The notes under the pieces: model-generated
Told to the model about the DNA's origin: nothing
The model's database searches: none
The model's input: only the letters and a program-made list of their open reading frames with translations
Made by a program: the position numbers and the translations under genes
From: Spirochaetota bacterium
GTDB lineage: Bacteria > Spirochaetota > Spirochaetia > Treponematales > UBA12059
Direction of reading: 5' to 3'
Length of the DNA: 64,000 bases
NCBI GenBank assembly: GCA_022703505.1
Contig: JAKLDN010000006.1
Coordinates: 186,001 to 250,000 of the forward strand
Shown here: piece after piece, positions 1 through 64,000 of the stretch
Layout: each line of letters starts with the position of its first letter
Position numbering within the stretch: the stretch's first letter is position 1

Positions 1-770
1 GGGGCCGGCGATTCGACGGCCGGGACGTGACCCTGTTCCGGGCGGAGATCCCGGGGTGGACCGCTTCCCTGGAGTTCCGGTTCATTCCCGACGAGGACGT
101 CCGGGCGGTCTACGTCGCCGGGCTGGGCGGGGAGCGCGGTCTTCCCCTTCCTCCGGGCGGGACGGAGGAGACCGCGGGACGGCGCTTCCTGGCCTCCCTT
201 TCCCCGCCGTTCCGCTCCCGTCCGCCCGCCCGCCTTCCGGGATCGGCCCGCCTCCGGGCCCGGGACCCCGGGGAGGCCGGGTCGGAGGCCGCCCGGCTCT
301 TCGGCGTCCCCCCCGAGCCGGCGGCCGCGGGCATCCTGGCGGCCTTCGCGGCGGGGGCCCTCGCCCTCGCGGCCTTCCGGGGCCGAATGGGCCGGGCCTA
401 CCTTCCCGCGCTCCTGGTCCTGGCCGCGGCGGGAGCGGCGGGCATGGCCGCGGCCCGGCCGTCCGCCGTCCTCTTCCGGTTTCCCCTTCCCGGCCCGAGG
501 GGTCCCTACGACCTGGAGGTCCGGACCGGGATCGAGCGGAGTCCCGGCCTGTCCGTAGTCCGGTTCGATCCGTCCGGAAACGGGCCGACCCGTCCCTCCC
601 TCACGGTCCTGGGGATCCGCACTCCTCCCGGGCGGTCCGTGCCGCTGTCGGCCTTCCCGGAAGGGGCCCTGTTCCGGTTCCGGGATCCTCCCCTCGTCCT
701 GGGGGACGGCGATGGCTCGTTCTCGCTGCGTTTCGAGGGCTTCGCCCTGGGGTGGGAACTCCTTGAATAG
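1..770 (+). CDS. Membrane protein of unknown function, 5' end outside the window
   Basis: The reading frame is open to the left edge (in frame from base 3), so the start is probably outside the window; a GTG at 27 is the first internal candidate. The visible part has an N-terminal soluble stretch, two hydrophobic Ala/Leu-rich segments about 100-150 residues in that look like a transmembrane hairpin, and a C-terminal soluble part with an alternating, beta-rich look. I do not recognise a family. It leads directly into the next gene (8-base overlap) and is the first visible member of an operon that continues to the MoxR, DUF58 and VWA genes. That context suggests an envelope role, as in Bat-type operons, but this is inference only. 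Confidence 0.6.
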   Translation, partial: GRRFDGRDVTLFRAEIPGWTASLEFRFIPDEDVRAVYVAGLGGERGLPLPPGGTEETAGRRFLASLSPPFRSRPPARLPGSARLRARDPGEAGSEAARLFGVPPEPAAAGILAAFAAGALALAAFRGRMGRAYLPALLVLAAAGAAGMAAARPSAVLFRFPLPGPRGPYDLEVRTGIERSPGLSVVRFDPSGNGPTRPSLTVLGIRTPPGRSVPLSAFPEGALFRFRDPPLVLGDGDGSFSLRFEGFALGWELLE

Positions 771-1242
771 GCGGATCCTCCGGGCTGCGGCTGTCCTGGC
801 TCCCCTGGGGACGGCGGCCCTCCTTATGCCCCTGGCGGACAGGCCCCTTCCCGCCTGGGCCGCCTCGTCCCTGCTGGCTATGGCCGTCCGGATCCTGGAC
901 GGAGCAGCGGGCCGCGCCTTCGGACGGCCCGATCCCTCGTTCCTGCCGGAGGCCCCCCTCTGGGCCGCGCCCTTCGCGGTCCGGATACTCTCCCTCCTGT
1001 CCGCTCCGGGATTCCCGGATCTTTTTACGGCCTCGGCCCTCTGGGCCGGGTTCTACGCGGCCGCCGCGGCGGCGGAATGTGCCGCTTCCTTCCGCGGCCG
1101 CCGAGGATTCCCGGCCTTCGCGGCCGCCCTCGCGGGCCTGGCCGCCTTCACGGCCGTCGCCGGGTCGCCCGCGGGGACCGCCGGGGCCGCGCTGACGGCG
1201 GCCGGCCTGGTCTATTCGGCCCGCAGGAGGCTCGCCCCGTGA
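763..1242 (+). CDS. Small Ala-rich integral membrane protein
   Basis: Predicted 159 residues from a TTG at 763, chosen because it overlaps the upstream stop by 8 bases and starts just ahead of the first hydrophobic segment; an in-frame ATG at 712 would overlap the previous gene by 59 bases. Four or five hydrophobic Ala/Leu segments fill most of the protein, separated by short basic loops, and it ends in a basic tail. No family was recognised. It overlaps the following gene by 4 bases (GTGA), which suggests translational coupling. Low-complexity composition and high GC make the start uncertain. Confidence 0.55.
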   Translation: MNRRILRAAAVLAPLGTAALLMPLADRPLPAWAASSLLAMAVRILDGAAGRAFGRPDPSFLPEAPLWAAPFAVRILSLLSAPGFPDLFTASALWAGFYAAAAAAECAASFRGRRGFPAFAAALAGLAAFTAVAGSPAGTAGAALTAAGLVYSARRRLAP

Positions 1243-2408
1243 TCGGACCCCGGGCGTACTCCATGCTCCGGCGGAGGGCCGGGGCCTGGACCCGGAGATC
1301 CCTGGCCGGATCCCTGGCCCTCTGGGGCCTCCTGGTCCTGGCGGCCTCCAACCTCCTCTCCGCCGCGGGCCTCCTGGGCTGGATCGGCCGGGCGGGCCAC
1401 GACGGACTTCTCCTTCTCGTGATCTCGACCTTTCCCCTGGCCCTCTTCCGGCCCCCGGACCCGAGATCGGGCCTAGTAGAACTGCGGACCGTGGACCGGG
1501 GCGCCGTCCTGGAATCGGCCCTGGCCGCTGCCCCGGGGGACGCCGCGGAACCCCTGCTCCGGAGGACCGGGGAAGGAGCGGCGGAAGCCGCAGGACGGAT
1601 CCGACCCAAGCGGCGCCCGACGCCCCGGGGTACGCGTTTCCTGCTCCTGGCCGCGGGGGGGATCATCCTGGTCTCCCAGGGAACCTTCCTCTTCGTCGCG
1701 GGGAGGCCCGTGATCGGATACGCGTCCCTCCAGGAGAGCCGGGGCCGGGCGGAGGAAGGAGCCGAGGCCTTCGCGAGGCCGGAATCCCCCGACCCCGCCG
1801 AGGGGGACGGCCTTCCCGTGCCGGAGCCCGCCCGGGACCGGGATCCGGAGGCCCGGTTGGAAAATCCGGCGGAGCGGGCCCGGAGGGAGGCCGAGTTCGC
1901 GGACCTCCACGGCCTGCTGAGGCAGGACAGGGAGGGACTCGCCCCGGAGCCCCGGGAAGGGGAGGCGGCGGAGGAAGGGAACGCCCCGCCTCCCGCGGCC
2001 CCGGCCGGAGGGGACGGGCCCCCGGGCGGAGGCTCCGGCGGCACGGGCCGTGCCGGTGCGCCCGGTCCGGACGCCCCGGCGCCCGAGGGATCGGGAGGAG
2101 CCGGGGATCCCCGGGGAACCGGCGGCCAGGAACGGAACCAAGGCCCCGGCTCGGGCTGGTCCGACTCCCCGGGAGCCCAGGCACGGAACGCCATGAAGGA
2201 TTACAGGTCCGCCTTCGAGAAGATCCTGACCGAGAGGACCGGGGCGGCCGTAACGGCGGGGCAGGATCTTTCCCTGGCGGAAACAGAAGCCGCCGTACGC
2301 CTCTACTTCGATTCCCTGCGCCTTCGGGTGGAGGTGGACCCCCAGGAGGATCCCCTGGCCGCGGGCCTGCGGGCGGCCTGGCAGCGTCTCCGGGGAGGAA
2401 TCCGATGA
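1239..2408 (+). CDS. Membrane protein with long Gly/Pro-rich linker
   Basis: Predicted 389 residues. GTG 1239 is preferred because AGGAGG lies at 1225-1230 and the start overlaps the previous stop (GTGA); an ATG at 1263 is the alternative. Hydrophobic segments lie near residues 21-49, 55-70 and 132-154. Residues about 170-310 are a charged, then Gly/Pro/Ala-rich, probably disordered linker, and residues about 320-389 form a predicted helical domain. The arrangement (membrane anchor, flexible linker, small domain) suits a protein reaching across the periplasm. No named family was recognised. It sits in the same operon as MoxR, DUF58 and VWA genes and overlaps the PrsW-like gene by 4 bases. Confidence 0.65.
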   Translation: MIGPRAYSMLRRRAGAWTRRSLAGSLALWGLLVLAASNLLSAAGLLGWIGRAGHDGLLLLVISTFPLALFRPPDPRSGLVELRTVDRGAVLESALAAAPGDAAEPLLRRTGEGAAEAAGRIRPKRRPTPRGTRFLLLAAGGIILVSQGTFLFVAGRPVIGYASLQESRGRAEEGAEAFARPESPDPAEGDGLPVPEPARDRDPEARLENPAERARREAEFADLHGLLRQDREGLAPEPREGEAAEEGNAPPPAAPAGGDGPPGGGSGGTGRAGAPGPDAPAPEGSGGAGDPRGTGGQERNQGPGSGWSDSPGAQARNAMKDYRSAFEKILTERTGAAVTAGQDLSLAETEAAVRLYFDSLRLRVEVDPQEDPLAAGLRAAWQRLRGGIR

Positions 2409-3067
2409 GGATGCGGCGAACGGGCCGGGGTTTCCCGGGACTCCGGGAAGGGATCCCGGCGGCGCTCCGGGACGCGGGGACCCGGGCGGCCGCGATCCTT
2501 CGCCGGCCGGGCGGGCCGGTCCTGACGGCCGTGTTCGCCGCCGCGGGGGCCGGGCTGTATCCGGCGGCGGCTGCGATCAACCGGTTCCTGGCGGACCGCT
2601 TCGCCCTGCCCTTCGCCGTCTCCGTCCTGCCGGAGGAGCTTCTCAAACTGGGAATGGCCGGGGCGGCCGCGGCCCTGGCCCGCCGCCTCGGGGATCCGGG
2701 GAAGGGGCTGGCAGCCGTGGCGGGGGCGACGGGATTCGCGGCCCTGGAAAACCTGGCGTATCTCGGTGCCTTCCCGGGAGCCGGGGTCTTCCTGCGCCTC
2801 GGCTGGAGCCTGCCCCTCCACGTCAACGGTGCGGCCCTCTTCGCCCTGGCCCTGGCGTCCCGGCGTCCCGGAGCCGCGGCCGCCGCCGCACTGCTCGCAT
2901 CCGCCGCATATCACGCCGCCTTCAACGCCGCCGCCGCGGCGGCCCCGGCCCCCCTCGTGACGGCGGGAGGGGTCGCGATCAACCTCGTTGTCTGCGCGGG
3001 CCTCGCGTTCGCGGCCCGGCTACGATTCGCATGGGGAGGGATCCTGGATGGAAAGCCGAGACTTTGA
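2405..3067 (+). CDS. prsW: PrsW-like intramembrane protease
   Basis: 220 residues, almost entirely hydrophobic with seven or eight probable membrane segments. It carries the conserved motifs of the PrsW (peptidase M82) family inside membrane helices: PEELLK (E77, E78, K81), GFAALEN (E115), a histidine at 139 in LHVNGA, and YHAAFN (H170). In Bacillus subtilis PrsW cleaves the anti-sigma factor RsiW; no RsiW-like gene is visible here, so the substrate is unknown. The start ATG overlaps the upstream stop as ATGA and is preceded by GGGGAGGA. The 3' end overlaps the MoxR gene by 20 bases. The family call is firm; the role is inferred from context. Confidence 0.8.
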   Translation: MRMRRTGRGFPGLREGIPAALRDAGTRAAAILRRPGGPVLTAVFAAAGAGLYPAAAAINRFLADRFALPFAVSVLPEELLKLGMAGAAAALARRLGDPGKGLAAVAGATGFAALENLAYLGAFPGAGVFLRLGWSLPLHVNGAALFALALASRRPGAAAAAALLASAAYHAAFNAAAAAAPAPLVTAGGVAINLVVCAGLAFAARLRFAWGGILDGKPRL

Positions 3068-4049
3068 GGCCGCCCTGGAACGGGTGCGCTCGTTCTACGA
3101 GGCCTACGCCGCCTACGTGGGAGCCCGGGTGGTCGGGTATCCCGAACTGCTGGAACGCCTCTTCACGGCCTTCCTCTCCGGCGGCCACGTGCTCCTGGAG
3201 GGGGCTCCGGGCCTGGGCAAGACGAGCCTGGCCAAGTCCTGGGCCGCCTTCTTCGGGCTGGAGTTCCGCCGGGTCCAGTTCACCCCGGACCTCATGCCCC
3301 TGGACGTGATCGGATCCAACATCCTGCAGGACGGGGCCGAGGGGCGGGAGTTCCGGTTCTACCGGGGCCCGATCTTCGCGAACGTGGTGCTGGGGGACGA
3401 GATCAACCGGGCCACCCCCAAGACCCAGTCCGCCTTCCTGGAGGCCATGGAGGAGCGGCGGATCACCTTCCTGGGCGAGACTTACCCCCTCCCGGACCCC
3501 TTCTTCGTGATCGCCACCCAGAATCCCATCGAACTGGAGGGGACCTATCCCCTTCCCGAGGCCCAGGTGGACCGGTTCTTCATGAAGCTCCGCTTCTCCC
3601 CTCCCGACTTCCGGGCCCTCAAGGACATCCTGCGGATCTCGGAGCGACCCCCCGAGGGAAGCCCCGCGGGTCGGGAACAGACCGGCGAGGTCCTGGCCCT
3701 CTGGGCCCAGGCCTCCCGGGAGATGGCCGCGGCGGAGGAGGTGAAGAACTTCATCGCCAAGCTCGTGCTGGCGACCCATCCGGACCATTCCCCTGTGGAG
3801 GAGGTACGGAAGTACGTCCTTTACGGCGCCAGCCCCCGCTGCGCCATCTCCCTGCTCCGGGCCGCCAAGGCCAAGGCCGCCCTCGCAGGCCGCGCGGCGG
3901 TGTCCTACGACGACGTGGGGGAGCTCTTCGAGGACGTGTCGGCCCACCGGGTCATCCTCAACTTCGACGCAGAGGCGGACGGCGTCCGCAAGCGGGACAT
4001 CCTGACGGCCGCCCGGAACGCCGTGCGCCGGGAATTCTTCGAGCGGTAG
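3048..4049 (+). CDS. MoxR-family AAA+ ATPase
   Basis: 333 residues from ATG 3048, chosen for the GGGAGGG ribosome site at 3034-3040; a longer start at 2988 lacks one. Walker A is GAPGLGKT (52-59), Walker B ends in D117-E118 followed by INRATPKTQ, and the sensor region TQNPIELEGTYPLPEAQ is typical of MoxR. A C-terminal helical lid follows. MoxR ATPases act as chaperone-like partners of DUF58 and VWA-domain proteins, often helping metal or cofactor insertion or cell-envelope stress tolerance. The two genes directly downstream encode exactly such partners, so this is the classic MoxR-DUF58-VWA set. Confidence 0.93.
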   Translation: MESRDFEAALERVRSFYEAYAAYVGARVVGYPELLERLFTAFLSGGHVLLEGAPGLGKTSLAKSWAAFFGLEFRRVQFTPDLMPLDVIGSNILQDGAEGREFRFYRGPIFANVVLGDEINRATPKTQSAFLEAMEERRITFLGETYPLPDPFFVIATQNPIELEGTYPLPEAQVDRFFMKLRFSPPDFRALKDILRISERPPEGSPAGREQTGEVLALWAQASREMAAAEEVKNFIAKLVLATHPDHSPVEEVRKYVLYGASPRCAISLLRAAKAKAALAGRAAVSYDDVGELFEDVSAHRVILNFDAEADGVRKRDILTAARNAVRREFFER

Positions 4050-4053
4050 GGCC

Positions 4054-4896
4054 GTGATCTCCGTTGACCCCGAGTGCCCCGCCCTGGCGGCCGCCTTCCG
4101 CAGGCGGAACCTCCGCGCCCACCTTCCCCGGGGAGTGGCCGGCCGGGACCCCATGTTCCGCCGCTCGGGCTCCAGCTTCGACCTGAAGACCATCCGGGAG
4201 TACGCCCCGACGGACGATCCCCGGAGCATCGACTGGAGGCTCCTGGGCCGGACGGACCGGACCTTCGTCCGGGAATACTACGAGGAGGAGACCGAGGGGG
4301 TCGCCTTCCTGGTGGACCTGTCCGGTAGCCTGTCCGCGGCGGACCGGGATTCCTACGGGAGCCTGGTGCTGTCCCTGGGCTACCTCTGCCTGGAGCTGGG
4401 GCTGTCCCTGAGCGCCCACGGGTTCTCGGATCGGCCGGACGCGGCGGGACTGCGGCTTCGGGGACGGAGCGGGGTGTCGGAGTTGGCCTCCTGGCTGAGG
4501 TCCGCGGAATTCCGGGGACCGACGGACATCTCCCGGGCCGTCCGGACCCTCCGGGGGCTCTCTTCCCACCGGAGGCTCTTCCTGTTCTCGGACTTCCAGG
4601 ATCCCGGCTTCGATCCCCGGAGCGTCGGGTTCCCGTCCGCCTGCCTCTTCCACCTCCGCCGAGGCTTCGAGGAGGTCGCCGAAGGCTGGGGGGAGTACGA
4701 GGTCCTCGACCCGGAGGGTGGCCGGAGGATCCTGGTCCCCTGGGATCCCGCGACCTGGGATGCATACCGGCGTGCGGAGGAAGCCCGGGCTGAATCCCTC
4801 GGCCGCCCCCGGAAGGGCTTCCGGTACTTCCGCCTGTCCGCCGGGGACGACCGGGCGCCCGTGTATTGGAAGGTCCTGGAGTACCTGTATGGCTGA
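4054..4896 (+). CDS. DUF58 domain protein
   Basis: 280 residues from a GTG four bases after the MoxR stop. The DUF58 signature is clear: a stretch with REYAPTDDPRSIDWRLLGRTD (about residues 48-69), followed by a von Willebrand-like fold starting FLVDLSGSLS, where D-x-S-x-S supplies a probable MIDAS metal site. There is no transmembrane segment, so it is probably cytoplasmic or membrane-associated. DUF58 proteins co-occur with MoxR ATPases and BatA/BatB proteins and are presumed adaptor or client proteins of the ATPase. It overlaps the next gene by 8 bases. Confidence 0.9.
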   Translation: MISVDPECPALAAAFRRRNLRAHLPRGVAGRDPMFRRSGSSFDLKTIREYAPTDDPRSIDWRLLGRTDRTFVREYYEEETEGVAFLVDLSGSLSAADRDSYGSLVLSLGYLCLELGLSLSAHGFSDRPDAAGLRLRGRSGVSELASWLRSAEFRGPTDISRAVRTLRGLSSHRRLFLFSDFQDPGFDPRSVGFPSACLFHLRRGFEEVAEGWGEYEVLDPEGGRRILVPWDPATWDAYRRAEEARAESLGRPRKGFRYFRLSAGDDRAPVYWKVLEYLYG

Positions 4897-6346
4897 TTTC
4901 GCCGTCCGGCTCTTCCTCCTGCTCCTCCCGGTGGCCCTCCTCCTCCTGGCCGGGCTCCGCCTGCGCCGCAGGGCCGTCTTCCCCCACGGCTACTTCCCCT
5001 CCGCCCGGTCCCGGGCTTCCGAGGTCCTCCTGCGGAGCCTGCGCCTGAGGTACGACCTCATCCTGGACGCCCTGGTCGCGATCCTGGTGGCCCTGGCTTT
5101 GTCCGGCTGGCCTTCCCCGGGCCCGGGCAGGACCGCGGCGGTGCTGGACGGTTCCCGGTCCATGTTCCGCGGGGAACCCGGGTCCCGGGCTGTGGACCGG
5201 GCAGTCAGCACCTTGTATGAGAGGGAGGACCTGGCGGGAGCCCGCGTCTTCCTGCTGGACTTCGACCCGGACCGGGGAAGATACCGCCTGCGGGACTTCA
5301 CCCGGCACCGGCGGGAGGAGGGTCCGGAGGGATTCGCGGCCCGGGCGGCCCGAGAAGCCGAGGCCCTGGGGGTCGACTGGGGGATCCTGGCTTCCCTCAG
5401 GAGCCGGGGGTACGGCAGGATCGTCGTGTTCACGGACGGCCTGCCCGGCGACCCCGTCGAATTCGAGGCCGTGGAGACGGGCTTTTCCGAACTGCCCTAC
5501 GCGTACCCCGCCTCCGCGGGATACGAGGAGGCTACCGGAAGCTGGGCCCTGCGGCTGGCCGTGGAGGGGGAGCCGTCCGGCCTCATCGTCCACCGGTGGG
5601 AGGAGGGACCCGCGACTTTCGTCCGGCTGTCCACGGACTCGCTGGACCTGGCGGAGGGCCCCTCCGGGTGGATACTCCGTTTTCCCAAGCCCGGACTCGT
5701 GGTGGTCGCCGTCGGGGGGGAGACCTTCCCCGTCCTCCTCCCTCCCCGGCCCGCGCGGCCCGACGGATCCGGCGACTTCAGCAAGGCCATGGCCTCGGTC
5801 TTCTCCTTCCTTCCCGACCGGCCCGGCGAAGGCCTGGGATTCCTCGACTCCGGCCGGCGCCGGCCGGGCCGATCCTTCGTGACCTCCCTGGGAAGCTCCG
5901 ATACCCCCCTGGTCGCGGACCCCTCCGAGGCGTTCGGCGGCCTCGTTCCCCTGGCGGAACCGGACGCGCGGGCCGGACGGGCGGATATCGCCCTGGGCAG
6001 GGGCAGCCTGGATTCGTCGGATCTGCCCCTGCTGTACTGGAACCGCCTGCAGTCGTCGATCCCGGCGCCGTACTTCTCCGGGCCGGAACGGGCGGGGTCG
6101 GGGTGGAAACCCCAGGGCTCGGGCTACTGGCGCCTCGGCCGGGCCGGCCCGGAAGCCCTATTGCCGCCGATCGGGGAATATGCCCAATCGGCCCGGACGG
6201 GCTCCCTCCGGATCCCGGAGCGGGAGTACCGTCGCTGGCCGATCGCGGCCGCCCTGGCCGCACTGTTCGCCCTGAAACTCGCCCTGAAGAGGTATTTTTC
6301 CGGGGCTTCTAAAATTGAATCCCCGGCCGCGCGGGGCGGGCCGTAG
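4889..6346 (+). CDS. BatA-like von Willebrand factor A membrane protein
   Basis: 485 residues from ATG 4889, which overlaps the DUF58 stop by 8 bases. Two N-terminal membrane segments (about 5-25 and 56-74) flank a short FPHGYFP segment as in BatA/BatB proteins. A VWA domain follows with the metal site DGSRS (87-91) and a FTDG motif near residue 180. The middle part is beta-rich, and a C-terminal membrane helix followed by a basic tail lies near residues 455-475. The exported VWA domain is the likely working partner of the MoxR ATPase. It is the last gene of the operon, ending 13 bases before the convergent pncB stop; no clear terminator separates them. Confidence 0.82.
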   Translation: MADFAVRLFLLLLPVALLLLAGLRLRRRAVFPHGYFPSARSRASEVLLRSLRLRYDLILDALVAILVALALSGWPSPGPGRTAAVLDGSRSMFRGEPGSRAVDRAVSTLYEREDLAGARVFLLDFDPDRGRYRLRDFTRHRREEGPEGFAARAAREAEALGVDWGILASLRSRGYGRIVVFTDGLPGDPVEFEAVETGFSELPYAYPASAGYEEATGSWALRLAVEGEPSGLIVHRWEEGPATFVRLSTDSLDLAEGPSGWILRFPKPGLVVVAVGGETFPVLLPPRPARPDGSGDFSKAMASVFSFLPDRPGEGLGFLDSGRRRPGRSFVTSLGSSDTPLVADPSEAFGGLVPLAEPDARAGRADIALGRGSLDSSDLPLLYWNRLQSSIPAPYFSGPERAGSGWKPQGSGYWRLGRAGPEALLPPIGEYAQSARTGSLRIPEREYRRWPIAAALAALFALKLALKRYFSGASKIESPAARGGP

Positions 6347-6359
6347 AGCCCGCAATCCG

Positions 6360-7787
6360 TCAGGTCCCCGCCCGGTACCGCTCCAGGAAGGACGCCTTCA
6401 GGTCCCGGACGGCGTCCGTGATGGAGACCTTGTAGACGTGGGGATTGAGGAGGCGCCGGTAGGTGGGATCGAAGCGTCCGAGTTCGGTCTTGCACCGGTC
6501 CCGGGCCTCGGCCAGGGGCGGGGGCGGTCCGAGGCGCTTCCCGCCCTCCATCGCCTTGGCCAGTAGGGGCCGGATCTCCCCGCAGGGGGTCATCCGGAAC
6601 CTGCGGGTGTCCAGGGCCGGGTGGTGGAAGGTCCTCGGGACCCCGGGCTCCAGGGTCTCCCCCTCCGCGGCCAGGACGTCCGCCCGGGCCTGCCCCGCCT
6701 CGTCGTAGATCCGGTAGACCTCCTTGACGCCGGGTTCCGTGGACTTGTCGGGGTTGTCCGAGAACTTCATGGCGCTTTCCATCCCGCCCCCGCGGTCCAC
6801 GGCGGCCAGCTTGTAGACCCCGGAGAAGGCGGAGTCGGAGCCGCCGGTCACCAGCCGGGTTCCGACACCCCAGATGTCCACGGGGACGCCCGCGGCGGTC
6901 AGGGCCTCGATGATCTCCTCGTCCAGGTCGTTGGAGGCCACGATGAAGGAGTCCCGGAACCCCGCGGCGTCCAGCATCTTGCGGGACTCCTCGGCCAGGT
7001 ACTGGATGTCCCCGGAATCCAGGCGGATCCCGAAACGCTTGCCCCGCTCCGCCAGACGGCGGCCCGCCGCCAGGGCGTTAGGAACCCCGCTGGCCAGGGT
7101 ATCGTAGGTATCCACCAGGAAGACGGTGGCGTCCGGGTACAGATCCGCGTAGGCCTCGAAGGCCTCCCGCTCCGACGGGAAGGCCATGATCCAGGAATGG
7201 GCCATGGTCCCCATGGCCGGGATCCCGAAGAGCCGGGCGCCCAGGACGTTGGAGGTGCCCACGGCCCCGCCGACGTAGGAAGCCCGGGTGGCCGAATTGG
7301 CCCCGTCCGGCCCCTGGGCCCGGCGCAGGCCGAACTCCATGATCCTGCCGCCCTTGGCCGCGTGGCAGACCCGGGCGGTCTTCGTGGCCACCAGGCTCTG
7401 GAAGTTGACGCGGTTGAGCAGCAGCCCTTCCACGAGCTGGCACTCCACCAGCCCGCCCCGGACCCGGATCAGGGGCTCCCGGGGGAACACCACCTCCCCC
7501 TCCGGCACGGACCAGAGGTCGCCGCGGAAGCGGAAGGCTTCCAGGAAGGAAAGGAAGTCGGCGGAAAAGATCCCCCGACCCTCCAGGTAGGCCAGGTCTT
7601 CCGGAAGGAACCGAAGGTTCTCCAGGTCCTCGAGGAGGGGCCCCAGGCCCGCGAACACGGAATAGCCCCCGCCGAAGGGATGGTGGCGGAAGAAGGCCTC
7701 GAAGACCGCCGGCCGGTCCATGCCGTGGACGAGGTAGCCCTGGGCCATCGTGAGCTCGTAGAGGTCCGTGAAGGCGGCGCTGATCAT
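6360..7787 (-). CDS. pncB: Nicotinate phosphoribosyltransferase
   Basis: 475 residues. It joins nicotinate to phosphoribosyl pyrophosphate, giving nicotinate mononucleotide in the Preiss-Handler route of NAD salvage. Diagnostic motifs are FTDLYELTMAQGY at the N terminus, a RLDSGDI phosphate-binding motif, the stretch IVASNDLDEEII, and GVGTRLVTGGSDSAF. The length fits the family. The start ATG overlaps the pncA stop by 4 bases, so the two salvage genes form one operon, with pncA supplying the substrate. It is cytoplasmic. Confidence 0.95.
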   Translation of the reverse strand: MISAAFTDLYELTMAQGYLVHGMDRPAVFEAFFRHHPFGGGYSVFAGLGPLLEDLENLRFLPEDLAYLEGRGIFSADFLSFLEAFRFRGDLWSVPEGEVVFPREPLIRVRGGLVECQLVEGLLLNRVNFQSLVATKTARVCHAAKGGRIMEFGLRRAQGPDGANSATRASYVGGAVGTSNVLGARLFGIPAMGTMAHSWIMAFPSEREAFEAYADLYPDATVFLVDTYDTLASGVPNALAAGRRLAERGKRFGIRLDSGDIQYLAEESRKMLDAAGFRDSFIVASNDLDEEIIEALTAAGVPVDIWGVGTRLVTGGSDSAFSGVYKLAAVDRGGGMESAMKFSDNPDKSTEPGVKEVYRIYDEAGQARADVLAAEGETLEPGVPRTFHHPALDTRRFRMTPCGEIRPLLAKAMEGGKRLGPPPPLAEARDRCKTELGRFDPTYRRLLNPHVYKVSITDAVRDLKASFLERYRAGT

Positions 7788-8419
7788 CCGGGGATCTCGG
7801 AACTCGTCGTGAGTCGGACGCCCGCGGCGGCCATGGACTTGAGGGCCTGCTCCCCGGACCCTTCGGGAACGTTCACCGCCCGGACCGCGTCGGTCAGGAC
7901 GTAGGCCGTATAGCCCAGGCAGACGGCGTCCAGGGCGGAATACAGGACGCAGAAGTCCGTGGCCAGGCCGGCCAGCCAGACCTCCTTGACCCCCAGGTCG
8001 TGGAGCCAGCCGTGAAGGCCCGTGGGGGTCTTGCGGTCGTTTTCGAAGAAGGTGGAGTACGAGTCCAGGTCGGGGCGGAATCCCTTGCGTATGATCAGGC
8101 TGTAGGGCTCCAGGTCCAGTCCCGGGTGGAAGGCTGCCCCCGGGGTTCCCTGAACGCAGTGGTCGGGCCAGAGGATCTGGGAGATGCCCTCGGCATCCAC
8201 GGTGGAATACAGTTTCGCGCCGGGGCGGGAGGAAGCGAAGGAAAAGTGTCCCCGGGGGTGCCAGTCCTGGGTGGCCACGGCCCGGGGGAAGGACCGGACG
8301 ACGCGGTTGACGACGGGCAGGACGGCGTCCCCGTCCGGAACCCCCAGGGCTCCTCCGGGACAGAAGTCGTTCTGCAGGTCCACGGCGATGAAGGCGGATC
8401 GGGGGGATGGACGGATCAT
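7784..8419 (-). CDS. pncA: Nicotinamidase
   Basis: 211 residues from ATG 8419, which has a GGAGG ribosome site on the minus strand. It hydrolyses nicotinamide to nicotinate and ammonia, feeding pncB directly downstream. The isochorismatase-like catalytic triad is visible as D14 (AVDLQNDF), K112 (RKGF) and C157 (ATDFCVL). The metal-binding D52-H54-H58 appear in QDWHPRGHF. Upstream lies a 177-base gap shared with the divergent ATPase operon, where both promoters are expected. A longer in-frame start at 8491 would place an Arg/Pro tail on the protein and lacks a ribosome site. Confidence 0.95.
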   Translation of the reverse strand: MIRPSPRSAFIAVDLQNDFCPGGALGVPDGDAVLPVVNRVVRSFPRAVATQDWHPRGHFSFASSRPGAKLYSTVDAEGISQILWPDHCVQGTPGAAFHPGLDLEPYSLIIRKGFRPDLDSYSTFFENDRKTPTGLHGWLHDLGVKEVWLAGLATDFCVLYSALDAVCLGYTAYVLTDAVRAVNVPEGSGEQALKSMAAAGVRLTTSSEIPG

Positions 8420-8596
8420 GGGCACCTCCGGGACAAGGATACCCCGGAGACCCGGGCGCGTAAAGGTTCGAATCGAGGGGGGTCTGTACATTTTTTTTCC
8501 GGAGGTATAGCCTTCCGCCTCGGAACCCCCCGACGCCCCGTTCGAGCGCCGCGTTCCCCGTGCCCGCCGCGTACCCGGCCGGCCGAAGGCGAGCGT
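8420..8596. promoter_or_regulatory. Divergent promoter region between pncA and the V-ATPase operon
   Basis: This 177-base stretch separates the divergent pncBA and ATPase operons and must contain the promoters of both. A run of eight T (about 8491-8498) and a GGAGG nearby are the only AT-rich marks. I could not pick a convincing -35/-10 pair on either strand. A GGTTCGAATC near 8466 resembles a tRNA T-loop, but no tRNA fold surrounds it. Confidence 0.4.
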
Positions 8597-8923
8597 ATGC
8601 TTAACATCGTGGATCGCGTTCTGGAAGAAGAGAACAAGGCCCGCACCCTCCTCGAGGAAGCCCGAAAGCGGGCGGATGCCGAGCGGGCCCGGGCGGACGC
8701 GGAGGCCGAGGCGGTTTTATCCGAGGCCAGGGCCCGCGCGGCGGCTCTCCTCAAGGAGCGGCTCGACCGGGCCCGGACGGAAGCCCGGGACCTGGAAACC
8801 CGCGCCCTCGAGGAGGCCGAGCGCCGGAGCCGGGAAGCCCTCCAGGAGGCCCGGACCCGCATTCCTGACCTGGCGCGCCGGATCGCCGACCGCATCCTGT
8901 CCTCCGACCTGGGGAACGGCTGA
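8597..8923 (+). CDS. atpH: V/A-type ATPase subunit H/G (peripheral stalk coiled coil)
   Basis: 108 residues, nearly all charged heptads (Glu/Ala/Arg) that predict one long coiled coil. It is the first gene of the ATPase operon, where the small coiled-coil subunit (AhaH or NtpF type) usually sits. In V/A-ATPases it pairs with subunit E to form the peripheral stalk that holds the catalytic head still. ATG 8597 is chosen because the N terminus (MLNIVDRVLEEENKA) then starts the helix; the ribosome site is weak. Sequence identity in this family is low, so the call leans on size, composition and gene position. Confidence 0.78.
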   Translation: MLNIVDRVLEEENKARTLLEEARKRADAERARADAEAEAVLSEARARAAALLKERLDRARTEARDLETRALEEAERRSREALQEARTRIPDLARRIADRILSSDLGNG

Positions 8924-8927
8924 CGGT

Positions 8928-9992
8928 ATGCCCGGTGCCCTGGCCGTCTACGGTTTCCTGAACGCCAAGCTCAAGGCGAGGATAAGCGGACTACTTTCCC
9001 CGGAAGCCCTGGAAACCCTCGTCCGGGCCCCGACCCTCTCGGAAGCCATGGTCCTGCTGAAGGACACTCCCTACTCCGCCCTGGAGGCGGAATACTCCCG
9101 CACCGGCGACCTCCGGGGCTGCGAGGCCCTCCTGTATTCGATGGAGGTGGAATACCACTCCGGCCTGGAACGTTTTGCCAAGGAGCCCACCCGCTCCGTC
9201 ATCCGGGCGCACGCGGTCCGGTTCGAGGCGGAGACCCTCAAGAACGTGGTCCGACTCTGGTTCGAAACCCGGGTACGCGGGCGCCCCTCCGACGGCTCGG
9301 GGGTATATCTGTACCGGGGTCCCCTGCCCCACCGGCTCGACCTGGACGCCCTGCGTACGGCCCCGGACTCGGCCGCCCTGGCCGACGCCGTGTCCGGAAC
9401 CCCCTACGAGGCGGTCCTGCGCCGGACGGCTCCCCGGGCGGAGTCGGAAGGAACCCTCTTCCCCCTGGAATCGGAACTGGACCGGCTGGCCTTCTCCGTC
9501 CTCCTGGCCTCCCTGGACGGACTGTCCCGACGGGACCGGGACATCGCCCGAAGGGTCCTGGGGATCGAGATCGACCTCCACAACGTCCAGTGGCTGGCTC
9601 GGGCCCAGCATTTCTACCGCCTGGGCCCGGAGGAAGCCCTGGCCTCCCTGGTCCCGGGCGGAAGTTCCTACGACGCCGCCAAGGCCGCATCGGCGTACCG
9701 GTCCGGGAACGTCTCCGAATTGACCCAGGCCCTCCTGGGAGGACGGAACCGGGGCCTGGCCGCCCTGGCCGGTACCGGGGGGGACCCCTCCGCCCGGCTC
9801 GCCTTCCTGGAACGGGCCCTCCGGACCGTCCTGCGGGGCGAATCCGGACGGCTCCTGGCGGGCCATCCCTTCACCATCGGCACGGTCCTGGCCTACTTCG
9901 CCCTCCGGCGGGAGGAGACCCGGACCCTCCTGGCAATCCTCAACGCCAAGTATTACGCCCTTCCCGAGGAAAGGATCAGGAACTCCCTATGA
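8928..9992 (+). CDS. atpC: V/A-type ATPase subunit C (central stalk d-like)
   Basis: 354 residues, all-helical composition, starting at ATG 8928 five bases after the previous stop. N-terminal YGFLNAKLKARISGLL and the later KNVVRLW, RRVLGIEIDLHNVQW and FYRL motifs match the C (V0 d) family. This funnel-shaped subunit links the rotating c-ring to the central stalk and is peripheral on the cytoplasmic side. The stop overlaps the start of subunit I as ATGA. The length is the usual one for bacterial and archaeal C subunits. Confidence 0.9.
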   Translation: MPGALAVYGFLNAKLKARISGLLSPEALETLVRAPTLSEAMVLLKDTPYSALEAEYSRTGDLRGCEALLYSMEVEYHSGLERFAKEPTRSVIRAHAVRFEAETLKNVVRLWFETRVRGRPSDGSGVYLYRGPLPHRLDLDALRTAPDSAALADAVSGTPYEAVLRRTAPRAESEGTLFPLESELDRLAFSVLLASLDGLSRRDRDIARRVLGIEIDLHNVQWLARAQHFYRLGPEEALASLVPGGSSYDAAKAASAYRSGNVSELTQALLGGRNRGLAALAGTGGDPSARLAFLERALRTVLRGESGRLLAGHPFTIGTVLAYFALRREETRTLLAILNAKYYALPEERIRNSL

Positions 9993-12040
9993 TCTTCACG
10001 ACCCCCATGCGGCTCCTCGCGGCCGTAGTCCTGGATAGGAGCTCCGAGGAGGTCTCCGGGGAGCTCCTGCGGCTGGGACAGCTGGAATTCATCTCCGTCC
10101 GGGACCTGACGGCGGAGTGGAAGGACCGGGTGGCCCCCGTTCCCTCCGACGGGACGGAGACGCGGATCGAGGAGCTCCGCCGCAGGCTGGAGGGCTTCCT
10201 CCGCATGCCGGGAACCCCGGTCCGCCTGCCGGTTCCCTCCCTGGAGGACCGGACCCCCCTGGACTTGGCCGCGGCGGAGAAGGCCCTGGACGCCCTGGCC
10301 GCGGAGGTGGGGGCCATCCGGGACCGCCAGAAGGCCGTCCAGGAGGATGTCCTGCGGCTCTCGGAGATGCGGCGCCAGCTGGAGGTCTTCGACGACCTGT
10401 CCAAGCCCTCGGGTCTCGGTTCCGCCTACTCCTTCCTGGCCGTCCGTACCGGGATGGTGCCGTCCTCCCGGTTCCCGGCCCTGGAGGAGGAGCTGGCCGC
10501 CCTCCCCTCGGTCCTCGTGCCCTGGGGGGACCCGGCCGCCCCGAGCCGGAGCGCCCTGGCGGTCACCCTGAAAAAGGACGAGGGGCGTGCGGCGCCCATC
10601 CTGGCCCGGGCGGGCTGGGAGGACGGCATCCTCTCCGGGGAGCCCGGCGAAGAGACGTCTCGCGTTACACCCTCCCGGGACGGCAAGGCCCGGGCCCTCC
10701 AGGGGATCGACGCCCGGATAGCCGGGCTTAGGGAGCGCCAGGGAATGTACCAGGCGGAACTGGAGGACCTCTTCCGCAGGAAGGGGCCGGACCTGGAATC
10801 GATGTGGGCCCGGCTCCGGGTACGGGAGCTCCTGGGACGGGTGAGGTCCCGGTTCGCCCGCACCGAGCGGACGGTGCTCTTCTCCGGCTGGATCCCCGGG
10901 GACGCGGCGGCCGCCGTGGAGGAGGGGATCCGGAAGGCGGCCGGCGGCCGCTGCCACGTGGAATGGATCTCCGAGAAGGAGGGCCGGGAACACAACCAGG
11001 AAGCCCCCGTGGCCCTGAAGAATCCCCGCGTCCTCCGCCCCTTCGAGGCCCTGGTCCGGAACTACGCGGTCCCGGAGTACGGCTCCGTGAATCCCGTGCC
11101 CTTCACGGCCCTGGCCTACCTGGTGATGTTCGGGCTCATGTTCGGGGACGCGGGGCACGGCCTGGTGCTGGCCCTCCTGGGAGGCGCCGGGGTCCTGGCC
11201 GCCCGACGTTCGGGCAAGGACGACACCCTAGCCCGGCTGATCCTGTACTGCGGGTGCTCCGCGATCGTCGCGGGGGTTCTCTTCGGTTCCTACTTCGGGA
11301 TGCCCTGGCTGCCCCCGGTCTGGTTCGACTACCACGGGGTGGTGACCGGCCGCGAAGCCGGAGCCGGCGGCATCCGCTCGGTCTACGACATCCTGGGGAT
11401 CACCATCAAGTTCGGCCTGGCGGTCCTGGGCACGGGGCTGGTCCTGAACTGGATCAACCTGGTCCGCAGGAGGCGCTGGCTGACCCTGGTCCTGGACAAG
11501 GGCGGTCTGGCGGGGGGCTGGATCTACGCGGCCGGGACCTGGGCGGCCTTCCGCTTCGTCGGGAGCGGGTATCGGACCCTCCCCGACCCGGACCTCCTCT
11601 TCTGGATCCTGGGCCTCCCGACCCTCGCCCTGGCGTTGAAGGGGCCGGCGGAATACCTCCTCCACCCGCGGGAGCATCGGAAACCCTTCGGGGCCCTGAC
11701 GATCGTGGACTTCTTCATGGAGTGGATCGTCGAGGTCCTGGAGATCTATTCGGGGTACCTGGCCAACACCCTTTCGTTCATGCGGGTGGCGGGCCTGGGA
11801 ATCGCACACGTGAGCCTCATGACGGCCTTCTTCCAGATAGCCCGGATGGTGAACCCCCGGGGAGGCTTTTCCGCGGCCGCGGCGGCGGTCCTGGTCCTCG
11901 GCAATGTCCTGGTCATAGCACTGGAGGGCCTGTCCGCGGGGATCCAGTCCCTGAGGCTCAACTATTACGAGTTTTTCTCCAAGTACTTCAACGGGACCGG
12001 CCGGGCCTTCCGGCCGATCTCCCTGGGGACGAAAGAATGA
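9989..12040 (+). CDS. atpI: V/A-type ATPase subunit I (membrane stator a-like)
   Basis: 683 residues from ATG 9989. The N-terminal half (about 1-340) is soluble and contains coiled-coil stretches. The C-terminal half has seven or eight membrane helices, beginning near the family hallmark PFTALAYLVMFGLMFGDAGHG. A late helix bearing NTLSFMRVAGLGIAHVSL contains the conserved arginine expected to face the c-ring glutamate. Subunit I provides the two ion half-channels. It overlaps its neighbours by four bases on the 5' side and adjoins subunit K, as in most V/A-ATPase operons. Confidence 0.95.
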   Translation: MIFTTPMRLLAAVVLDRSSEEVSGELLRLGQLEFISVRDLTAEWKDRVAPVPSDGTETRIEELRRRLEGFLRMPGTPVRLPVPSLEDRTPLDLAAAEKALDALAAEVGAIRDRQKAVQEDVLRLSEMRRQLEVFDDLSKPSGLGSAYSFLAVRTGMVPSSRFPALEEELAALPSVLVPWGDPAAPSRSALAVTLKKDEGRAAPILARAGWEDGILSGEPGEETSRVTPSRDGKARALQGIDARIAGLRERQGMYQAELEDLFRRKGPDLESMWARLRVRELLGRVRSRFARTERTVLFSGWIPGDAAAAVEEGIRKAAGGRCHVEWISEKEGREHNQEAPVALKNPRVLRPFEALVRNYAVPEYGSVNPVPFTALAYLVMFGLMFGDAGHGLVLALLGGAGVLAARRSGKDDTLARLILYCGCSAIVAGVLFGSYFGMPWLPPVWFDYHGVVTGREAGAGGIRSVYDILGITIKFGLAVLGTGLVLNWINLVRRRRWLTLVLDKGGLAGGWIYAAGTWAAFRFVGSGYRTLPDPDLLFWILGLPTLALALKGPAEYLLHPREHRKPFGALTIVDFFMEWIVEVLEIYSGYLANTLSFMRVAGLGIAHVSLMTAFFQIARMVNPRGGFSAAAAAVLVLGNVLVIALEGLSAGIQSLRLNYYEFFSKYFNGTGRAFRPISLGTKE

Positions 12041-12054
12041 ACAAGGAGTTTTCC

Positions 12055-12423
12055 ATGCAGGATCCAAAGAAGCTGTTCGCCGGCCGGGTGCGCCTGAGCG
12101 TCGTCGTCTTGATGGCCTTCCTGGGCATCTTCGGCCTGGTGTCCGTGGGCGGGGCGAGCGCCCAAACCCCGGAGTCCCGTACCCCCCAGGTTACCCGGGA
12201 GCAGGCGGACATCCAGAAATTCGGGCTCATCGCCGCGGCCGTGGCCTTCGGGTTCGGGGCCATCGGGGCCGGCATCGCCATAGCCAACGTAGGCGCGGCG
12301 GCCATGGGGGCCATCGGGGAAAAGCCCGAGATCGCCAGCCAGGCCCTCATCTTCATCGCCCTGGCGGAAGGCCTGGTGGTGTTCGGCTTCATCACGGCCC
12401 TCATGATCCTGGGCAAATTCTAG
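12055..12423 (+). CDS. atpK: V/A-type ATPase subunit K (c-ring proteolipid) with N-terminal signal-like helix
   Basis: 122 residues from ATG 12055, favoured over ATG 12037 by the AAGGAG at 12043-12048. The C-terminal 75 residues form the usual helical hairpin: a Gly/Ala-rich helix, a polar loop GEKPE, and a second helix with the ion-binding glutamate in ALAEGLVVFG. Ahead of it, residues about 12-33 form an extra hydrophobic segment ending SVGGASAQ, which resembles a cleavable signal peptide, followed by a short polar region. The ring is therefore built from single hairpins rather than fused double hairpins. Whether it carries Na+ or H+ cannot be judged safely from these residues. Confidence 0.92.
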   Translation: MQDPKKLFAGRVRLSVVVLMAFLGIFGLVSVGGASAQTPESRTPQVTREQADIQKFGLIAAAVAFGFGAIGAGIAIANVGAAAMGAIGEKPEIASQALIFIALAEGLVVFGFITALMILGKF

Positions 12424-12430
12424 GCCCCGG

Positions 12431-12736
12431 ATGAAGTACTACGTGATCGGGGACGAGGACGCGGTGCTGGGCTTCGGCCTGGCCGGCGTCCGCGGCCGCC
12501 GGGTCCGGACCTCCGAGGAGGCCTCCGCGGCCTTCCGGGAGGCCCTCGAGGACCGGGAAAACGCCATCATCCTCGTCACCGAGCGGATCGCGGAGCTGAT
12601 CCGTCCCCAGGTGGACCGCTACGTCTTCAAGGAAGACTTCCCCCTGATCGTGGAGATCCCCGACTGGGAGGGCAAGCTCAGCTCCCGCCCGCCCCTGCGG
12701 GAGACTGTGAACGCGGCCATCGGGATCAAGCTGTGA
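12431..12736 (+). CDS. atpF: V/A-type ATPase subunit F
   Basis: 101 residues beginning MKYYVIGDEDAVLGFGLAGV, the standard start of the F subunit. The family's central ILVTERIAELI and the VEIPDWEGK tail are present. Subunit F binds the central stalk (with D) and modulates ATP hydrolysis. The order K-F-E-A-B-D differs slightly from the common K-E-C-F-A-B-D order, because subunit C is near the operon start here. Confidence 0.93.
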   Translation: MKYYVIGDEDAVLGFGLAGVRGRRVRTSEEASAAFREALEDRENAIILVTERIAELIRPQVDRYVFKEDFPLIVEIPDWEGKLSSRPPLRETVNAAIGIKL

Positions 12737-12746
12737 GGCGCTAGGC

Positions 12747-13388
12747 ATGGAAGCGGAACGACAGGAAGACCGGGACCTCCTTTCGGGCATCGAGCGGGAG
12801 GCCCAGCTCAAGGCCGAGGAGCTCGCCCAGGAGGCGGCGGCCTACGCCCGAAACCGGTCCGAGGCGGCCCGGGCCCAGACCCGGGAGATTTTGAGGAAGG
12901 CCGAAGAAATCGCGGAAGCCCAGGCCCGGGCCGTCCTGCGCAACGCCGAATCCCGGGCTACCGTGGAGTCCCGCAAGGCCTTCCTGCGGGGCCGGGACGG
13001 CCTCATCCAGGAAACCCTGGAGGCCGCCCGGATCCTCGCGGCCCGAGCCGCGGAGACTCCCGGATACGAGGACGTCCTCCGGGGCTGGATCGTGGAGGCC
13101 GCCGTCGGCCTGTCCGAGCCGGAGGCCCGGGTCAACGCCTCCCGGGAGGAGCTGCCCCGGATCACGGACGAGCTCCTGCACCGGGCGGAGCGGGAGGTCC
13201 TGGAACTGACCGGGAAGCCGGTCCGGCTTTCCAAGGTGGAGGGGGATCCCCTGCCCGAGCAGGGGGTGGTGTTGACCGCGGAGGGCGGAAGGCTGGCCTA
13301 CAACAACCAGGTGCCCGTCCGCTTCCTCCGGGCCCAGTCGGAGATACGGAAACAGATTCACGCCGTCCTCTTCGGGGAAGGCGCGTAA
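12747..13388 (+). CDS. atpE: V/A-type ATPase subunit E
   Basis: 213 residues. The N-terminal half is a charged coiled coil. The C-terminal half is a globular alpha/beta domain ending in the family-typical NNQVPVRFLRAQSEIRKQIHAVLF. It pairs with the small coiled-coil subunit encoded at the operon start to make the peripheral stalk, and caps the A3B3 head. Ten bases separate it from subunit F and nine from subunit A. Confidence 0.92.
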   Translation: MEAERQEDRDLLSGIEREAQLKAEELAQEAAAYARNRSEAARAQTREILRKAEEIAEAQARAVLRNAESRATVESRKAFLRGRDGLIQETLEAARILAARAAETPGYEDVLRGWIVEAAVGLSEPEARVNASREELPRITDELLHRAEREVLELTGKPVRLSKVEGDPLPEQGVVLTAEGGRLAYNNQVPVRFLRAQSEIRKQIHAVLFGEGA

Positions 13389-13397
13389 GGCAGGTCT

Positions 13398-15173
13398 ATG
13401 AAGGATCGAATAATCGGCCGGGTCCGGCGGGTGAACGGACCGGTGATCGAGGCCGACGGAATCACGGACGCCCAGATGCTGGAGCTGGTCCGGGTCGGGG
13501 AATCCCGCCTGGTGGGCGAGGTGCTGAAGCTCTCGGGGGACCGGGCGGTGATCCAGGTCTACGAGGACACCACGGGCCTGGCCCCCCGGGACAACGTCTA
13601 CGGGGCGGGGATGCCCCTCTCCTTGGAGCTGGGCCCGGGCCTCATCGGCTCCATCTACGACGGAATCCAGCGGCCCCTGGAAGCCCTGCGCTCCCTGTCC
13701 GGCCACTACATCGAGAGCGGGATCACCGCGGAGCCCCTGGACCGGACCCGGACTTGGCGCTTCGTCCCGGATCCGGACCTCAAGCCCGGCGCCCCGGTCG
13801 CGGGCGGCCGGATCCTGGGCACCGTCCGGGAGACCTCCCGGGTGGAGCACCGGGTCCTGGTGCCGCCGGAGGTCTCCGGCACCCTGGAGTCCCTGGTCCC
13901 CGAGGGGGACTACCCCGTGGACCGGAGGATCGCCGTGGTACGCACGGATTCGGGAACCCGGGAACTCCCCATGCTCCAGAGCTGGCCCATCCGGATCCCG
14001 CGCCCCGTACGCCAACGACGCCCCCTCTCGATCCCCCTCATCACGGGCCAGCGGGTCATCGACACCCTCTTTCCCCTGGCCAAGGGGGGGACCGTGGCCA
14101 TCCCGGGGGGCTTCGGCACCGGCAAGACCATGACCCAGCACGCGATCGCCAAGTGGTGCGACGCGGACATCATCGTGTACATCGGCTGCGGGGAGCGGGG
14201 CAACGAGATGACCGACGTCCTAACGGAGTTCCCCAAGCTGGTGGATCCCCGGACGGGCCGGAGCTTGATGGAGCGGACCATCCTGATCGCGAACACCTCC
14301 AACATGCCCGTGTCCGCCCGGGAGGCCAGCGTGTACACCGGGGTTACCCTGGCCGAGTACTACCGGGACCAGGGCTACCACGTGGCCGTCATGGCGGACT
14401 CCACCTCCCGCTGGGCGGAGGCCCTCCGGGAGCTCTCGGGCCGCATGGAGGAAATGCCCGCGGAGGAGGGTTTCCCGGCCTACCTGCCCACGCGGATCGC
14501 GGACTTCTACGAGCGGGCCGGCTATATGGACACCCTGTCCGGCCGGGAGGGCTCGGTCTCCATCATCGGGGCCGTGAGCCCCCCGGGCGGCGACTTCTCG
14601 GAGCCCGTGACCCAGCACACCCGCCGCTTCGTCCGCTGCTTCTGGGGCCTGGACCGTCAGCTGGCCAACGCCCGGCACTACCCGGCCATCTCCTGGCTGG
14701 ACAGCTACTCGGAGTACCTGGACGACGTAACCCCCTGGTGGGAGGAGCACGCCGGGGCCTCCTGGGCCGGGGAGCGGCGGGAGATCCTGGAGCTCCTCCA
14801 GCGGGAGGTCCGGCTCCAGCAGGTGGTCAAGCTGGTGGGCCCCGACGCCCTGCCCGATTCCCAGCGCTTTGTCCTGGAGGTCTGCGCCCTCTTCAAGAAC
14901 GCCTTCCTCCAGCAGAACGCCTTCGACGACGTGGACCGGTATTCCTCGGTGGACAAGCAACTGCGCATGCTCTCCCTGATCCTGGTCTACTGGCGTCGCG
15001 GCGCCGAGGCGATCAAGCGGGGCGTGACCCTGGTCAAGCTCAAGCAGATGAAGGTCCTGTCGGACATCATCAAGATGAAGTTCAACATCCGGGACGAGGG
15101 AGCCGCGGAGTTCGACAAGCTCCAGGCCCGGCTGGAACGGTCCCTGGATCAACTGGAGTCCATCTATGCCTGA
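13398..15173 (+). CDS. atpA: V/A-type ATPase catalytic subunit A
   Basis: 591 residues. The N-terminal beta-barrel starts [16 protein letters not shown]. The bulge (non-homologous) region follows, then the P-loop GGFGTGKT at 237-244 and the catalytic [13 protein letters not shown] stretch directly after. These are the marks of the ATP-hydrolysing subunit of rotary V/A-ATPases. Three copies alternate with subunit B in the head. ATG 13398 is nine bases after subunit E. It overlaps subunit B by 8 bases. The enzyme probably pumps ions using fermentation-derived ATP or runs as a synthase; the sequence does not say which. Confidence 0.98.
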
Positions 15174-16587
15174 GCAGGAAACCCGGAACGAGGCGCGCCG
15201 GAGACTCATGTCCGGGCGGGAATACGTCGGCGCGGACCGCATCGACGGCCCCCTCCTCGTCCTACGGAAGACCCATCCCGTGGGATACCGGGAGCTGGCG
15301 GAGTGCGTGGACCGGGAGGGGCATACCCGGCTGGGCATGGTCCTGGACACCAGTGACGACGCGGTGGTGATCCAGGTCTTCGAGGGGACCCAAGGCCTGA
15401 CCCTGCCGGGGACCAAGGTCCGGTTCCGGGGCCGCCCCCTGACCCTGGGGGTCACCGAGAAGATGCTGGGCCGGGTCTTCGACGGCCTGGGGCGGCCCAT
15501 CGACGGGGGTCCCGCCCCCCTGGCCCAGGAGGAGGTGGACGTCAACGGCCGGCCCATCAACCCCACCTCCCGCGAATACCCCCGGGACTTCATCCAGACC
15601 GGAATCTCCGCGATCGACGGGATGAACACCCTGATCCGGGGCCAGAAGCTGCCGATCTTCTCGGGCAACGGACTGCCCCACAACGAGCTGGCCGCCCAGA
15701 TCGCCCGGCAGGCCAAGATCCGGGGAGGCTCGAACGACTTCGCCGTGGTCTTCGCGGCCATGGGGGTCAAGCACGACGTGGCCCGGTACTTCACCCGGTC
15801 CTTCGAGGAGACCGGGGTCCTGGAGAACGTGGCCCTCTTCCTGTCCCTGGCGGACGACCCCTCCATCGAGCGGATCATCACCCCCCGGACGGCCCTGACC
15901 CTGGCGGAGCACCTGGCCTACCGGAAGGGGCTCCACGTCCTGGTGATCCTCACGGACATGTCCAACTACTGCGAGTCCCTTAGGGAGATCTCCACCATCC
16001 GGGGGGAGATCCCCTCCCGCAAGGGCTACCCGGGCTACCTTTACTCGGATCTGGCGGAGATCTACGAACGGTCCGGCATGATCCGGGGCACCCCAGGCTC
16101 CATCACCCAGCTGCCCATCCTAACCATGCCCAGCGACGACATCTCCCACCCCATCCCGGACCTGACCGGGTACATCACCGAGGGCCAGATCGTCTTCGAG
16201 CGGGAGATGTCCGGACGGGGGATCTACCCCCCCGTGGCGGGCCTGCCCTCCCTGTCCCGGCTCATGAAGGACGGCATCGGCGAGGGCATGACCCGGGAAG
16301 ACCACCCCCACCTGGCCAGCCAGCTCTTCGCGGCGTACAGCTACGTAAAGGACGTGCGGAACCTGGCCTCGGTCATCGGGGAGGAGGAGCTCACCCCCCT
16401 GGACCACCAGTACCTGGAATTCGGGGAGTTCTTCGAGCGCAAGTTCGTCAGCCAGGGGAAGGACGAGGACCGGCCCATCGAGCGCACCCTGGAGCTCGGC
16501 TGGGAAGCCCTGAAGCTCCTGCCCTCGGAGGAGCTCCACCGGGTCACGGACGAGGAGATCGAGACGTACTACCTGGGGGAGGGCTAG
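15166..16587 (+). CDS. atpB: V/A-type ATPase subunit B
   Basis: 473 residues from ATG 15166. It is the non-catalytic partner of subunit A, lacking a P-loop. Recognisable motifs include [19 protein letters not shown] in the barrel, [25 protein letters not shown] in the nucleotide-binding fold, and a late [27 protein letters not shown]. The length is normal. Subunit D follows after three bases. Confidence 0.97.
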
Positions 16588-16590
16588 GCC

Positions 16591-17229
16591 GTGCGCGCCG
16601 TAGCCCCCACCAAGACCAGCCTCCTCCGGCTCCGGGAGGAGCTGAAGTTCGCCCGATTGGGGCACGAGCTATTGGACCAGAAACGCAACATCCTGGTGGT
16701 GGAGCTCCTGACCCTGGTGGACCAGGCCGCGGATTTCGAGAAGAAGGTCGAGGCCTCCCTGGAAACGGCCTACGGCTCCCTCCAGGAGGCCGCCCTGGGG
16801 ATGGGCAAGCTGCGCGTTTCCTCCGCCGCCGCCGCGGTGAACCTGGAGCCTTCGGTGACCCTGCGCCAGCGCAAGGTGATGGGCGTGGTCCTGCCGGTGG
16901 TGGAGACTTCCTTCCAGGAACGCCCCCCCCACTACAGCCCCCTGGGAACCAGCGTCTGGATGGACAAGTCCGTCCGGGACTTCCAGGATGCCCTGAAGCT
17001 GATGGGGCGCTTCGCGGAGCTCAAGGCGTCCATCATGCGCCTGGCCGCGGAGGTCCGGAAGACCATCCGGAAAGTGAACGCCCTGGAGAAAATCGCCATT
17101 CCCGACCTGGAGGAATCGGTGCATTATATACAGGGGCGGCTCGAGGAGAACGAGCGGGACATGTTCACCCTCATGAAATTGGTGAAGAACCGGCTGACCC
17201 TGGAAGAGGCGGAGGCGGCGATGCCATGA
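16591..17229 (+). CDS. atpD: V/A-type ATPase subunit D (central shaft)
   Basis: 212 residues from a GTG at 16591. The PTKTSLLRLREELKFARLGHELLDQKRNILV start is diagnostic for the D subunit, whose two long helices form the rotor axle inside the A3B3 head. The C-terminal helix ends with NRLTLEEAEAAMP. It overlaps the following UspA gene as ATGA, so the ATPase operon does not stop here. Confidence 0.96.
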   Translation: MRAVAPTKTSLLRLREELKFARLGHELLDQKRNILVVELLTLVDQAADFEKKVEASLETAYGSLQEAALGMGKLRVSSAAAAVNLEPSVTLRQRKVMGVVLPVVETSFQERPPHYSPLGTSVWMDKSVRDFQDALKLMGRFAELKASIMRLAAEVRKTIRKVNALEKIAIPDLEESVHYIQGRLEENERDMFTLMKLVKNRLTLEEAEAAMP

Positions 17230-17714
17230 CAAAACCCATTCGGAGGATTTTAGCGTACGTGGACGGCACGGAGCAGTCCGTGACCGCGGCGCAATACGCC
17301 ATCGTCCTGGCCAAAAGCCTGGGCGCGGAGCTCTTCGCCCTGTACGTGGTGAACACCCGGGCCCTCTCGGAGCTGGTGAAGGCCCACATCTTCCTGGATT
17401 CCGAGCAGGAGGAGTACCACCGGGACCTGGACGAGGACGCGGAGCGTTACCTGAACCATGTCCGGAACCTGGCCCGCTCCAAGGGCGTCGCCGTGACCGC
17501 GGAACGGTCCAGCGGGGCGGTCCACCAGGAGATCCTGGCCAAGGTACGGGAGCACGGGATCGACCTGTTGGTCCTGGGCGAGGTCTCCCAGATCCGGAGC
17601 CGCCGGGACGAGCTGTACAACGAGACCGAGCGGGCCATGCGCAGCGTCGCCTGCTCCGTCCTCATAGCCAAGAACGAAGATCGCATCGCCGAGCTCTTCG
17701 AAGAGCTCGTGTGA
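17226..17714 (+). CDS. Universal stress protein (UspA family)
   Basis: 162 residues with the Usp alpha/beta fold: an N-terminal RRILAYVDGTEQSVTAAQYAIVLAK, a middle LFALYVVN strand, and DLLVLGEVSQIR followed by SVACSVLIAKN. The ATP-binding signature G-x2-G-x9-G-S/T is not intact, so it belongs to the class not expected to bind ATP through that motif. It is translationally coupled to the V-ATPase D gene by an ATGA overlap and followed 12 bases later by a PTS EIIA gene. The context hints at a role in tuning energy metabolism under stress, which is inference. Confidence 0.85.
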   Translation: MTKPIRRILAYVDGTEQSVTAAQYAIVLAKSLGAELFALYVVNTRALSELVKAHIFLDSEQEEYHRDLDEDAERYLNHVRNLARSKGVAVTAERSSGAVHQEILAKVREHGIDLLVLGEVSQIRSRRDELYNETERAMRSVACSVLIAKNEDRIAELFEELV

Positions 17715-17726
17715 CGGGGGTTTGAT

Positions 17727-18173
17727 ATGGCGCTGATCGACCTGATCCGGGAGGATGTCGTCCGGGTTCCCCTAGCGGCGAATACCAAGGAGGGGATCAT
17801 CCGCGAACTGGTCCAGACCCTGGCCGCGGCCGGCAAGGTGTCCGATTCCGAAGCGGCTTCCCGGGCCGTGCTGGACCGGGAGGCCAAGGGCAGTACGGGA
17901 CTGGAGGAGGGGGTGGCGGTTCCCCACGGCAAGACCCTCGCGGTGCAGAGCCTGGCCGTCGCCGTGGGCGTGGCGCCCCGGGGGGTGGACTTCGAGGCCC
18001 TGGACGGGAAGCCCTCCAGCCTCTTCTTCCTCATCCTGGCCCCCCCGGACCAGTCGGGACCCCACATCGAGGCCCTGGCGGAGATCGCCCGCCTGTGCCG
18101 GTCCAAGGCCTTCTGCCGGACCCTCGTCTCATCCCGGGACGCCAAGGAAGTGGTGGAGCTCTTCCAGGACTGA
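17727..18173 (+). CDS. PTS EIIA protein, fructose/nitrogen (PtsN-like) family
   Basis: 148 residues covering a single PTS_EIIA type-2 domain. The phospho-accepting histidine is H67 in GVAVPHGKT, and the family motif around residues 100-135 (FFLILAPPDQSGPHIEALAEIARLC) is present. No EIIB or EIIC follows, so it is more likely a regulatory PtsN-type phosphocarrier than part of a sugar transporter. It is the last gene of the V-ATPase operon, preceded by GGGGGTTTGAT. In other bacteria such proteins bind and regulate potassium transport or kinases; no target is visible here. Confidence 0.88.
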   Translation: MALIDLIREDVVRVPLAANTKEGIIRELVQTLAAAGKVSDSEAASRAVLDREAKGSTGLEEGVAVPHGKTLAVQSLAVAVGVAPRGVDFEALDGKPSSLFFLILAPPDQSGPHIEALAEIARLCRSKAFCRTLVSSRDAKEVVELFQD

Positions 18174-18303
18174 CCCGGAGAGCCGCGGGTCGTCCGCACG
18201 CCTCCTGCCGTGCAGGACGCGGCGGGTTCCGGAACCGAAAAATCTAGCCAAAGACCGCGAAGCGGCGTATCATGCCCTGTAGAATAAGATAAAGGAGGAT
18301 CGA

Positions 18304-19428
18304 ATGCCTGGTTTCTCGACCGAAGGCGCCGTCTGGTGGCCCTTCGACATCACGGAGCGTTTCATGGTGGACGTGTTCAAGGGGTACGGGGTTCCCGCCG
18401 GGGACGCCGAGGTCTGCGCGGAGGTTCTGATCACCGCGGACAAGCGGGGGATCGACTCCCACGGGGTCGGACGCCTGAAGCCCATCTACATCGACCGGAT
18501 CAAGGACGGGCAGATCAATCCCGTCACCAAGATAGACCTGATCAAGGAAGGCCCCACCACCGCGGTCCTGGACGCCAACAACGGCATGGGGCAGGTGGTA
18601 TCCAAGAAGGCCATGCTCATGGCCATCGAGAAGGCCAAAAAGTACGGGATGGGCATGGTGGTGGTCCGTAACTCCAACCATTACGGGATCGCGGGGTACT
18701 ACACGGGCCTGGCCGCGGACCACGGGATGATCGGCTTCTCGGGCACTAACGCCCGGCCGTCCATCGCCCCCACCTTCGGGGTGGAGAACATGATGGGCAC
18801 CAACCCCCTCTGCTTCGCCCTGCCCACGGACGAGCCCTTCCACTTCAACATCGACTGCGCCACCTCCATCTCCCAGCGGGGCAAGATCGAGGTCTACGCC
18901 CGGCAGAAGAAGGACATTCCTCCGGGCTGGGTCATCGGGGCGGACGGGACGACCAAGGTCGACTCCATCGCCGTGCTGGATGACCTGGTCAAGGGAACCG
19001 CGGCTCTGACCCCCGTGGGAGGCATCGGGGAGGAAGGCGGCGGACACAAGGGCTACGGCTGGGCCGCGACCGTGGAGATCCTCTCCTCCGCCCTCCAGCA
19101 GGGGGCCTTCATGAAGAGCCTCCTGGGCTTCGACAACGGGAAGAAGGTGCCCTACAAGCTGGGACACTTCTTCATGGCCGTGAACATCGAGGCCTTCACG
19201 GAGCTTGCGGCCTTCAAGAAAACCTCGGGGGACATCTGCCGGGCCCTGCGGAATTCCAAGAAGGCCCCGGGCCAGAAACGGATCTGGACCGCCGGGGAGC
19301 CCGAGTGGGACGCCTGGCTGGAGCGTAAGGACAAGGGAGTGCCCCTGGACGAGGTGGAGCGGGTCCAATTCGCCCAGATGAAGGCGGAGCTCAAGCTGAC
19401 CCAGTACAAGTTCCCGTGGGAATCCTAA
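18304..19428 (+). CDS. Malate/L-lactate (Ldh_2 family) dehydrogenase
   Basis: 374 residues. It belongs to the type-2 malate/lactate/ureidoglycolate dehydrogenase family, NAD(P)-dependent enzymes unrelated to classical MDH/LDH. Conserved motifs include GIDSHGVGRLKPIY with the catalytic histidine, VVVRNSNHYGIAGYY, GTNARPSIAPTFGVENMMGTNPLCFALP, and GGGHKGYGWA. AAAGGAGG just before the ATG gives a strong ribosome site. The next gene encodes a malic enzyme, so the pair could convert malate to oxaloacetate or pyruvate, or lactate to pyruvate. A paralogue lies at 54819-55916. Exact substrate cannot be fixed from sequence. Confidence 0.88.
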   Translation: MPGFSTEGAVWWPFDITERFMVDVFKGYGVPAGDAEVCAEVLITADKRGIDSHGVGRLKPIYIDRIKDGQINPVTKIDLIKEGPTTAVLDANNGMGQVVSKKAMLMAIEKAKKYGMGMVVVRNSNHYGIAGYYTGLAADHGMIGFSGTNARPSIAPTFGVENMMGTNPLCFALPTDEPFHFNIDCATSISQRGKIEVYARQKKDIPPGWVIGADGTTKVDSIAVLDDLVKGTAALTPVGGIGEEGGGHKGYGWAATVEILSSALQQGAFMKSLLGFDNGKKVPYKLGHFFMAVNIEAFTELAAFKKTSGDICRALRNSKKAPGQKRIWTAGEPEWDAWLERKDKGVPLDEVERVQFAQMKAELKLTQYKFPWES

Positions 19429-19458
19429 GCCGAACGTGAAGCAACCGTGGAGGAAGCC

Positions 19459-20910
19459 ATGAAATCCAAGACCCTCTCCCTGACCGACATCGACAGCCTG
19501 TTTCCCGCGGACCTGTCCCCGGACAAGAAAGCCCAGGCCAAGACCCTCTTCCTGAAGAAGCTTTCCCTGGAGGCCCACCGCTTCTACGGCGGCAAGCTGC
19601 AGACCGTGCCCAAGTGCGGGATCTACGGCTTCAACTGGTTCAACGTCTGGTACACCCCGGGGGTGTCCAAGATCTCGACCTCCATCCGGGACGACAACGA
19701 CGTGTCCTTCGAGACCACCTGCCGGGGCAATATGGTGGCGGTGGTCAGCGACTCCACCCGGGTCCTGGGGGACGGGGACTGCACCTCCCCGGGCGGCCTC
19801 GGGGTCATGGAGGGCAAGTCCCTCCTCATGAAGTACCTGGGCGGCGTGGACGCCGTGCCCCTCTGCGTGGACTCCCGGAACGAAGCGGGCAAGCACGACC
19901 CCGCCAAGATCATCGAGTTCGTGAAGATGTGCCAGCACTCCTTCGGGGCGATCAACCTGGAGGACATCTCCCAGCCCAACTGCTTCCGGGTCCTGGACGA
20001 CCTGCGGGACGCCTGCGACATCCCGGTCTGGCACGACGACGCCCAGGGCACCGCCTGCGTCACCCTGGCGGGCCTGATCAACGCGGTCGACCTGGCGGGC
20101 AAGAAGATGCGGGACGTCAAGATCGTCCTCCTGGGCGCCGGGGCGTCCAACACCACCATCGCCCGGCTCCTCATGGCCGACGGGGCCCGGGGCGAGAACA
20201 TCGTGATGTTCGACACCAAGGGCAGCCTCCACAAGGGGCGGAAGGACATCGAGGCCAGCCCCGAGAACTACCGCAAGTGGGAGCTCTGCCAGTCCACGAA
20301 CCCCAAGGGCATCCTGACCATGGAGAACGCATTCCGGGGCGCCGACGCCCTGGTCGCCCTGTCCACCCCGGGCCCGGACGTGGTCAAGCCCGAGTGGGTA
20401 GCCTCCATGGCCCCCAAGGCCATCGTCTTCGCCTGCGCCAACCCGGTGCCGGAGATCTGGCCCCACAAGGCCAAGGAGGCGGGGGCCTTCATCGTGGCCA
20501 CCGGCCGGGGGGACTTCCCCAACCAGGTCAACAACTCCATCTGCTTCCCCGGGATCCTGAAGGGCGCCCTGGCGGTCCGGGCCCGGAAGATCTCCGACGG
20601 AATGGCCATCCGCTGCGCCCACTCCCTGGCGGACTTCGCCAAGGCCCGGGGGATCCACCCGGACAACATCGTACCGAACATGGACGAAAGCGACGTGTTC
20701 TCCGTGGAGGCCGCGGACGTGGCGGAGCAGGCGGTGAAGGAGGGCCTGGCCCGGGTTCCCAAGTCCCGGGAGGAGGTCTACGCCTGGGCCAAGAAGGAGA
20801 TCGCCGCGGCCCGGAAGACCTTCGAGTCCATGATGGAGCGGGGGGACATCCCCCAGCCGGACGAGGCCATGATCCTGGCCGCCCGGGACTGGGCGCTCAA
20901 GCAGGTCTAG
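19459..20910 (+). CDS. NAD(P)-dependent malic enzyme
   Basis: 483 residues from ATG 19459, which has GGAGGAA six bases upstream; a GTG at 19447 is less likely. It decarboxylates malate to pyruvate with NAD(P)+. Family motifs are YTPGVSKIS near the N terminus, GLGVMEGKSLL, INLEDISQPNCF, WHDDAQGTA with metal-binding acids, and the dinucleotide-binding IVLLGAGASNTTIARLL. Late motifs FACANPVPEI and GRGDFPNQVNNSICFPG are also typical. It is cytoplasmic. It forms an operon with the dehydrogenase upstream, and its stop overlaps the convergent regulator stop by 2 bases in a CTAG. Confidence 0.95.
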   Translation: MKSKTLSLTDIDSLFPADLSPDKKAQAKTLFLKKLSLEAHRFYGGKLQTVPKCGIYGFNWFNVWYTPGVSKISTSIRDDNDVSFETTCRGNMVAVVSDSTRVLGDGDCTSPGGLGVMEGKSLLMKYLGGVDAVPLCVDSRNEAGKHDPAKIIEFVKMCQHSFGAINLEDISQPNCFRVLDDLRDACDIPVWHDDAQGTACVTLAGLINAVDLAGKKMRDVKIVLLGAGASNTTIARLLMADGARGENIVMFDTKGSLHKGRKDIEASPENYRKWELCQSTNPKGILTMENAFRGADALVALSTPGPDVVKPEWVASMAPKAIVFACANPVPEIWPHKAKEAGAFIVATGRGDFPNQVNNSICFPGILKGALAVRARKISDGMAIRCAHSLADFAKARGIHPDNIVPNMDESDVFSVEAADVAEQAVKEGLARVPKSREEVYAWAKKEIAAARKTFESMMERGDIPQPDEAMILAARDWALKQV

Positions 20911-21896
20911 CCGAGCAGGGCCCGGGCGCAGTCCGCGTCCGTGACCAGGGCGGAGCAGATCCCGCTCCGGAGCATGGCCCGGAGGGGCTCCGCCTTGGCC
21001 GCCCCCGCCGCCGCGATCGCCACGGTGCGGACCCTCCGGAGATCCTCCAGGGGAAGGTAGACCATGCGGTCCGACACGGAGGTGGGAACCATACGTCCAC
21101 GGCCGTCGAAGACCACGAAGTTGCTGATGCATTCCCCGCCCGCGGTCCGCATCCCCTCCAGGTCGGGTTCCGTGAAGATGCCGCTGCGGTACATGGAGCT
21201 GTCCACGGTCAGGGCGCTGACCCCCAGGAAGGCCATGTCCAGGCGGCTCCAGATGTCCCGGACCGGGCGGAAATTGCTGTCCTCCATCAGGGCTTTCCGG
21301 GTTTCCGGATCGTCCACGAAGGCGGGGGTGTTCACGAGGTAGGAACTACCGCCCAGTTTCTGGGCGAAGGTGCGGGCGATGCTGTTGGGGTAGATCCCGG
21401 TCTCGATCCAGCCCAGGGCGCCGATGATGGGGATCACGTCCGCCCGCACCGAGGGCATCCGGGGCAGGCTCTCCCCGACGGACCTCAGGGTGTCCCCCCA
21501 GCTGACCCCCAGGACGGCCCCGGGTTTCAGGGTGCGGGACAGGAGATCCGCCGCGGCGGCCGCCAAGCCCTGGTAGGTATGCTCGATCCGGCCGTAACTG
21601 GGCACCAGCAGACATTCCGGGAGATCGAAGGTTCTCTCGATCTCTATTTCCAGGCGGGAAAAATCGTTCTCCCCCCCCTGTATCGATATGGAGACGATCT
21701 TGAGCTCCCGGGCCCGGGCCAAGGCCCGGGATACGCTGGCCACGGACATCCGGGTCCGCTGGGAGATATCCTTCTGGCTGAGGTTTTCTATATAGTAAAG
21801 GTGAGCGATCTTGGCCAGCAGACTGTGGGATCCGTCCGGCCTGCCGTCGGCCGCCTGGATGGAGTCTTCGGTTCGCCGTCCCGCGTCTTCGCCCAT
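20907..21896 (-). CDS. SorC-family sugar-binding transcriptional regulator
   Basis: 329 residues from the ATG at 21896 (GGGGGAAG upstream); an alternative start is 21932. Residues about 25-60 form a helix-turn-helix (AHLYYIENLSQKDISQRTRMSVASVSRALARARE). The rest is the SorC effector-binding domain, with GVSWGDTLRSV, ADVIPIIGALG and GVSAL motifs. SorC proteins sense phosphorylated sugars or related metabolites. The gene converges on the malic enzyme and diverges from pdhA, so it may control either or both. Direct repeats between 21967 and 22002 are a candidate operator. Confidence 0.88.
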   Translation of the reverse strand: MGEDAGRRTEDSIQAADGRPDGSHSLLAKIAHLYYIENLSQKDISQRTRMSVASVSRALARARELKIVSISIQGGENDFSRLEIEIERTFDLPECLLVPSYGRIEHTYQGLAAAAADLLSRTLKPGAVLGVSWGDTLRSVGESLPRMPSVRADVIPIIGALGWIETGIYPNSIARTFAQKLGGSSYLVNTPAFVDDPETRKALMEDSNFRPVRDIWSRLDMAFLGVSALTVDSSMYRSGIFTEPDLEGMRTAGGECISNFVVFDGRGRMVPTSVSDRMVYLPLEDLRRVRTVAIAAAGAAKAEPLRAMLRSGICSALVTDADCARALLG

Positions 21897-21925
21897 CCGT
21901 AGCTTCCCCCCGTCCCGGACTCTCC

Positions 21926-21955
21926 TTGACAAGCCTTCGGGCTCAAGACTATCCT
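21926..21955 (+). promoter_or_regulatory. Sigma-70-type promoter for the pdhA-pdhB operon
   Basis: A perfect TTGACA (21926-21931) and TATCCT (21950-21955) are separated by 18 bases, in the 121-base gap between the SorC regulator and pdhA. Transcription would start near 21962, about 55 bases before the pdhA ATG. This is one of the best-matching -35/-10 pairs in the window. Confidence 0.6.
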
Positions 21956-21966
21956 GACCCCGGATT

Positions 21967-22002
21967 TTTTTTCAAGCTCTGCAAATTTTTTCAGGCGCTC
22001 TG
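21967..22002 (+). promoter_or_regulatory. Direct-repeat candidate operator in the pdhA leader
   Basis: TTTTTTCAAG-CTCTGC (from 21967) is repeated as TTTTTTCAGGCG-CTCTGC (from 21986), 19 bases apart. The pair sits immediately downstream of the predicted start of transcription, where a bound repressor would block elongation. The neighbouring SorC-type regulator is the obvious candidate to bind it; this is inference. Confidence 0.35.
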
Positions 22003-22017
22003 CGCGAGGAAGCCTTC

Positions 22018-23043
22018 ATGATAGACCGATCGCCCGGGACAACCGTCGCGGCTGCCGCCGCGGCCCAGGCCGCGCGCACCCGCATGGGATATCCCGATTC
22101 CCTGCTCGAAGACCTGTACCGCAGGATGCTCCGGATCCGGTATTTCGAGGAGGAGATACACTACCATATCTCCCGGGGACACATCCACGGTACCACGCAC
22201 CTGTACGTCGGCGAGGAAGCGATAGCCGCCGGCGCCGCGGCAAACCTCTCGGACCTGGATTACATAACCAGCACCCACCGCTGCCACGGCCACGCGGTCG
22301 CCAAGGGCACGGCCCTTTCCGGCTTGGCTGCGGAGATGTTCGGCAAGCGGGCCGGGGTCTGCGGGGGCAAGGGCGGCTCCATGCACCTGGCCGATCCCGC
22401 CCGGGGGAACCTGGGGGGCACGGGCATCGTGGGCGGGGGCCTCCCCATCGCCGTGGGGGCGGCCCTCTCGATCCGCCGCCTGGGCCAGGACCGGGTCGCG
22501 GTCTGTTTCTTCGGGGACGGGGCCATGAACGAGGGGACCTTCCACGAGTCCGTGAACCTGGCCTCCGTCTGGAAGCTGCCGGTCCTCTTCCTCTGCGAGA
22601 ACAACCAGTACGGGGTCTCCACCCACGTACGGCGTTCCACGAACGTCCAGGACCTGAGCCTCCGGGCGGCCGCCTACGGAATTCCCGGCAGGAAGGTGGA
22701 CGGCATGGACGTCCTGGCCGTCTACGAGGCGGTCCGGGAGGCCAAGGAGTACGTCAAAACGAACGGCCCCCTCCTCCTGGTGGCCCAGACCTACCGCTTC
22801 CTGGGGCATTCCCGGAGCGACGCCAACGTGTACCGGACCGAGGAGGAGATCGCGTCGTGGAGGCGGAGGGATCCCATCCCCCGGTTCCGGGAACGTCTCA
22901 ACGAGGAGGGTTCCTTCTCCGAGGACCGGATTGAGGACATCGAGGAGGAGGTCCGCCGGGAGGTGGACGCCGCGTTCCGGTACGCCCGGGCCTGCGAGGA
23001 GCCCGGCCTGGAGGATCTCCTGAGGGACGTCTATGCGGACTGA
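22018..23043 (+). CDS. pdhA: Pyruvate (or acetoin) dehydrogenase E1 component, alpha subunit
   Basis: 341 residues. The thiamine diphosphate binding motif [31 protein letters not shown] is present (about residues 163-193), with the preceding GGKGGSMH and [16 protein letters not shown] stretches and the phosphorylation-loop-like [10 protein letters not shown]. With the beta subunit it decarboxylates a 2-oxo acid and passes the acyl group to lipoyl-E2. No E2 or E3 gene is in the window, so the acceptor is encoded elsewhere. The malic enzyme nearby makes pyruvate the likely substrate; acetoin dehydrogenase is the alternative. GAGGAAG precedes the start. Confidence 0.92.
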
Positions 23044-24088
23044 CGCGGGGACCGGAGCCCGGAGACCCCGGGAAATCAGCTACGCCCAGGCCGTCCGGGA
23101 AGCCCTGAGGGAGGAACTGCGCAGGGATCCCCGGGTCTTCCTCATGGGGGAGGACGTGGGGATCTACGGGGGCACCTTCGGCGTGTCCGCGGGTCTCATC
23201 GAGGAACTCGGACCGGACCGTATCCTGGACACCCCGATCTCCGAGGCCGTCCTGGCGGGAGCCGCCGCGGGGGCGGCCCTGACGGGCACCCGTCCGATCG
23301 TGGAGATCCCCTTCAGCGATTTCCTCTCCCTGGCCCTGGACCAGATCGGGAACCAGGCCGCCAAGATGCGGTACATGTTCGGCGGAGCGGTCCGGGTACC
23401 CCTGGTGGTGCGGAGCCCCGCGGGCTCGGGCACCGGGGCCGGGGCCCAGCACTCCCAGAGCCAGGAGGCGGTCTTCTGCCACTTCCCGGGGCTCAAGGTG
23501 GTCGTGCCCTCGACTCCCTACGACGCGAAGGGTCTCCTGAAGACGGCCGTGCGGGACGACAACCCCGTGGTCTTCCTGGAGCAGAAGCTCCTGTACAAGG
23601 AGACCGGCCCCGTACCCGAGGAAGAGTACCTGGTGCCCTTCGGGAAGGCCGACGTGAAGCGGCCCGGCTCGGACCTGACCATCGTGGCCTGGGGACGCAT
23701 GGTCGGGATGTGCCTGGCCGCGGCGGAACGGCTGGAGTCCGAGGGAGTCTCCGTGGAGGTGCTGGATCCCCGGACCCTGGTCCCCCTGGACACCCGGGCC
23801 ATCGTTTCCAGCGTCGCCAAGACCGGACGCCTGCTCATCGTACACGAGGCCGTACGGACGGGAGGCTTCGGGGGGGAGATCGCAGCCCTGGTGGCGGATA
23901 GCGAGGCCTTCCCCCTGCTGAAGGCGCCGATCCGGCGCGTGGCGGGCTTCGACATCCCCGTACCCTACAGCCCGAACCTGGAGCGGAACGCCGTGCCGAC
24001 CCCGGAGCGCATCGAGGACGCCGTACGAGACCTCCTGGTTCAGGGGGAAAAGCGCCCCGCCGGCCGGACCGGGTCGGTCCGATCATGA
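23033..24088 (+). CDS. pdhB: Pyruvate (or acetoin) dehydrogenase E1 component, beta subunit
   Basis: 351 residues from ATG 23033, overlapping the alpha subunit by 11 bases. Motifs [36 protein letters not shown], the potassium-site region [25 protein letters not shown], and [15 protein letters not shown] identify it. The C-terminal transketolase domain has [25 protein letters not shown]. It forms a heterotetramer with the alpha subunit. The stop overlaps ispDF as ATGA, tying central carbon flow to isoprenoid synthesis in one transcript. Confidence 0.94.
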
Positions 24089-25326
24089 CCGGACCGGTAG
24101 CCGTCCTCATCACCGCCGCCGGCCGTGGAGAGCGGTTCGGCGGCAAGAAGGAAACCGAGGATCTGGGCGGCAGGGCCGTGCTGGATCGGGCGGTCTCCGC
24201 CTTCAGCCGGCTGACCGGCCTTTCCTCCCTGGTCATCACCGCCCCCCGGGAGAGGAAGTCCGAACTTCTTACGGCCCTGCACGCCCGCACCAAGTCGGAC
24301 CTGGAGCGGCTGGGGGACCGGTTCGTGGTCGTCCCCGGCGGACCTACCCGAAGGGATTCCGTCCGGCTCGGGTTGGAAGCCCTGGCCCGGGCCCTGGCAC
24401 CGGCGGAAGCCGCCTCGGGATCGGTCCCCGCCCTTCCGGAAGCCGTCCGGGACATGGTGGTCCTGGTGCACGACGGCGCCCGCCCCTGGCTCAGCCAAGG
24501 TTTGGCCGAGCGGGTGGCCGCCATCGCGGGCAGGGTCGGGGCCTGCGTACCCGTGACCGGTCTCGTGGAGACCCCCAAGGAGATCTCCCCGGACGGCCTG
24601 GTCCTGCGCCATCCCCCCCGGGCCGCCCTGGCGAACGCCCAGACCCCCCAGGGCTTCCGGCTGGGGCCCCTGCTGGAGGCCCACCGAAGGGCGGACGCGG
24701 AGGGGATGGAGGCCACGGACGACGCCGAACTCTGGGCCCGCTACGTCGGCCCCGTGGCCTGGACGGAGGGGGAGCGGAGCAACCGGAAGATCACCTTTCG
24801 GGAGGATCTCGAGTTCCGCCCCGAAACCCCGGTCGAGCCCGCGGCGGCCCCCTTCCGGGTCGGCGAAGGCTGGGACATCCACCGCCTGGCTCCCGGACGG
24901 CGCCTCCTGCTCGGAGGGGTCGAGGTGCCCTCCGACCGCGGGGAGGAGGGATACTCGGACGGGGACGTCCTCCTGCACGCCGTGATCGACGCACTCCTGG
25001 GCTCCGCCGCCCTGGGGGACATCGGGATCCACTTCCCGCCGGGTGACCCGGAGTGGAAGGACGCGGACTCCCGGGACCTGGCCCGCCGCGCCCGGGATCT
25101 GGTTCGAAGGGCCGGCTGGCGGCCGGTCAACCTGGACTGCACGGTGGTCCTGGAGCGCCCGAAGCTAGCCCCCCACAGGGAGGCGATCCGGACCAGCCTC
25201 GCGGAACTCCTGGACCTGGACGTGGAGGCGGTGTCCTTCAAGGCCAAGACCATGGAGGGCCTGGGTCCCGTCGGGGAAGGCAGGGCCGTGGAAGCCCGGG
25301 CGGTACTCCTGGCTGTCCGGGAATAA
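24085..25326 (+). CDS. ispDF: Bifunctional IspD/IspF fusion of the MEP isoprenoid pathway
   Basis: 413 residues. Residues 1-250 are the IspD cytidylyltransferase ([31 protein letters not shown]). Residues 256-413 are IspF, the cyclodiphosphate synthase, with the metal ligands in [11 protein letters not shown] and [22 protein letters not shown]. The two activities flank IspE in the pathway. In the IspD nucleotide loop the usual PKQ is replaced by KKE, keeping one lysine. It is the last gene of the pdhAB operon and a strong hairpin begins at its stop codon. Confidence 0.95.
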
Positions 25327-25630
25327 CAGGGTGCTGACAAGCTTCGAGTTTTTCAGCACCCTGTTAAGAAACGCCGACCCCCTACCCTTGGAGTTTGTCG
25401 GGCTTGCCCGCCTAAATAGTAGAAAAATCGCATGTACGCGATTCTTCTACCACTCAAACTCCCGAGGAGCCCGTTAATCGGGGGGTTGTCTAAAAAGCTC
25501 GGATAGCTTTTTGGACAGCTGGTATTAGGGTAGCAGTTTCTAACGTTCTCAAGAGAACGTTAGAAACTGCAAGGGGTGTCCAATTAGTAACCGACTTATT
25601 GGACACCCCGCACAAGTCCGACAGGCTCCT
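25324..25630. repeat. Gene-free cluster of strong hairpins after ispDF
   Basis: This 300-base intergenic stretch is AT-rich compared with everything around it and holds at least five inverted repeats. They are 25324-25337/25353-25366 (14 bp, perfect), 25419-25431/25438-25450 (12 of 13) nested in 25390-25397/25455-25462 (8 bp), 25485-25499/25505-25519 (15 bp with two G-U), 25533-25550/25553-25570 (18 bp, perfect), and 25573-25584/25598-25609 (12 bp, perfect). Longer-range pairs (25396-25406 with 25613-25623 and 25465-25471 with 25624-25630) could close them into one branched fold. The first hairpin may act as the ispDF terminator. No ORF is credible here. It may be a structured RNA or a non-autonomous repeat element. 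Confidence 0.75.
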
Positions 25631-26093
25631 AGCCCGAGCAGACGTCCACCCAGGCCTTCGAGGCGGAATATTCTTCCAACTGGGCCAGGGTGCAGCGGAG
25701 GGCGGAGTTGCCGCTTCCGCAGGCGGGAAAGACGTGGTCGAAGCGTCGCAGGGACTCGTCCAGGTAGACGTCCAGCTCCGTGGCCAGGCCGAAGGGGCAG
25801 ATCCCGCCCACCGGATGCCCCGTCCGCTCGAGGGCCTCCTCCGGGGACAGCATGGACGCCTTGAGGCCGAAGGCCGCCTTGAACTTCTTGTTGTCGATCC
25901 GGGCGTCCCCGGCGGCCAGGACCAGGAGGGGCCGCTCCCGGCCCCGGAACGAAAGGGTCTTGGCGATGCGGCCCGGCTCCACCCCCAGGGCCCGGGCGGC
26001 GAGCTCCACGGTCGCGCTGGAACGGTCGAATTCCAGGACATCCCCGTCCCGGTTCCATCTCCTAAGATATTCCCGCGCCTCTGGAACGCCCAT
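25629..26093 (-). CDS. ybaK: YbaK/ProX-type aminoacyl-tRNA deacylase
   Basis: 154 residues from ATG 26093 with GGAGG upstream; a start at 26159 is possible but has none. It is a single YbaK/EbsC domain, which removes amino acids mistakenly attached to tRNA (for example Cys-tRNA-Pro). Motifs include ARALGVEPGRIAKTLSF with the conserved lysine, DNKKFKAAFGLKASMLSPEEALERTGHPVGGICPFGL, and a terminal SALRCTLAQLEEY. The GHPVGGICPFGL segment is typical of the family. It converges on ispDF, separated by the hairpin cluster. Confidence 0.9.
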   Translation of the reverse strand: MGVPEAREYLRRWNRDGDVLEFDRSSATVELAARALGVEPGRIAKTLSFRGRERPLLVLAAGDARIDNKKFKAAFGLKASMLSPEEALERTGHPVGGICPFGLATELDVYLDESLRRFDHVFPACGSGNSALRCTLAQLEEYSASKAWVDVCSG

Positions 26094-26175
26094 ACCGCCT
26101 CCGACTGCGATGTTGATCGGGTCTGCTCGAGTATCGCTCCAAGGGCGCCGGGTGCGCAAGACAAACAGGACCCGG

Positions 26176-27477
26176 CTACGGGAATCGCGAGCGCAGGACG
26201 ACGGCGAGTTCCCAGGGCACGACCTCCCCGTCCTCCGCCCAATCCGAAGTCCCCGCCCGGGCGGTCCAGGCGCCCCGGGCCGTCGGGACCTCCAGGGTCG
26301 CGGAGGCCTTCCAGTTCGGTCCTTCCACCGTCCATCTCCGGGCTCCCTCCAGCCGGAGGCCCGGCTTGCGGGGAATCCCCAGATCCAGGGCGGCGGAGAC
26401 CTCCGTGCGGGTCAGGTCCGCGCCCTCCCGAACCCAGGACGCCCGGGCGGAAGCCCGAACCGTCCTGGTTTCGTATCCGGCCCATACGGCGGGATCCAGC
26501 CGGACCGGAGGGAGCCGGGCGGAGTCGCAGGCCCCCAGCTCCGCCCCCCAGGTCCAGACCTTGCCGTTCCAGGAACCCCGGGCCAGGGCATCCCAGTCGA
26601 GACCACAGTCCGGGTCCTGTCCGATGCGGGCCCGGCCCTCCAGTCGGAACCGCGGCATCACGGCCCAGGACGCGTCGGTCCTCAGTTCCCAGCGGTCCGC
26701 CGCATCCCCGTCCAGGCCCCTCCAGCCCGGGGAGGCGGAGGAAATCCGTCCGCTCGCACAAAATCCCCGGCGCCCCCACTCCCCCTCCGCGCGGACCGCC
26801 CAGCCCCGGCCGCCCCGATCCTCCTCGGATACGGCCCCGGCCGCGATCACCCTACCCGCGGGGAATCCGTATCCGGCCCAAACCATCCCCGCGGCCAGGA
26901 GACGGGCGGGGGCGGGGACTTCCGGGGCGAACCAGGATTCGAAGCCGCCTCCCGGGGGAAGGAGGGAGAGCGCCGCCGCCCCCCCGGCCAGGATCCCCTC
27001 GCTTCCCGCAGTCCCCGCCCAGAACCCCAGCCGGGGGGCCCGGGCGTCCTGGAACCAGACACCAACGGAATCCCCCGCGAAGGCCCCGTACCCCCGGGCG
27101 TCGAAATCGAGGGCCAGGGGCTTCCGCCAGGTCCCGGTGAAGAGGTAGGCGTCCGCGCAGGGGTCGGCCAGGACCCGGGCCAGACCCGAGTGCCGGACCG
27201 GTCCCGCTGTCCAGAAGGGCCCGGTCGTGCCGATCCGAGCCTCCGGGGATTCCCCGGGCGCCGACGAAAGCCGGAGGGCAAGTCGGGCGGCACCGATGGA
27301 CAGATCCAGGGCCGAGGAAAACCCGTCCCGGGATGAGGCTTCGGCGCGCAGGGCGGCGGTCGGACCAGGGGCGGACCCGCCGCCCGGAGGTTCCGCGGGG
27401 GCGGGACTCGGGAAAGCGGCCAGGACGAAGGACAGGAGGCCGAGGATCCGGCGCCCTTTGTAATCGAGGATGGCCAT
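26176..27477 (-). CDS. Exported protein, probable outer-membrane beta-barrel
   Basis: 433 residues from ATG 27477. An N-terminal RRILGLLSFVLAAFPSPAPA segment is a good signal peptide. The mature protein shows many alternating-residue strands rich in Trp, Tyr, Gly and Ala (for example repeated W-x-x-x-A-x-x-x-W patterns) and ends LRSRFP, all fitting a beta-barrel or a surface beta protein. No family was recognised. The ribosome site is weak and in-frame upstream starts exist to 27705. It diverges from potA. Confidence 0.6.
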   Translation of the reverse strand: MAILDYKGRRILGLLSFVLAAFPSPAPAEPPGGGSAPGPTAALRAEASSRDGFSSALDLSIGAARLALRLSSAPGESPEARIGTTGPFWTAGPVRHSGLARVLADPCADAYLFTGTWRKPLALDFDARGYGAFAGDSVGVWFQDARAPRLGFWAGTAGSEGILAGGAAALSLLPPGGGFESWFAPEVPAPARLLAAGMVWAGYGFPAGRVIAAGAVSEEDRGGRGWAVRAEGEWGRRGFCASGRISSASPGWRGLDGDAADRWELRTDASWAVMPRFRLEGRARIGQDPDCGLDWDALARGSWNGKVWTWGAELGACDSARLPPVRLDPAVWAGYETRTVRASARASWVREGADLTRTEVSAALDLGIPRKPGLRLEGARRWTVEGPNWKASATLEVPTARGAWTARAGTSDWAEDGEVVPWELAVVLRSRFP

Positions 27478-27622
27478 GATTGCCGCACCGTCCGGGAAAC
27501 CCGAAGGCGCTTGCGGTTTCCGAAAAAAAGTTTGACCCGGGATGTTGCATTTTTCGCCCCCCTTCGCCATTATTCCCCCAGTTCCATCTCGGCCGGCCAC
27601 CATCGGAGGGAAACGAAACGAA

Positions 27623-28729
27623 TTGAAGGGCAGCGACGTCTCGATCGAAGGCGTCTCCAAGAGCTTCGGTACCTTTACCGCGCTCCGGGACGTGAGCATG
27701 GTCATCCGGAAGGGCGAGTTCTACTCGCTCTTGGGTCCTTCGGGTTGCGGAAAGACGACGCTCCTCCGCATCATAGCCGGCTTCGACGATCCCGACGGGG
27801 GCGAGGTGTCCTTGGACGGCACTTCCGTGCTCAACCTCCCGCCGAACGAACGCCACGTGAACACCGTATTCCAGAACTACGCCCTCTTCCCCCATCTCAC
27901 GGTATTCGAGAACGTGGCCTTTCCCCTTCGCCTCAAGAAGACGCCCAACGCGACGGTACGATCCCGGGTCGGGGACTACCTGGAGCTGGTCCAGCTAAGT
28001 TCCCACGCGGAGAAGATGCCCGCCCAGCTCTCGGGGGGTCAGAAACAACGGGTGGCCGTGGCCCGGGCCCTGATCAACGAACCCAGCGTCCTCCTCCTGG
28101 ACGAGCCCTTGTCGGCCCTGGACGCCAAGCTCCGCCAGCACATGCTCATCGAGCTGGACGCCATCCACGACAAGATCGGGATCACCTTCATCTACGTGAC
28201 CCACGACCAGCAGGAAGCCCTGTCCGTCTCGGACCGGATCGCGGTCATGAACGCCGGGCAGGTCCTCCAGATCGGCACCCCCCACGAGATCTACGAAAGC
28301 CCGGCCACCGGCTTCGTGGCCGCCTTCATCGGGGAGACGAACATGTTCGAGGGGACCGTGGAGTCCGTGGAGGGCACCATGGTGGCCGTGGACGTGACGG
28401 GCCTGGGCCGCATCCTGGTGACCGAGGACGAACCCCCGGCGCCCGGGTCCAAGGCCTCCGTGGTCGTGCGGCCCGAGAAGATCCGCATCGACACCGAGCG
28501 TCCGGCGCCCGCCAAGCGCACGGACATCAATTTCCTGGAAGGCTCCGTGGACGAACCCATCTACTCGGGATCGAGCACCAAGTACTATGTCCGGCACCAG
28601 TCCGGGACCATGCTGAAGGTGATCAAGCAGCACGCCAACTGGTCGGACGAGGGACCCGAGATCGAGTGGAAGGACAAGGTCTACCTATCCTGGAGCGCCG
28701 ACGACGCCTACCTCCTGGGAGCGTCCTGA
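27623..28729 (+). CDS. potA: Spermidine/putrescine ABC transporter ATP-binding protein
   Basis: 368 residues from a TTG at 27623, with GGAGGG 12 bases upstream. An ATG at 27542 would add an unlikely 27-residue leader. Walker A GPSGCGKTT, the Q-loop in VFQNYALFPHLTVFENVAFPL, signature LSGGQKQR, Walker B VLLLDEPLSALD and the switch histidine in YVTHDQQEAL are all present. The C-terminal TOBE-like domain (about residues 240-368) is typical of PotA. It energises polyamine import through PotB and PotC, encoded directly downstream. Confidence 0.93.
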   Translation: MKGSDVSIEGVSKSFGTFTALRDVSMVIRKGEFYSLLGPSGCGKTTLLRIIAGFDDPDGGEVSLDGTSVLNLPPNERHVNTVFQNYALFPHLTVFENVAFPLRLKKTPNATVRSRVGDYLELVQLSSHAEKMPAQLSGGQKQRVAVARALINEPSVLLLDEPLSALDAKLRQHMLIELDAIHDKIGITFIYVTHDQQEALSVSDRIAVMNAGQVLQIGTPHEIYESPATGFVAAFIGETNMFEGTVESVEGTMVAVDVTGLGRILVTEDEPPAPGSKASVVVRPEKIRIDTERPAPAKRTDINFLEGSVDEPIYSGSSTKYYVRHQSGTMLKVIKQHANWSDEGPEIEWKDKVYLSWSADDAYLLGAS

Positions 28730-29646
28730 TGGCTCCCATGGCGGTCCGCTCCCGCACGAGCAGGGGTCCCGGCAGGGTCCGGAACTACGGCCCCGCCTAC
28801 GCGGGACCCGCGGGCATCTGGCTGACGGTCTTCTTCGTCGCCCCCCTCCTGGTCATCGTGGCCTACAGCTTCATGGCGAAGGGGCTGTACGGAGGAGTGG
28901 AGCCGAGGTTCTCCCTGGAGGCCTACCGGTCCCTGGCCAACTCGGTCTTCCTCCGGGTATCCATGAATACCCTGGGGATCTCCCTGGTCACCACGGTCCT
29001 GGCCATCCTGATCGCCCTGCCCTGCGGCTACTACATGGCCCGGTCCAACCGGAAGACCCTCCTGCTCATGCTGGTGATCATCCCCTTCTGGACGAATTTC
29101 CTGATCCGCATCTACGCGTGGATCGCCATCCTGGGGAACAACGGCTTCTTGAACGCCCTGCTCCTACGGGCGGGCATCGTCGCCGCCCCCGTCCAGTTCC
29201 TGTACAACCAGGTGGCCGTAACCATCGTCCTGGTCTACACCTATCTGCCCTACGCGATCCTCCCCCTCTACTCCACGATCGAGAAGTTCGACTTCTCCCT
29301 CCTGGAGGCGGCCCGGGACCTGGGCTGCACCCGGCGCGGGGCGATCTTCCGGGTCCTCCTCCCGAACATCCGGGCGGGGATCATCACCGCGGTACTCTTC
29401 GTCTTCATCCCGACCTTCGGGGCCTACGCGGTCCCTCTGCTCGTAGGCGGCAAGGAATCCTACATGCTGGGCAACTTCGTGGCCGAGGAGCTCACCCGCA
29501 CCCGCAACTGGCCCCTGGCCTCCGCCATCTCCATGGTCATCACCCTGGTCACGACCCTGGGCCTCTGGCTCATGTTCCGGCTCCAGGGCAAGGCCCCCCA
29601 AGCCAAGGATCCCGCCCGGTCCGGCGGGGAACGGAGGGCTCCGTGA
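28729..29646 (+). CDS. potB: Spermidine/putrescine ABC transporter permease PotB
   Basis: 305 residues with six membrane helices. ATG 28729 overlaps the potA stop by one base. The permease EAA loop appears as EAARDLGCTRRGAIFRVLLPNI. Other PotB-like motifs are PFWTNFLIRIYAWIAILGNNGFLN and FIPTFGAYAVPLLVGGKESYMLGN. It forms the import channel with PotC. The N terminus has a basic cytoplasmic tail ahead of the first helix. Confidence 0.93.
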   Translation: MAPMAVRSRTSRGPGRVRNYGPAYAGPAGIWLTVFFVAPLLVIVAYSFMAKGLYGGVEPRFSLEAYRSLANSVFLRVSMNTLGISLVTTVLAILIALPCGYYMARSNRKTLLLMLVIIPFWTNFLIRIYAWIAILGNNGFLNALLLRAGIVAAPVQFLYNQVAVTIVLVYTYLPYAILPLYSTIEKFDFSLLEAARDLGCTRRGAIFRVLLPNIRAGIITAVLFVFIPTFGAYAVPLLVGGKESYMLGNFVAEELTRTRNWPLASAISMVITLVTTLGLWLMFRLQGKAPQAKDPARSGGERRAP

Positions 29647-30428
29647 GGGTCGTCAAAGGCAGGGGGTTCTCCCGGACCGTATTCTTCCTGACCATGGGCT
29701 TCCTCTTCCTGCCCCTGGTGGTGCTGATCGTCTACTCCTTCAATTCCGCCAAGAGCATGAGCTGGGGCGGGTTCTCCCTGGTGTGGTACGAGCGGCTCTT
29801 CCTCAAGGAGCGGAACGTCTGGAAGGCCTTCGAGAACTCCCTCATCATCGCGGTGTCCAGCGCGGCGGTCGCCACCTGCCTGGGCACCCTGGGAGCCATC
29901 GGGGTGAACTGGTACAAGTTCCGGTTCAAGAAGTACGTGCAGGCCGTCGCCTTCCTTCCCCTCATCATGCCGGAGATCATCATCGGCGTGTCCCTGTTGA
30001 TCTTCTTCGCGGGCATCCAGATGAAGCTGGGGCTCCTGACGATCTTCATAGCCCACACCTCCTTCAACCTGCCCTTCGTCTTCCTGATGGTCCTGGCCCG
30101 GCTGGACGAATTCGACTACTCCATCATCGAGGCGTCCCGGGACCTGGGGGCCACGGAGCGCCAGACCCTCTTCAAGGTGATCCTGCCCGTCTCGGTCCCG
30201 GGGATCGTCTCGGGCTTCCTGACGGCCGTGACCCTGTCCCTGGAGGACTTCGTCATCACCTTCTTCGTGTCGGGCCCGGGCTCCACCACCCTGCCCCTCT
30301 ACGTGTATTCCATGATCCGGTTCGGGGTCTCCCCGGTGATCAACTCCCTCTCGGTGGTGCTCATCGCCGGCACCGTGCTCATCACCCTTCTGGCCCGGAA
30401 TTTCTTGAAGTACATCGCGCAAAAATGA
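29643..30428 (+). CDS. potC: Spermidine/putrescine ABC transporter permease PotC
   Basis: 261 residues from a GTG overlapping the potB stop as GTGA. It has six membrane helices and the EAA loop EASRDLGATERQTLFKVILPVSVPGI. The start LPLVVLIVYSFNSAKSMSWGGFS is typical of PotC. In most genomes a potD binding-protein gene follows; here an intergenic repeat element follows instead, so the substrate-binding protein must lie elsewhere. Confidence 0.93.
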   Translation: MRVVKGRGFSRTVFFLTMGFLFLPLVVLIVYSFNSAKSMSWGGFSLVWYERLFLKERNVWKAFENSLIIAVSSAAVATCLGTLGAIGVNWYKFRFKKYVQAVAFLPLIMPEIIIGVSLLIFFAGIQMKLGLLTIFIAHTSFNLPFVFLMVLARLDEFDYSIIEASRDLGATERQTLFKVILPVSVPGIVSGFLTAVTLSLEDFVITFFVSGPGSTTLPLYVYSMIRFGVSPVINSLSVVLIAGTVLITLLARNFLKYIAQK

Positions 30429-30457
30429 CCCGCCCGGGATTCAGGTTTCCGGACTTC

Positions 30458-30486
30458 ACCACGGAGATCACGGAGGGCACGGAGAG
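30458..30486 (+). repeat. Short CACGGAG iterations
   Basis: The sequence CACCACGGAG-ATCACGGAG-GGCACGGAG lies just after the potC stop. It has the form of a short iterated motif with a 9- to 10-base period. It directly precedes the first CAGGAT element and may be part of its boundary. Confidence 0.5.
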
Positions 30487-30488
30487 AA

Positions 30489-30620
30489 CGGCCTTTAAAC
30501 CATAGAGAAGACAGGATGAACCAGATGAGGAGAAGCTGGACAGGATGGGATGAGGGAGATGGAATATCGAGCATATCCCGCGTCCGGACCCGATCTCGGA
30601 CATCCTGTCCATCCTGTCGA
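30489..30620. repeat. CAGGAT/ATCCTG palindromic element, copy 1
   Basis: Left side: GGCCTTTAAACCATA, then GACAGGATGAAC and GGACAGGATGGGATG. Right side: GGACATCCTGTCCATCCTGTCG. The two sides form a long imperfect inverted repeat around a central unstructured segment. The same boundary sequence (GGCCTTTRAACCATA) starts copy 2 at 30919. It lies between potC and a glutaredoxin gene, in no ORF that can be supported. Confidence 0.75.
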
Positions 30621-30651
30621 ACCCCAAACGGCCTTGACGATACACCTTCAA

Positions 30652-30685
30652 TATATTATTTTTCATATATAATCACTCGTAGGAG
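30652..30685 (+). promoter_or_regulatory. AT-rich promoter region of the glutaredoxin gene
   Basis: A TATAAT box at 30668-30673 sits in an unusually AT-rich stretch (30648-30675), followed by the ribosome site AGGAGG. A TTGACG at 30634 is too far from it (28 bases) to be its -35 box, so the promoter may depend mainly on the -10 element or use TATTAT at 30654. Confidence 0.4.
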
Positions 30686-30691
30686 GCCCCC

Positions 30692-30919
30692 ATGGCTGTA
30701 ACTCTATACTCCACCCCCAGCTGTTCCTATTGCCGCCTGGCCAAGGACTGGCTCCGGCAGCGGAACGTCCGGTTCGAGGAATACAACGTGGCCGCGGATC
30801 CCCGTCGTGCGGAGGAGATGGTGCGGAAGTCCGGCCAGATGGGGGTGCCCGTCCTGGACGTGAACGGCCGGATCATCCTGGGCTTCAACACCGCGGAGAT
30901 GGAGCGGGCCTTGAAATAG
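30692..30919 (+). CDS. Glutaredoxin-family thiol-disulfide oxidoreductase
   Basis: 75 residues covering one glutaredoxin fold. The redox pair is C11-SY-C14 (TPSCSYCRLAKDWL), followed by the cis-proline segment GVPVLDVNG and a terminal GFNTAEMERALK. It resembles NrdH/YruB-type small glutaredoxins that reduce protein disulfides in the cytoplasm. AGGAGG precedes the ATG. It is a single-gene unit framed by CAGGAT repeat elements on both sides. Confidence 0.92.
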   Translation: MAVTLYSTPSCSYCRLAKDWLRQRNVRFEEYNVAADPRRAEEMVRKSGQMGVPVLDVNGRIILGFNTAEMERALK

Positions 30920-31046
30920 GCCTTTGAACCATAATTTCGACAGGATTAACAAGATAGGACAAGATTTACAGGATCTGAGATATAGAAATCCTCCTTACTT
31001 TGGTCCAATCCTGTTTATCATTCCTTTATCCTGTCCATCCTGTCGG
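30919..31046. repeat. CAGGAT/ATCCTG palindromic element, copy 2
   Basis: Begins GGCCTTTGAACCATA (overlapping the end of the glutaredoxin gene), then CGACAGGATTAACAAGATAGG and TTACAGGATCTG. It ends with CCAATCCTGTTTATCATTCC and TTATCCTGTCCATCCTGTCGG. It is the same layout as copy 1, with the arms about 100 bases apart. The sequence after it (GAAGTAAACCC) resembles that following copy 3 (GAGTAGAAACC), which suggests a defined 3' boundary. Confidence 0.75.
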
Positions 31047-31123
31047 ATCTATGAAGTAAACCCACCCTTACGTCTTGTTCCCCGTTCAATGTACGGCTAG
31101 AATCCGTGCCCGGGGGTGGGGAG

Positions 31124-31918
31124 ATGAACAGCGACCGGGTCAAGGAAATCCTCCTGTCCGTGGAAGAACCGAAGACCGAGTTCTCCGTGATCTTTTCCGG
31201 CAAGAAGAGTTCCCTGGTTAACGGGCTGTACAAGCCCCAAAGCCGGGAGATCATCCTGCACAACCGGAACTTCGACGACGAACTTCAGCTGATCTACACG
31301 GCCCTCCACGAATATGCCCACCACCTGCACTGCGAGCGCAAGGGCTTCGTCTACACCGGCCGGGCCCACACCAACGAGTTCTGGTCCATCTTCCACGAGC
31401 TTTTGGAAAAGGCGGAAGCCCGGGGACACTACCGCAACGTCTTCGAGGACTCCACGGAATTCAAGGAATTGACGGCAAGGATCAAGACCGCCTGCGTGGC
31501 CGAGAACGGCCGGGTGATGCTGGAGTTCGGCCGGCTCATGATCGAGGCGGAGCGGCTCTGCCGGGAACACAAGGTGCGTTTCGAGGACTACGTCGACCGG
31601 GTCCTGGGCCTGCCCCGGATCACCGCCACCGCGGCCATGAAGGCCGCTTCGTACCAGGTCCCGACGGAGATCGGCTGGGACGCCATGAAGCTGGTGTCGG
31701 GGATCAAGGATCCGGACCGGCGTCACGCGGCCCAGGAGGCCTTCCAGGCCGGCAAGAGTCCCGAGACCGTGAAGGCCCTGATCCGGGCGGCCCCGCCCGG
31801 AACGGACCCGGAGGAACGCCTGGTAAAGGAGCGGGAGCGCATCGAGCGAACCATCGCCCGGCTCCAGGACCGCCTGGCCCAGCTGGACGAGGAGCTCCGG
31901 AGGATGGAAGCAGGATAG
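31124..31918 (+). CDS. HExxH metallopeptidase-like protein with C-terminal ParB-like segment
   Basis: 264 residues from ATG 31124 (GGGGAG upstream). The zinc motif HEYAH lies at 62-66 (LIYTALHEYAHHLHCERK), in a region resembling small M78/ImmA-type peptidases. A later segment (about 180-225: EIGWDAMKLVSGIKDPDRRHAAQEAF, then AGKSPETVKALI) resembles the helical DNA-binding region of ParB/KorB proteins, though weakly. The last 40 residues are a coiled coil. I do not recognise a named family. It is a single gene flanked by repeats and a DUF3795 gene. The peptidase call rests on the motif alone. Confidence 0.6.
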   Translation: MNSDRVKEILLSVEEPKTEFSVIFSGKKSSLVNGLYKPQSREIILHNRNFDDELQLIYTALHEYAHHLHCERKGFVYTGRAHTNEFWSIFHELLEKAEARGHYRNVFEDSTEFKELTARIKTACVAENGRVMLEFGRLMIEAERLCREHKVRFEDYVDRVLGLPRITATAAMKAASYQVPTEIGWDAMKLVSGIKDPDRRHAAQEAFQAGKSPETVKALIRAAPPGTDPEERLVKERERIERTIARLQDRLAQLDEELRRMEAG

Positions 31919-32026
31919 AACCCGGCGGAACCCGCGGTCCCGGGCACCGGAGCCTGCCGTCTGTACAGGATGGATCGGAGGCCTCATACTCAAACCCGGG
32001 CCCGGCGGACGGGCACGGGAGGTACC

Positions 32027-32581
32027 GTGGATACCGAGGACACGTTTCGAGGCGACTCCTACTGCGGGCTCTACTGCGGGGCCTGCGAGGTGCTCAACCT
32101 GTATCGGGACAGTCTGGCTACCGGAAAACCCGCAAGCTGGGAGGACCTCCCGGGGGCGCTGAAGGAAGTCATCGACCCCGCTTCCTCCATCGTCTGCAGG
32201 GGCTGCAAGACGGATCTGGTCTCTCCCGGCTGCCGGGACTGCGTCATCCGCGCCTGCGCCCGTGAAAAGAACGTCGAAGCCTGCGTCCTCTGCCCCGATT
32301 CCCCGTGTAAACTCGTCTCGGATCGCAAAGCATACATCTCGGAAAACCTGGAAGCGATACTGCCTCACATCAAGGCCAAATTCCCCCGGGCGGAACGGAT
32401 CCGGGCGGTCGGCTTCGAGACTTGGCGGGGAGAACAGGCAAGACGCTGGGCCTGTCCGGAGTGCGGAACGCCCTTCACCTGGTACCAGAAGACCTGCGGC
32501 AGATGCGGCCGGGAACTGGAACCCCTCAAGGAGCACAACCGGCGGGACGAACCCGCCGGATCCGGCAGGACCGTTTCCTAG
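32027..32581 (+). CDS. DUF3795 cysteine-rich protein with C-terminal zinc ribbon
   Basis: 184 residues from GTG 32027 (GGGAGGT upstream). The start SYCGLYCGACEVLNLY, followed by CRGCKTD, PGCRDCVIRACAREKNVEACVLCPDSPC, matches the DUF3795 family, whose paired cysteines probably bind zinc or an iron-sulfur centre. An extra zinc-ribbon (CPECGTPF...CGRCG) closes the protein near residues 145-165. Function unknown; it is soluble and cytoplasmic. Its stop overlaps the convergent lysO stop by 2 bases in a CTAG. Confidence 0.8.
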   Translation: MDTEDTFRGDSYCGLYCGACEVLNLYRDSLATGKPASWEDLPGALKEVIDPASSIVCRGCKTDLVSPGCRDCVIRACAREKNVEACVLCPDSPCKLVSDRKAYISENLEAILPHIKAKFPRAERIRAVGFETWRGEQARRWACPECGTPFTWYQKTCGRCGRELEPLKEHNRRDEPAGSGRTVS

Positions 32582-33546
32582 GAGCCCAGTCCGAACAGGA
32601 AGGGCACAAGGACCGGAACCGAGAGGGACAGCAGGGCCCCGCTGGCGAAGCTGGCGGGCACGCTCTCGGGCCCCACGCACTGCTCGATCAGGGGCAGGGT
32701 CACGTCCATGGCCGTGGCCCCTCCGGCTCCGATGGCCAGATGCGGCCATCGGGTACGGGCCAGGAGGGGTATAGTAAGGAAGGCCAGGGACTCCCGGAAA
32801 AGGTTGGCCAGGAAGGCAGCGGAGCCCAGGACGGGGTTGCCCAGGTTGGCGATCAGGACCCCCGACAGACTGTACCAGCCGAACCCCGCGGTCAGGGACA
32901 TGGCGTGTCCGGCGGGCAGGCGGAAGAGGGGTGCAAGGGCCAGGCCGCCCAGGATCGAGCCGACCGCGGTGGCGACGGGGATCATGAGGGTGTCGGGCCG
33001 GAGGAAGACGGCCTTGAAGGACAGCCCCGACTGGGCGAACTGCATGCCCACGAAGAACAGCAGGGCGTTCAGGACCCATCCGGTTATCGTCCCCAGGTCG
33101 ATCCCCGTAAGGGGCGGCAGGAGGATCCCGAAGAGCCCGCCCGCGGCCACGACGGACAGCAGGAGCAAGGAAGTCCGAAGCTGGGAGGCCGAGCTTCCGG
33201 AGGCGCCCGTGCCGGTACCAAGCCGGGCGGTTTCCCCGTGTCGGGGATGTTCCGGCGCCCCCCTCCGGAACATCCCCAGGATCGCATAGCCGGCCAGGAT
33301 CGCGGCCAGGGTCCCCGCCAGGGCGGCCGCAGCCGCGGCGGCCCCGAGGATCCCGATCTGCCCAATCCGGGAAGCCACCTCGGGATCGTTGCCCGTGCGG
33401 AAACCCATGACGAAGAGCAGGGCCCAGAGGGCTATCTTGATGAGGATATCCGTGACCTTGGCGGGCGGCGCTATCCGAAATTTGACGCAGAGGGCGCCCC
33501 CGGCCAGGAAGGCCGTGAGGACGAGTATTTGGATGATGCTGTCCAT
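32578..33546 (-). CDS. lysO: LysO-family lysine exporter (DUF340)
   Basis: 322 residues with about eight to ten membrane helices. The two-part layout (a short N-terminal helical unit, a basic Gly/Ser-rich loop near 105-120, then the conserved core with GFGWYSLSGVLI and GGATAMDVTLPLI) matches the LysO/YbjE family. Escherichia coli LysO exports lysine and toxic analogues. The ATG is preceded by TATACT-N6 with no ribosome site, so the mRNA may be leaderless. It diverges from pyrK across an octamer repeat element. Confidence 0.88.
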   Translation of the reverse strand: MDSIIQILVLTAFLAGGALCVKFRIAPPAKVTDILIKIALWALLFVMGFRTGNDPEVASRIGQIGILGAAAAAAALAGTLAAILAGYAILGMFRRGAPEHPRHGETARLGTGTGASGSSASQLRTSLLLLSVVAAGGLFGILLPPLTGIDLGTITGWVLNALLFFVGMQFAQSGLSFKAVFLRPDTLMIPVATAVGSILGGLALAPLFRLPAGHAMSLTAGFGWYSLSGVLIANLGNPVLGSAAFLANLFRESLAFLTIPLLARTRWPHLAIGAGGATAMDVTLPLIEQCVGPESVPASFASGALLSLSVPVLVPFLFGLGS

Positions 33547-33551
33547 GGCGG

Positions 33552-33580
33552 CAGTATAGCGGTAAACAGTGAATCGTGAA
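33552..33580 (-). promoter_or_regulatory. Leaderless-type promoter of lysO inside an octamer element
   Basis: On the minus strand TTCACG and TATACT are separated by 16 bases, and TATACT is followed by exactly six bases and the lysO ATG. Transcription starting seven bases after the -10 box would begin at the A of the start codon. The TTCACG belongs to the repeat array. No Shine-Dalgarno sequence is present. Confidence 0.5.
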
Positions 33581-33711
33581 TAGTAAATAGTGAATGGGAA
33601 TGGAATACCTAATCAATTCCGCTGCAGCCTTCGGTGGTGTCTACAGGTGTTATCATTCACCCATTCACCCATTCACCCATTCACCCATTCACCCATTCAC
33701 CCATTCACGTC
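33568..33711. repeat. Octamer palindromic element O1
   Basis: Left arm: heptads GTGAATC, GTGAATA, GTAAATA, GTGAATG (33569-33596). Right arm: CATTCACC repeated about seven times (33654-33709). The arms are inverted copies, so a transcript could form a long hairpin around a 55-base centre. It lies between the divergent lysO and pyrK genes. Two similar elements lie at 61987 and 62795. Confidence 0.8.
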
Positions 33712-33717
33712 TATACT
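33688..33717 (+). promoter_or_regulatory. Leaderless-type promoter of pyrK inside an octamer element
   Basis: TTCACC (33688-33693), 18 bases, TATACT (33712-33717), six C, then the pyrK ATG. The spacing again puts the expected start of transcription on the start codon, and no ribosome site precedes the gene. The -35-like hexamer is one of the repeated CATTCACC units, so neighbouring units offer several possible registers. Confidence 0.5.
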
Positions 33718-33723
33718 CCCCCC

Positions 33724-34524
33724 ATGCGCCGATTCGACGCCGAGGTTCTGGAAAACCGCGAGCTCTCCCGGGACTACCGCCGCATCGAGGTGGAATGGCC
33801 CGGGGAGGCGGGGACTCCCGCGCCGGGGGCCTTCCTGACCGTCCGGGTTTCCGGCGGGACGGATCCCCTGCTTCGCCGCCCCTTCGCCTTCTCGGGCTAC
33901 GATCCCGGCCCCGGCCAGGCTTCCTTCATCTTCCAGATCCGGGGTCCCGCCACCCGGCTCCTGGCCGGGCGCAGGCCCGGCACGGCCTTGGACGTCCTGG
34001 GTCCCCTGGGAAAGGGGTTTCCGGACCCGGACCCGGGCGGCCGGCCGGTGCTCGTGGGAGGCGGAATCGGCCTGGGGCCCATTCTTTACGCGGCCCGGGA
34101 TTTCGGGAGCCGCGCGGCGCGGGGAGGCTGGGAAGCCCCCGTCCTCGTTCTGGGTTTCCGTACCGCGGCCCAGGTTCCGGACCTCGACTTCCCCGAGGGC
34201 ACGATGATCTGTACCGACGACGGCAGCGCCGGATTCAAGGGCACCGCGGTCCAGGCGGCGGAGCTGGCCGGCGCGGGCGGGCGGTACGGACCGGACGCCC
34301 CTCCCTCCTACTACGCCTGCGGACCCGCCCCCATGATGGCCGCCCTGGACCGCCTGGCCGTCGTCCGATACGCTCCTTTCTGGGCCGCGGCGGAGCAGTG
34401 GATGGCCTGCGGCGTCGGGGCTTGCATGAGCTGCGCGGTCCGGCTCAAGGACGGCTCCTTCGCCCGGGCCTGCGCGGAGGGCCCCGTCTTCGACGGGGCC
34501 TCGATCGACTGGGGGGCGATGTGA
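33724..34524 (+). CDS. pyrK: Dihydroorotate dehydrogenase electron-transfer subunit
   Basis: 266 residues from ATG 33724; upstream in-frame starts would translate the octamer repeats. It is an FAD and [2Fe-2S] protein of the ferredoxin-reductase superfamily. The FAD-binding RRPFAFSGY, the NAD-binding GGGIGLGPILYAARDF, and the iron-sulfur cysteines in CGVGACMSCAVRLKDGSFARAC are visible. It passes electrons from the type 1B dihydroorotate dehydrogenase to NAD+. The stop overlaps pyrD as GTGA. Confidence 0.93.
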   Translation: MRRFDAEVLENRELSRDYRRIEVEWPGEAGTPAPGAFLTVRVSGGTDPLLRRPFAFSGYDPGPGQASFIFQIRGPATRLLAGRRPGTALDVLGPLGKGFPDPDPGGRPVLVGGGIGLGPILYAARDFGSRAARGGWEAPVLVLGFRTAAQVPDLDFPEGTMICTDDGSAGFKGTAVQAAELAGAGGRYGPDAPPSYYACGPAPMMAALDRLAVVRYAPFWAAAEQWMACGVGACMSCAVRLKDGSFARACAEGPVFDGASIDWGAM

Positions 34525-35441
34525 ATCCCGACCTTTCCGTCCGGATCGGCAACCTGGTCCTCCCGAATCCCGTGGGGGTGGCCAGCGGGACCTTCGGGTA
34601 CGGCTCGGAGTACGAGTCCCTGATGGACGTGGACGCCCTGGGAGCCCTGTACACCAAGGCGGTCACGCCGGAGCCGCGGCCCGGGAACGAGGTTCCCCGG
34701 ATCGTGGAGACCCCCTCGGGTATGCTCAACTCCATAGGCCTGGCCAACCCGGGACTGGACGCCTTCGTTCGGGACAAGCTCCCTGAGCTCCGGAGCCGGC
34801 GCTGTCCGGTCATCGTCAACGTGGCCGGGGCCTCCGAGGACGACTACCTCCGGGTCCTGGAGCGCCTGGAAGACGAGAGCGGGATCGCGGGGTACGAGAT
34901 CAACGTGAGCTGCCCCAACGTCTCCCACGGGGGGCTCGCCTTCGGGACGGATCCCGCCCTGGTGGAGCGGCTCACGGCCCGGCTGCGCGGGACACTCCGG
35001 AGCGGACGGCCCCTGATCGTGAAGCTCTCCCCGAACGTGACGGACATCGCCGAGGTCGCCCGGACCGCCCAGGCCGGCGGGGCGGACGCGGTGTCCTGCG
35101 TCAACACCCTCGTCGGCATGGCCGTCGACGTGGAGCGCCTCCGTCCCCGGCTGGCCCGGATCACGGGGGGCCTGTCCGGTCCGGCGATCCGGCCCGTGGG
35201 AGTGGCCTGCGTCTGGCGGGTCTCCCGGGCCGTGACGATACCGGTCATCGGGATCGGGGGTATCCTGGAGGCCCGGGACGCCCTGGAGTACCTCCTGGCC
35301 GGAGCTTCCGCGGTCCAGGTCGGCACGGGGAATTTCCTGGATCCCGGGACCGCCGCCCGGGTACTCGCGGGCATCCGGGACTGGATGGTCCGGCACGGGG
35401 CCGCCCGGGTCCCGGACATCCCGGGGCTCCTTCGGGCCTAG
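34521..35441 (+). CDS. pyrD: Dihydroorotate dehydrogenase, type 1B catalytic subunit
   Basis: 306 residues from GTG 34521. It oxidises dihydroorotate to orotate in pyrimidine synthesis with FMN. GVASGTFGYG, GLANPGLDAF, the catalytic cysteine in EINVSCPNVSHGGLAFGTDP, KLSPNVTDI, and the phosphate-binding IGIGGILEARDALEYLLAGASAVQVGTGNF mark it as class 1B, which works with PyrK. The short hairpin AGCCC-GAC-GGGCT just past its stop (about 35451-35463) may help terminate transcription before the convergent phosphatase gene. Confidence 0.95.
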   Translation: MNPDLSVRIGNLVLPNPVGVASGTFGYGSEYESLMDVDALGALYTKAVTPEPRPGNEVPRIVETPSGMLNSIGLANPGLDAFVRDKLPELRSRRCPVIVNVAGASEDDYLRVLERLEDESGIAGYEINVSCPNVSHGGLAFGTDPALVERLTARLRGTLRSGRPLIVKLSPNVTDIAEVARTAQAGGADAVSCVNTLVGMAVDVERLRPRLARITGGLSGPAIRPVGVACVWRVSRAVTIPVIGIGGILEARDALEYLLAGASAVQVGTGNFLDPGTAARVLAGIRDWMVRHGAARVPDIPGLLRA

Positions 35442-35465
35442 GAGCCCGACGGGCTTGCGGACTTT

Positions 35466-36701
35466 TCACGCCTCCGGGCGCAAAAAGACCCGAGTGTCGG
35501 GCTCCTCGGCCCGGGGCATCGGGGATCGAAGCCCCTCCGGCCGGGTGAGCAGGATGAAGGACATGTCATCCTGCTGGGGAGCCGTCCCCCGGTGCAGGTC
35601 GAGAGCCCCGGGCAGGGCGTCCCGTAGTGCCCGGCCGCCCCGAAGCGCCTTCTGGACCAGGATCGCCAGGCGGCGTTCCCCCAGTTCCCCTCCCTCCGCA
35701 TCCTCCTGCTCGGGGATCCCGTCGCTGTAGACGAAGAGGGCGTCCCCGTCCCGCAGGCGCCAGCGGCGCAGGACCGGCTCGAGATTCGGCTCCACCCCGA
35801 CGGGAAGGTTGCGGTGCCCGGGATCCAGCCGCCGGGCCCGTCCTTCCCGGAAGACCAGGGCGTGGGCGTGTCCCATGTCCGCGGCCTCCAGGACTCCCGT
35901 CCGGGGATCGTAGACCCCGAAGAAGCCGGTGAGGTACTTCTCCAGGTGGAAGGTGGCCACCAGGGCCTCGTTCAGGGACCGAAGGAGGGCGTACAGCCCC
36001 CTCCGGAAATCGAACATCCTCAGCATGCCCCAGACCAGGGATACGACCAGGGATGCCGCGACCCCCTTTCCGGAGACGTCGCAGAGGGCGAAGAAGGCCC
36101 TCCCGTCCTCCAACCGCTTGGAATACCAGAAATCCCCGCCGACCCCCTTGGCCGGCCGGGACCAGGCCTCGAACCCGTACAGCCGGTTCGAGAGAGCCTC
36201 GTTCCCCGCCTCCAGGCGCTCCTGGATCCTGCCCGCCAGGTCGATATCCTCCTCGGTTATCCGGGAAAGGTGCTCCGCCAGGTCCCGGGACGAAAGGATC
36301 GCCCGGAACCGTCCCTCCGCGTCCACGAGTACGCGGTACGGAGAATCCGCCGCCGCTTTCCCGGTTCCTGCGGCGAAGAGGCTCGCGTGGCAGTCCATGC
36401 GGGGCGCGGACTCGGCCAGTTCCCAGGCTCGGGTGCGACCCAGGACCTCCCGGCCGAAGGGCTTGCCCAGGAGGGAGAACAGTCCTTCCCGGGTCAGAAT
36501 GCCGGCGGGCCGGCCCTCCTCGTCCAGGAGTGCGAGGACTTCCACCTCGGGCCGTCTGCCCAGCTCGTCCGCCAGCGCCGTGGCGGTCACGTCCCGGGAG
36601 GCGAAATGGCGATGCCGGGCGGCCTTGAGAACCGTGGTACCGTACTCCCGGGTCGCCTCGGCTTCCAGCACGAGCCGGGATTGCTGTGTCTGCGGGTTCA
36701 T
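35466..36701 (-). CDS. SpoIIE/RsbU-type PP2C phosphatase with CBS-like N-terminal sensor
   Basis: 411 residues from ATG 36701; a GTG at 36710 is an alternative and neither has a strong ribosome site. The N-terminal part (about 10-165) contains two CBS-like units (VLALLDEEGRPAGILTREGLFSLLG and RVLVDAEGRFRAILSSRDL). The C-terminal part is a SpoIIE phosphatase domain with KGVGGDFWYS, CDVSGKGVAASL, DMGHAHALVF and YSDGIPE, which hold the metal-binding aspartates. Such enzymes dephosphorylate anti-sigma antagonists. The divergent STAS and kinase genes next door are its likely partners. Confidence 0.92.
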   Translation of the reverse strand: MNPQTQQSRLVLEAEATREYGTTVLKAARHRHFASRDVTATALADELGRRPEVEVLALLDEEGRPAGILTREGLFSLLGKPFGREVLGRTRAWELAESAPRMDCHASLFAAGTGKAAADSPYRVLVDAEGRFRAILSSRDLAEHLSRITEEDIDLAGRIQERLEAGNEALSNRLYGFEAWSRPAKGVGGDFWYSKRLEDGRAFFALCDVSGKGVAASLVVSLVWGMLRMFDFRRGLYALLRSLNEALVATFHLEKYLTGFFGVYDPRTGVLEAADMGHAHALVFREGRARRLDPGHRNLPVGVEPNLEPVLRRWRLRDGDALFVYSDGIPEQEDAEGGELGERRLAILVQKALRGGRALRDALPGALDLHRGTAPQQDDMSFILLTRPEGLRSPMPRAEEPDTRVFLRPEA

Positions 36702-36762
36702 GGGCACCACTATGGAGATTTCCGGTCAGCGAAGGATGAGGACCCCGTGAATTCTATGTTTT

Positions 36763-36790
36763 CTAGCCCCCGGCTAACGGGGCCCTAACT
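36763..36790 (+). promoter_or_regulatory. Pho-box-like triple direct repeat before the STAS gene
   Basis: CTAGCC-N5-CTAACG-N5-CTAACT, with an exact 11-base period (36763, 36774, 36785). PhoB-type regulators bind direct repeats with this spacing. The array lies between the divergent phosphatase and STAS genes, 44 bases before the STAS ATG. Similar arrays precede the metallophosphoesterase and pstS genes. Confidence 0.5.
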
Positions 36791-36833
36791 CCCGGTCCGC
36801 ATCCTTCGACTCGATCGAAAGCCAGGAGGCACC

Positions 36834-37145
36834 ATGGAGTGGACGCTCGTCTCGACGGATCATGACCGCGGCGTGGAAATCCGCCTGACCGGGGATCTGG
36901 ACCTGTACAACGCACCCCGGTTCAGCATCTACGTACTGCAGAAGATCGAGGTGGGATGGTCGAAGATCCTACTGGACATGAGGGGAGTAGAGTACCTCGA
37001 CTCGACCGGGGCGGGATCCCTCATCCGGATCGCCCAGGCGCTGCGGAAGAAGGGGGCGAAGCTTCGCTGCCGCAACCTGGGCGGCTCGCCGCGACGGGTG
37101 CTGGAGATGGCGAACATCCTTCCGCTCCTGGAAGAGACCCGGTAG
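36834..37145 (+). CDS. STAS-domain anti-sigma factor antagonist
   Basis: 103 residues forming one STAS domain. The regulatory serine lies in YLDSTGAGSL, where SpoIIAA and RsbV proteins are phosphorylated by their cognate kinase. Unphosphorylated antagonist binds the anti-sigma factor and frees the sigma factor. AGGAGG precedes the ATG. The next gene encodes the expected ATPase/kinase partner, and the divergent gene the phosphatase, so the three parts of a partner switch are together. Confidence 0.92.
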   Translation: MEWTLVSTDHDRGVEIRLTGDLDLYNAPRFSIYVLQKIEVGWSKILLDMRGVEYLDSTGAGSLIRIAQALRKKGAKLRCRNLGGSPRRVLEMANILPLLEETR

Positions 37146-37151
37146 GCGCCC

Positions 37152-37715
37152 ATGGGACGACTGATCGTACGGAAACTGATCGTGGACGAGCGAAACGAGC
37201 TCTTCGACGCCCAGGGCATGCGGCGGATCGAGTTCCCCAGCGAATTCGAGAGAATCCGGGACTACGCGGCGGAAGTGCTACGGGACTGCCCCGAAGCCTT
37301 CCGGGAGGGAAACCTCCTGGAACAGCAGCTGTCGGAGATCATCAAGAACGGGATCAAGCACGGGAATCGCTGCGATCCTGCCAAGCGGCTCCGGGTCTGG
37401 TTCGATTTCCGGAAGCGGGTCCGCTTCATCGTCGAGGACGAGGGGGAGGGATTCGCGGACTTGGAGGCCTGGAACGAGTTCTACCGGAAGCGGCAGGAGG
37501 CCCTGCATGCCGAGGATTTCGACACCTTCCTGGCGATGGCCAGCTACCGGGGCCCCCGGAGCGACGACATGGACGGAGGGAACAGCCTCGTCGCGGCCCT
37601 GGAGTACTGGAACGGGGGCATGATATACAACGGCGTCCGGAACAAGGTGGGCGTCGTACGCTGGTATACCGGGGGTTCGGACCAGCCGCCTGCGCCGAGG
37701 AGCGACCGTTCCTAA
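37152..37715 (+). CDS. Anti-sigma regulatory factor, GHKL ATPase (RsbW-like)
   Basis: 187 residues. The GHKL fold is marked by the N box QQLSEIIKNGIKHGNRC (Mg-binding asparagine), the G1 box VEDEGEGF, and a later DMDGGNSLVAAL that takes the place of the usual G2 box. An insertion between the boxes (about residues 100-140) is longer than in RsbW or SpoIIAB. It probably phosphorylates or binds the STAS protein encoded six bases upstream. Its sigma factor is not in the window. Confidence 0.85.
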   Translation: MGRLIVRKLIVDERNELFDAQGMRRIEFPSEFERIRDYAAEVLRDCPEAFREGNLLEQQLSEIIKNGIKHGNRCDPAKRLRVWFDFRKRVRFIVEDEGEGFADLEAWNEFYRKRQEALHAEDFDTFLAMASYRGPRSDDMDGGNSLVAALEYWNGGMIYNGVRNKVGVVRWYTGGSDQPPAPRSDRS

Positions 37716-37739
37716 CCGTTTCTTGACGATTCCCTCACG
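37712..37739 (+). promoter_or_regulatory. Pho-box-like triple direct repeat before the metallophosphoesterase
   Basis: CTAACC-N5-TTGACG-N5-CTCACG with an exact 11-base period (37712, 37723, 37734), ending eight bases before the ATG at 37748. TTGACG could also serve as a -35 box, but no matching -10 box fits before the start. Its first half touches the stop of the preceding kinase gene. Confidence 0.45.
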
Positions 37740-37747
37740 CCGGAGTC

Positions 37748-38848
37748 ATGAGGATGAGGTTTAATCTCACCATGAAGTTCAAGGAATTCCTCGCGTCCTT
37801 CGCCTCGTTCCTGTCCGAATGCCCCCGGGAGGAAGCCGGCCGGAGCTCCCGGTACGTCTTCCTGAGCGACTTGCACATGGGCGACGGGGGTACCCGGGAC
37901 GACCTGGCCCACAACCGGGAACTGTTGGAAGCGATCCTGGCCCGGCACTACCTGGAGCGGGGCTACACCCTGGTCCTGAACGGGGACATCGAGGATCTTT
38001 CGAAGTTCCGATACTCCGACATCCGTACCGCCTGGGCCTCTTTGTACGAGGTGTTCGACGCCTTCGCGAAGGCAGACCGCCTCCGGAAAATCGTGGGCAA
38101 CCATGACCTGGGACTGCTCAAGATCCGGGACTATCCCTACGGACTGATCCACGGGCTGGTCCTGGAACACGGCCCCGACCTGCTTTTCGCCTTCCACGGC
38201 CACCAGGGATCCCCCTTCTTCACGAACCACGACTACATCTCCCATTTCGTGGTCCGGTACCTAGCCAAACCCCTGGCCATCAAGAACTCCAGCGTGGACG
38301 ACCACGGGAAGCGGAGGTTCCGCCTGGAGCGGAGGATCTACCGGGCGTCCAAGGCCCTCGGCGTAGCGTCCGTCATCGGGCACACCCACCGGCCCCTCTT
38401 CGAGTCTCGGTCGAAGTACGACAGCCTGCGCTGGGCCATCGAGGAGCTGGTGGCGGAGTACCCTTCCGCGACGGGGGGCCGGCGGACGGAGATCGCCGAC
38501 CTCGTCGGCCTGTACCGGTCCGAACTGGCCCGCATGGGCCGGAAGGAGCTCTCCCGGGACCTCGCGGGCAGCCGCTACTACCGGGAGCGCATCCTGGTTC
38601 CCTGCCTCTTCAACTCCGGCTGCGCCACGGGCCGCCACGGTATCACCGCCCTGGAGCTCGCGGACGGGGCCCTGTCCCTAGTCCAGTGGACGGGCGCGGC
38701 GGGTCCCAAACCCTACCTGCGTAGGGAGGCCCTGGAAGCGGAGCCCCTGGAGGGGACCCCGAACGTCCGATACCTCCTTCGTCGATCGGACCTGGACCAC
38801 GTCTTCGCCCGGATCCGGCTTCTGGGACGGGAACTGCCGCCCGCATGA
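37748..38848 (+). CDS. Calcineurin-like metallophosphoesterase
   Basis: 366 residues. The metallophosphatase core has all signature blocks: FLSDLHMGDGG (D-x-H), LVLNGDIEDL (G-D), VGNHDLGLL (G-N-H-D), a histidine in FHGHQGS, and VIGHTHRPLF (G-H-x-H). No signal peptide is seen, so it is cytoplasmic. It sits between signalling genes and the pst operon with a Pho-box-like array upstream, which suggests a role in phosphate recovery; the substrate is unknown. In-frame ATGs at 37754 and 37772 are alternative starts. Confidence 0.85.
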   Translation: MRMRFNLTMKFKEFLASFASFLSECPREEAGRSSRYVFLSDLHMGDGGTRDDLAHNRELLEAILARHYLERGYTLVLNGDIEDLSKFRYSDIRTAWASLYEVFDAFAKADRLRKIVGNHDLGLLKIRDYPYGLIHGLVLEHGPDLLFAFHGHQGSPFFTNHDYISHFVVRYLAKPLAIKNSSVDDHGKRRFRLERRIYRASKALGVASVIGHTHRPLFESRSKYDSLRWAIEELVAEYPSATGGRRTEIADLVGLYRSELARMGRKELSRDLAGSRYYRERILVPCLFNSGCATGRHGITALELADGALSLVQWTGAAGPKPYLRREALEAEPLEGTPNVRYLLRRSDLDHVFARIRLLGRELPPA

Positions 38849-38869
38849 GGGCTCTCGATCCTCCTCGAT

Positions 38870-38886
38870 TTAACGATCTGCTAACA
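38870..38886 (+). promoter_or_regulatory. Pho-box-like direct repeat before pstS
   Basis: TTAACG-ATCTG-CTAACA, two units 11 bases apart, within a locally AT-rich stretch about 85-100 bases before the pstS start. It resembles the TTMACA-N5-TTMACA or CTTAAC-type Pho boxes of other phyla. The PhoB/PhoR pair encoded downstream would be the regulator. Confidence 0.5.
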
Positions 38887-38969
38887 TTTCCCACGTCAAG
38901 GCCTAATCTTGCGCGCCTATGGTAGACGCGGGTTCGCAAGGACCCGCAGCATCCCACGGGAGGAAACGG

Positions 38970-39950
38970 ATGAAGAAGAGAATCGCGAGCATCGCGCTGG
39001 CCGTCGTTGCCGTCGGCGCCTACGCGCAGGGCATGTTCACCTGGATCGACAAGGTCAGCGACGACAAGGACAAGATCCTGCCGGGCGTCAATCCCGCGGC
39101 CGTCACCGGCACCATCGTCACCGCCGGCTCGTCCACGGTCTTCCCCCTCTCCGAGGCCGTCGCCGAGCAGTTCAAGAAGGACGGCTTCGCCGGCCAGATC
39201 ACCATCGACTCCATCGGCTCCGGCGCCGGGTTCGACCGCTTCACCAAGTCCGGGGAAACGGACATCTCCAACGCCTCCGCAAAGATCAAGGCCAGCCACA
39301 TCGAGGCCGCCGCCAAGCTCTCCCCGCCCCGGGTTCCGATCGAGTTACGGGTCGGCACCGACGCCATCGCGGTCTGCGTTTCCACGAAGAACAAGTTCGC
39401 CAAGGACGTTACCATGGCGGAACTGGCCAAGATCTTCTCCACCGCCGTGTACTGGTCCGACGTGCGCCCCGAATGGCCCAAGAAGGAGATCAAGAAGTTC
39501 TCCCCGGGCACGGACTCCGGGACCTTCGAGTACTTCGTGGAGCACGTGTTCAAGAAGGACCGCAAGCCCCTCCTGGAAGGCAAGAACCTCCAGCTCTCCG
39601 AGGACGACAACATCCTGGTCCGGGGCATCGGCGGCGACCAGTACGCCATCGGCTACTTCGGCTTCGCCTACTACCTGGAGAACCAGAAGTCCCTGCAGGT
39701 CCTGGCCCTGGACGGCGTGGCCGCCAACCAGGCGAACGTGGACGCCGGCAAGTACGCCCTATCCCGCCCCCTCTTCCTGTACTCCGACGCCGGGATCATC
39801 AACGCCAAGCCCCAGGTGGCCGCCTTCCTGACCTACTACCTGACCTACGTGAACGACCTGATCAAGAAGGTCGGGTACTTCCCCGCCCCCGCCGCGGATC
39901 TCAAGGCCTCCAAGCAGGCCCTGGCGGCCGCGATGAAGGGCCGGTTCTAA
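38970..39950 (+). CDS. pstS: Phosphate ABC transporter periplasmic binding protein
   Basis: 326 residues from ATG 38970 with GGAGGAAA upstream; a longer start at 38919 would bury the signal peptide. KKRIASIALAVVAVGAYAQG is the signal peptide. The phosphate-binding motifs AGSSTVFPLSEAVAEQFKKDG, DSIGSGAGFDRFTKSGETDISNAS and the later PGTDSGTFEYF are clear. It captures phosphate outside the inner membrane for PstCAB. An unusually strong hairpin separates it from pstC. Confidence 0.96.
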   Translation: MKKRIASIALAVVAVGAYAQGMFTWIDKVSDDKDKILPGVNPAAVTGTIVTAGSSTVFPLSEAVAEQFKKDGFAGQITIDSIGSGAGFDRFTKSGETDISNASAKIKASHIEAAAKLSPPRVPIELRVGTDAIAVCVSTKNKFAKDVTMAELAKIFSTAVYWSDVRPEWPKKEIKKFSPGTDSGTFEYFVEHVFKKDRKPLLEGKNLQLSEDDNILVRGIGGDQYAIGYFGFAYYLENQKSLQVLALDGVAANQANVDAGKYALSRPLFLYSDAGIINAKPQVAAFLTYYLTYVNDLIKKVGYFPAPAADLKASKQALAAAMKGRF

Positions 39951-39967
39951 GCTTGGCCGTGAACCCG

Positions 39968-40032
39968 GGCGGAATGTCCGCCCGGTCCTTGCAACACCTC
40001 ACTCGTCCGGGGCCGCACGGCCCCGGACGAGT
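39968..40032. promoter_or_regulatory. Two hairpins between pstS and pstC
   Basis: GGGCGGA-ATG-TCCGCCC (39968-39984) is followed by a perfect 15-bp stem with a 2-base loop (40001-40015 with 40018-40032). No T-run follows, so a classical terminator is unlikely. Such stems often protect the 3' end of a binding-protein mRNA and lower expression of the downstream permease genes. Confidence 0.7.
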
Positions 40033-40106
40033 CATGACCAGAGCCGAGGCCGTCCCGGAAGGGGTCCGCCCTTCCGCCGGCCTTGAAAGCCAGCGAGATG
40101 CCACGC

Positions 40107-41039
40107 ATGCAGCACGGACATTATAGAGAGGAGACCACCGGCGTCCTTTCCCTGGCGCGGCGGTCCCGGCCCTGGGAACAGGCGATCCAGTCGTTCCTGT
40201 TTTTCTGCGCCGCCGTCTCGATCCTCACCACCCTGGGAATCGTCCTCACCCTGGGGACCGAGTCCTGGACCTTCTTCAAGCACGTCAGCCCCTTCGAGTT
40301 CCTCTTCACCTTCGAGTGGCAGCCGATGATCGAGCGGTTCGGGATCTGGCCGCTCTTCACGGCCACTTTCATGACCAGCCTGGCCGCCATGCTCATCGCC
40401 CTGCCCCTGGGACTGGGGGTGGCCATCTACCTCTCCGAGTACGCCCCGAACGCCGTGCGGGAGACTTTGAAGCCGATCCTGGAAGTCCTCGCGGGGATTC
40501 CAACCGTCGTGTACGGCTACTTCGCCCTGACCGTGGTGACGCCCCTCCTGCGCAACGTCTTCGGCCAGGACCGGGTGGACGTCTACAACACCTTGAGCGC
40601 GGGGCTCGTCATGGGGGTGCTGATCCTGCCCCTGGTGAGCTCCATGTGTGAGGACGCCCTCTCCTCGGTGCCGAACTCCCTGCGGGAAGCGGCCTACGCC
40701 ATGGGAGCCACGAAGCTGGAACTCTCCCTGAACGTCATGGTTCCCTCCGCGTTTTCCGGGATCGCCGCGGCCTTCATCCTGGGCCTGTCCCGGGCAGTCG
40801 GGGAGACCATGATCGTGGCCCTGGCCGCGGGTGCGGGACCGAACCTCACCCTGAACCCCTTCAAGGCCGCGGAGACCATGACCGGGCACATAGTCCGGAT
40901 CTCCGGCGGGGACATCGGGTACGACACCGTCGACTACCAGAGCCTCTTCGCCATCGCCCTGGTCCTGTTCTTCGTGACCCTCGGCCTGAACGTCCTTTCG
41001 CGCCGGATCATCCGGAAATACGGGGAGGTGTACGAATGA
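40107..41039 (+). CDS. pstC: Phosphate ABC transporter permease PstC
   Basis: 310 residues from ATG 40107; ATG 40098 and a TTG at 40083 are alternatives because no ribosome site decides. It has six membrane helices and the permease loop EAAYAMGATKLELSLNVMVPSAFSGI, plus PTVVYGYFALTVV and SRAVGETMIVALAAG, which are typical of PstC. It pairs with PstA. The 3' end overlaps pstA as ATGA. Confidence 0.92.
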   Translation: MQHGHYREETTGVLSLARRSRPWEQAIQSFLFFCAAVSILTTLGIVLTLGTESWTFFKHVSPFEFLFTFEWQPMIERFGIWPLFTATFMTSLAAMLIALPLGLGVAIYLSEYAPNAVRETLKPILEVLAGIPTVVYGYFALTVVTPLLRNVFGQDRVDVYNTLSAGLVMGVLILPLVSSMCEDALSSVPNSLREAAYAMGATKLELSLNVMVPSAFSGIAAAFILGLSRAVGETMIVALAAGAGPNLTLNPFKAAETMTGHIVRISGGDIGYDTVDYQSLFAIALVLFFVTLGLNVLSRRIIRKYGEVYE

Positions 41040-42301
41040 GCTCCGAAACCGCATCCGGCGCCGCCCCGACCTTCCGGACGGACCTGACGGGAAGGTACCG
41101 AAGAGGAAACGTATGGGCCGCCCTTTTCCTGACGGTCACCCTCCTTTCGGTGTTCTTCCTGGCCGCCCTGATCTGGACCATCGTGAACGATTCCTTCGGG
41201 TACGTGATCCTGGTGAACGAGACGGATCCGGAATCCCTGACCCGGGACGGCAGACCCCTGGAGGAGCTCGACGCCCCCTCCCTCGCCGCGGTCCTGGAGG
41301 AGAACCTTCCGGGTAGACGGCTCCGCTCCCTGGGCAACGAACGCCCCCTGGCCGAGCGATCCCGGGAGGACCTGTACGCCATCGTGATGGACGAGGTCGT
41401 GAACCCCGAGGTGAAGGCGACCTTCGACCTCTCCGAGTCGCTCCTGGCCAAGGAAGACATCCGGGCGGTCCTGGAGCGGGATTTCCCGGAGGGCCGGCTG
41501 ATCTTCCGGGCCTGGCTCAATCTCAAGTTCCTGGGCGCCGCCCAGTCCAGCGTGGCCGTCGCGGCGGGGGTCCGGGGGGCCGTCCTGGGCACCTTGATGA
41601 CCATCCTGGTGACCATCCTGGTCGCCTTCCCCGTCGGCATCGGCGCGGCGATCTATCTGGAGGAATACGCCGCGGACAACCGCCTGGGCCGTTTCATCCG
41701 GATCAACATCTACAACCTGGCCGGGGTTCCCTCCATCATCTACGGCATGCTGGGACTGGCCCTCTTCGTGCGCCTGGCGGAGCCCTTCACCTCGGGGACG
41801 GCCTTCGGGGCCGCCGCGGACCCCACCACCGCCAACGGCCGGACCGTGCTGTCCGCGGGGCTCACCCTGGCCCTCCTCATCCTGCCCGTGATCATCATCA
41901 ACGCCCAGGAAGCCCTTCGGGCCGTGCCCGGGATCCTCCGGCAATCCAGCCTGGCCGTGGGCGCCACGAAATGGCAGACCGTGTGGCACCACGTCCTGCC
42001 GGCCTCCTTCGACCGGATCCTGACCGGGACCGTGCTGGCCGTGTCCCGGGCCATCGGAGAGACGGCCCCCCTGGTGGTGGTGGGCGCCTCCACCTTCCTC
42101 TCCCGGGATCCCACCTCCGTATTCTCCAAGTTCACGACGTTGCCCATCCAGATCTACCAGTGGACCGCCCGTCCCCAGGAGGAGTTCCGGCGTATCGCCG
42201 CGGCGGCCATCCTGGTCCTTCTGATTCTGATGCTTTCCCTGAACGCGGTCGCGATCCTGCTGCGGAACCGAATCCGAGCCAAGAAGAGGCTGAGCCGATG
42301 A
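41036..42301 (+). CDS. pstA: Phosphate ABC transporter permease PstA with large periplasmic insertion
   Basis: 421 residues, about 120 more than a typical PstA. The first membrane helix (about 27-48) is followed by a charged, mostly hydrophilic segment of roughly 125 residues before the next helix near 180. The remainder has the standard permease features, including [13 protein letters not shown], the loop [23 protein letters not shown], and [14 protein letters not shown]. Some other PstA proteins have an N-terminal extension (DUF3333); the relation to this one is uncertain. The insertion is likely periplasmic and could contact PstS. Confidence 0.93.
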
Positions 42302-43119
42302 AGAAGAACCTGAACGATTCCAACCGTTTCGAGGTGGCCATCGCCCGGGAGGCGGAGGGCGGAGGCACCTCCCCCTACGCCCTGGAGGTCCGGAACCTGG
42401 ACATCCGGTACGGGGATTTCCCGGCCGTGAAGGACGTGACCATGGCCTTCGACAAGCGCCAGGTCACCGCCATCATCGGCCCCTCGGGCTGCGGAAAGAG
42501 CACGGCCCTACGGGCCTTCAACCGCATGAACGAGCTCATCCCGTCCTGCTCGACCGACGGGGAGGTGCTCTTCCACGGCATCAACGTCTACGACCCCGGG
42601 GTGGACGCGGTCCAGGTCCGGCGCTGGATCGGCATGGTCTTCCAGAAGCCCAACCCCTTCCCCAAGACCATCCACGAGAACATCGCCTGGGGAGCCCGGA
42701 TCAACGGCTACACCGGGGACATGGACGAGCTGGTGGAATCCACCCTTCAACAGGTCGCGCTCTGGGACGAGGTCAAGGACAAGCTTAAACAGAGCGCCCT
42801 GGCCCTGTCCGGGGGCCAGCAGCAGCGCCTCTGCATAGCCCGGGCCATAGCCGTGAAGCCCGAGATCCTGCTCATGGACGAGCCCACCAGCGCCCTGGAT
42901 CCGATCTCCACCGCAAAAATCGAGAGCCTCCTTGACGACCTCAAGAAGCGGTATACGATAATCATCGTGACCCACAACATGCAGCAGGCGGGCCGGGTCT
43001 CGGACAAGACGGCCTTCTTCCTCCAGGGGGATCTCGTGGAATACGCGCCGACCAAGGACCTCTTCTTCAATCCCAAGGACGAGCGGACGGAAAACTACAT
43101 CTCCGGGAGGTTCGGCTGA
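42298..43119 (+). CDS. pstB: Phosphate ABC transporter ATP-binding protein
   Basis: 273 residues from ATG 42298 (ATGA overlap with pstA). GPSGCGKST, the Q-loop in [21 protein letters not shown], signature LSGGQQQR, Walker [13 protein letters not shown] and [13 protein letters not shown] are all present, with the PstB-typical FNRMNELIP. It hydrolyses ATP to drive phosphate uptake. It overlaps phoU by one base. Confidence 0.97.
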
Positions 43120-43778
43120 TGAACACGCGCATCCAGTTCATGGAGGAGTTGACCCGCCTCCACCACGACATCCTGGCCATGGGCACCCGGGTGGAGGAGG
43201 ACCTGCGCCGGGCCCTGGAGGCCCTGCGGACGGGAAACCTGGATCTCGTCCAGGAGGTCAAGGCCGGGGACGAGGTGATCAACGCCCTGCAGATCAAGAT
43301 CGAGGACCAGACCGCCGTCCTCATCGCCACCCAGCAGCCCGTGGCCCGGGACCTAAGGGAACTTGTCACGGTGTTCAAGGTGACGGACAACCTGGAACGG
43401 ATCGGGGACCACGCGGTCCACCTGGCCAAGACGGCCCGGCGCCTGGCGGAGGAGCCCTACGGCCGGTCCCTGGAACGCCTGGAGAGGATGGCGGAAACCG
43501 GATGCTCCATGGTCCGGGAAGCCCTGACCGCCTTCCTGAACAAGGACGCCCTGCTGGCGAAGGACACCGCGAGGAAGGACGACCAGATCGACGCGGACCA
43601 CAAGGCCTTCGTTAAAGAAGTGCTCCAGTTCCTCATGGAGCATCCGGACCGGGCGGCCCAGGCCACCAAGCTGATCGCCACCTCCAGCTTCCTGGAGCGC
43701 CTGGGCGACCACGTCACGAACCTCTGCGAGGCGGTGGTCTTCATGGTGGAAGGCCGCCACGTGGAACTGAACGAGTAG
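43119..43778 (+). CDS. phoU: Phosphate signalling protein PhoU
   Basis: 219 residues made of two similar three-helix PhoU units, each carrying the metal-binding E/D-x3-D type motif (DNLERIGDHAVHLAK and SFLERLGDHVTNLCE). PhoU connects the PstSCAB transporter to the PhoR sensor kinase so that the regulon is off when phosphate is plentiful. The gene order pstSCAB-phoU-phoB-phoR supports this directly. Confidence 0.95.
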   Translation: MNTRIQFMEELTRLHHDILAMGTRVEEDLRRALEALRTGNLDLVQEVKAGDEVINALQIKIEDQTAVLIATQQPVARDLRELVTVFKVTDNLERIGDHAVHLAKTARRLAEEPYGRSLERLERMAETGCSMVREALTAFLNKDALLAKDTARKDDQIDADHKAFVKEVLQFLMEHPDRAAQATKLIATSSFLERLGDHVTNLCEAVVFMVEGRHVELNE

Positions 43779-43781
43779 CCC

Positions 43782-44486
43782 ATGGCCAAGGCTTCCATCC
43801 TGATCGTGGAGGACGACCCGGAGATCCGGGAACTCGTCGGGTTCCACCTGGGCCGGGACGGTTACACGGTGCTCCAGGCGGGCACCGGGGAGGAAGGCCT
43901 CCGGCTGGCCGCCCAAGCCAACCCGGACGTGATCGTCCTGGACGTGATGCTCCCGGGGGTCGACGGATTCGAGGTCCTGCGCCGGCTCAAGGCCGACCCG
44001 GCCCTCCGGCGCGTCCCGGTGATCCTGACCACCGCCAAGGGAGAGGACTCGGACGTGGTGACCGGGCTGGAGCTGGGGGCGGACGACTACGTCACCAAGC
44101 CCTTCAGCCCCAAGGTCCTGATCGCCCGAGTCCGGACGGCCCTCCGCCGGACCGTGGACCTGACCACCCACCCCTTCGGCAAGGAGACCCGGGTATCCCT
44201 GCACGACATCGTCCTGGACTCCGCCCGCCACGAGGTGACCTGCGGGGGGAAGCGGGTTAACCTCTCGGCCACGGAGTTCGCCCTCCTCGAGTTCTTCCTC
44301 AGGAACCCGGGCTGGGTCTTCTCGCGTTCCCAGATCCTGGACGCCGTCAAGGGTCGGGATTATCCCGTGACGGACCGGGCCGTGGACGTGCAGATCCTCT
44401 CCCTGCGGAAGAAGCTCGAGGAGTTCGGCGACCTCATCGAGACCGTACGGGGCGTGGGGTACCGGATGAAGGACGCCGGTTCGTGA
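43782..44486 (+). CDS. phoB: PhoB-like response regulator
   Basis: 234 residues. The receiver domain has acidic residues EDD (10-12), phospho-acceptor D54 in VLDVMLPG, and K near 105 in TKPFSPK. The C-terminal OmpR/PhoB winged helix includes NLSATEFALLEFFLRNPGWVFSRSQILDAVKG and ends RGVGYRMK. It should bind 11-base direct repeats such as those seen upstream of pstS, the STAS gene and the metallophosphoesterase. It overlaps phoR by 4 bases (GTGA). Confidence 0.95.
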   Translation: MAKASILIVEDDPEIRELVGFHLGRDGYTVLQAGTGEEGLRLAAQANPDVIVLDVMLPGVDGFEVLRRLKADPALRRVPVILTTAKGEDSDVVTGLELGADDYVTKPFSPKVLIARVRTALRRTVDLTTHPFGKETRVSLHDIVLDSARHEVTCGGKRVNLSATEFALLEFFLRNPGWVFSRSQILDAVKGRDYPVTDRAVDVQILSLRKKLEEFGDLIETVRGVGYRMKDAGS

Positions 44487-46312
44487 GGCGGGGAAGCCTC
44501 TTCCTCCGCGTACTTCCCCTCCTCCTGGCGGTGTCCGTCCTGACCATGACCGGGATTTCCGTCGTGGGCTTCCTGGCTCTCCGGTCCCTCTACTACGACA
44601 CCAACCGCTTCGCCCTGACCGAGACCGTCCGGGCCCTGGCCAACGGTCTTGCCCCGGAGGCCCTGGAAACCCGGACCGAGGCTCAGGGATTCTGCGTCCG
44701 GGCCGCCCGGGGGACCTCCTTCCGGATCACCTTGATCGCCCGGGACGGGACCGTCCTGGGGGATTCCCGGGGGGATCCCGCGGAGATGGACAACCACGGG
44801 GACCGGCCCGAGGTCCGGGCGGCCCTGGACGGCGAACCCGCCGCTTCCCTGCGGAGGTCCGCCACCGTCGGGGTCGACATGCTCTACGTGGCCGCCCCGG
44901 TCCTCCGGGACGGGGAGACCCGGGGAATCCTCCGGGTATCCCTGGCGGTGCCGGAATTGAGGGAGCGCCTGGCCCCCTTCTACGCCTCCGCGGGGATCGG
45001 GGCCCTCCTTCTTCTGGCTGCCGTGGCCCTGGTGAGCGTCCAGCTGGGACGCCGAGTTGCCCGGCCCGTCGCCGACCTCGGGGAAGCGGCCCGCTCCTGG
45101 GCCGCCGGAGACCTGGGCCGCCGGGTCGGCCGGCTGGAGCCCTCGGAACTCGACCGTCTGGGCCGGACCATGAACGCCATGGCCGCGGAGCTCTCCCGGC
45201 GGATCTCCCTGGACGCCGAGCGCAGCCGGGAGCTGGCCGCCATCCTGGACAGCATCGGGGAGGCGGTTGTCGCGGTGGACGGGGACTACCGCATACGCCG
45301 GGTGAACCCCTCGGCCCTGATACTCTCCGCCCTGGAACCGGGGGAGCGGATGGAGGGGCTGACCCTGCTGGAGGGCTTCCGGAACTCGGAGATCCAGGCA
45401 GCCACGGAGCGGTGCCTGGCTTCCCGGGAGCGGGTGGAGGCGGAGCTCACCCTGTACCGGGAGGTCCCCCGGCATTTCTTCCTCTGCGCCGCGCCCATTG
45501 CCGAGGGCCCGGAGAACCCCGCACCCGGGGCCGTCCTGGTCCTGAACGACATCACACCCCTGCGCAGGCTGGAGCAGGTGCGCAAGGATTTCGTTGCCAA
45601 CGTCTCCCACGAGCTCAAGACCCCCATAACCCTGATCAAGGGCTTCGCGGAAACCCTCCAGGACCGATCGGTCCGGAAATCACCCGACGCGGAGCGCTTC
45701 CTGGGGATCCTCCGCCGCAATGCGGAGCGCATGGACGCCCTGGTGGACGACCTCCTGACCCTGGCCCGCCTGGAACGCCCGGACGCCTCGCCCCTGCGAA
45801 GGGAACCGACGCCCATCCGGCGGATCCTGGAGGACGCGGCCGAGGCCCTGGAGCGACGACGGGTCGAGGGGGGAGCCCGCCTGACGATCTCGTGCCCGGA
45901 GGATCTTACCGCCCTCGTGAACGAGGGGCTCCTGGAGCAGGCGGTCCTGAACCTGACGGACAACGCCCTCAAGTACTCCGGCGCCGGGGCCCGGGTCGAA
46001 CTGGCCGCGGAGGCGGACGGCGACATCCTGGAGATCCGGATCCGGGACGACGGACCGGGAATTCCCGCCCGTCACCTCCCCCGGATCTTCGAACGCTTCT
46101 ACCGGGTGGACAAGGCCCGGAGCCGGGAAGCGGGCGGGACGGGGCTGGGCCTGGCCATCGTCCGCCACATCGCCCTGGCCCACGGCGGGGAGGTTTCGGT
46201 GGAGAGCCGGGAGGGCGCGGGGAGCACCTTCCGAATACGGGTGCCGATGCAGGAGCCCGGCGTCAGGACCCAGGAGTCAGGATCCAGGACGCAGGAGCCG
46301 GGATACGGCTAG
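44483..46312 (+). CDS. phoR: PhoR-like sensor histidine kinase with repeat-derived C-terminal tail
   Basis: 609 residues from GTG 44483. Membrane helices near 8-35 and 168-188 frame an extracytoplasmic region of about 130 residues. HAMP (about 190-240) and PAS (about 250-365) domains follow, then the phospho-acceptor H376 in VSHELKTP, the N box NLTDNALKYS, and G boxes DDGPGIP and GTGLGLAIV. PAS plus position in the pst cluster identifies PhoR. The last 21 residues are encoded by a 7-base CAGGANN repeat tract and look like added sequence. Confidence 0.93.
   Translation: MRRGSLFLRVLPLLLAVSVLTMTGISVVGFLALRSLYYDTNRFALTETVRALANGLAPEALETRTEAQGFCVRAARGTSFRITLIARDGTVLGDSRGDPAEMDNHGDRPEVRAALDGEPAASLRRSATVGVDMLYVAAPVLRDGETRGILRVSLAVPELRERLAPFYASAGIGALLLLAAVALVSVQLGRRVARPVADLGEAARSWAAGDLGRRVGRLEPSELDRLGRTMNAMAAELSRRISLDAERSRELAAILDSIGEAVVAVDGDYRIRRVNPSALILSALEPGERMEGLTLLEGFRNSEIQAATERCLASRERVEAELTLYREVPRHFFLCAAPIAEGPENPAPGAVLVLNDITPLRRLEQVRKDFVANVSHELKTPITLIKGFAETLQDRSVRKSPDAERFLGILRRNAERMDALVDDLLTLARLERPDASPLRREPTPIRRILEDAAEALERRRVEGGARLTISCPEDLTALVNEGLLEQAVLNLTDNALKYSGAGARVELAAEADGDILEIRIRDDGPGIPARHLPRIFERFYRVDKARSREAGGTGLGLAIVRHIALAHGGEVSVESREGAGSTFRIRVPMQEPGVRTQESGSRTQEPGYG
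46250..46305 (+). repeat. Heptad repeat tract (CAGGANN) inside the 3' end of phoR
   Basis: Eight consecutive 7-base units: CAGGAGC, CCGGCGT, CAGGACC, CAGGAGT, CAGGATC, CAGGACG, CAGGAGC, CGGGATA. Partial inverted units (GGACTCCTGTCGCCTG) occur at 46371-46386, so the whole 46250-46386 stretch is a loose palindromic repeat element. The kinase reading frame runs through it until TAG at 46310. Confidence 0.8.
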
Positions 46313-46386
46313 AATCCAGACTTCACGGACTCAGAACGATCATCCGTCGACTCTGCATTCATCTGTCGCCGGACTCCTGTCGCCTG

Positions 46387-47181
46387 CTACCTTATTATCA
46401 CCCACGCCGCCTCTCCGTCTTCCCGCAGCTCCACCGACACCCGGCCCCAGTCCGCGTACCACCGATGCACCCCCGGAGGCAGCGACACTGCGGCCTGCCC
46501 CTCCCCGTCCGGTATTAAACTTGAGCCGAAGGGGCTTTCGGAGGCCGCGGATCCAGGCAGGCCGCCGACCGATGCCGCGAACAGGGGAGACGGGTCCAAC
46601 CAAGTCACACGGAAGGTCTCCGCGGCGAGGCTCTCCGCGAAGGCCGCCGGAGGCCGGAGCCAGGGATCCCCGAGCCGCGTAAGAGCCTCCCGGGCGAAGC
46701 GATCCAGGTCGAAGCGCCCCGGATCGACCCCCGCGAGGATCAGGACCCGGGCGGCCTCGGCGCGGTAACCGCCCTCCCAGGTCAGGGCGAGGGTCCCCTC
46801 CCCGTCCGAGGGATACAGGGCTCCCGCGGGCCGGAGCTCACGGCCGGCCCGTATCGGGTAGGCCAGGACCGCAACCCGCTCGCCACGGGGCAGGAGGAGT
46901 GAGGCCCGGCCGCCGGACCCGGCAGCGGATACGGCCCGGCCGCCGAACCAGAAGGCCCGGACCTCCCAGTCGGGAGACAAGCCGCACCCGGCCCAGGCCG
47001 CGGGCGTTTCCGGCTGGCGTACGGTGACGTCTTCCCATTCGGGGAAGAGGCGGCAGGCCGCCCCGAAGGCCACGAGGACGGGGACAGCGGCCAGGAGACG
47101 AAGCGCGGGCAAACCTCGGCGGAGCCCCGGTCCGAATCCGGGGCACCCCGCTCCGAGGGATCGGGGGATCGAGGGCAGCAT
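46387..47181 (-). CDS. Putative lipoprotein of unknown function
   Basis: 264 residues from ATG 47181. A basic start, the hydrophobic run LRLLAAVPVLVAFGAAC and the cysteine near residue 38 look like a lipoprotein signal with a relaxed lipobox of the kind found in spirochaetes. The mature part is beta-rich with many Trp and Gly residues and no recognised domain. It follows the DUF4416 gene on the same strand (20-base gap). An extended ORF reaching 47631 is the antisense-frame shadow of that gene. Confidence 0.6.
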   Translation of the reverse strand: MLPSIPRSLGAGCPGFGPGLRRGLPALRLLAAVPVLVAFGAACRLFPEWEDVTVRQPETPAAWAGCGLSPDWEVRAFWFGGRAVSAAGSGGRASLLLPRGERVAVLAYPIRAGRELRPAGALYPSDGEGTLALTWEGGYRAEAARVLILAGVDPGRFDLDRFAREALTRLGDPWLRPPAAFAESLAAETFRVTWLDPSPLFAASVGGLPGSAASESPFGSSLIPDGEGQAAVSLPPGVHRWYADWGRVSVELREDGEAAWVIIR

Positions 47182-47201
47182 GAACGGGAATCCGCCTCGG
47201 A

Positions 47202-47738
47202 CTAGGCTTTTCGCTTGCGTCCGGCCCGTAGGATCTCCCGCATCCGGGTCAGGGCTTCGGCGTATTCCGGGGTGCGGTAGTCCGGGTAGGTCCAGGGCAG
47301 GGGCTTCCACCCGCCCTTCTCGTACAGGAGGGTCAGCTCCGCGAAGATCCCGTCCCGCAGGGGGATCCGGTGGGCCCGGTCCTTGGTGGTGGCCAGGATG
47401 AGACGGCTGGGAAAGAGCAGGCCCGGGTCCAGGTTCACCCGACGGCGCCCGTCCCGGGAGAGCTCGGCCTCCACGCGGTTCGTGAAGACCTTCGCCTCCG
47501 CCAGGCCGGAGGGGTCCACCGGCTCCCGGAAGCAGCGCAGGGACCGGAGGATCGGGGAGCCCAGCTCCTCGTCGTAGTACGGGGACCAGGTGAAGGGGAT
47601 GTCGGGGCTCCGCCACCCCTCGGCCCCCCATCGGGCGGACAGCCGGCTCCAGGCTTCCTCCGCGGGTCCGGGTTCCGAGGCGGGATACAGGAGCCCCAGG
47701 AACAACAGGGCCGGTTCGAACTCCGAAGTCTCTCCCAT
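47202..47738 (-). CDS. DUF4416 family protein
   Basis: 178 residues from ATG 47738, chosen for the AAGG ribosome site and the family-typical length; ATG 47756 would add six residues. Family features include FEPALLFLGLLYP at the N terminus, FTWSPYYDEELG, KVFTNRVEAELSRDGRRRVNLDPGLLFPSRLILATTKDRAHRIPL, and the terminal TYPDYRTPEYAEALTRMREI. The function of DUF4416 is unknown. The protein is soluble and cytoplasmic. Confidence 0.88.
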   Translation of the reverse strand: MGETSEFEPALLFLGLLYPASEPGPAEEAWSRLSARWGAEGWRSPDIPFTWSPYYDEELGSPILRSLRCFREPVDPSGLAEAKVFTNRVEAELSRDGRRRVNLDPGLLFPSRLILATTKDRAHRIPLRDGIFAELTLLYEKGGWKPLPWTYPDYRTPEYAEALTRMREILRAGRKRKA

Positions 47739-47777
47739 GCTTGCCTTCAAGGGCATTTTAGACCATACTGGTGAGCT

Positions 47778-49202
47778 ATGGAAGGGAACGGCGAGTACGA
47801 ACGCATCCTGGAGGAGAAGCTTCTGGCCAAGGCCGAAACCCTGGACCGGGTGGAGCTGCCGAAGCTCAAGGAGGCCTTCAAGCTCTTCCAGACCGCCTTC
47901 CAGGGGATACACACGGTCCTGCTCCGCAAGGGCGTCATCCAGAAGGATCCCTACAAGTTCGACCTCAAGATATCCGAGGTCCAGACCCCCCCGGAGAGCC
48001 CCTTCGCGGAGTCGGAAAAGAACGAGCAGATCAGCGTCCGCCTGTCCCAGTTCGATTCCTACCTGGATTTTCTCAACGGCTACTACCAGTTCAGCGTGGA
48101 CTTCCTCACCATGGGCCGGGTGAAGCGGCTGATCAACTTCACCAAGTACTTCAACTTCCTGCAGTTCTCCGAGACCAGCAACCAGCTCAACACCCGGTGC
48201 TTCGCCGAGGTCGTGGGCCTGGTCCGCAAGGGCACGGATCCCCTGTCCACGGGGATCCTGGGGGAAGGGCTTTTAAGCCTGGAAAAGACCTCCCGGGAGA
48301 TCTTCCAGATCCTGAAAAGCCTGACCTTGTACCACAAGGAGCGCTACAAGCTCGACATCCGCCAGCTGGCCCTGGCCGGGCTCACCCTGGACCGCGAGCG
48401 CGTGATAACCCACCGGGACGAGGCTCTCCGGAGCATCAAGCGGAAATTCTCCGAGACCATGGGAGACCGGCCCTTCTACCCTGAGCTGGTGGAAGAAGTC
48501 CTGGCGGAGGATTACTCCTCCGACGGCCCGAACCTCCGGGACGACATCCTGGCCCAGCTCCAGGTCAAGGAGGAGAAGAAGGCGGATTCGGCCCAGGCCC
48601 GGAACTTCAAGGCCATCGTCCTGGACGGGGCCCGGGTCCTGGCGGGGGCAGGCTACCAGCTGGAGGAGGCCATCCGGAAGCTCCGGGAGAACTCGATCCT
48701 CCTGGAGAACCAGAACCGTACCTTCCTGGGGCAGATGCGCAAGATGATCCGCCGCCTCTTCAATCCCGCGGAGGACAACGTGGTGTACCAGGTCGAATAC
48801 TCCGACCCCATCACCGCGGAGCACCGGAGGGAGGAGATCGACTTCACCCGGCTCTCCGAGGAGATCGCCCGCCGGGCGCGGGTCCTGGCGTCCATGATGG
48901 CCCGCAACTCCCAGTCCTGGCAGCGCCTGGCCTCCGCGCCGGAGGAGCAGGCCTACAGCTTCCTGGTGAAGGGCCTGGAGGACCTCCAGCGCTATTATCG
49001 CCGCCTTTCCGCCCTGGACGAGCACTTCAAGAACGAGATCACGGATCCGGAAGCCAAGCCCAGGATCCGGGGGATCAAGGTGGAGCTGGCCACCCTCAAG
49101 ACCTCCATCATCAAGGCCAACCAGAAGAAGCACGAGTACGTCGCCCAGAAGGAGGAGATCGAGCAGATGCGCCGTCTGGGCATCCGCGCGGAAACTCCGT
49201 AG
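47778..49202 (+). CDS. Uncharacterised helical protein (DUF5312-like)
   Basis: 474 residues, strongly helical and charged, without membrane segments or a signal peptide. It looks like the long uncharacterised proteins of spirochaetes (possibly DUF5312), but I am not certain of the family. The C-terminal third (about 345-474) has long amphipathic helices with coiled-coil character. It diverges from the DUF4416 gene across only 39 bases, in which TTGCCT (47741) and CATACT (47764) are 17 bases apart and could serve as its promoter, leaving a leader of a few bases. Confidence 0.65.
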   Translation: MEGNGEYERILEEKLLAKAETLDRVELPKLKEAFKLFQTAFQGIHTVLLRKGVIQKDPYKFDLKISEVQTPPESPFAESEKNEQISVRLSQFDSYLDFLNGYYQFSVDFLTMGRVKRLINFTKYFNFLQFSETSNQLNTRCFAEVVGLVRKGTDPLSTGILGEGLLSLEKTSREIFQILKSLTLYHKERYKLDIRQLALAGLTLDRERVITHRDEALRSIKRKFSETMGDRPFYPELVEEVLAEDYSSDGPNLRDDILAQLQVKEEKKADSAQARNFKAIVLDGARVLAGAGYQLEEAIRKLRENSILLENQNRTFLGQMRKMIRRLFNPAEDNVVYQVEYSDPITAEHRREEIDFTRLSEEIARRARVLASMMARNSQSWQRLASAPEEQAYSFLVKGLEDLQRYYRRLSALDEHFKNEITDPEAKPRIRGIKVELATLKTSIIKANQKKHEYVAQKEEIEQMRRLGIRAETP

Positions 49203-49224
49203 CGGCTCGAAAGGAGTCCCCCGT

Positions 49225-50826
49225 ATGCGTCGGAACCGCTGTATCCCCCGGTCGATCCTGGCGGCCGCGGCCTTCCTGTCCCTGCAGGCTCCCGCGGCCC
49301 TCGCCCAGGAGGCCCCGGACAAGGAACTGGTGATCGCCGTCACTTCCCTGGACCTGGAGATCCATCCCCACCACTCCATCTACGCCCAGGAGGCCCAGAT
49401 CCTCTCGGGGCTCTACGAAGGACTGTTCAGCTACAACCCGGCCACCCTGGAGCCCGTCCGTGCCGCGATCCGCAGCTTCAGCCGTTCCCGGGACGGGAAG
49501 ACCTACACGTTCTACCTGCGGGAGACGGCCCGATGGTCCAACGGGGATCGGGTGACCGCGGCCCACTTCCGGGACGCCTGGCTCCGGATGATGGATCCGG
49601 CGGTCAAGGCGGACTACGGATCCTTCTTCGACATCATCGCGGGAGCCCGGGACTACCGTGCGGGGCGGTCCCGGGACACCTCGAAGGTCGGGGTATCCGC
49701 GATTTCCGAGGACGTCCTCCAGGTGACTCTGGAATCCCCGGCTCCCTGGTTCACGAAGCTCCTCTGCCACCACTCCTTCTCCCCCGTGCACCCCTCCGTC
49801 CTGGGCGTCCGGGACTGGCTGTCCCGGGCCGCCTCGGTGCCCTACAACGGAGCCTTCCGCATCGAGTCCGTCGGCCCCGAGGGCTTCACGCTCCGGAAGA
49901 ACGAGGCCTATTGGGACGCCGATTCCGTCCGGCTTCCCGGGATCCGGGTTGTAGCCCCGGAATCCCCCGAGGAGGCCTCCCGGCTCTTCAACAACGGGGC
50001 CGTCCACTGGCTGGCCGGGGACGTGGACCTGGAGAGCATCCTGTACCGGGACGCGATCCAGGTGAATCCCATGTTCGCCACCCACTACTGGTTCTTCTCC
50101 TGCCGGTCCGCCCCCTGGTCGGATCCCGCGGTCCGCCGCGCCCTGGCCCTCCTGGCCCCCTGGGACGAGATCCGCAGCCGGGAGCAGTACCTGATTCCCG
50201 CGACGGGCCTGGTCCTGCCCGTGGAGGGCTACGAGGCGCCCGCGGGCATCCGCGAACCGAAACCCCACGCCGCCCGGGCCCTCCTGGAATCGGCGGGGTA
50301 CCCGGACGGCAAGGGGCTTCCCGCCCTGCGGATCCTGCTTCCCGAAGGGGAAGGGGCCGTCCGGGTGGCCGGGCTCCTGTCGAAGGCCTGGAAGGAAGCC
50401 TTGGGGCTGGAGATGGTCGTCAAGACCCTCCCCGCCTCCCGGTTCTACGGCAGCCTCCGGGGCGCCGATTGGGACCTGACCCTGAACACCTGGATCGGCG
50501 ACTTCGCGGACCCCCTGGCCTTCCTGCAGATGTGGACCTCCGATTCATCCCTGAACGACGCGGGCTACTCGGATCCGGACTACGACCGACGGATCGCCGA
50601 GTCCTCGAGCCTGGAAGGGGAGGATCGGATGAAGGCCCTCTCCGCGGCGGAGGGAGTCCTGTTGGACTCCGGCACGGTCCTTCCGATCTACCACAGCCTG
50701 GCGGTGAACGTCGTGGACACCGATATCGTGGAGGGCTGGTACTCGAACGCCCTGGACATGCACCCCTTCAAGTACATGCGCGTGGGCTCCCCAAAGGCCC
50801 TGCCCAACCTCGTACTCGCGGACTAG
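49225..50826 (+). CDS. Peptide/oligopeptide ABC transporter substrate-binding protein
   Basis: 533 residues with a signal peptide (RSILAAAAFLSLQAPAALAQ). The SBP_bac_5 (OppA) fold is indicated by the conserved LSGLYEGLFSYNPATLEPVRAAIRSFSRSRDGKTYTFYLR and the late NTWIGDFADPLAFLQMW. It would bind peptides in the periplasm. No permease or ATPase genes are adjacent, so it is an orphan that must share a transporter encoded elsewhere. It is followed 13 bases later by a membrane-protein gene. Confidence 0.9.
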   Translation: MRRNRCIPRSILAAAAFLSLQAPAALAQEAPDKELVIAVTSLDLEIHPHHSIYAQEAQILSGLYEGLFSYNPATLEPVRAAIRSFSRSRDGKTYTFYLRETARWSNGDRVTAAHFRDAWLRMMDPAVKADYGSFFDIIAGARDYRAGRSRDTSKVGVSAISEDVLQVTLESPAPWFTKLLCHHSFSPVHPSVLGVRDWLSRAASVPYNGAFRIESVGPEGFTLRKNEAYWDADSVRLPGIRVVAPESPEEASRLFNNGAVHWLAGDVDLESILYRDAIQVNPMFATHYWFFSCRSAPWSDPAVRRALALLAPWDEIRSREQYLIPATGLVLPVEGYEAPAGIREPKPHAARALLESAGYPDGKGLPALRILLPEGEGAVRVAGLLSKAWKEALGLEMVVKTLPASRFYGSLRGADWDLTLNTWIGDFADPLAFLQMWTSDSSLNDAGYSDPDYDRRIAESSSLEGEDRMKALSAAEGVLLDSGTVLPIYHSLAVNVVDTDIVEGWYSNALDMHPFKYMRVGSPKALPNLVLAD

Positions 50827-50839
50827 CAAGGAGCCCCTC

Positions 50840-51856
50840 ATGCGGAAACTGCTCGCCCTGGCCCTCTACGTCTTCATCGGCCTCCCCGCCACCCTGGGGA
50901 CCCTCTTCCTGGTGCCCATCCGGGGCTGGGTCCTGGACCGGGATTTCTACAAGGCCGTCGTGTCCGGGCCGGAAGCCCGGGCGGTCCTGGAAGCCCCGGC
51001 CCTGTACGACCGCTTCGAGGAAACGATCCGGGCCGGGGACTCCCTGACCCTCTCGGGTCCCGCGACCGGAAAGGCCCTGAAGGCCTCCCTCCCGGTCCCG
51101 GAACTCCTGGCCGCCGCCGGGTCCGCGGTGGATTCCGCCTTCGACGCGCTGGAACGGGGCGGGGACGCGAACCGCTTCACCGTGGACCTGGTACCCCTGC
51201 GGACCGCGCTGGCCAAGGGTGTGCCGGAGTTCGCCCGGGTCTACGCCGCGGAGGTGCCCGTGGCGGCGTCGGGAGCCCCGGCGGTCGTCCCCGCCCGGCC
51301 CGAGCCGGGGGTTCCCCTGGACCTATCCGTGCGTCCGGCCTCCGTTCCGGAATCGGAGTTCCGGGCTGCGATCCGATCGGCCCTGGCCGAGGCGGTCGCG
51401 GCCATCCCGGACTCGGCGCAACCCCCGATGCCGGAGCCCGGCCCCGGGAACGCCTTCCTGGCGGACGCCCGGAGCACCCGGGACGCCCTCAACAAGGCCG
51501 CCCTCTGGATGTCCCTCCTGGCCGGGGGCATCTGGGTGGCCGGGGCCTTCGTGGCCTCCGATTCCGCGGCCAAGCGCCTCCGCTGGCTGGGGGGCACCCT
51601 CCTTGCCCCGGGGATCGTGGTCCTGACCGCCGGCGCAGTCCTCCGCTTGGCCGCGGACCCCCTGGTGCTCCGGGTCATCCAGGACCCCGAGCTCCAGCGC
51701 GCCCTCGCGGACCCCGCCCTCGCGGTGGTGCGGGACTGGATCCGGCGTCCCCTGTGGACCGTGTCCACGGGGTTCCTGGTGTCCGGATCCGTGGCGGTCA
51801 TCCTGGGCGGAGGCCTCTCGGCCTCCCGCCGGGCCCTCCGGTACCGGGACTTCTAG
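50840..51856 (+). CDS. Membrane protein of unknown function
   Basis: 338 residues with an N-terminal membrane helix (about 3-27), a soluble Ala/Pro-rich region of roughly 180 residues likely outside the cytoplasm, then three more membrane helices (about 213-235, 245-268 and 300-325) and a short basic tail. No recognised family. It appears co-transcribed with the binding protein upstream and the thymidine-kinase-like gene downstream. Confidence 0.6.
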   Translation: MRKLLALALYVFIGLPATLGTLFLVPIRGWVLDRDFYKAVVSGPEARAVLEAPALYDRFEETIRAGDSLTLSGPATGKALKASLPVPELLAAAGSAVDSAFDALERGGDANRFTVDLVPLRTALAKGVPEFARVYAAEVPVAASGAPAVVPARPEPGVPLDLSVRPASVPESEFRAAIRSALAEAVAAIPDSAQPPMPEPGPGNAFLADARSTRDALNKAALWMSLLAGGIWVAGAFVASDSAAKRLRWLGGTLLAPGIVVLTAGAVLRLAADPLVLRVIQDPELQRALADPALAVVRDWIRRPLWTVSTGFLVSGSVAVILGGGLSASRRALRYRDF

Positions 51857-51926
51857 CGGCGGAATGAGCCGGACGGAGGCCCGGAATCCGGGTCCCCGGA
51901 TCACCCACGGTACGGAGCGAACGACG

Positions 51927-53048
51927 ATGGCGCGCGACGATTCTGACAACGAACGCTTCCTGCGGAGCCTGGGATTCCCCTCCCTCCGTGTCCACGACTC
52001 CTTCAATCACTTCGACTTCACGGAGCCCGGCCGTCGTGTCCTGGTGATCGGGCCCATGGGCTCCGGAAAGACCGAGTTTTCCGCCCGGATCTGGCGGGAT
52101 TCCCGGGTGGCCCTGAAGAAGGGCGGTTCGGTGGCCGCGGCCACCTCCTCCCAGGGGGCGGATCGCCGGAAGCTCTTCTTCGTCCGCTCCAGCCTGGACC
52201 GTTCGCGCTTCCCGGACTACCCCGAGGACGCCCTGGCCTACCGGGGGGGCTTCGAGCGCTGCGGGGACCAGATCGCGGCGGTACGGGACTCCTTCGACCT
52301 GGAGAGCATCCTGGCCTGCAACCCCGAGACGGGGACCTGGATCGTGGACGAAGCGGCCTTCTACGACGAGCGGGTGGCCTACCTCATGCGGGACGAGTCC
52401 GAGAAGCGCGGACTGTTGTTCATCTGCCCGACCCTGGTCCTAAACTTCCGGAGGGAGATCTTCAACCAGACCGCCCGGCTCCTCCTGGAGACCGCCACGG
52501 ACGTGATCCCCCTGACCGCCTACTGCGAACACCCGGACTGCATCGCCGACTCCCTGTACACCTACCGGCACTACGCCGTGGACGGCATCGAGTGCCCGGC
52601 CCCCTACTTCGATCCCCTGATCATCATCGGGGGGGACCGCCGGAAGGACGATCCCCGGGAGCCCAACTACTGCACCCGCTGCGACCGCCACCACTTCCTG
52701 CCGGGCAAGGAGTACACCTACTTCACCCTGAAGCCCCTGGGGGAGGCTGCCTCCCGGGGGGACCTGAAGCCCCTCCTGATCGAGCTGGCCGCCCTGGCCG
52801 GGAACGTCGAAGGTTCCCGCCTGGCCGCCTCCCTCCGGAAGCGCCACCTGGACCGGGAGGATCCGGAGCCCGAGAACATGGAGACCCTCCGGGTGCCCTG
52901 CCTGGCGGAGCGCGCCCTCGTCTTCCTCTACGCCGAGGCGAACCTGCTATCCCTGGAACAGCTGCGAAAGGTGGCCGCGGACCTGGGCCTGGATCGGGAC
53001 TATCTGGCCGGCCGACTGGCCGACAACCGCCGGCCCGTGGAATTCTAG
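51927..53048 (+). CDS. Divergent thymidine-kinase-like protein with C-terminal extension
   Basis: 373 residues from ATG 51927 (GGAG nine bases upstream); ATG 51864 is an alternative. The order of motifs follows type II (TK1-like) thymidine kinases: P-loop GPMGSGKT (42-49), SSLDRSRF, VDEAAFYDE in place of DEAQFF, LVLNFRREIF in place of the GLDTDFRGEPF loop, LTAYCEHPDC for the first zinc pair, and IIGGDRRKDD...YCTRC for the second. About 120 extra residues follow. Conserved thymidine-binding residues differ, so the substrate is uncertain. The superfamily call is inferred from motif order. Confidence 0.65.
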   Translation: MARDDSDNERFLRSLGFPSLRVHDSFNHFDFTEPGRRVLVIGPMGSGKTEFSARIWRDSRVALKKGGSVAAATSSQGADRRKLFFVRSSLDRSRFPDYPEDALAYRGGFERCGDQIAAVRDSFDLESILACNPETGTWIVDEAAFYDERVAYLMRDESEKRGLLFICPTLVLNFRREIFNQTARLLLETATDVIPLTAYCEHPDCIADSLYTYRHYAVDGIECPAPYFDPLIIIGGDRRKDDPREPNYCTRCDRHHFLPGKEYTYFTLKPLGEAASRGDLKPLLIELAALAGNVEGSRLAASLRKRHLDREDPEPENMETLRVPCLAERALVFLYAEANLLSLEQLRKVAADLGLDRDYLAGRLADNRRPVEF

Positions 53049-53067
53049 CGGGGTTCGGCGGTCGCCC

Positions 53068-53376
53068 CTATCGCCTTCGGGAATCCGCCAGGTGCAGGAT
53101 CGCCAGCCGGGGATGGCGGAACAGCATCCGGGGCCCCGCCCAGCCCATGACCTCGCGGATCCGGGCTCGCATGTCCGCCCGGTAGCAGTGGGTCCGGCAC
53201 CGGGAGCAGACCGGCTTGGCTTCCCCGTAGCGGCAGGATCGAAGCCTCTCCCGGGCGTAGCCGAGCAGGGCCTTGCATTCCCCGCACGCGTCCGCTTTCC
53301 GCGTCCCATGGCGGCGGCGGCAGTACATCCCGATCATGACTTCCAGGGTATGAAGCTCGCGCTCGATGCGGCTCAC
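53068..53376 (-). CDS. YgbA-type nitrous oxide-stimulated promoter family protein
   Basis: 102 residues from a GTG at 53376 with AGGAGGAAAG upstream. It matches the small cysteine-rich YgbA family: RELHTLEVMIGMYCRRRHG, CGECKALLGYARERLRSCRYGEAKPVCSRCRTHCY, and the closing REVMGWAGPRMLFRHPRLAILHL. Six or more cysteines suggest a zinc or iron-sulfur site. In enterobacteria ygbA is induced by nitric oxide through NsrR; regulation here is unknown. It converges on the kinase-like gene. Confidence 0.88.
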   Translation of the reverse strand: MSRIERELHTLEVMIGMYCRRRHGTRKADACGECKALLGYARERLRSCRYGEAKPVCSRCRTHCYRADMRARIREVMGWAGPRMLFRHPRLAILHLADSRRR

Positions 53377-53493
53377 TCGATCTTTCCTCCTGGGCAGCCC
53401 CGGCGGTGCCGGGTTGAGGTCTAGAAAATTGCGCCCGGTGAGCCGCGCCCCGATCCGAGCCCGGAATCCACGGCTACGAAAATGCGCCTGTCC

Positions 53494-54681
53494 CTAGCCC
53501 GCCAGGATCCCCCGGGCGGCTTCCAGGAAGGCGGTCAGGGACGCCTCGTCCGGAAACTGGGCCTGGAACTGGGCGGGGCCTCCCCCGCCCTTCCCCCCGA
53601 GGCCGGCCAGCAGGGGCTTGAGGCGCTCCCCCAGGCGGAGGGACGCGTCCGGAGCCGTGACCACCGCCCGCAGGTCCGGCCGGGAGGCGGCCGCGGCGGG
53701 GCGGCCGGAGAGCCCGGTCACGGCCTTGGCCGCCTCCAGGACCTCGTCGTAGGTCCGGTCCGAGAGGGGCAGGACCAGGAGACCCGAGGCCGGGGCATCG
53801 GCCAGGAAGACCCGGGCTTCCGCGGCCGCCCGTTCCGCCCGGGCGATAGACAGCCGGACCTCCAACTCCCGGATCCGCTCCAGGCTCCGGGCGACGCGGT
53901 CCGGGGCTTCGTCCTCGGAACAGCCGAGCAGGCGGGCCGTCTCCCGGGTCAGGGCGGCGGTCCTGCGGGCGTCCCGGCGGGCCCGTTCCCCGGCGGCGAA
54001 GTAGATCCGGGTCATGCCCTTGTACTTCTCGGTCCTGAGTATGCGCAGGGCCCCGATCCGGCCCGTGTCCGCCAGGTGGGTCCCGCAGCACGCGGAATAG
54101 TCCAGGCCGTCCAGGTCCACGATCCGGAGGGCCTCCTCTCCCGCCGGCGGCGGGCGTCGGAGCGGAAAGTCCGAAACATTTTCCGGAGGGCACACATGGA
54201 TGGTCACCGGGTGTCCCTCCCGGATGATCCGGGCGATCTCGTCCTCGATCCGGTCCGCGGCCTCGCGGGAAAGTTCCGGAAGGTCCACGTCGACGGTGGA
54301 GTATTCCTGCCCCAGGTGGAAGGAGACGGTGGCTCCCCCCCCGGCGAGCTTGAGCACCCGGGACGAGAGGAGGTGCTGTCCCGTGTGCTGCTCCATGTGG
54401 TCCCGGCGCCGGTCCGCGTCCACCCGGCACGGGACCGGGCCGCCCCGTTCGGGCAGGGGCGAGGCCAGGACATGCAGCACGACCCCGTCCCGCTCCTGGA
54501 CGTCGACGACCGGAATCCCGTCGATCGTCCCGAAGTCGCAGGGCTGGCCGCCCCCCTCGGGATAGAAGACCGTCGCGTCCAGCACGACCGCATGTCGGCC
54601 CGCGAGCTCGGTCCGCGCGATCACGGTCGCCTCGCACTCGAACCGTTCCGTGTCTTCGTAGTACAGCTTCCGGGTACCCAT
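53494..54681 (-). CDS. alaX: Alanyl-tRNA editing protein AlaX (long form)
   Basis: 395 residues. It is a free-standing version of the AlaRS editing domain that hydrolyses Ser- or Gly-tRNA-Ala. The zinc ligands appear as H99 and H103 in HTGQH and C198/C199 with H202 in CCGTH. The N-terminal barrel has FYPEGGGQPCDFG. The region beyond residue 230 is a coiled coil followed by a DHHA1-like C-terminal domain (GGKGGGGPAQFQAQ), making this the AlaX-L type. Confidence 0.93.
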   Translation of the reverse strand: MGTRKLYYEDTERFECEATVIARTELAGRHAVVLDATVFYPEGGGQPCDFGTIDGIPVVDVQERDGVVLHVLASPLPERGGPVPCRVDADRRRDHMEQHTGQHLLSSRVLKLAGGGATVSFHLGQEYSTVDVDLPELSREAADRIEDEIARIIREGHPVTIHVCPPENVSDFPLRRPPPAGEEALRIVDLDGLDYSACCGTHLADTGRIGALRILRTEKYKGMTRIYFAAGERARRDARRTAALTRETARLLGCSEDEAPDRVARSLERIRELEVRLSIARAERAAAEARVFLADAPASGLLVLPLSDRTYDEVLEAAKAVTGLSGRPAAAASRPDLRAVVTAPDASLRLGERLKPLLAGLGGKGGGGPAQFQAQFPDEASLTAFLEAARGILAG

Positions 54682-54818
54682 GGGAGGATTCTAGGCCGCC
54701 GGAGGCTGCCTCGTAAAGCGCCCGAAAGGCGGAAATTTCCAGGAAACGCAAGAATTTCCTCCTCCCGGGGACGGGCGGATCGGGTATGCTGGATACGAGA
54801 ACACGGCAAGGAGCATCC

Positions 54819-55916
54819 ATGGAAACCGGGGACATCAGGGTTCGGCGCGGGGAGCTGGAAGCCTTTTGCGGGTCCGTCTTCGAGCACCGGGGCATGGGCC
54901 CCGGGGACGCGGCCGTGACCGCGGAGGTCCTCGTGGCCGCGGACGCCTGCGGGATTCCCTCCCACGGGGTGGGACGCCTGCGGCGCTACGTGAGCGGACT
55001 GGACACGGGTCTCATGCTGCCCCGGGAAACGGGGACAACCATCCTGGAGAGCCCCGCTTCCCTGGTCATCGACGCCCGGGGCGCGATGGGCCCCCCCGTG
55101 AGCGTCCGGACGATGGACGCGGTCATCGCCAAGGCCCGGGAGAACGGTGCGGCCTTCGGGACGGTGCGTAACTCCAACCACTTCGGGATCGCCGGGTTCT
55201 ATGCCCGCAGGGCCCTGTCCGAGGACATGCTGGGCATCGCCATGACGAACACAGCGGCCCTGGGGGTGCCCACCTTCGGCCGGGAAGCCTTCTTCGGGAC
55301 CAACCCCATCGCCTTCGCCGCCCCCGCCGGGGAGGAAGGCGCCTTCGTCCTGGACATGTCCACCACCGTGGTGACCCGGGGCAAGGTGGAGGTGTACGAA
55401 CGCAAGGGCGGGGAACTCCCGGAAGGCTGGGCCGTGGACCACACGGGTAAGACTGCCCGGGATCCCGGGTCCCTCCTCGAGGGCATGCAGGAGCGCCGAG
55501 GGGGCGGAATCCTGCCCCTGGGCGGACTGGACACCCTGCTGGGCGGACACAAGGGCTACGGGCTGGCGGTGATGGTGGACATCCTCTGCGCGGTGTTGTC
55601 CGGCGGGCCCTTCGGCCGGGACGTGTACGATACCCCCGAGTCCTCCGCCCGGGTCTCGCACTTCTTCGGGGCGATCCGGATCGATAGGTTCCGGGACCCC
55701 GGAGAATTCCGGGCCGACATGGACCGGATGCTCCGGGACCTACGGGCCTGCCCGCCCGCGGAAGGCCGGGACCGGGTGTGGTTTGCGGGCCTGCCCGAGG
55801 CGGAAGCCGAGCGGGAGTCCAAGCGCCGGGGCGTGCCCCTGTCCCGCAAGACCTGGGAGGTGCTCCGGGGCCTGGCCGTGGAGACGGGGGTTCACCTTCC
55901 GCGAGAAATTCCTTGA
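54819..55916 (+). CDS. Malate/L-lactate dehydrogenase (Ldh_2 family), second copy
   Basis: 365 residues from ATG 54819 (AAGGAG upstream). It is a paralogue of the protein at 18304-19428, sharing GIPSHGVGRLRRY, VRNSNHFGIAGFYARR, GVPTFGREAFFGTNPIAFA and GGHKGYGLAVMVD. It is a single-gene unit with no malic enzyme next to it, so its role may differ (for example 2,3-diketogulonate, ureidoglycolate or sulfolactate oxidation). A TATGCT at 54784 may be its -10 box. Confidence 0.88.
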   Translation: METGDIRVRRGELEAFCGSVFEHRGMGPGDAAVTAEVLVAADACGIPSHGVGRLRRYVSGLDTGLMLPRETGTTILESPASLVIDARGAMGPPVSVRTMDAVIAKARENGAAFGTVRNSNHFGIAGFYARRALSEDMLGIAMTNTAALGVPTFGREAFFGTNPIAFAAPAGEEGAFVLDMSTTVVTRGKVEVYERKGGELPEGWAVDHTGKTARDPGSLLEGMQERRGGGILPLGGLDTLLGGHKGYGLAVMVDILCAVLSGGPFGRDVYDTPESSARVSHFFGAIRIDRFRDPGEFRADMDRMLRDLRACPPAEGRDRVWFAGLPEAEAERESKRRGVPLSRKTWEVLRGLAVETGVHLPREIP

Positions 55917-55962
55917 GTGGAGATCTCGGGACCTGTTCATACGCTGGTATCAGAATGGTCAG

Positions 55963-56090
55963 AAACTTGGAACCCTAGAACAGACAGGATGAACAGGATC
56001 ACATATGGATTTACAAGATGGGTATATACATAGATAGGTATTCCTTCATCCTGTTCATCTTGTCTTGATCCTGTACATCCTGTCAAAGAT
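55963..56090. repeat. CAGGAT/ATCCTG palindromic element, copy 3
   Basis: Left side GGAACCCTAGAACAGACAGGATGAACAGGATCAC; right side CCTTCATCCTGTTCATCTTGTC then TTGATCCTGTACATCCTGTC. The layout matches copies 1 and 2, with a flank ending GAGTAGAAACC. It fills the gap between the dehydrogenase and the convergent hydrolase gene. The 3' part of this gap (to 56124) holds nothing else recognisable. Confidence 0.75.
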
Positions 56091-56124
56091 TTGAGTAGAA
56101 ACCGTGGATTTCCGCCTCACCGGA

Positions 56125-57009
56125 TCATGGAAACTCGAACCTCATCCCCGTCTGGAGGGGCCGGAAGCGGTCCCCGAACGTCTTCCGCAGCTCCACCTGG
56201 GCTTCGAAGCCCGTGCAGTGTCCCGCATAGACCGACTCGATCGGGAGACCGGCCAGGGCGTCCGCGGTCTTCCGGATCCGGTCCAGGGGGGCCTCCACCA
56301 GGTGCAGCCCCCCCAGGATGGCCCGGATCCCCTTCTGCCCCGTGAGCTCCAGGGAATGCCGGGCGATGTTCACGATCCCCGCGTGGCTGCAGCCCGTCAG
56401 GATCACGAGCTTTCCGCCCGGGAGGACCGCGGCCACCGAGATGTCGTCCTTCATGGGATCCTGGACCAGCCGGCCTTCCCCGTCGAGGGTGCGCAGGGGC
56501 AGGCCGACCTCCTCGAAGTCCGTCCGGCGCGTCACGTACCCGGTGGTCGACAGGCCCGTCATGAGCTTCAGGGGGTCCGTGGTCAGGAGGAGGAGGCCTC
56601 CGGCCGCCTCGATCCGAGCCCGTGTATTCCCGGCGGAGATCCCGACATGCTCCAGGAAGGGCTCCTCGACGAAGTTGGGACGGAAAAGGTCCGGGTGCGC
56701 GACCACGGGAAGATCCTTCTTCCCGACGGCCTTCAGCACCTCCGAAAGGCCTCCGGTGTGGTCGACGTGGCAGTGGGTGATCACGATCCCGTCGATTCCG
56801 GACGGGCGGATCCCCAGCAGGTCCATGTTGTGAAGGAGGGCGACGGGATCCTGGGCCGTGTCGATCAGGATGTTCCGGGTCACCCCGCCCTTCACCGCCG
56901 TGACGAAGAAGGAGATGCCGTGCTGACCCCAGCAGGGGCTCTCGTACATCACCGTATCCTCCGCGACGACGGTCACGGAGAGTCGGTCCAGGGCTTCGAA
57001 GGACGGCAT
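56125..57009 (-). CDS. Metallo-beta-lactamase-fold hydrolase (COG1237 type)
   Basis: 294 residues. The metal site is H79-C-H81-V-D83-H84 (ITHCHVDHTGG), followed by a histidine in TGCSHAGIVN, GGLHLV, and GHCTG near residue 265. The TGCSHAG stretch is typical of the COG1237 group related to the pterin-biosynthesis enzyme annotated as 7,8-dihydropterin-6-yl-methyl-4-(beta-D-ribofuranosyl)aminobenzene 5'-phosphate synthase. In bacteria lacking methanopterin the function is unknown. It follows the lipoprotein gene on the same strand after 10 bases. Confidence 0.85.
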   Translation of the reverse strand: MPSFEALDRLSVTVVAEDTVMYESPCWGQHGISFFVTAVKGGVTRNILIDTAQDPVALLHNMDLLGIRPSGIDGIVITHCHVDHTGGLSEVLKAVGKKDLPVVAHPDLFRPNFVEEPFLEHVGISAGNTRARIEAAGGLLLLTTDPLKLMTGLSTTGYVTRRTDFEEVGLPLRTLDGEGRLVQDPMKDDISVAAVLPGGKLVILTGCSHAGIVNIARHSLELTGQKGIRAILGGLHLVEAPLDRIRKTADALAGLPIESVYAGHCTGFEAQVELRKTFGDRFRPLQTGMRFEFP

Positions 57010-57019
57010 GCCGGGCCTC

Positions 57020-58444
57020 CTAACGGATGTCGAAATAGTGCCGCTCGATGTAGGACACCCGTTCCGCGGATTCCTTCCAGAACGGGGACCGGGGCCACTC
57101 GTCCCGGACCCTCCGGTAGTTGGAGTAGGCCTTCTTGATGTCCCGATAGGGAGTGTTCTGCTCGTAGGCCTTGGCGTACAGGTAGTGGGCCTCGTCGGAA
57201 CCGAAGGGGAATAGGAGCATGTAGCGATCCAGGACCTCCAGGACCCCGGCGATGCGGGAGGCGGCCAGGTCCTCCCGGGCCAGGCGCAGGAGCTCCTCGG
57301 GACTCGAGGGCAGGTCCCGGGGCGGGAGGGGAGCGGCGTCGGGGGGGAGAGCGGAGCCCGAAAGGGGCGTCGGGGCCGCCGCCGGGGGTCCGGACGTCGC
57401 CGGGGCGGCCGGAACCGGGCTGGGGGAGGGCGTCGAGCCCGCGGGGGGCGTCGCCGCGGCGGGACGCTCGGCCGCGGCCGCCGGAGCGGCGGAACCCGCG
57501 GGGGGGCGGGCCGGGGTCCCGGAGGCGGCCGCGGGTTCGGGCTCCCGTACGATCACCTTGACGATCAGATTCTCGGGCTCCCCCGAGAAGGGATCCTGCC
57601 TCTGGAACCGGAGCTGGTATTCCCCGGGACGCTCCGCCGTGAAGAGGAAGACGGCCTGGGAGCCGTCGAATTTCCGGGTCTCGAAACGGAGTCCGTCCCG
57701 GCCTCCCGTCTCCCCCAGGTAGACCCAGCCGGAGCCCCGGAAGGGCAGTTCCAGGGGCGAACCCCGGACCGCCTCCTCCGTGCGGCCGGGAACCTGGGCG
57801 GGTTCCGGGACCGTCCGGGCCGAGGACCCCGGGGCAGGGGTCAGGGCGGGGGCGGGCCGGGCGGCAGGGGGGGCTTCCGCAGGAGCCGGGGAAGCCGTGC
57901 CCGCGGCGGGTGCCGTAGGCTTGGCCGCGGGGGCGGCCGGTTTTGCCGGTACGGTCGAGGTCTTGGGAACCGCGGCCGTGGCGGCCGGTTTTTGGGGCGG
58001 GGGCGGGGAAGGTACCGCAGGCTTCGGCTCCGGGGGTTTCTCGGCCGGGGCTGCGGCCGCCTTCGGAGGCTCCGCGGCCGGAACGAGGACCGCCACCGGC
58101 GGGGAGACCGCGGAAGCGTCGAGGGTCGGGGCCGCGGCGGAGGCGGCCGGAGCGGCCTGCGGCGCGGGAAGACGGGAAGCCGTGCCGATCGCCTGCTTCG
58201 GTTCAGGGTCCGGAAGGACCAGGACCATCCGGACGGGAAGCGGGACCGGTCCCCGGATCTCGACCACCTCGGGACGAGGATCCCCGGCGGATTCCGGCTT
58301 CGGTTCGGCAGCGGCCGGAGCTTCCTCGGGGGCTTCCTTCGGGGCGCTTACGCAGGCTGCCGCCGTCGCGAGGACGGCCAGGAGGAGGAGGGCCGGAAGG
58401 AACCGTGCCGGACCGGATACGCCGCGGCGCCGAGTCGTGCTCAT
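57020..58444 (-). CDS. Ala/Pro-rich lipoprotein with C-terminal TPR-like domain
   Basis: 474 residues from ATG 58444, which overlaps the upstream stop by 4 bases. The start RFLPALLLLAVLATAAAC is a lipoprotein signal with the cysteine near residue 30. Residues about 60-230 and 320-390 are Ala/Pro/Lys-rich and probably extended. A beta-type domain lies between (GSGWVYLGETGGRDGLRFETRKFDGSQAVFLFTAERPGEYQLRFQRQD). The last 90 residues form helix pairs like TPR units of BamD/YbgF proteins. It is probably anchored in the envelope and spans the periplasm. Confidence 0.7.
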   Translation of the reverse strand: MSTTRRRGVSGPARFLPALLLLAVLATAAACVSAPKEAPEEAPAAAEPKPESAGDPRPEVVEIRGPVPLPVRMVLVLPDPEPKQAIGTASRLPAPQAAPAASAAAPTLDASAVSPPVAVLVPAAEPPKAAAAPAEKPPEPKPAVPSPPPPQKPAATAAVPKTSTVPAKPAAPAAKPTAPAAGTASPAPAEAPPAARPAPALTPAPGSSARTVPEPAQVPGRTEEAVRGSPLELPFRGSGWVYLGETGGRDGLRFETRKFDGSQAVFLFTAERPGEYQLRFQRQDPFSGEPENLIVKVIVREPEPAAASGTPARPPAGSAAPAAAAERPAAATPPAGSTPSPSPVPAAPATSGPPAAAPTPLSGSALPPDAAPLPPRDLPSSPEELLRLAREDLAASRIAGVLEVLDRYMLLFPFGSDEAHYLYAKAYEQNTPYRDIKKAYSNYRRVRDEWPRSPFWKESAERVSYIERHYFDIR

Positions 58445-59016
58445 CGCTTCTCCATCGCGGAAAGGAGGGCCTCGAGTTCCGCCTCGTTTCTCTCCCGCAG
58501 GGCGTCCACCGGCAGGAGGCCTAGGTCGAGCCACATCCGGTCGACCTCCTCCTCAGTATATCGGTCTTTCCGCGGGCGATCCAGGGCGGATTCCCCGGCC
58601 AGGGGATCCGGCCGGGGCACGGGGATCCTCCGCAGGATCGAGAGGGCTTCGGGGGACACGGATACGGCCGGGACGACGGGCTTCGGGGGACGTTGGACCA
58701 GGGCGACGGCGAGGACCGCCACTCCGACGCACAGGAGCCCGGCTCCCGCGGCCAGGAGGGCCCGGGGGTTCCCGCGGACCCGCCCGGCCAGGTCGGCCGC
58801 GGAAGACCGGATCCTGTCGCCCAGGCTCGGGGGCGGGGCGAATCCGGGGAACTCCGAAGGGGCGGAGGCGGAGGGTCCGCCCAGGAGCCCGGAGAGCCCG
58901 TCCTCCCCGTCGGCGTCCGCTCCGGACGGGGCGGAAAGCCGGCCCTTCCCGCCCGGCCGGGAAGCCAGGGCCGAGACGATTTTCCGGACCCGGTCGACCA
59001 GCTCCCGGAGGTTCAT
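58441..59016 (-). CDS. Single-pass membrane protein of unknown function
   Basis: 191 residues. A basic cytoplasmic N-terminal part (about 1-85), one membrane helix (about 86-107: ALLAAGAGLLCVGVAVLAVALV) and a C-terminal extracytoplasmic part with helical, charged sequence ending EAELEALLSAMEKR. No recognised family. It lies 9 bases after smc and overlaps the lipoprotein gene by 4 bases, so the three form one transcription unit. Confidence 0.65.
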   Translation of the reverse strand: MNLRELVDRVRKIVSALASRPGGKGRLSAPSGADADGEDGLSGLLGGPSASAPSEFPGFAPPPSLGDRIRSSAADLAGRVRGNPRALLAAGAGLLCVGVAVLAVALVQRPPKPVVPAVSVSPEALSILRRIPVPRPDPLAGESALDRPRKDRYTEEEVDRMWLDLGLLPVDALRERNEAELEALLSAMEKR

Positions 59017-59025
59017 TCCGCGGTC

Positions 59026-61908
59026 CTAGGAAGCCCCGTCCGGAGCCAGTTCCCGGCCGGACTCGTACTCCACGTCCTCGTCCTCCAGTTCGATCTCCGG
59101 CTCCGGCGCGGCCGCGCGGCCCTCGTCCCCCCGCTCCAGGCGGACGGCGATGACCTTGGTGACCCCGGACTCCTCCATGGTGACCCCCAGGAGGGCGTCC
59201 GCCCCGATCACGGTCTTCTTGTTGTGGGTGATGACGATGAACTGGCTGATCCGTCCGAACTCCCGCAGGAGGTTCACGAAGCGGACCACGTTGGCCTCGT
59301 CCAGGGCCGCGTCGATCTCATCCAGGAAGCAGAAGGGGCTGGGGCGGACCATGTACGTGGCGAACAGGAGGGCTATGGCCGTGAGGCTCTTCTCCCCTCC
59401 GGACAGGAGGCTGATGGCCTCCAGCTTCTTCCCGGGGGGCTGGGCGTAGATCTCGATGCCCGACTCCAGGACGTGGTCCGGGTCCACCAGGCGGAGCTCT
59501 CCCCGGCCCCCGCCGAAGAGGCGGCGGAACATGTTGTGGAAGTTCTTCTTGATCTTGTTGTAGGTGTCCAGGAAGAGCTCCGCGCTCTCGGTGCGGATCT
59601 CCTCGGTGATGCGCTTCAGGTCTTCCCGCGCCTTCTCCAGGTCCGCCAGCTGGCCGGACAGGAAGTCGTAGCGCTCCTTGACCTCCGCGTACTCCTCCGG
59701 GGCCATGAGGTTGACGGAGCCCAGGTCCTTGAGCTTGGTCCTGCGGTCCTGGAGGCGGTCCCGCAGTTCCTGGACGGGGACGCGGATCTCGAACATCCGC
59801 TCCTCGAACTCCATCAGGTCCCGGGAGTAGGTTTCCCGGAAGTTGTCCTTGATGTTGCGGATCTCCGTGTCCGTCTGGGCCAGGGTCAGGTGGATGCGCT
59901 CCAGCTCCGCCTGGAAGCGGCCCAGCTGATCCATCTTCTTCCGGAGATCCTCCTGGCGCTTGCCCAGGTCCGAGTTCTTGAGGGCGATGTCCCGCTCCAG
60001 TTTTTCCATCTCCGCGGTCAGGCGGCGGCCCTTGGTCTCGATCTCCGCGATCTCCTGGTCCAGGTCGGCCAGCTGTTCCGTGGCGTCCGCCAGGCGCTTC
60101 TCCTCGAGGTAGACCTCGTTCTCCAGCTCCTTGAGGACCCCCTCCTGGACGGCGACTTCCCGCTTGAGGAGGGTCAGGGCCTCCTCCGCGGCCTGTCCTT
60201 GCGTCTGCATCCGGATCCGGTTGCCCCGGAGCTCCTCCAGGGTCCTGCGGTATTCGTCGATCCGCTCAGCCAGCTGGCGGTTCTCCTCCCTCAAGGCCAG
60301 GATCTTCTCCTTGAGGGCCGCGATCTCGTCCTTGATCCGGGCGATCCGCTCGTCCACGGCCCGCTTCTGGGTGATGATGCCCTCGGGGGACAGGAACTCG
60401 TCGATGAAGGAGGGGGTCGTCCGCTTGTAGGCCTCGTACAGGCCGCGCAGCTCCTCGATCCGGGCCTTGGTGCCCTCCAGGTCGGCCCGGGCCTTCTCGA
60501 TCAGGGCCCGGGCGTCCTCGGCCTTGTAGTCCGAGAGCCGGCCCAGGTCCGAAAGGAGGGCTTCCTTGCCCGCCAGCCGGGCGTGGACCGCCGCGATGAG
60601 GCCGTCGATGGCCTCCTCGGCGGCCCGGCGCTCCTTGGCGGAGTACCCCGTCTCCTTGAGACGGGCGTCCAGTTCCCGGACGATGTCGTCCGTGAGGGCG
60701 TCCAGCTCTCTCTGGGCTTGAGCCTGACCGGCCTCCAGGTCGGCGATGCCCTTCTCGGAGCGCAGGATGGCCGCCTCGTTGTCCCGGATGCGGCCGTCCG
60801 CGGCGGTGATGTTGGATTCGAAGGAGGCGATGTTCTTCTCGATCTCCAGGATCCGGGCCTTGAGGCTGCGGACCTCCCCTTCCTTCTCCTCGGCCTCCTC
60901 CTGGAGACCTTCCAGACGCTCCTGGGCCCCCTTGCGGCGCAGGCGGGCCTGGTCGATCTTGGCCTTGGCCTCGGAGACCCGCTCGGCCAGGAGCTTGTGC
61001 TGCTTCTCCTTGCCCGCCCGCTCCACCGCCAGGCCGTAGACGGTCTTCTGGTGCTCCACGAGCTTGGACTCCATCGTGTTGACGACGTCCAGGCTCTCCT
61101 CCAGATTCAGGTTGATGTCGTCGATGGATTTCTTGACCGCGTCCCGGGCACGGACCTTGTCCGCGGCCTCCTCGTCCCGGCGGGCCTTGTCCTGGACGAA
61201 GCCCCGGAGCCGGAGGAGGTGGAGGTCCAGCTCGGCCTGGAACACGTCGTCCCGCAGGGCCCGATAAGCCAGGGTCTTCTCGGATTGGGACTTGAGGGTG
61301 TCGTGGCTGCGCTTGACCTCGCCCAGGATGCCCTGGACCTGGCGTACGTTCTCCTCCGTCCGCTCCAGTTTGAGCTCCGCCTCCCGGGACCGCACCTTGT
61401 GCTTGGTGATCCCCGCGGCCTCCTCGAAGAGGTAGCGCCTCTCCTCGGGCTTGGAGGAGAGGATCTGGTCGATGCGGCCCTGCTCCATGACGGAGTAGGC
61501 GCTCTTCCCGATCCCGGTGTCCCAGAAGAGCTCCCGGATCTCCTTCAGCTTGACCGCCTGGCCGTTCAGGAAGTACTCGCTCTCCCCGGAGCGGTAGAGG
61601 CGGCGCTTGATGGCGATTTCCGGGGCGTCCAGGGCCAGGGAGGAGTTCTCGTTGGAGATGGTCAGGGTCACCTCGGCGACGTTGAGAGCCTTCCGGGTCT
61701 CCGTGCCGTTGAAGATGATGTCCTCCATGCTCTCGGCGCGGAGGCTGCGGGCGGACTGCTCCCCCACCACCCACTTGATGGAGTCCACGACGTTGCTCTT
61801 TCCGCAGCCGTTGGGACCCAGGAGGGCGCTGATGCCCGGGGAGAACTCGATACGGGTGCGGTCGGCGAAGCTCTTGAAACCCAGTATTTCCAGACTCTTG
61901 AGGAACAC
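59026..61908 (-). CDS. smc: SMC-family chromosome partition protein, short and apparently hinge-less
   Basis: 960 residues from GTG 61908. The N-terminal head has GFKSFADRT and Walker A GPNGCGKS (32-39). The C-terminal head has signature LLSGGEK (834-840) and Walker B FCFLDEIDAAL (859-869). Coiled coils run from about 165 to 780. Most bacterial SMCs are about 1,150-1,200 residues with a 150-residue globular hinge in the middle. Here the coil is interrupted only near residues 491-514 (YEAYKRTTPSFIDEFLSPEG), with no Gly-rich hinge motifs and no CxxC zinc hook. It condenses and segregates the chromosome. ScpA and ScpB are not in the window. Confidence 0.93.
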   Translation of the reverse strand: MFLKSLEILGFKSFADRTRIEFSPGISALLGPNGCGKSNVVDSIKWVVGEQSARSLRAESMEDIIFNGTETRKALNVAEVTLTISNENSSLALDAPEIAIKRRLYRSGESEYFLNGQAVKLKEIRELFWDTGIGKSAYSVMEQGRIDQILSSKPEERRYLFEEAAGITKHKVRSREAELKLERTEENVRQVQGILGEVKRSHDTLKSQSEKTLAYRALRDDVFQAELDLHLLRLRGFVQDKARRDEEAADKVRARDAVKKSIDDINLNLEESLDVVNTMESKLVEHQKTVYGLAVERAGKEKQHKLLAERVSEAKAKIDQARLRRKGAQERLEGLQEEAEEKEGEVRSLKARILEIEKNIASFESNITAADGRIRDNEAAILRSEKGIADLEAGQAQAQRELDALTDDIVRELDARLKETGYSAKERRAAEEAIDGLIAAVHARLAGKEALLSDLGRLSDYKAEDARALIEKARADLEGTKARIEELRGLYEAYKRTTPSFIDEFLSPEGIITQKRAVDERIARIKDEIAALKEKILALREENRQLAERIDEYRRTLEELRGNRIRMQTQGQAAEEALTLLKREVAVQEGVLKELENEVYLEEKRLADATEQLADLDQEIAEIETKGRRLTAEMEKLERDIALKNSDLGKRQEDLRKKMDQLGRFQAELERIHLTLAQTDTEIRNIKDNFRETYSRDLMEFEERMFEIRVPVQELRDRLQDRRTKLKDLGSVNLMAPEEYAEVKERYDFLSGQLADLEKAREDLKRITEEIRTESAELFLDTYNKIKKNFHNMFRRLFGGGRGELRLVDPDHVLESGIEIYAQPPGKKLEAISLLSGGEKSLTAIALLFATYMVRPSPFCFLDEIDAALDEANVVRFVNLLREFGRISQFIVITHNKKTVIGADALLGVTMEESGVTKVIAVRLERGDEGRAAAPEPEIELEDEDVEYESGRELAPDGAS

Positions 61909-61974
61909 GAATACCCTCGGGGCGGTCGATTATCGTATGCGCGGGCCGGGCCGGCCGGCGGGGCGCGCGTCCGG

Positions 61975-62004
61975 AAATACTAGCACGTGAGGCGTGAATA
62001 GGTG
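61975..62004 (-). promoter_or_regulatory. Candidate smc promoter in an octamer element
   Basis: On the minus strand TTCACC and TAGTAT are 18 bases apart; the -35-like hexamer is an octamer unit of element O2. Transcription would start about 60 bases before the smc GTG, so this mRNA would have a normal leader, unlike the leaderless arrangement on the other side of the element. Confidence 0.35.
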
Positions 62005-62134
62005 AATGGGTGAATAGGTGAATAAGAGCGGTATTGTCGATCGCGGTTACATAAATCCCCAGGCGGATACGCAGGGGTACGACGCCGACTTCCCGATTCA
62101 CTATTCACCAATTCACTATTCACCCATTCACTAC
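61987..62134. repeat. Octamer palindromic element O2
   Basis: Left arm: GTGAATAG, GTGAATGG, GTGAATAG, GTGAATAA (61993-62024, with a degenerate GTGAGGC before it). Right arm: ATTCACT, ATTCACC, AATTCACT, ATTCACC, CATTCACT (62096-62132). A centre of about 70 bases separates the arms. It lies between the divergent smc and J-domain genes. Confidence 0.8.
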
Positions 62135-62140
62135 TATACT
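62112..62140 (+). promoter_or_regulatory. Leaderless-type promoter of the J-domain gene in element O2
   Basis: TTCACT, 17 bases, TATACT (62135-62140), then six bases (TCCCCC) and the ATG at 62147. The same TATACT-N6-ATG arrangement is present at lysO and pyrK. No ribosome site precedes the start codon. Confidence 0.5.
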
Positions 62141-62146
62141 TCCCCC

Positions 62147-62806
62147 ATGCTGTACCCCGACCCGGAGGAGGCCCTCCGGGACCTGCGCGGAGCGGCCCTG
62201 GAGAGCGCCTACCGGGCCTGGGCCAAGCGCCTGCATCCCGACGGGCCGGACGGGAACCACGAGGCCTTTCTCCGGCTCCGGAAGGCCTACGAGGAGGCCA
62301 AGACGGGCGGACCCCGACCTTCGGCGCCCGATCCGGAAGCCTTCGACCCCTGGGAAGCGGTCCGGGAAACCGGCCGGCGGGGCCCCCTGTCCCCGGAGGA
62401 CTGCCTCTTCGCGGTCCTGGAGCGGTGGCGGCAGGCGGGCTCCCCCACGGCCAAGCCCGTGGCCAGCCCCTCCACGGGCGCCCGGAACCGGAGGATCCTC
62501 CGCTCGGTCCTGCACTGGGCCCGGGCCGTGGACCCGGCCTTCGCCCGGGACTTCGCCCTCCTGGTGCGCTTCGACGCGGGCCCCCTAAGGACCACCGCGA
62601 CCTCCCGGGCGGAGCGGGAAGCCCGGCGGAAGCTGGAAGCCGGGCTGGACGACCTCCTTCGCTGGCGGGAGGAGGGGCGCAAGGTCACGGCCGAGCTCGC
62701 CCGGGAGCGCCTGGAGGCCGCCGTGGAGCTCGTGGAGCTCCACGGTCTGCCCCGGCCGGAAATCACGCGGATAGCGGAGTGGATGATAGGGAAGGTGAAT
62801 GGGTGA
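62147..62806 (+). CDS. J-domain (DnaJ-like) protein
   Basis: 219 residues from ATG 62147; upstream in-frame starts would translate the repeat element. Residues 1-50 form a compact J domain with the HPD motif at 30-32 (AYRAWAKRLHPDGPDGNHEAFLRLRKAYEEAK), which stimulates Hsp70 ATPase activity. The remaining 165 residues are helical and unlike the Gly/Phe, zinc-finger or substrate domains of DnaJ. The C terminus ends where octamer element O3 starts. Its client or partner is unknown. Confidence 0.78.
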   Translation: MLYPDPEEALRDLRGAALESAYRAWAKRLHPDGPDGNHEAFLRLRKAYEEAKTGGPRPSAPDPEAFDPWEAVRETGRRGPLSPEDCLFAVLERWRQAGSPTAKPVASPSTGARNRRILRSVLHWARAVDPAFARDFALLVRFDAGPLRTTATSRAEREARRKLEAGLDDLLRWREEGRKVTAELARERLEAAVELVELHGLPRPEITRIAEWMIGKVNG

Positions 62807-62902
62807 ATACGTGAATGGGCGAATAGGAAAAGCGGAACAAAACGATAAATATCGTACCGGATTCACCTATTCACTATTCACCAATTCACTCGTTCACTTC
62901 AC
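62795..62902. repeat. Octamer palindromic element O3
   Basis: Left arm: GTGAATGG, GTGAATAC, GTGAATGG, GCGAATAG (62795-62826). Right arm: ATTCACCT, ATTCACT, ATTCACC, AATTCACT, CGTTCACTTCAC (62870-62902). The left arm enters the end of the J-domain gene and the right arm enters the end of kbl, so here it lies between convergent genes, where it may act as a bidirectional terminator-like stem. Confidence 0.78.
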
Positions 62903-64000
62903 AACGCCCATTTCTCTCCCCACCTTCCGGAACGCCTCCAAGGCCCGGTCGATGTCCGCGTCCGAATGGGCGGCGGAGATCTGGACCCGGATGCGCGCCT
63001 TGCCCCGGGGAACGACGGGGAAGGAGAATCCGATCACGTAGATGCCCTCGTCCAGGAGGCGGTCCGCCATGTCGTGGGCCAGCTTCTCCTGGTAGAGCAT
63101 CACCGGGACGATGGGGTGGACCCCCGGACGTATGTCGAAGCCCGCGGCGGTCATGCCCTCCCGGAAGCGGCGGGTGTTGGCTTCCAGCCGGTCCCGGAGT
63201 TCGGTGCTGCCGGAGAGGAGGTCCAGGGCCGCCAGGGTCCCCCCCACGATGCCCGGGGCCAGGGTGTTGGAGAAGAGGTAGGGCCGGGCCTTCTGTCGGA
63301 GGTACTCCACGATCTCCGCCCGGGCCGCCACGACCCCTCCCGAGGCCCCTCCCAGGGCCTTCCCGAAGGTGGTGGTCAGGATGTCCACCCGCCCCGACAC
63401 CCCGCAGTGCTCCGGAGTTCCCCGGCCGGTCCGGCCCACGAAACCCGTGGCGTGGGAATCGTCCACCATGACCAGGGCTCCGTATTTTTCCGCCAGGTCG
63501 CAGACCGAGGCCAGGTCCGCGATGTCCCCGTCCATGGAGAACACCCCGTCGGTGGCCACCATACGGTACCTGCAGGAAGCGGCCTCCTTTAGGCAGCGCT
63601 CCAGGCCCTTGGCGGGCTTGCCCGTGTCGGGATCGATCTCCTCCGTGTCCCGGAGGTCCCCGTGCTTCCAGATCCAGCGCTTGGCCTTGCACAGGCGCAC
63701 CCCGTCGATGATGGAGGCGTGGTTCAAGCTGTCCGTGATGATCGCGCAGTCCTCGTCCAGGAGGGGTTCGAAAACGCCTCCGTTGGCGTCGAAGCAGGAG
63801 GAAAAGAGGATCGCGTCCTCGGTGCCCAGGAAGTCCGCCGCCGCCTTCTCCAGAAGCTTGTGGGGCTCCTGGGTCCCGCAGATAAACCGGACGCTGGAAA
63901 GGCCGTAGCCCCACTCGTCCTGGGCCTTCCGGGAAGCCTCCCGGATCGCCGGATGGTTGGCCAAGCCCAGGTAATTGTTGGCACAGAAATTGAGAACTTC
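62894..64000 (-). CDS. kbl: Glycine C-acetyltransferase (2-amino-3-ketobutyrate CoA ligase), 5' end outside the window
   Basis: The frame is open to the right edge ([19 protein letters not shown] is read from 64000 inward), so about 30 N-terminal residues are missing. It is a PLP enzyme of the alpha-oxoamine synthase family, cleaving 2-amino-3-oxobutyrate with CoA to glycine and acetyl-CoA in threonine breakdown. [36 protein letters not shown] and the PLP lysine in [14 protein letters not shown] distinguish Kbl from its relatives. A threonine dehydrogenase gene is often adjacent and may lie beyond the edge. Confidence 0.95.

Follow-up and report, generated by a model that had tools for sequence, protein, structure and literature searches.

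A partner switch with Pho-box-like divergent promoters in the phosphate cluster of a spirochaete genome

Gene content and repeat arrays of the cluster

We analyzed a stretch of 64 kb (G000:C11:186001-250000; "the window" below means this whole stretch) from a spirochaete genome that totals 3.66 Mb over 14 contigs; its closest contig matches are Treponema/Spirochaetaceae/Breznakiellaceae-type records. The window contains a cluster in the order SpoIIE phosphatase (minus strand), STAS, SpoIIAB/RsbW-like ATPase, metallophosphoesterase, pstS, pstC, pstA, pstB, phoU, phoB, and phoR. The phosphatase gene (35466..36710, minus strand, ATG start at 36701) encodes a CBS pair and an RsbU-like, SpoIIE-type PP2C serine phosphatase (Pfam SpoIIE, 9e-33). 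On the plus strand, the STAS gene (36834..37145) encodes an anti-sigma-antagonist-type protein resembling RsbV and SpoIIAA (Pfam STAS, 1.7e-16; TIGR00377 above cut-off), with its serine in a DSTG loop. The ATPase gene (37152..37715, plus strand) encodes an RsbW/SpoIIAB-like GHKL serine kinase, termed here the Pho-class ATPase, for which neither Pfam nor NCBIfam gave an equivalog identification.

The remaining genes also lie on the plus strand. The calcineurin-like metallophosphoesterase (37748..38848; Pfam Metallophos, 9.5e-6) more likely starts at ATG 37772 (MKFKEFL, as in the related loci L031 and L032). A -10-like TTTAAT at 37760-37765 lies just 5′ of this ATG, which suggests a leader that is very short or absent. 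The phosphate-binding protein gene pstS (38970..39950; TIGR02136 above cut-off) probably starts at ATG 38970, behind a good ribosome-binding site (GGAGGAAACGG); the longest open reading frame begins at 38919, within a -10 element. Open reading frames for pstC (TIGR02138, 1e-83), pstA, and pstB span 40083..43119, and phoU (TIGR02135 above cut-off) occupies 43119..43778. For the OmpR-family response regulator of phoB type (43782..44486), the best NCBIfam model is TIGR02154 PhoB, at 244 bits and below the curated cut-off of 296; for the phoR/pnpS-type sensor kinase (44483..46312), the best models are PnpS and PhoR, both below their cut-offs.

The residues expected of a partner switch are retained in all three switch proteins. 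The STAS serine lies in DS[ST]G in 44 of 44 sequences, the ATPase has conserved N and G1 boxes with DGGNSL at the G2 position, and the PP2C metal-binding aspartate motifs of SpoIIE are conserved, with CBS domains in the SpoIIE protein of 21 of 25 relatives. Conservation in the aligned sets was 66-81% for the ATPase vs. 32-66% for SpoIIE. The AF2 model of the ATPase (pLDDT 78) is closest to RsbW and to SpoIIAB in complex with SpoIIAA or sigma-F, and that of SpoIIE (pLDDT 90) best matches RssB, SiaA, and SpoIIE phosphatase domains in the PDB. Given these conserved catalytic residues and predicted folds, all biochemical parts of a partner switch appear to be present, and they fit a working switch.

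The initial annotation of this DNA had listed three arrays of direct repeats, before STAS, the metallophosphoesterase gene, and pstS, and all three lie where it placed them, at an exact 11-base step: CTAGCC/CTAACG/CTAACT 5′ of STAS (36763..36795, plus strand), CTAACC/TTGACG/CTCACG 5′ of the metallophosphoesterase gene (37712..37739, plus strand; boxes also precede the orthologues in relatives), and TTAACG/CTAACA 5′ of pstS. That list was incomplete. It had overlooked a fourth array facing SpoIIE (TTCACG/CTCATC/CTGACC at 11-bp steps, 36724..36751, complement strand), two further repeats of the pstS array, which has four in total (TTAACG/CTAACA/CACGTC/CTAATC, 38870..38908, plus strand), and the -10 elements. 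The latter are CATAGT for SpoIIE (36709..36714, minus strand) and CATCCT for STAS (36800..36805, plus strand), each 15 nt from the start of the last repeat, and TATGGT for pstS (38918..38923, plus strand), 15 nt from the start of the fourth repeat.

Allowing at most one mismatch, YTAAC-N6-YTAAC matched four times in the 64-kb window, always within these arrays, compared with 0.91 matches expected; 3 of 100 shuffles of the window reached four. Scans of the whole genome were pattern searches. The exact dimer has only two matches in the 3.66 Mb, one 5′ of STAS and one 5′ of pstS, and three TNAC at 11-bp steps also occur twice, one occurrence being the metallophosphoesterase array. The boxes are degenerate, so that the strict pattern YTAAC-N6-YTAAC-N6-YTNAC has no match in the genome, and the one-mismatch dimer has 39, too many to inform alone (the reversed-pattern control was not composition-matched for the motif). 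Each array by itself is only moderately improbable, and evidence from a single genome is suggestive rather than conclusive; it is conservation that decides.

Conservation of the repeats and promoter geometry

Searching contigs with the ATPase gave 47 loci from other spirochaetes, and SpoIIE is divergent from STAS-ATPase in nearly all loci with a close ATPase. In a set of 39 SpoIIE-STAS intergenic regions, we counted 35 TNAC pairs at a lag of 11 facing STAS and 18 facing SpoIIE, whereas shuffles of the same regions gave a mean of 0.84 and a maximum of 5; a second peak appeared at lag 22, and no other lag stood out. Conservation of the repeats in related genomes had been named as a check on their reality, and an 11-bp repeat pair is kept on at least one strand in 38 of the 39 regions and on both strands in 30. 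The SpoIIE-facing repeats are conserved on their strand in 34 of 39 relatives. The regions themselves are scarcely more alike than shuffled pairs (median identity 0.65 vs. 0.62), so the repeat signal does not simply reflect recent common descent.

The same motif occurs 5′ of pstS in relatives, including genomes that lack the switch (L164, L166, and L168). The matrix scan of relatives proposed with the initial annotation was run with a matrix trained only on 16 pstS upstream sites, which were picked because the repeat was visible there; several called pstS upstream regions have no clear box, some of them probably because of mis-called starts. The scan recovered the motif in the switch promoters of relatives. 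One of the five best sites of the locus fell inside the SpoIIE-STAS intergenic region in 25 of 37 loci for the STAS-facing strand and in 22 of 37 for the SpoIIE-facing strand. The window's own SpoIIE and STAS boxes score low: at 3.5 and 1.9 bits, they rank 64th and 105th in the 64 kb. The case for them as putative Pho boxes rests on repeat number, spacing, and conservation.

A negative control is provided by the paralogous rsbU-V-W-like operons, which encode the same protein families in largely the same genomes and have no boxes. The best matrix score had a median of 11.8 bits in the SpoIIE-STAS region vs. -0.2 bits upstream of these operons (27 whole genomes; P = 6e-8, phylogeny uncorrected).

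Matches to YTAAC-N6-CTAACR lie directly 5′ of pst in 11 of 15 GC-rich relatives. Others precede phosphoesterase orthologues, alkaline phosphatase, a chemoreceptor, an EAL-CBS-GGDEF protein, lipoproteins, and substrate-binding proteins. Taken with the pstS sites, the sequence evidence supports reading the repeats as the Pho boxes of this bacterial order. Two of the genes just named deserve separate mention. The chemoreceptor gene, for a protein with a single-Cache domain (L205:1500; G057:C14:44302), is preceded by CTAACC/CTAACG Pho-box-like repeats on a contig shared with the switch and pst, hinting at phosphate-regulated chemotaxis. Three Pho-box-like repeats precede the EAL-CBS-GGDEF gene (L194:1500; G101:C34:20958), ∼6 kb from pstC, which suggests a link between phosphate and c-di-GMP.

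The spacing between repeats and -10 elements is equally regular. A TANNNT -10 stands in one phase to the repeats in 37 of 68 cases against ∼6 expected (P = 4e-21, phylogeny uncorrected), namely 15 nt from where the last repeat starts, with multiples of 11 added when the last repeats are weak, and this phase is the main peak in STAS, SpoIIE, and pstS promoters alike. A composite pattern of two half-sites, spacing, and NANNNT has nine matches in the 3.66 Mb, the SpoIIE and STAS promoters among them. The repeats thus stand in place of a -35 element, with the -10 at a fixed distance, in both the switch and the pstS promoters. This is the known geometry of PhoB-activated promoters, in which 11-nt direct repeats, by which the PHO box is defined, replace the -35 (PMC4415409).

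Across the order (197 genomes), the ATPase forms two classes. Members of the Pho class share 63-100% identity with the ATPase of the window and occur in 28 genomes from four families; a second class, ∼50% identical to the window's ATPase, occurs in most of the order. We found pstC in 26 of the 28 Pho-class genomes vs. 125 of 197 overall (P = 2e-4, phylogeny uncorrected), the search returning no pstC in the other two module-bearing genomes. The module lies within ∼12 kb of pstC in 8 of the 28, in several arrangements, and this varying gene order suggests repeated co-location. The genome of the window also has a paralogous, co-directional SpoIIE-STAS-ATPase operon free of Pho boxes (G000:C8:∼19.7-21.6 kb; L171). 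The STAS protein of the paralogous operon is unusually conserved, at ∼85% in relatives vs. ∼40% for the Pho-class STAS.

Regulation and output of the switch

Repeat conservation, the pst-trained matrix, the boxless paralogue, and the fixed -10 phase together make Pho regulon membership well supported by sequence, and SpoIIE and STAS-ATPase, the two arms of the switch, are very probably members of that regulon in these spirochaetes. The initial annotation had conditionally assigned STAS and its ATPase partner to this regulon and the divergent SpoIIE gene perhaps as well. The former assignment is upheld by repeats 5′ of STAS that are conserved and share the pst-type motif and -10 phase; the latter has gained from the array at 36724-36751, present in 34 of 39 relatives, and from a -10 element of its own. 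Its reading of the 11-base repeats as PhoB-type sites agrees with the same motif and -10 phase 5′ of pstS in relatives and with the position of phoB-phoR at the end of the cluster.

We consider it highly probable that the SpoIIE-STAS intergenic region holds two divergent promoters activated by a PhoB-type regulator, which would drive the whole partner switch under low phosphate. Each promoter would comprise three to four 11-bp direct repeats with a consensus near TTAACNNNNNNYTAACA, replacing the -35, and a -10 ∼15 nt downstream of the point where the last repeat starts. PhoB binding and the phosphate response are predictions: at low phosphate, PhoR would phosphorylate PhoB, which would bind head to tail along the repeats and recruit RNA polymerase, and the CBS-PP2C phosphatase, the STAS antagonist, and the SpoIIAB-like kinase would be made together with Pst and the phosphoesterases. 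The switch would then act like RsbU/RsbV/RsbW, the kinase phosphorylating the STAS serine and the phosphatase dephosphorylating STAS upon ligand binding to its CBS domains; unphosphorylated STAS would take the kinase away from its target, which could be a sigma factor or some other protein. Because PhoB would induce the inhibitor (the ATPase), the antagonist, and the phosphatase together, the direction of the output is not readable from the DNA.

The identity of that target admits more than one reading. It is quite possible, with the balance tilting a little the other way, that the ATPase is an anti-sigma factor and that phosphate starvation frees an alternative sigma factor running a second wave of genes. 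The likeness of the ATPase model to RsbW and to SpoIIAB with SpoIIAA or sigma-F points in this direction, as do the membership of STAS in the anti-sigma-antagonist family (TIGR00377) and the 11 sigma-70 region-2 proteins of the genome, several of group-2/3 type. There is also a precedent for a PhoB-controlled anti-sigma/sigma pair in Pseudomonas aeruginosa vreAIR (PMC4971064). Against it, none of the 11 lies near the module or on contig C11, which carries it, and co-induction of the inhibitor with the antagonist means that net release would need a further signal. Partner switches in other systems, moreover, control non-sigma targets. The initial annotation had proposed that phosphate limitation would release an alternative sigma factor, and such a release is a hypothesis here: the cluster and its contig contain no sigma gene, and the one sigma factor that we followed is not specific to switch-bearing genomes. 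That group-2 factor (C9:248 kb), followed across 49 genomes, occurs in all 24 module-bearing genomes tested and also in many without the module, and was rejected as a non-discriminating candidate target. Membership of the switch in the sigma-B type was likewise rejected, because no sigma gene is linked to it.

The partner or target may instead belong to the X9 family, which we regard as possible and somewhat doubtful. X9 is an orphan protein of ∼390-410 aa encoded directly 3′ of the Pho-class ATPase, and co-operonic with it, in 12 loci (L051:10562-11773, with equivalents in L053, L055-L057, L059, L060, L062, L064-L066, and L068). Of 114 genomes with a switch ATPase, 108 have an X9 paralogue, as do 5 of the 83 that lack such an ATPase, and X9 is present in a second copy in 7 of 28 Pho-class genomes vs. 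1 of 169 others (P = 4e-6, phylogeny uncorrected); these associations with switch ATPases are inflated by shared ancestry. X9 matches no family in Pfam or NCBIfam, so its binding to the ATPase is a prediction from co-occurrence, and its C-terminal part looks like a degenerate GHKL domain that profile libraries do not recognize. The genome of the window has a single X9, far from the module (L224:4818-5990, minus strand). A broader scenario, which we put forward tentatively and consider unlikely, is that in several families of the order the Pho regulon acquired a duplicated switch by way of a bidirectional Pho promoter. The phosphate response would then have two steps, with PhoB making the switch and an adenylate-type ligand of the CBS-phosphatase deciding whether it fires, and the output would pass through X9 as a new, non-sigma partner family.

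With regard to the regulator, an OmpR-family protein other than PhoB could bind the repeats, or the repeats could report another nutrient signal. Binding to direct repeats about one helical turn apart is common among OmpR-family regulators, and the PhoB model score is under its curated cut-off. We judge this improbable, given that the motif recurs with the same orientation and -10 phase 5′ of pstS throughout the order, module-free genomes included, that it precedes alkaline phosphatase and phosphoesterase genes, and that phoB-phoR closes the same cluster. That chance alone produced the repeats in a single promoter region, to which the 3 of 100 window shuffles lend some color, is negligibly probable and is refuted by conservation in relatives (38 of 39), along with the lag-11 signal, the matrix sites, the boxless paralogue, and the -10 phase.

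Relation to known systems

The reading of the intergenic region as a PhoB-type promoter pair places it beside the PHO boxes of E. coli pstS and the PhoP boxes of B. subtilis, which likewise consist of at least two head-to-tail 11-nt direct repeats that replace the -35 element 5′ of pst or phosphatase genes (PMC4415409). The spirochaete half-site is near TTAAC(A/C), as against CTGTCAT in E. coli and GTTCACC in Streptomyces; in addition, the spirochaete promoters often have four repeats and include a regulatory switch among their targets. No paper defining Pho boxes in spirochaetes was found in the open-access literature searched.

With RsbU-RsbV-RsbW and SpoIIE-SpoIIAA-SpoIIAB, the spirochaete switch has in common a PP2C phosphatase, a STAS protein with the conserved serine, and a GHKL kinase of SpoIIAB-like predicted fold. 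It differs in that the phosphatase has CBS domains and is encoded divergently behind its own Pho box, the G2 box reads DGGNSL, and no sigma gene is clustered with the switch. The paralogous rsbU-V-W-like operon of the same spirochaetes has a homologous phosphatase, STAS, and ATPase (the ATPase ∼50% identical), but it is co-directional, has no Pho boxes upstream, and is found in most of the order, even in genomes that lack pst. For the response of B. subtilis to phosphate starvation, the arm that runs through sigma-B was reported to be Pho-independent (PMC4415409).

The vreAIR system of P. aeruginosa (sigma-VreI and anti-sigma VreR; PMC4971064) is an anti-sigma system expressed directly under PhoB, its inhibitor being induced in low phosphate as well; PhoB control and induction of the inhibitor are predicted from sequence for the spirochaete switch. 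The vreAIR system differs in having an ECF sigma factor and a cell-surface-signalling anti-sigma factor with no phosphorylation-driven switch, and in carrying the sigma gene in the operon; such an arrangement, with ECF sigma and anti-sigma factors in one PhoB-controlled operon, is absent at this cluster. Our search of the open-access literature found no prior report of a complete phosphorylation-driven partner switch under PhoB. PhoB control of an anti-sigma factor is already known; the new element, relative to the papers searched, is a complete partner switch apparently under direct control of a PhoB-type regulator.

Accounts of phosphate starvation usually treat it as a pathway parallel to that of general-stress partner switches. 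By sequence, many uncultured spirochaetes and a few cultured ones appear to have a whole switch placed directly under the phosphate regulator. The locus offers a concrete candidate motif for binding studies, a test promoter that reads in both directions, the boxless paralogous switch as an internal control, and a candidate output family. Identifying the output, if that succeeds, would reveal the route by which these bacteria convert a shortage of nutrients into a broader programme.
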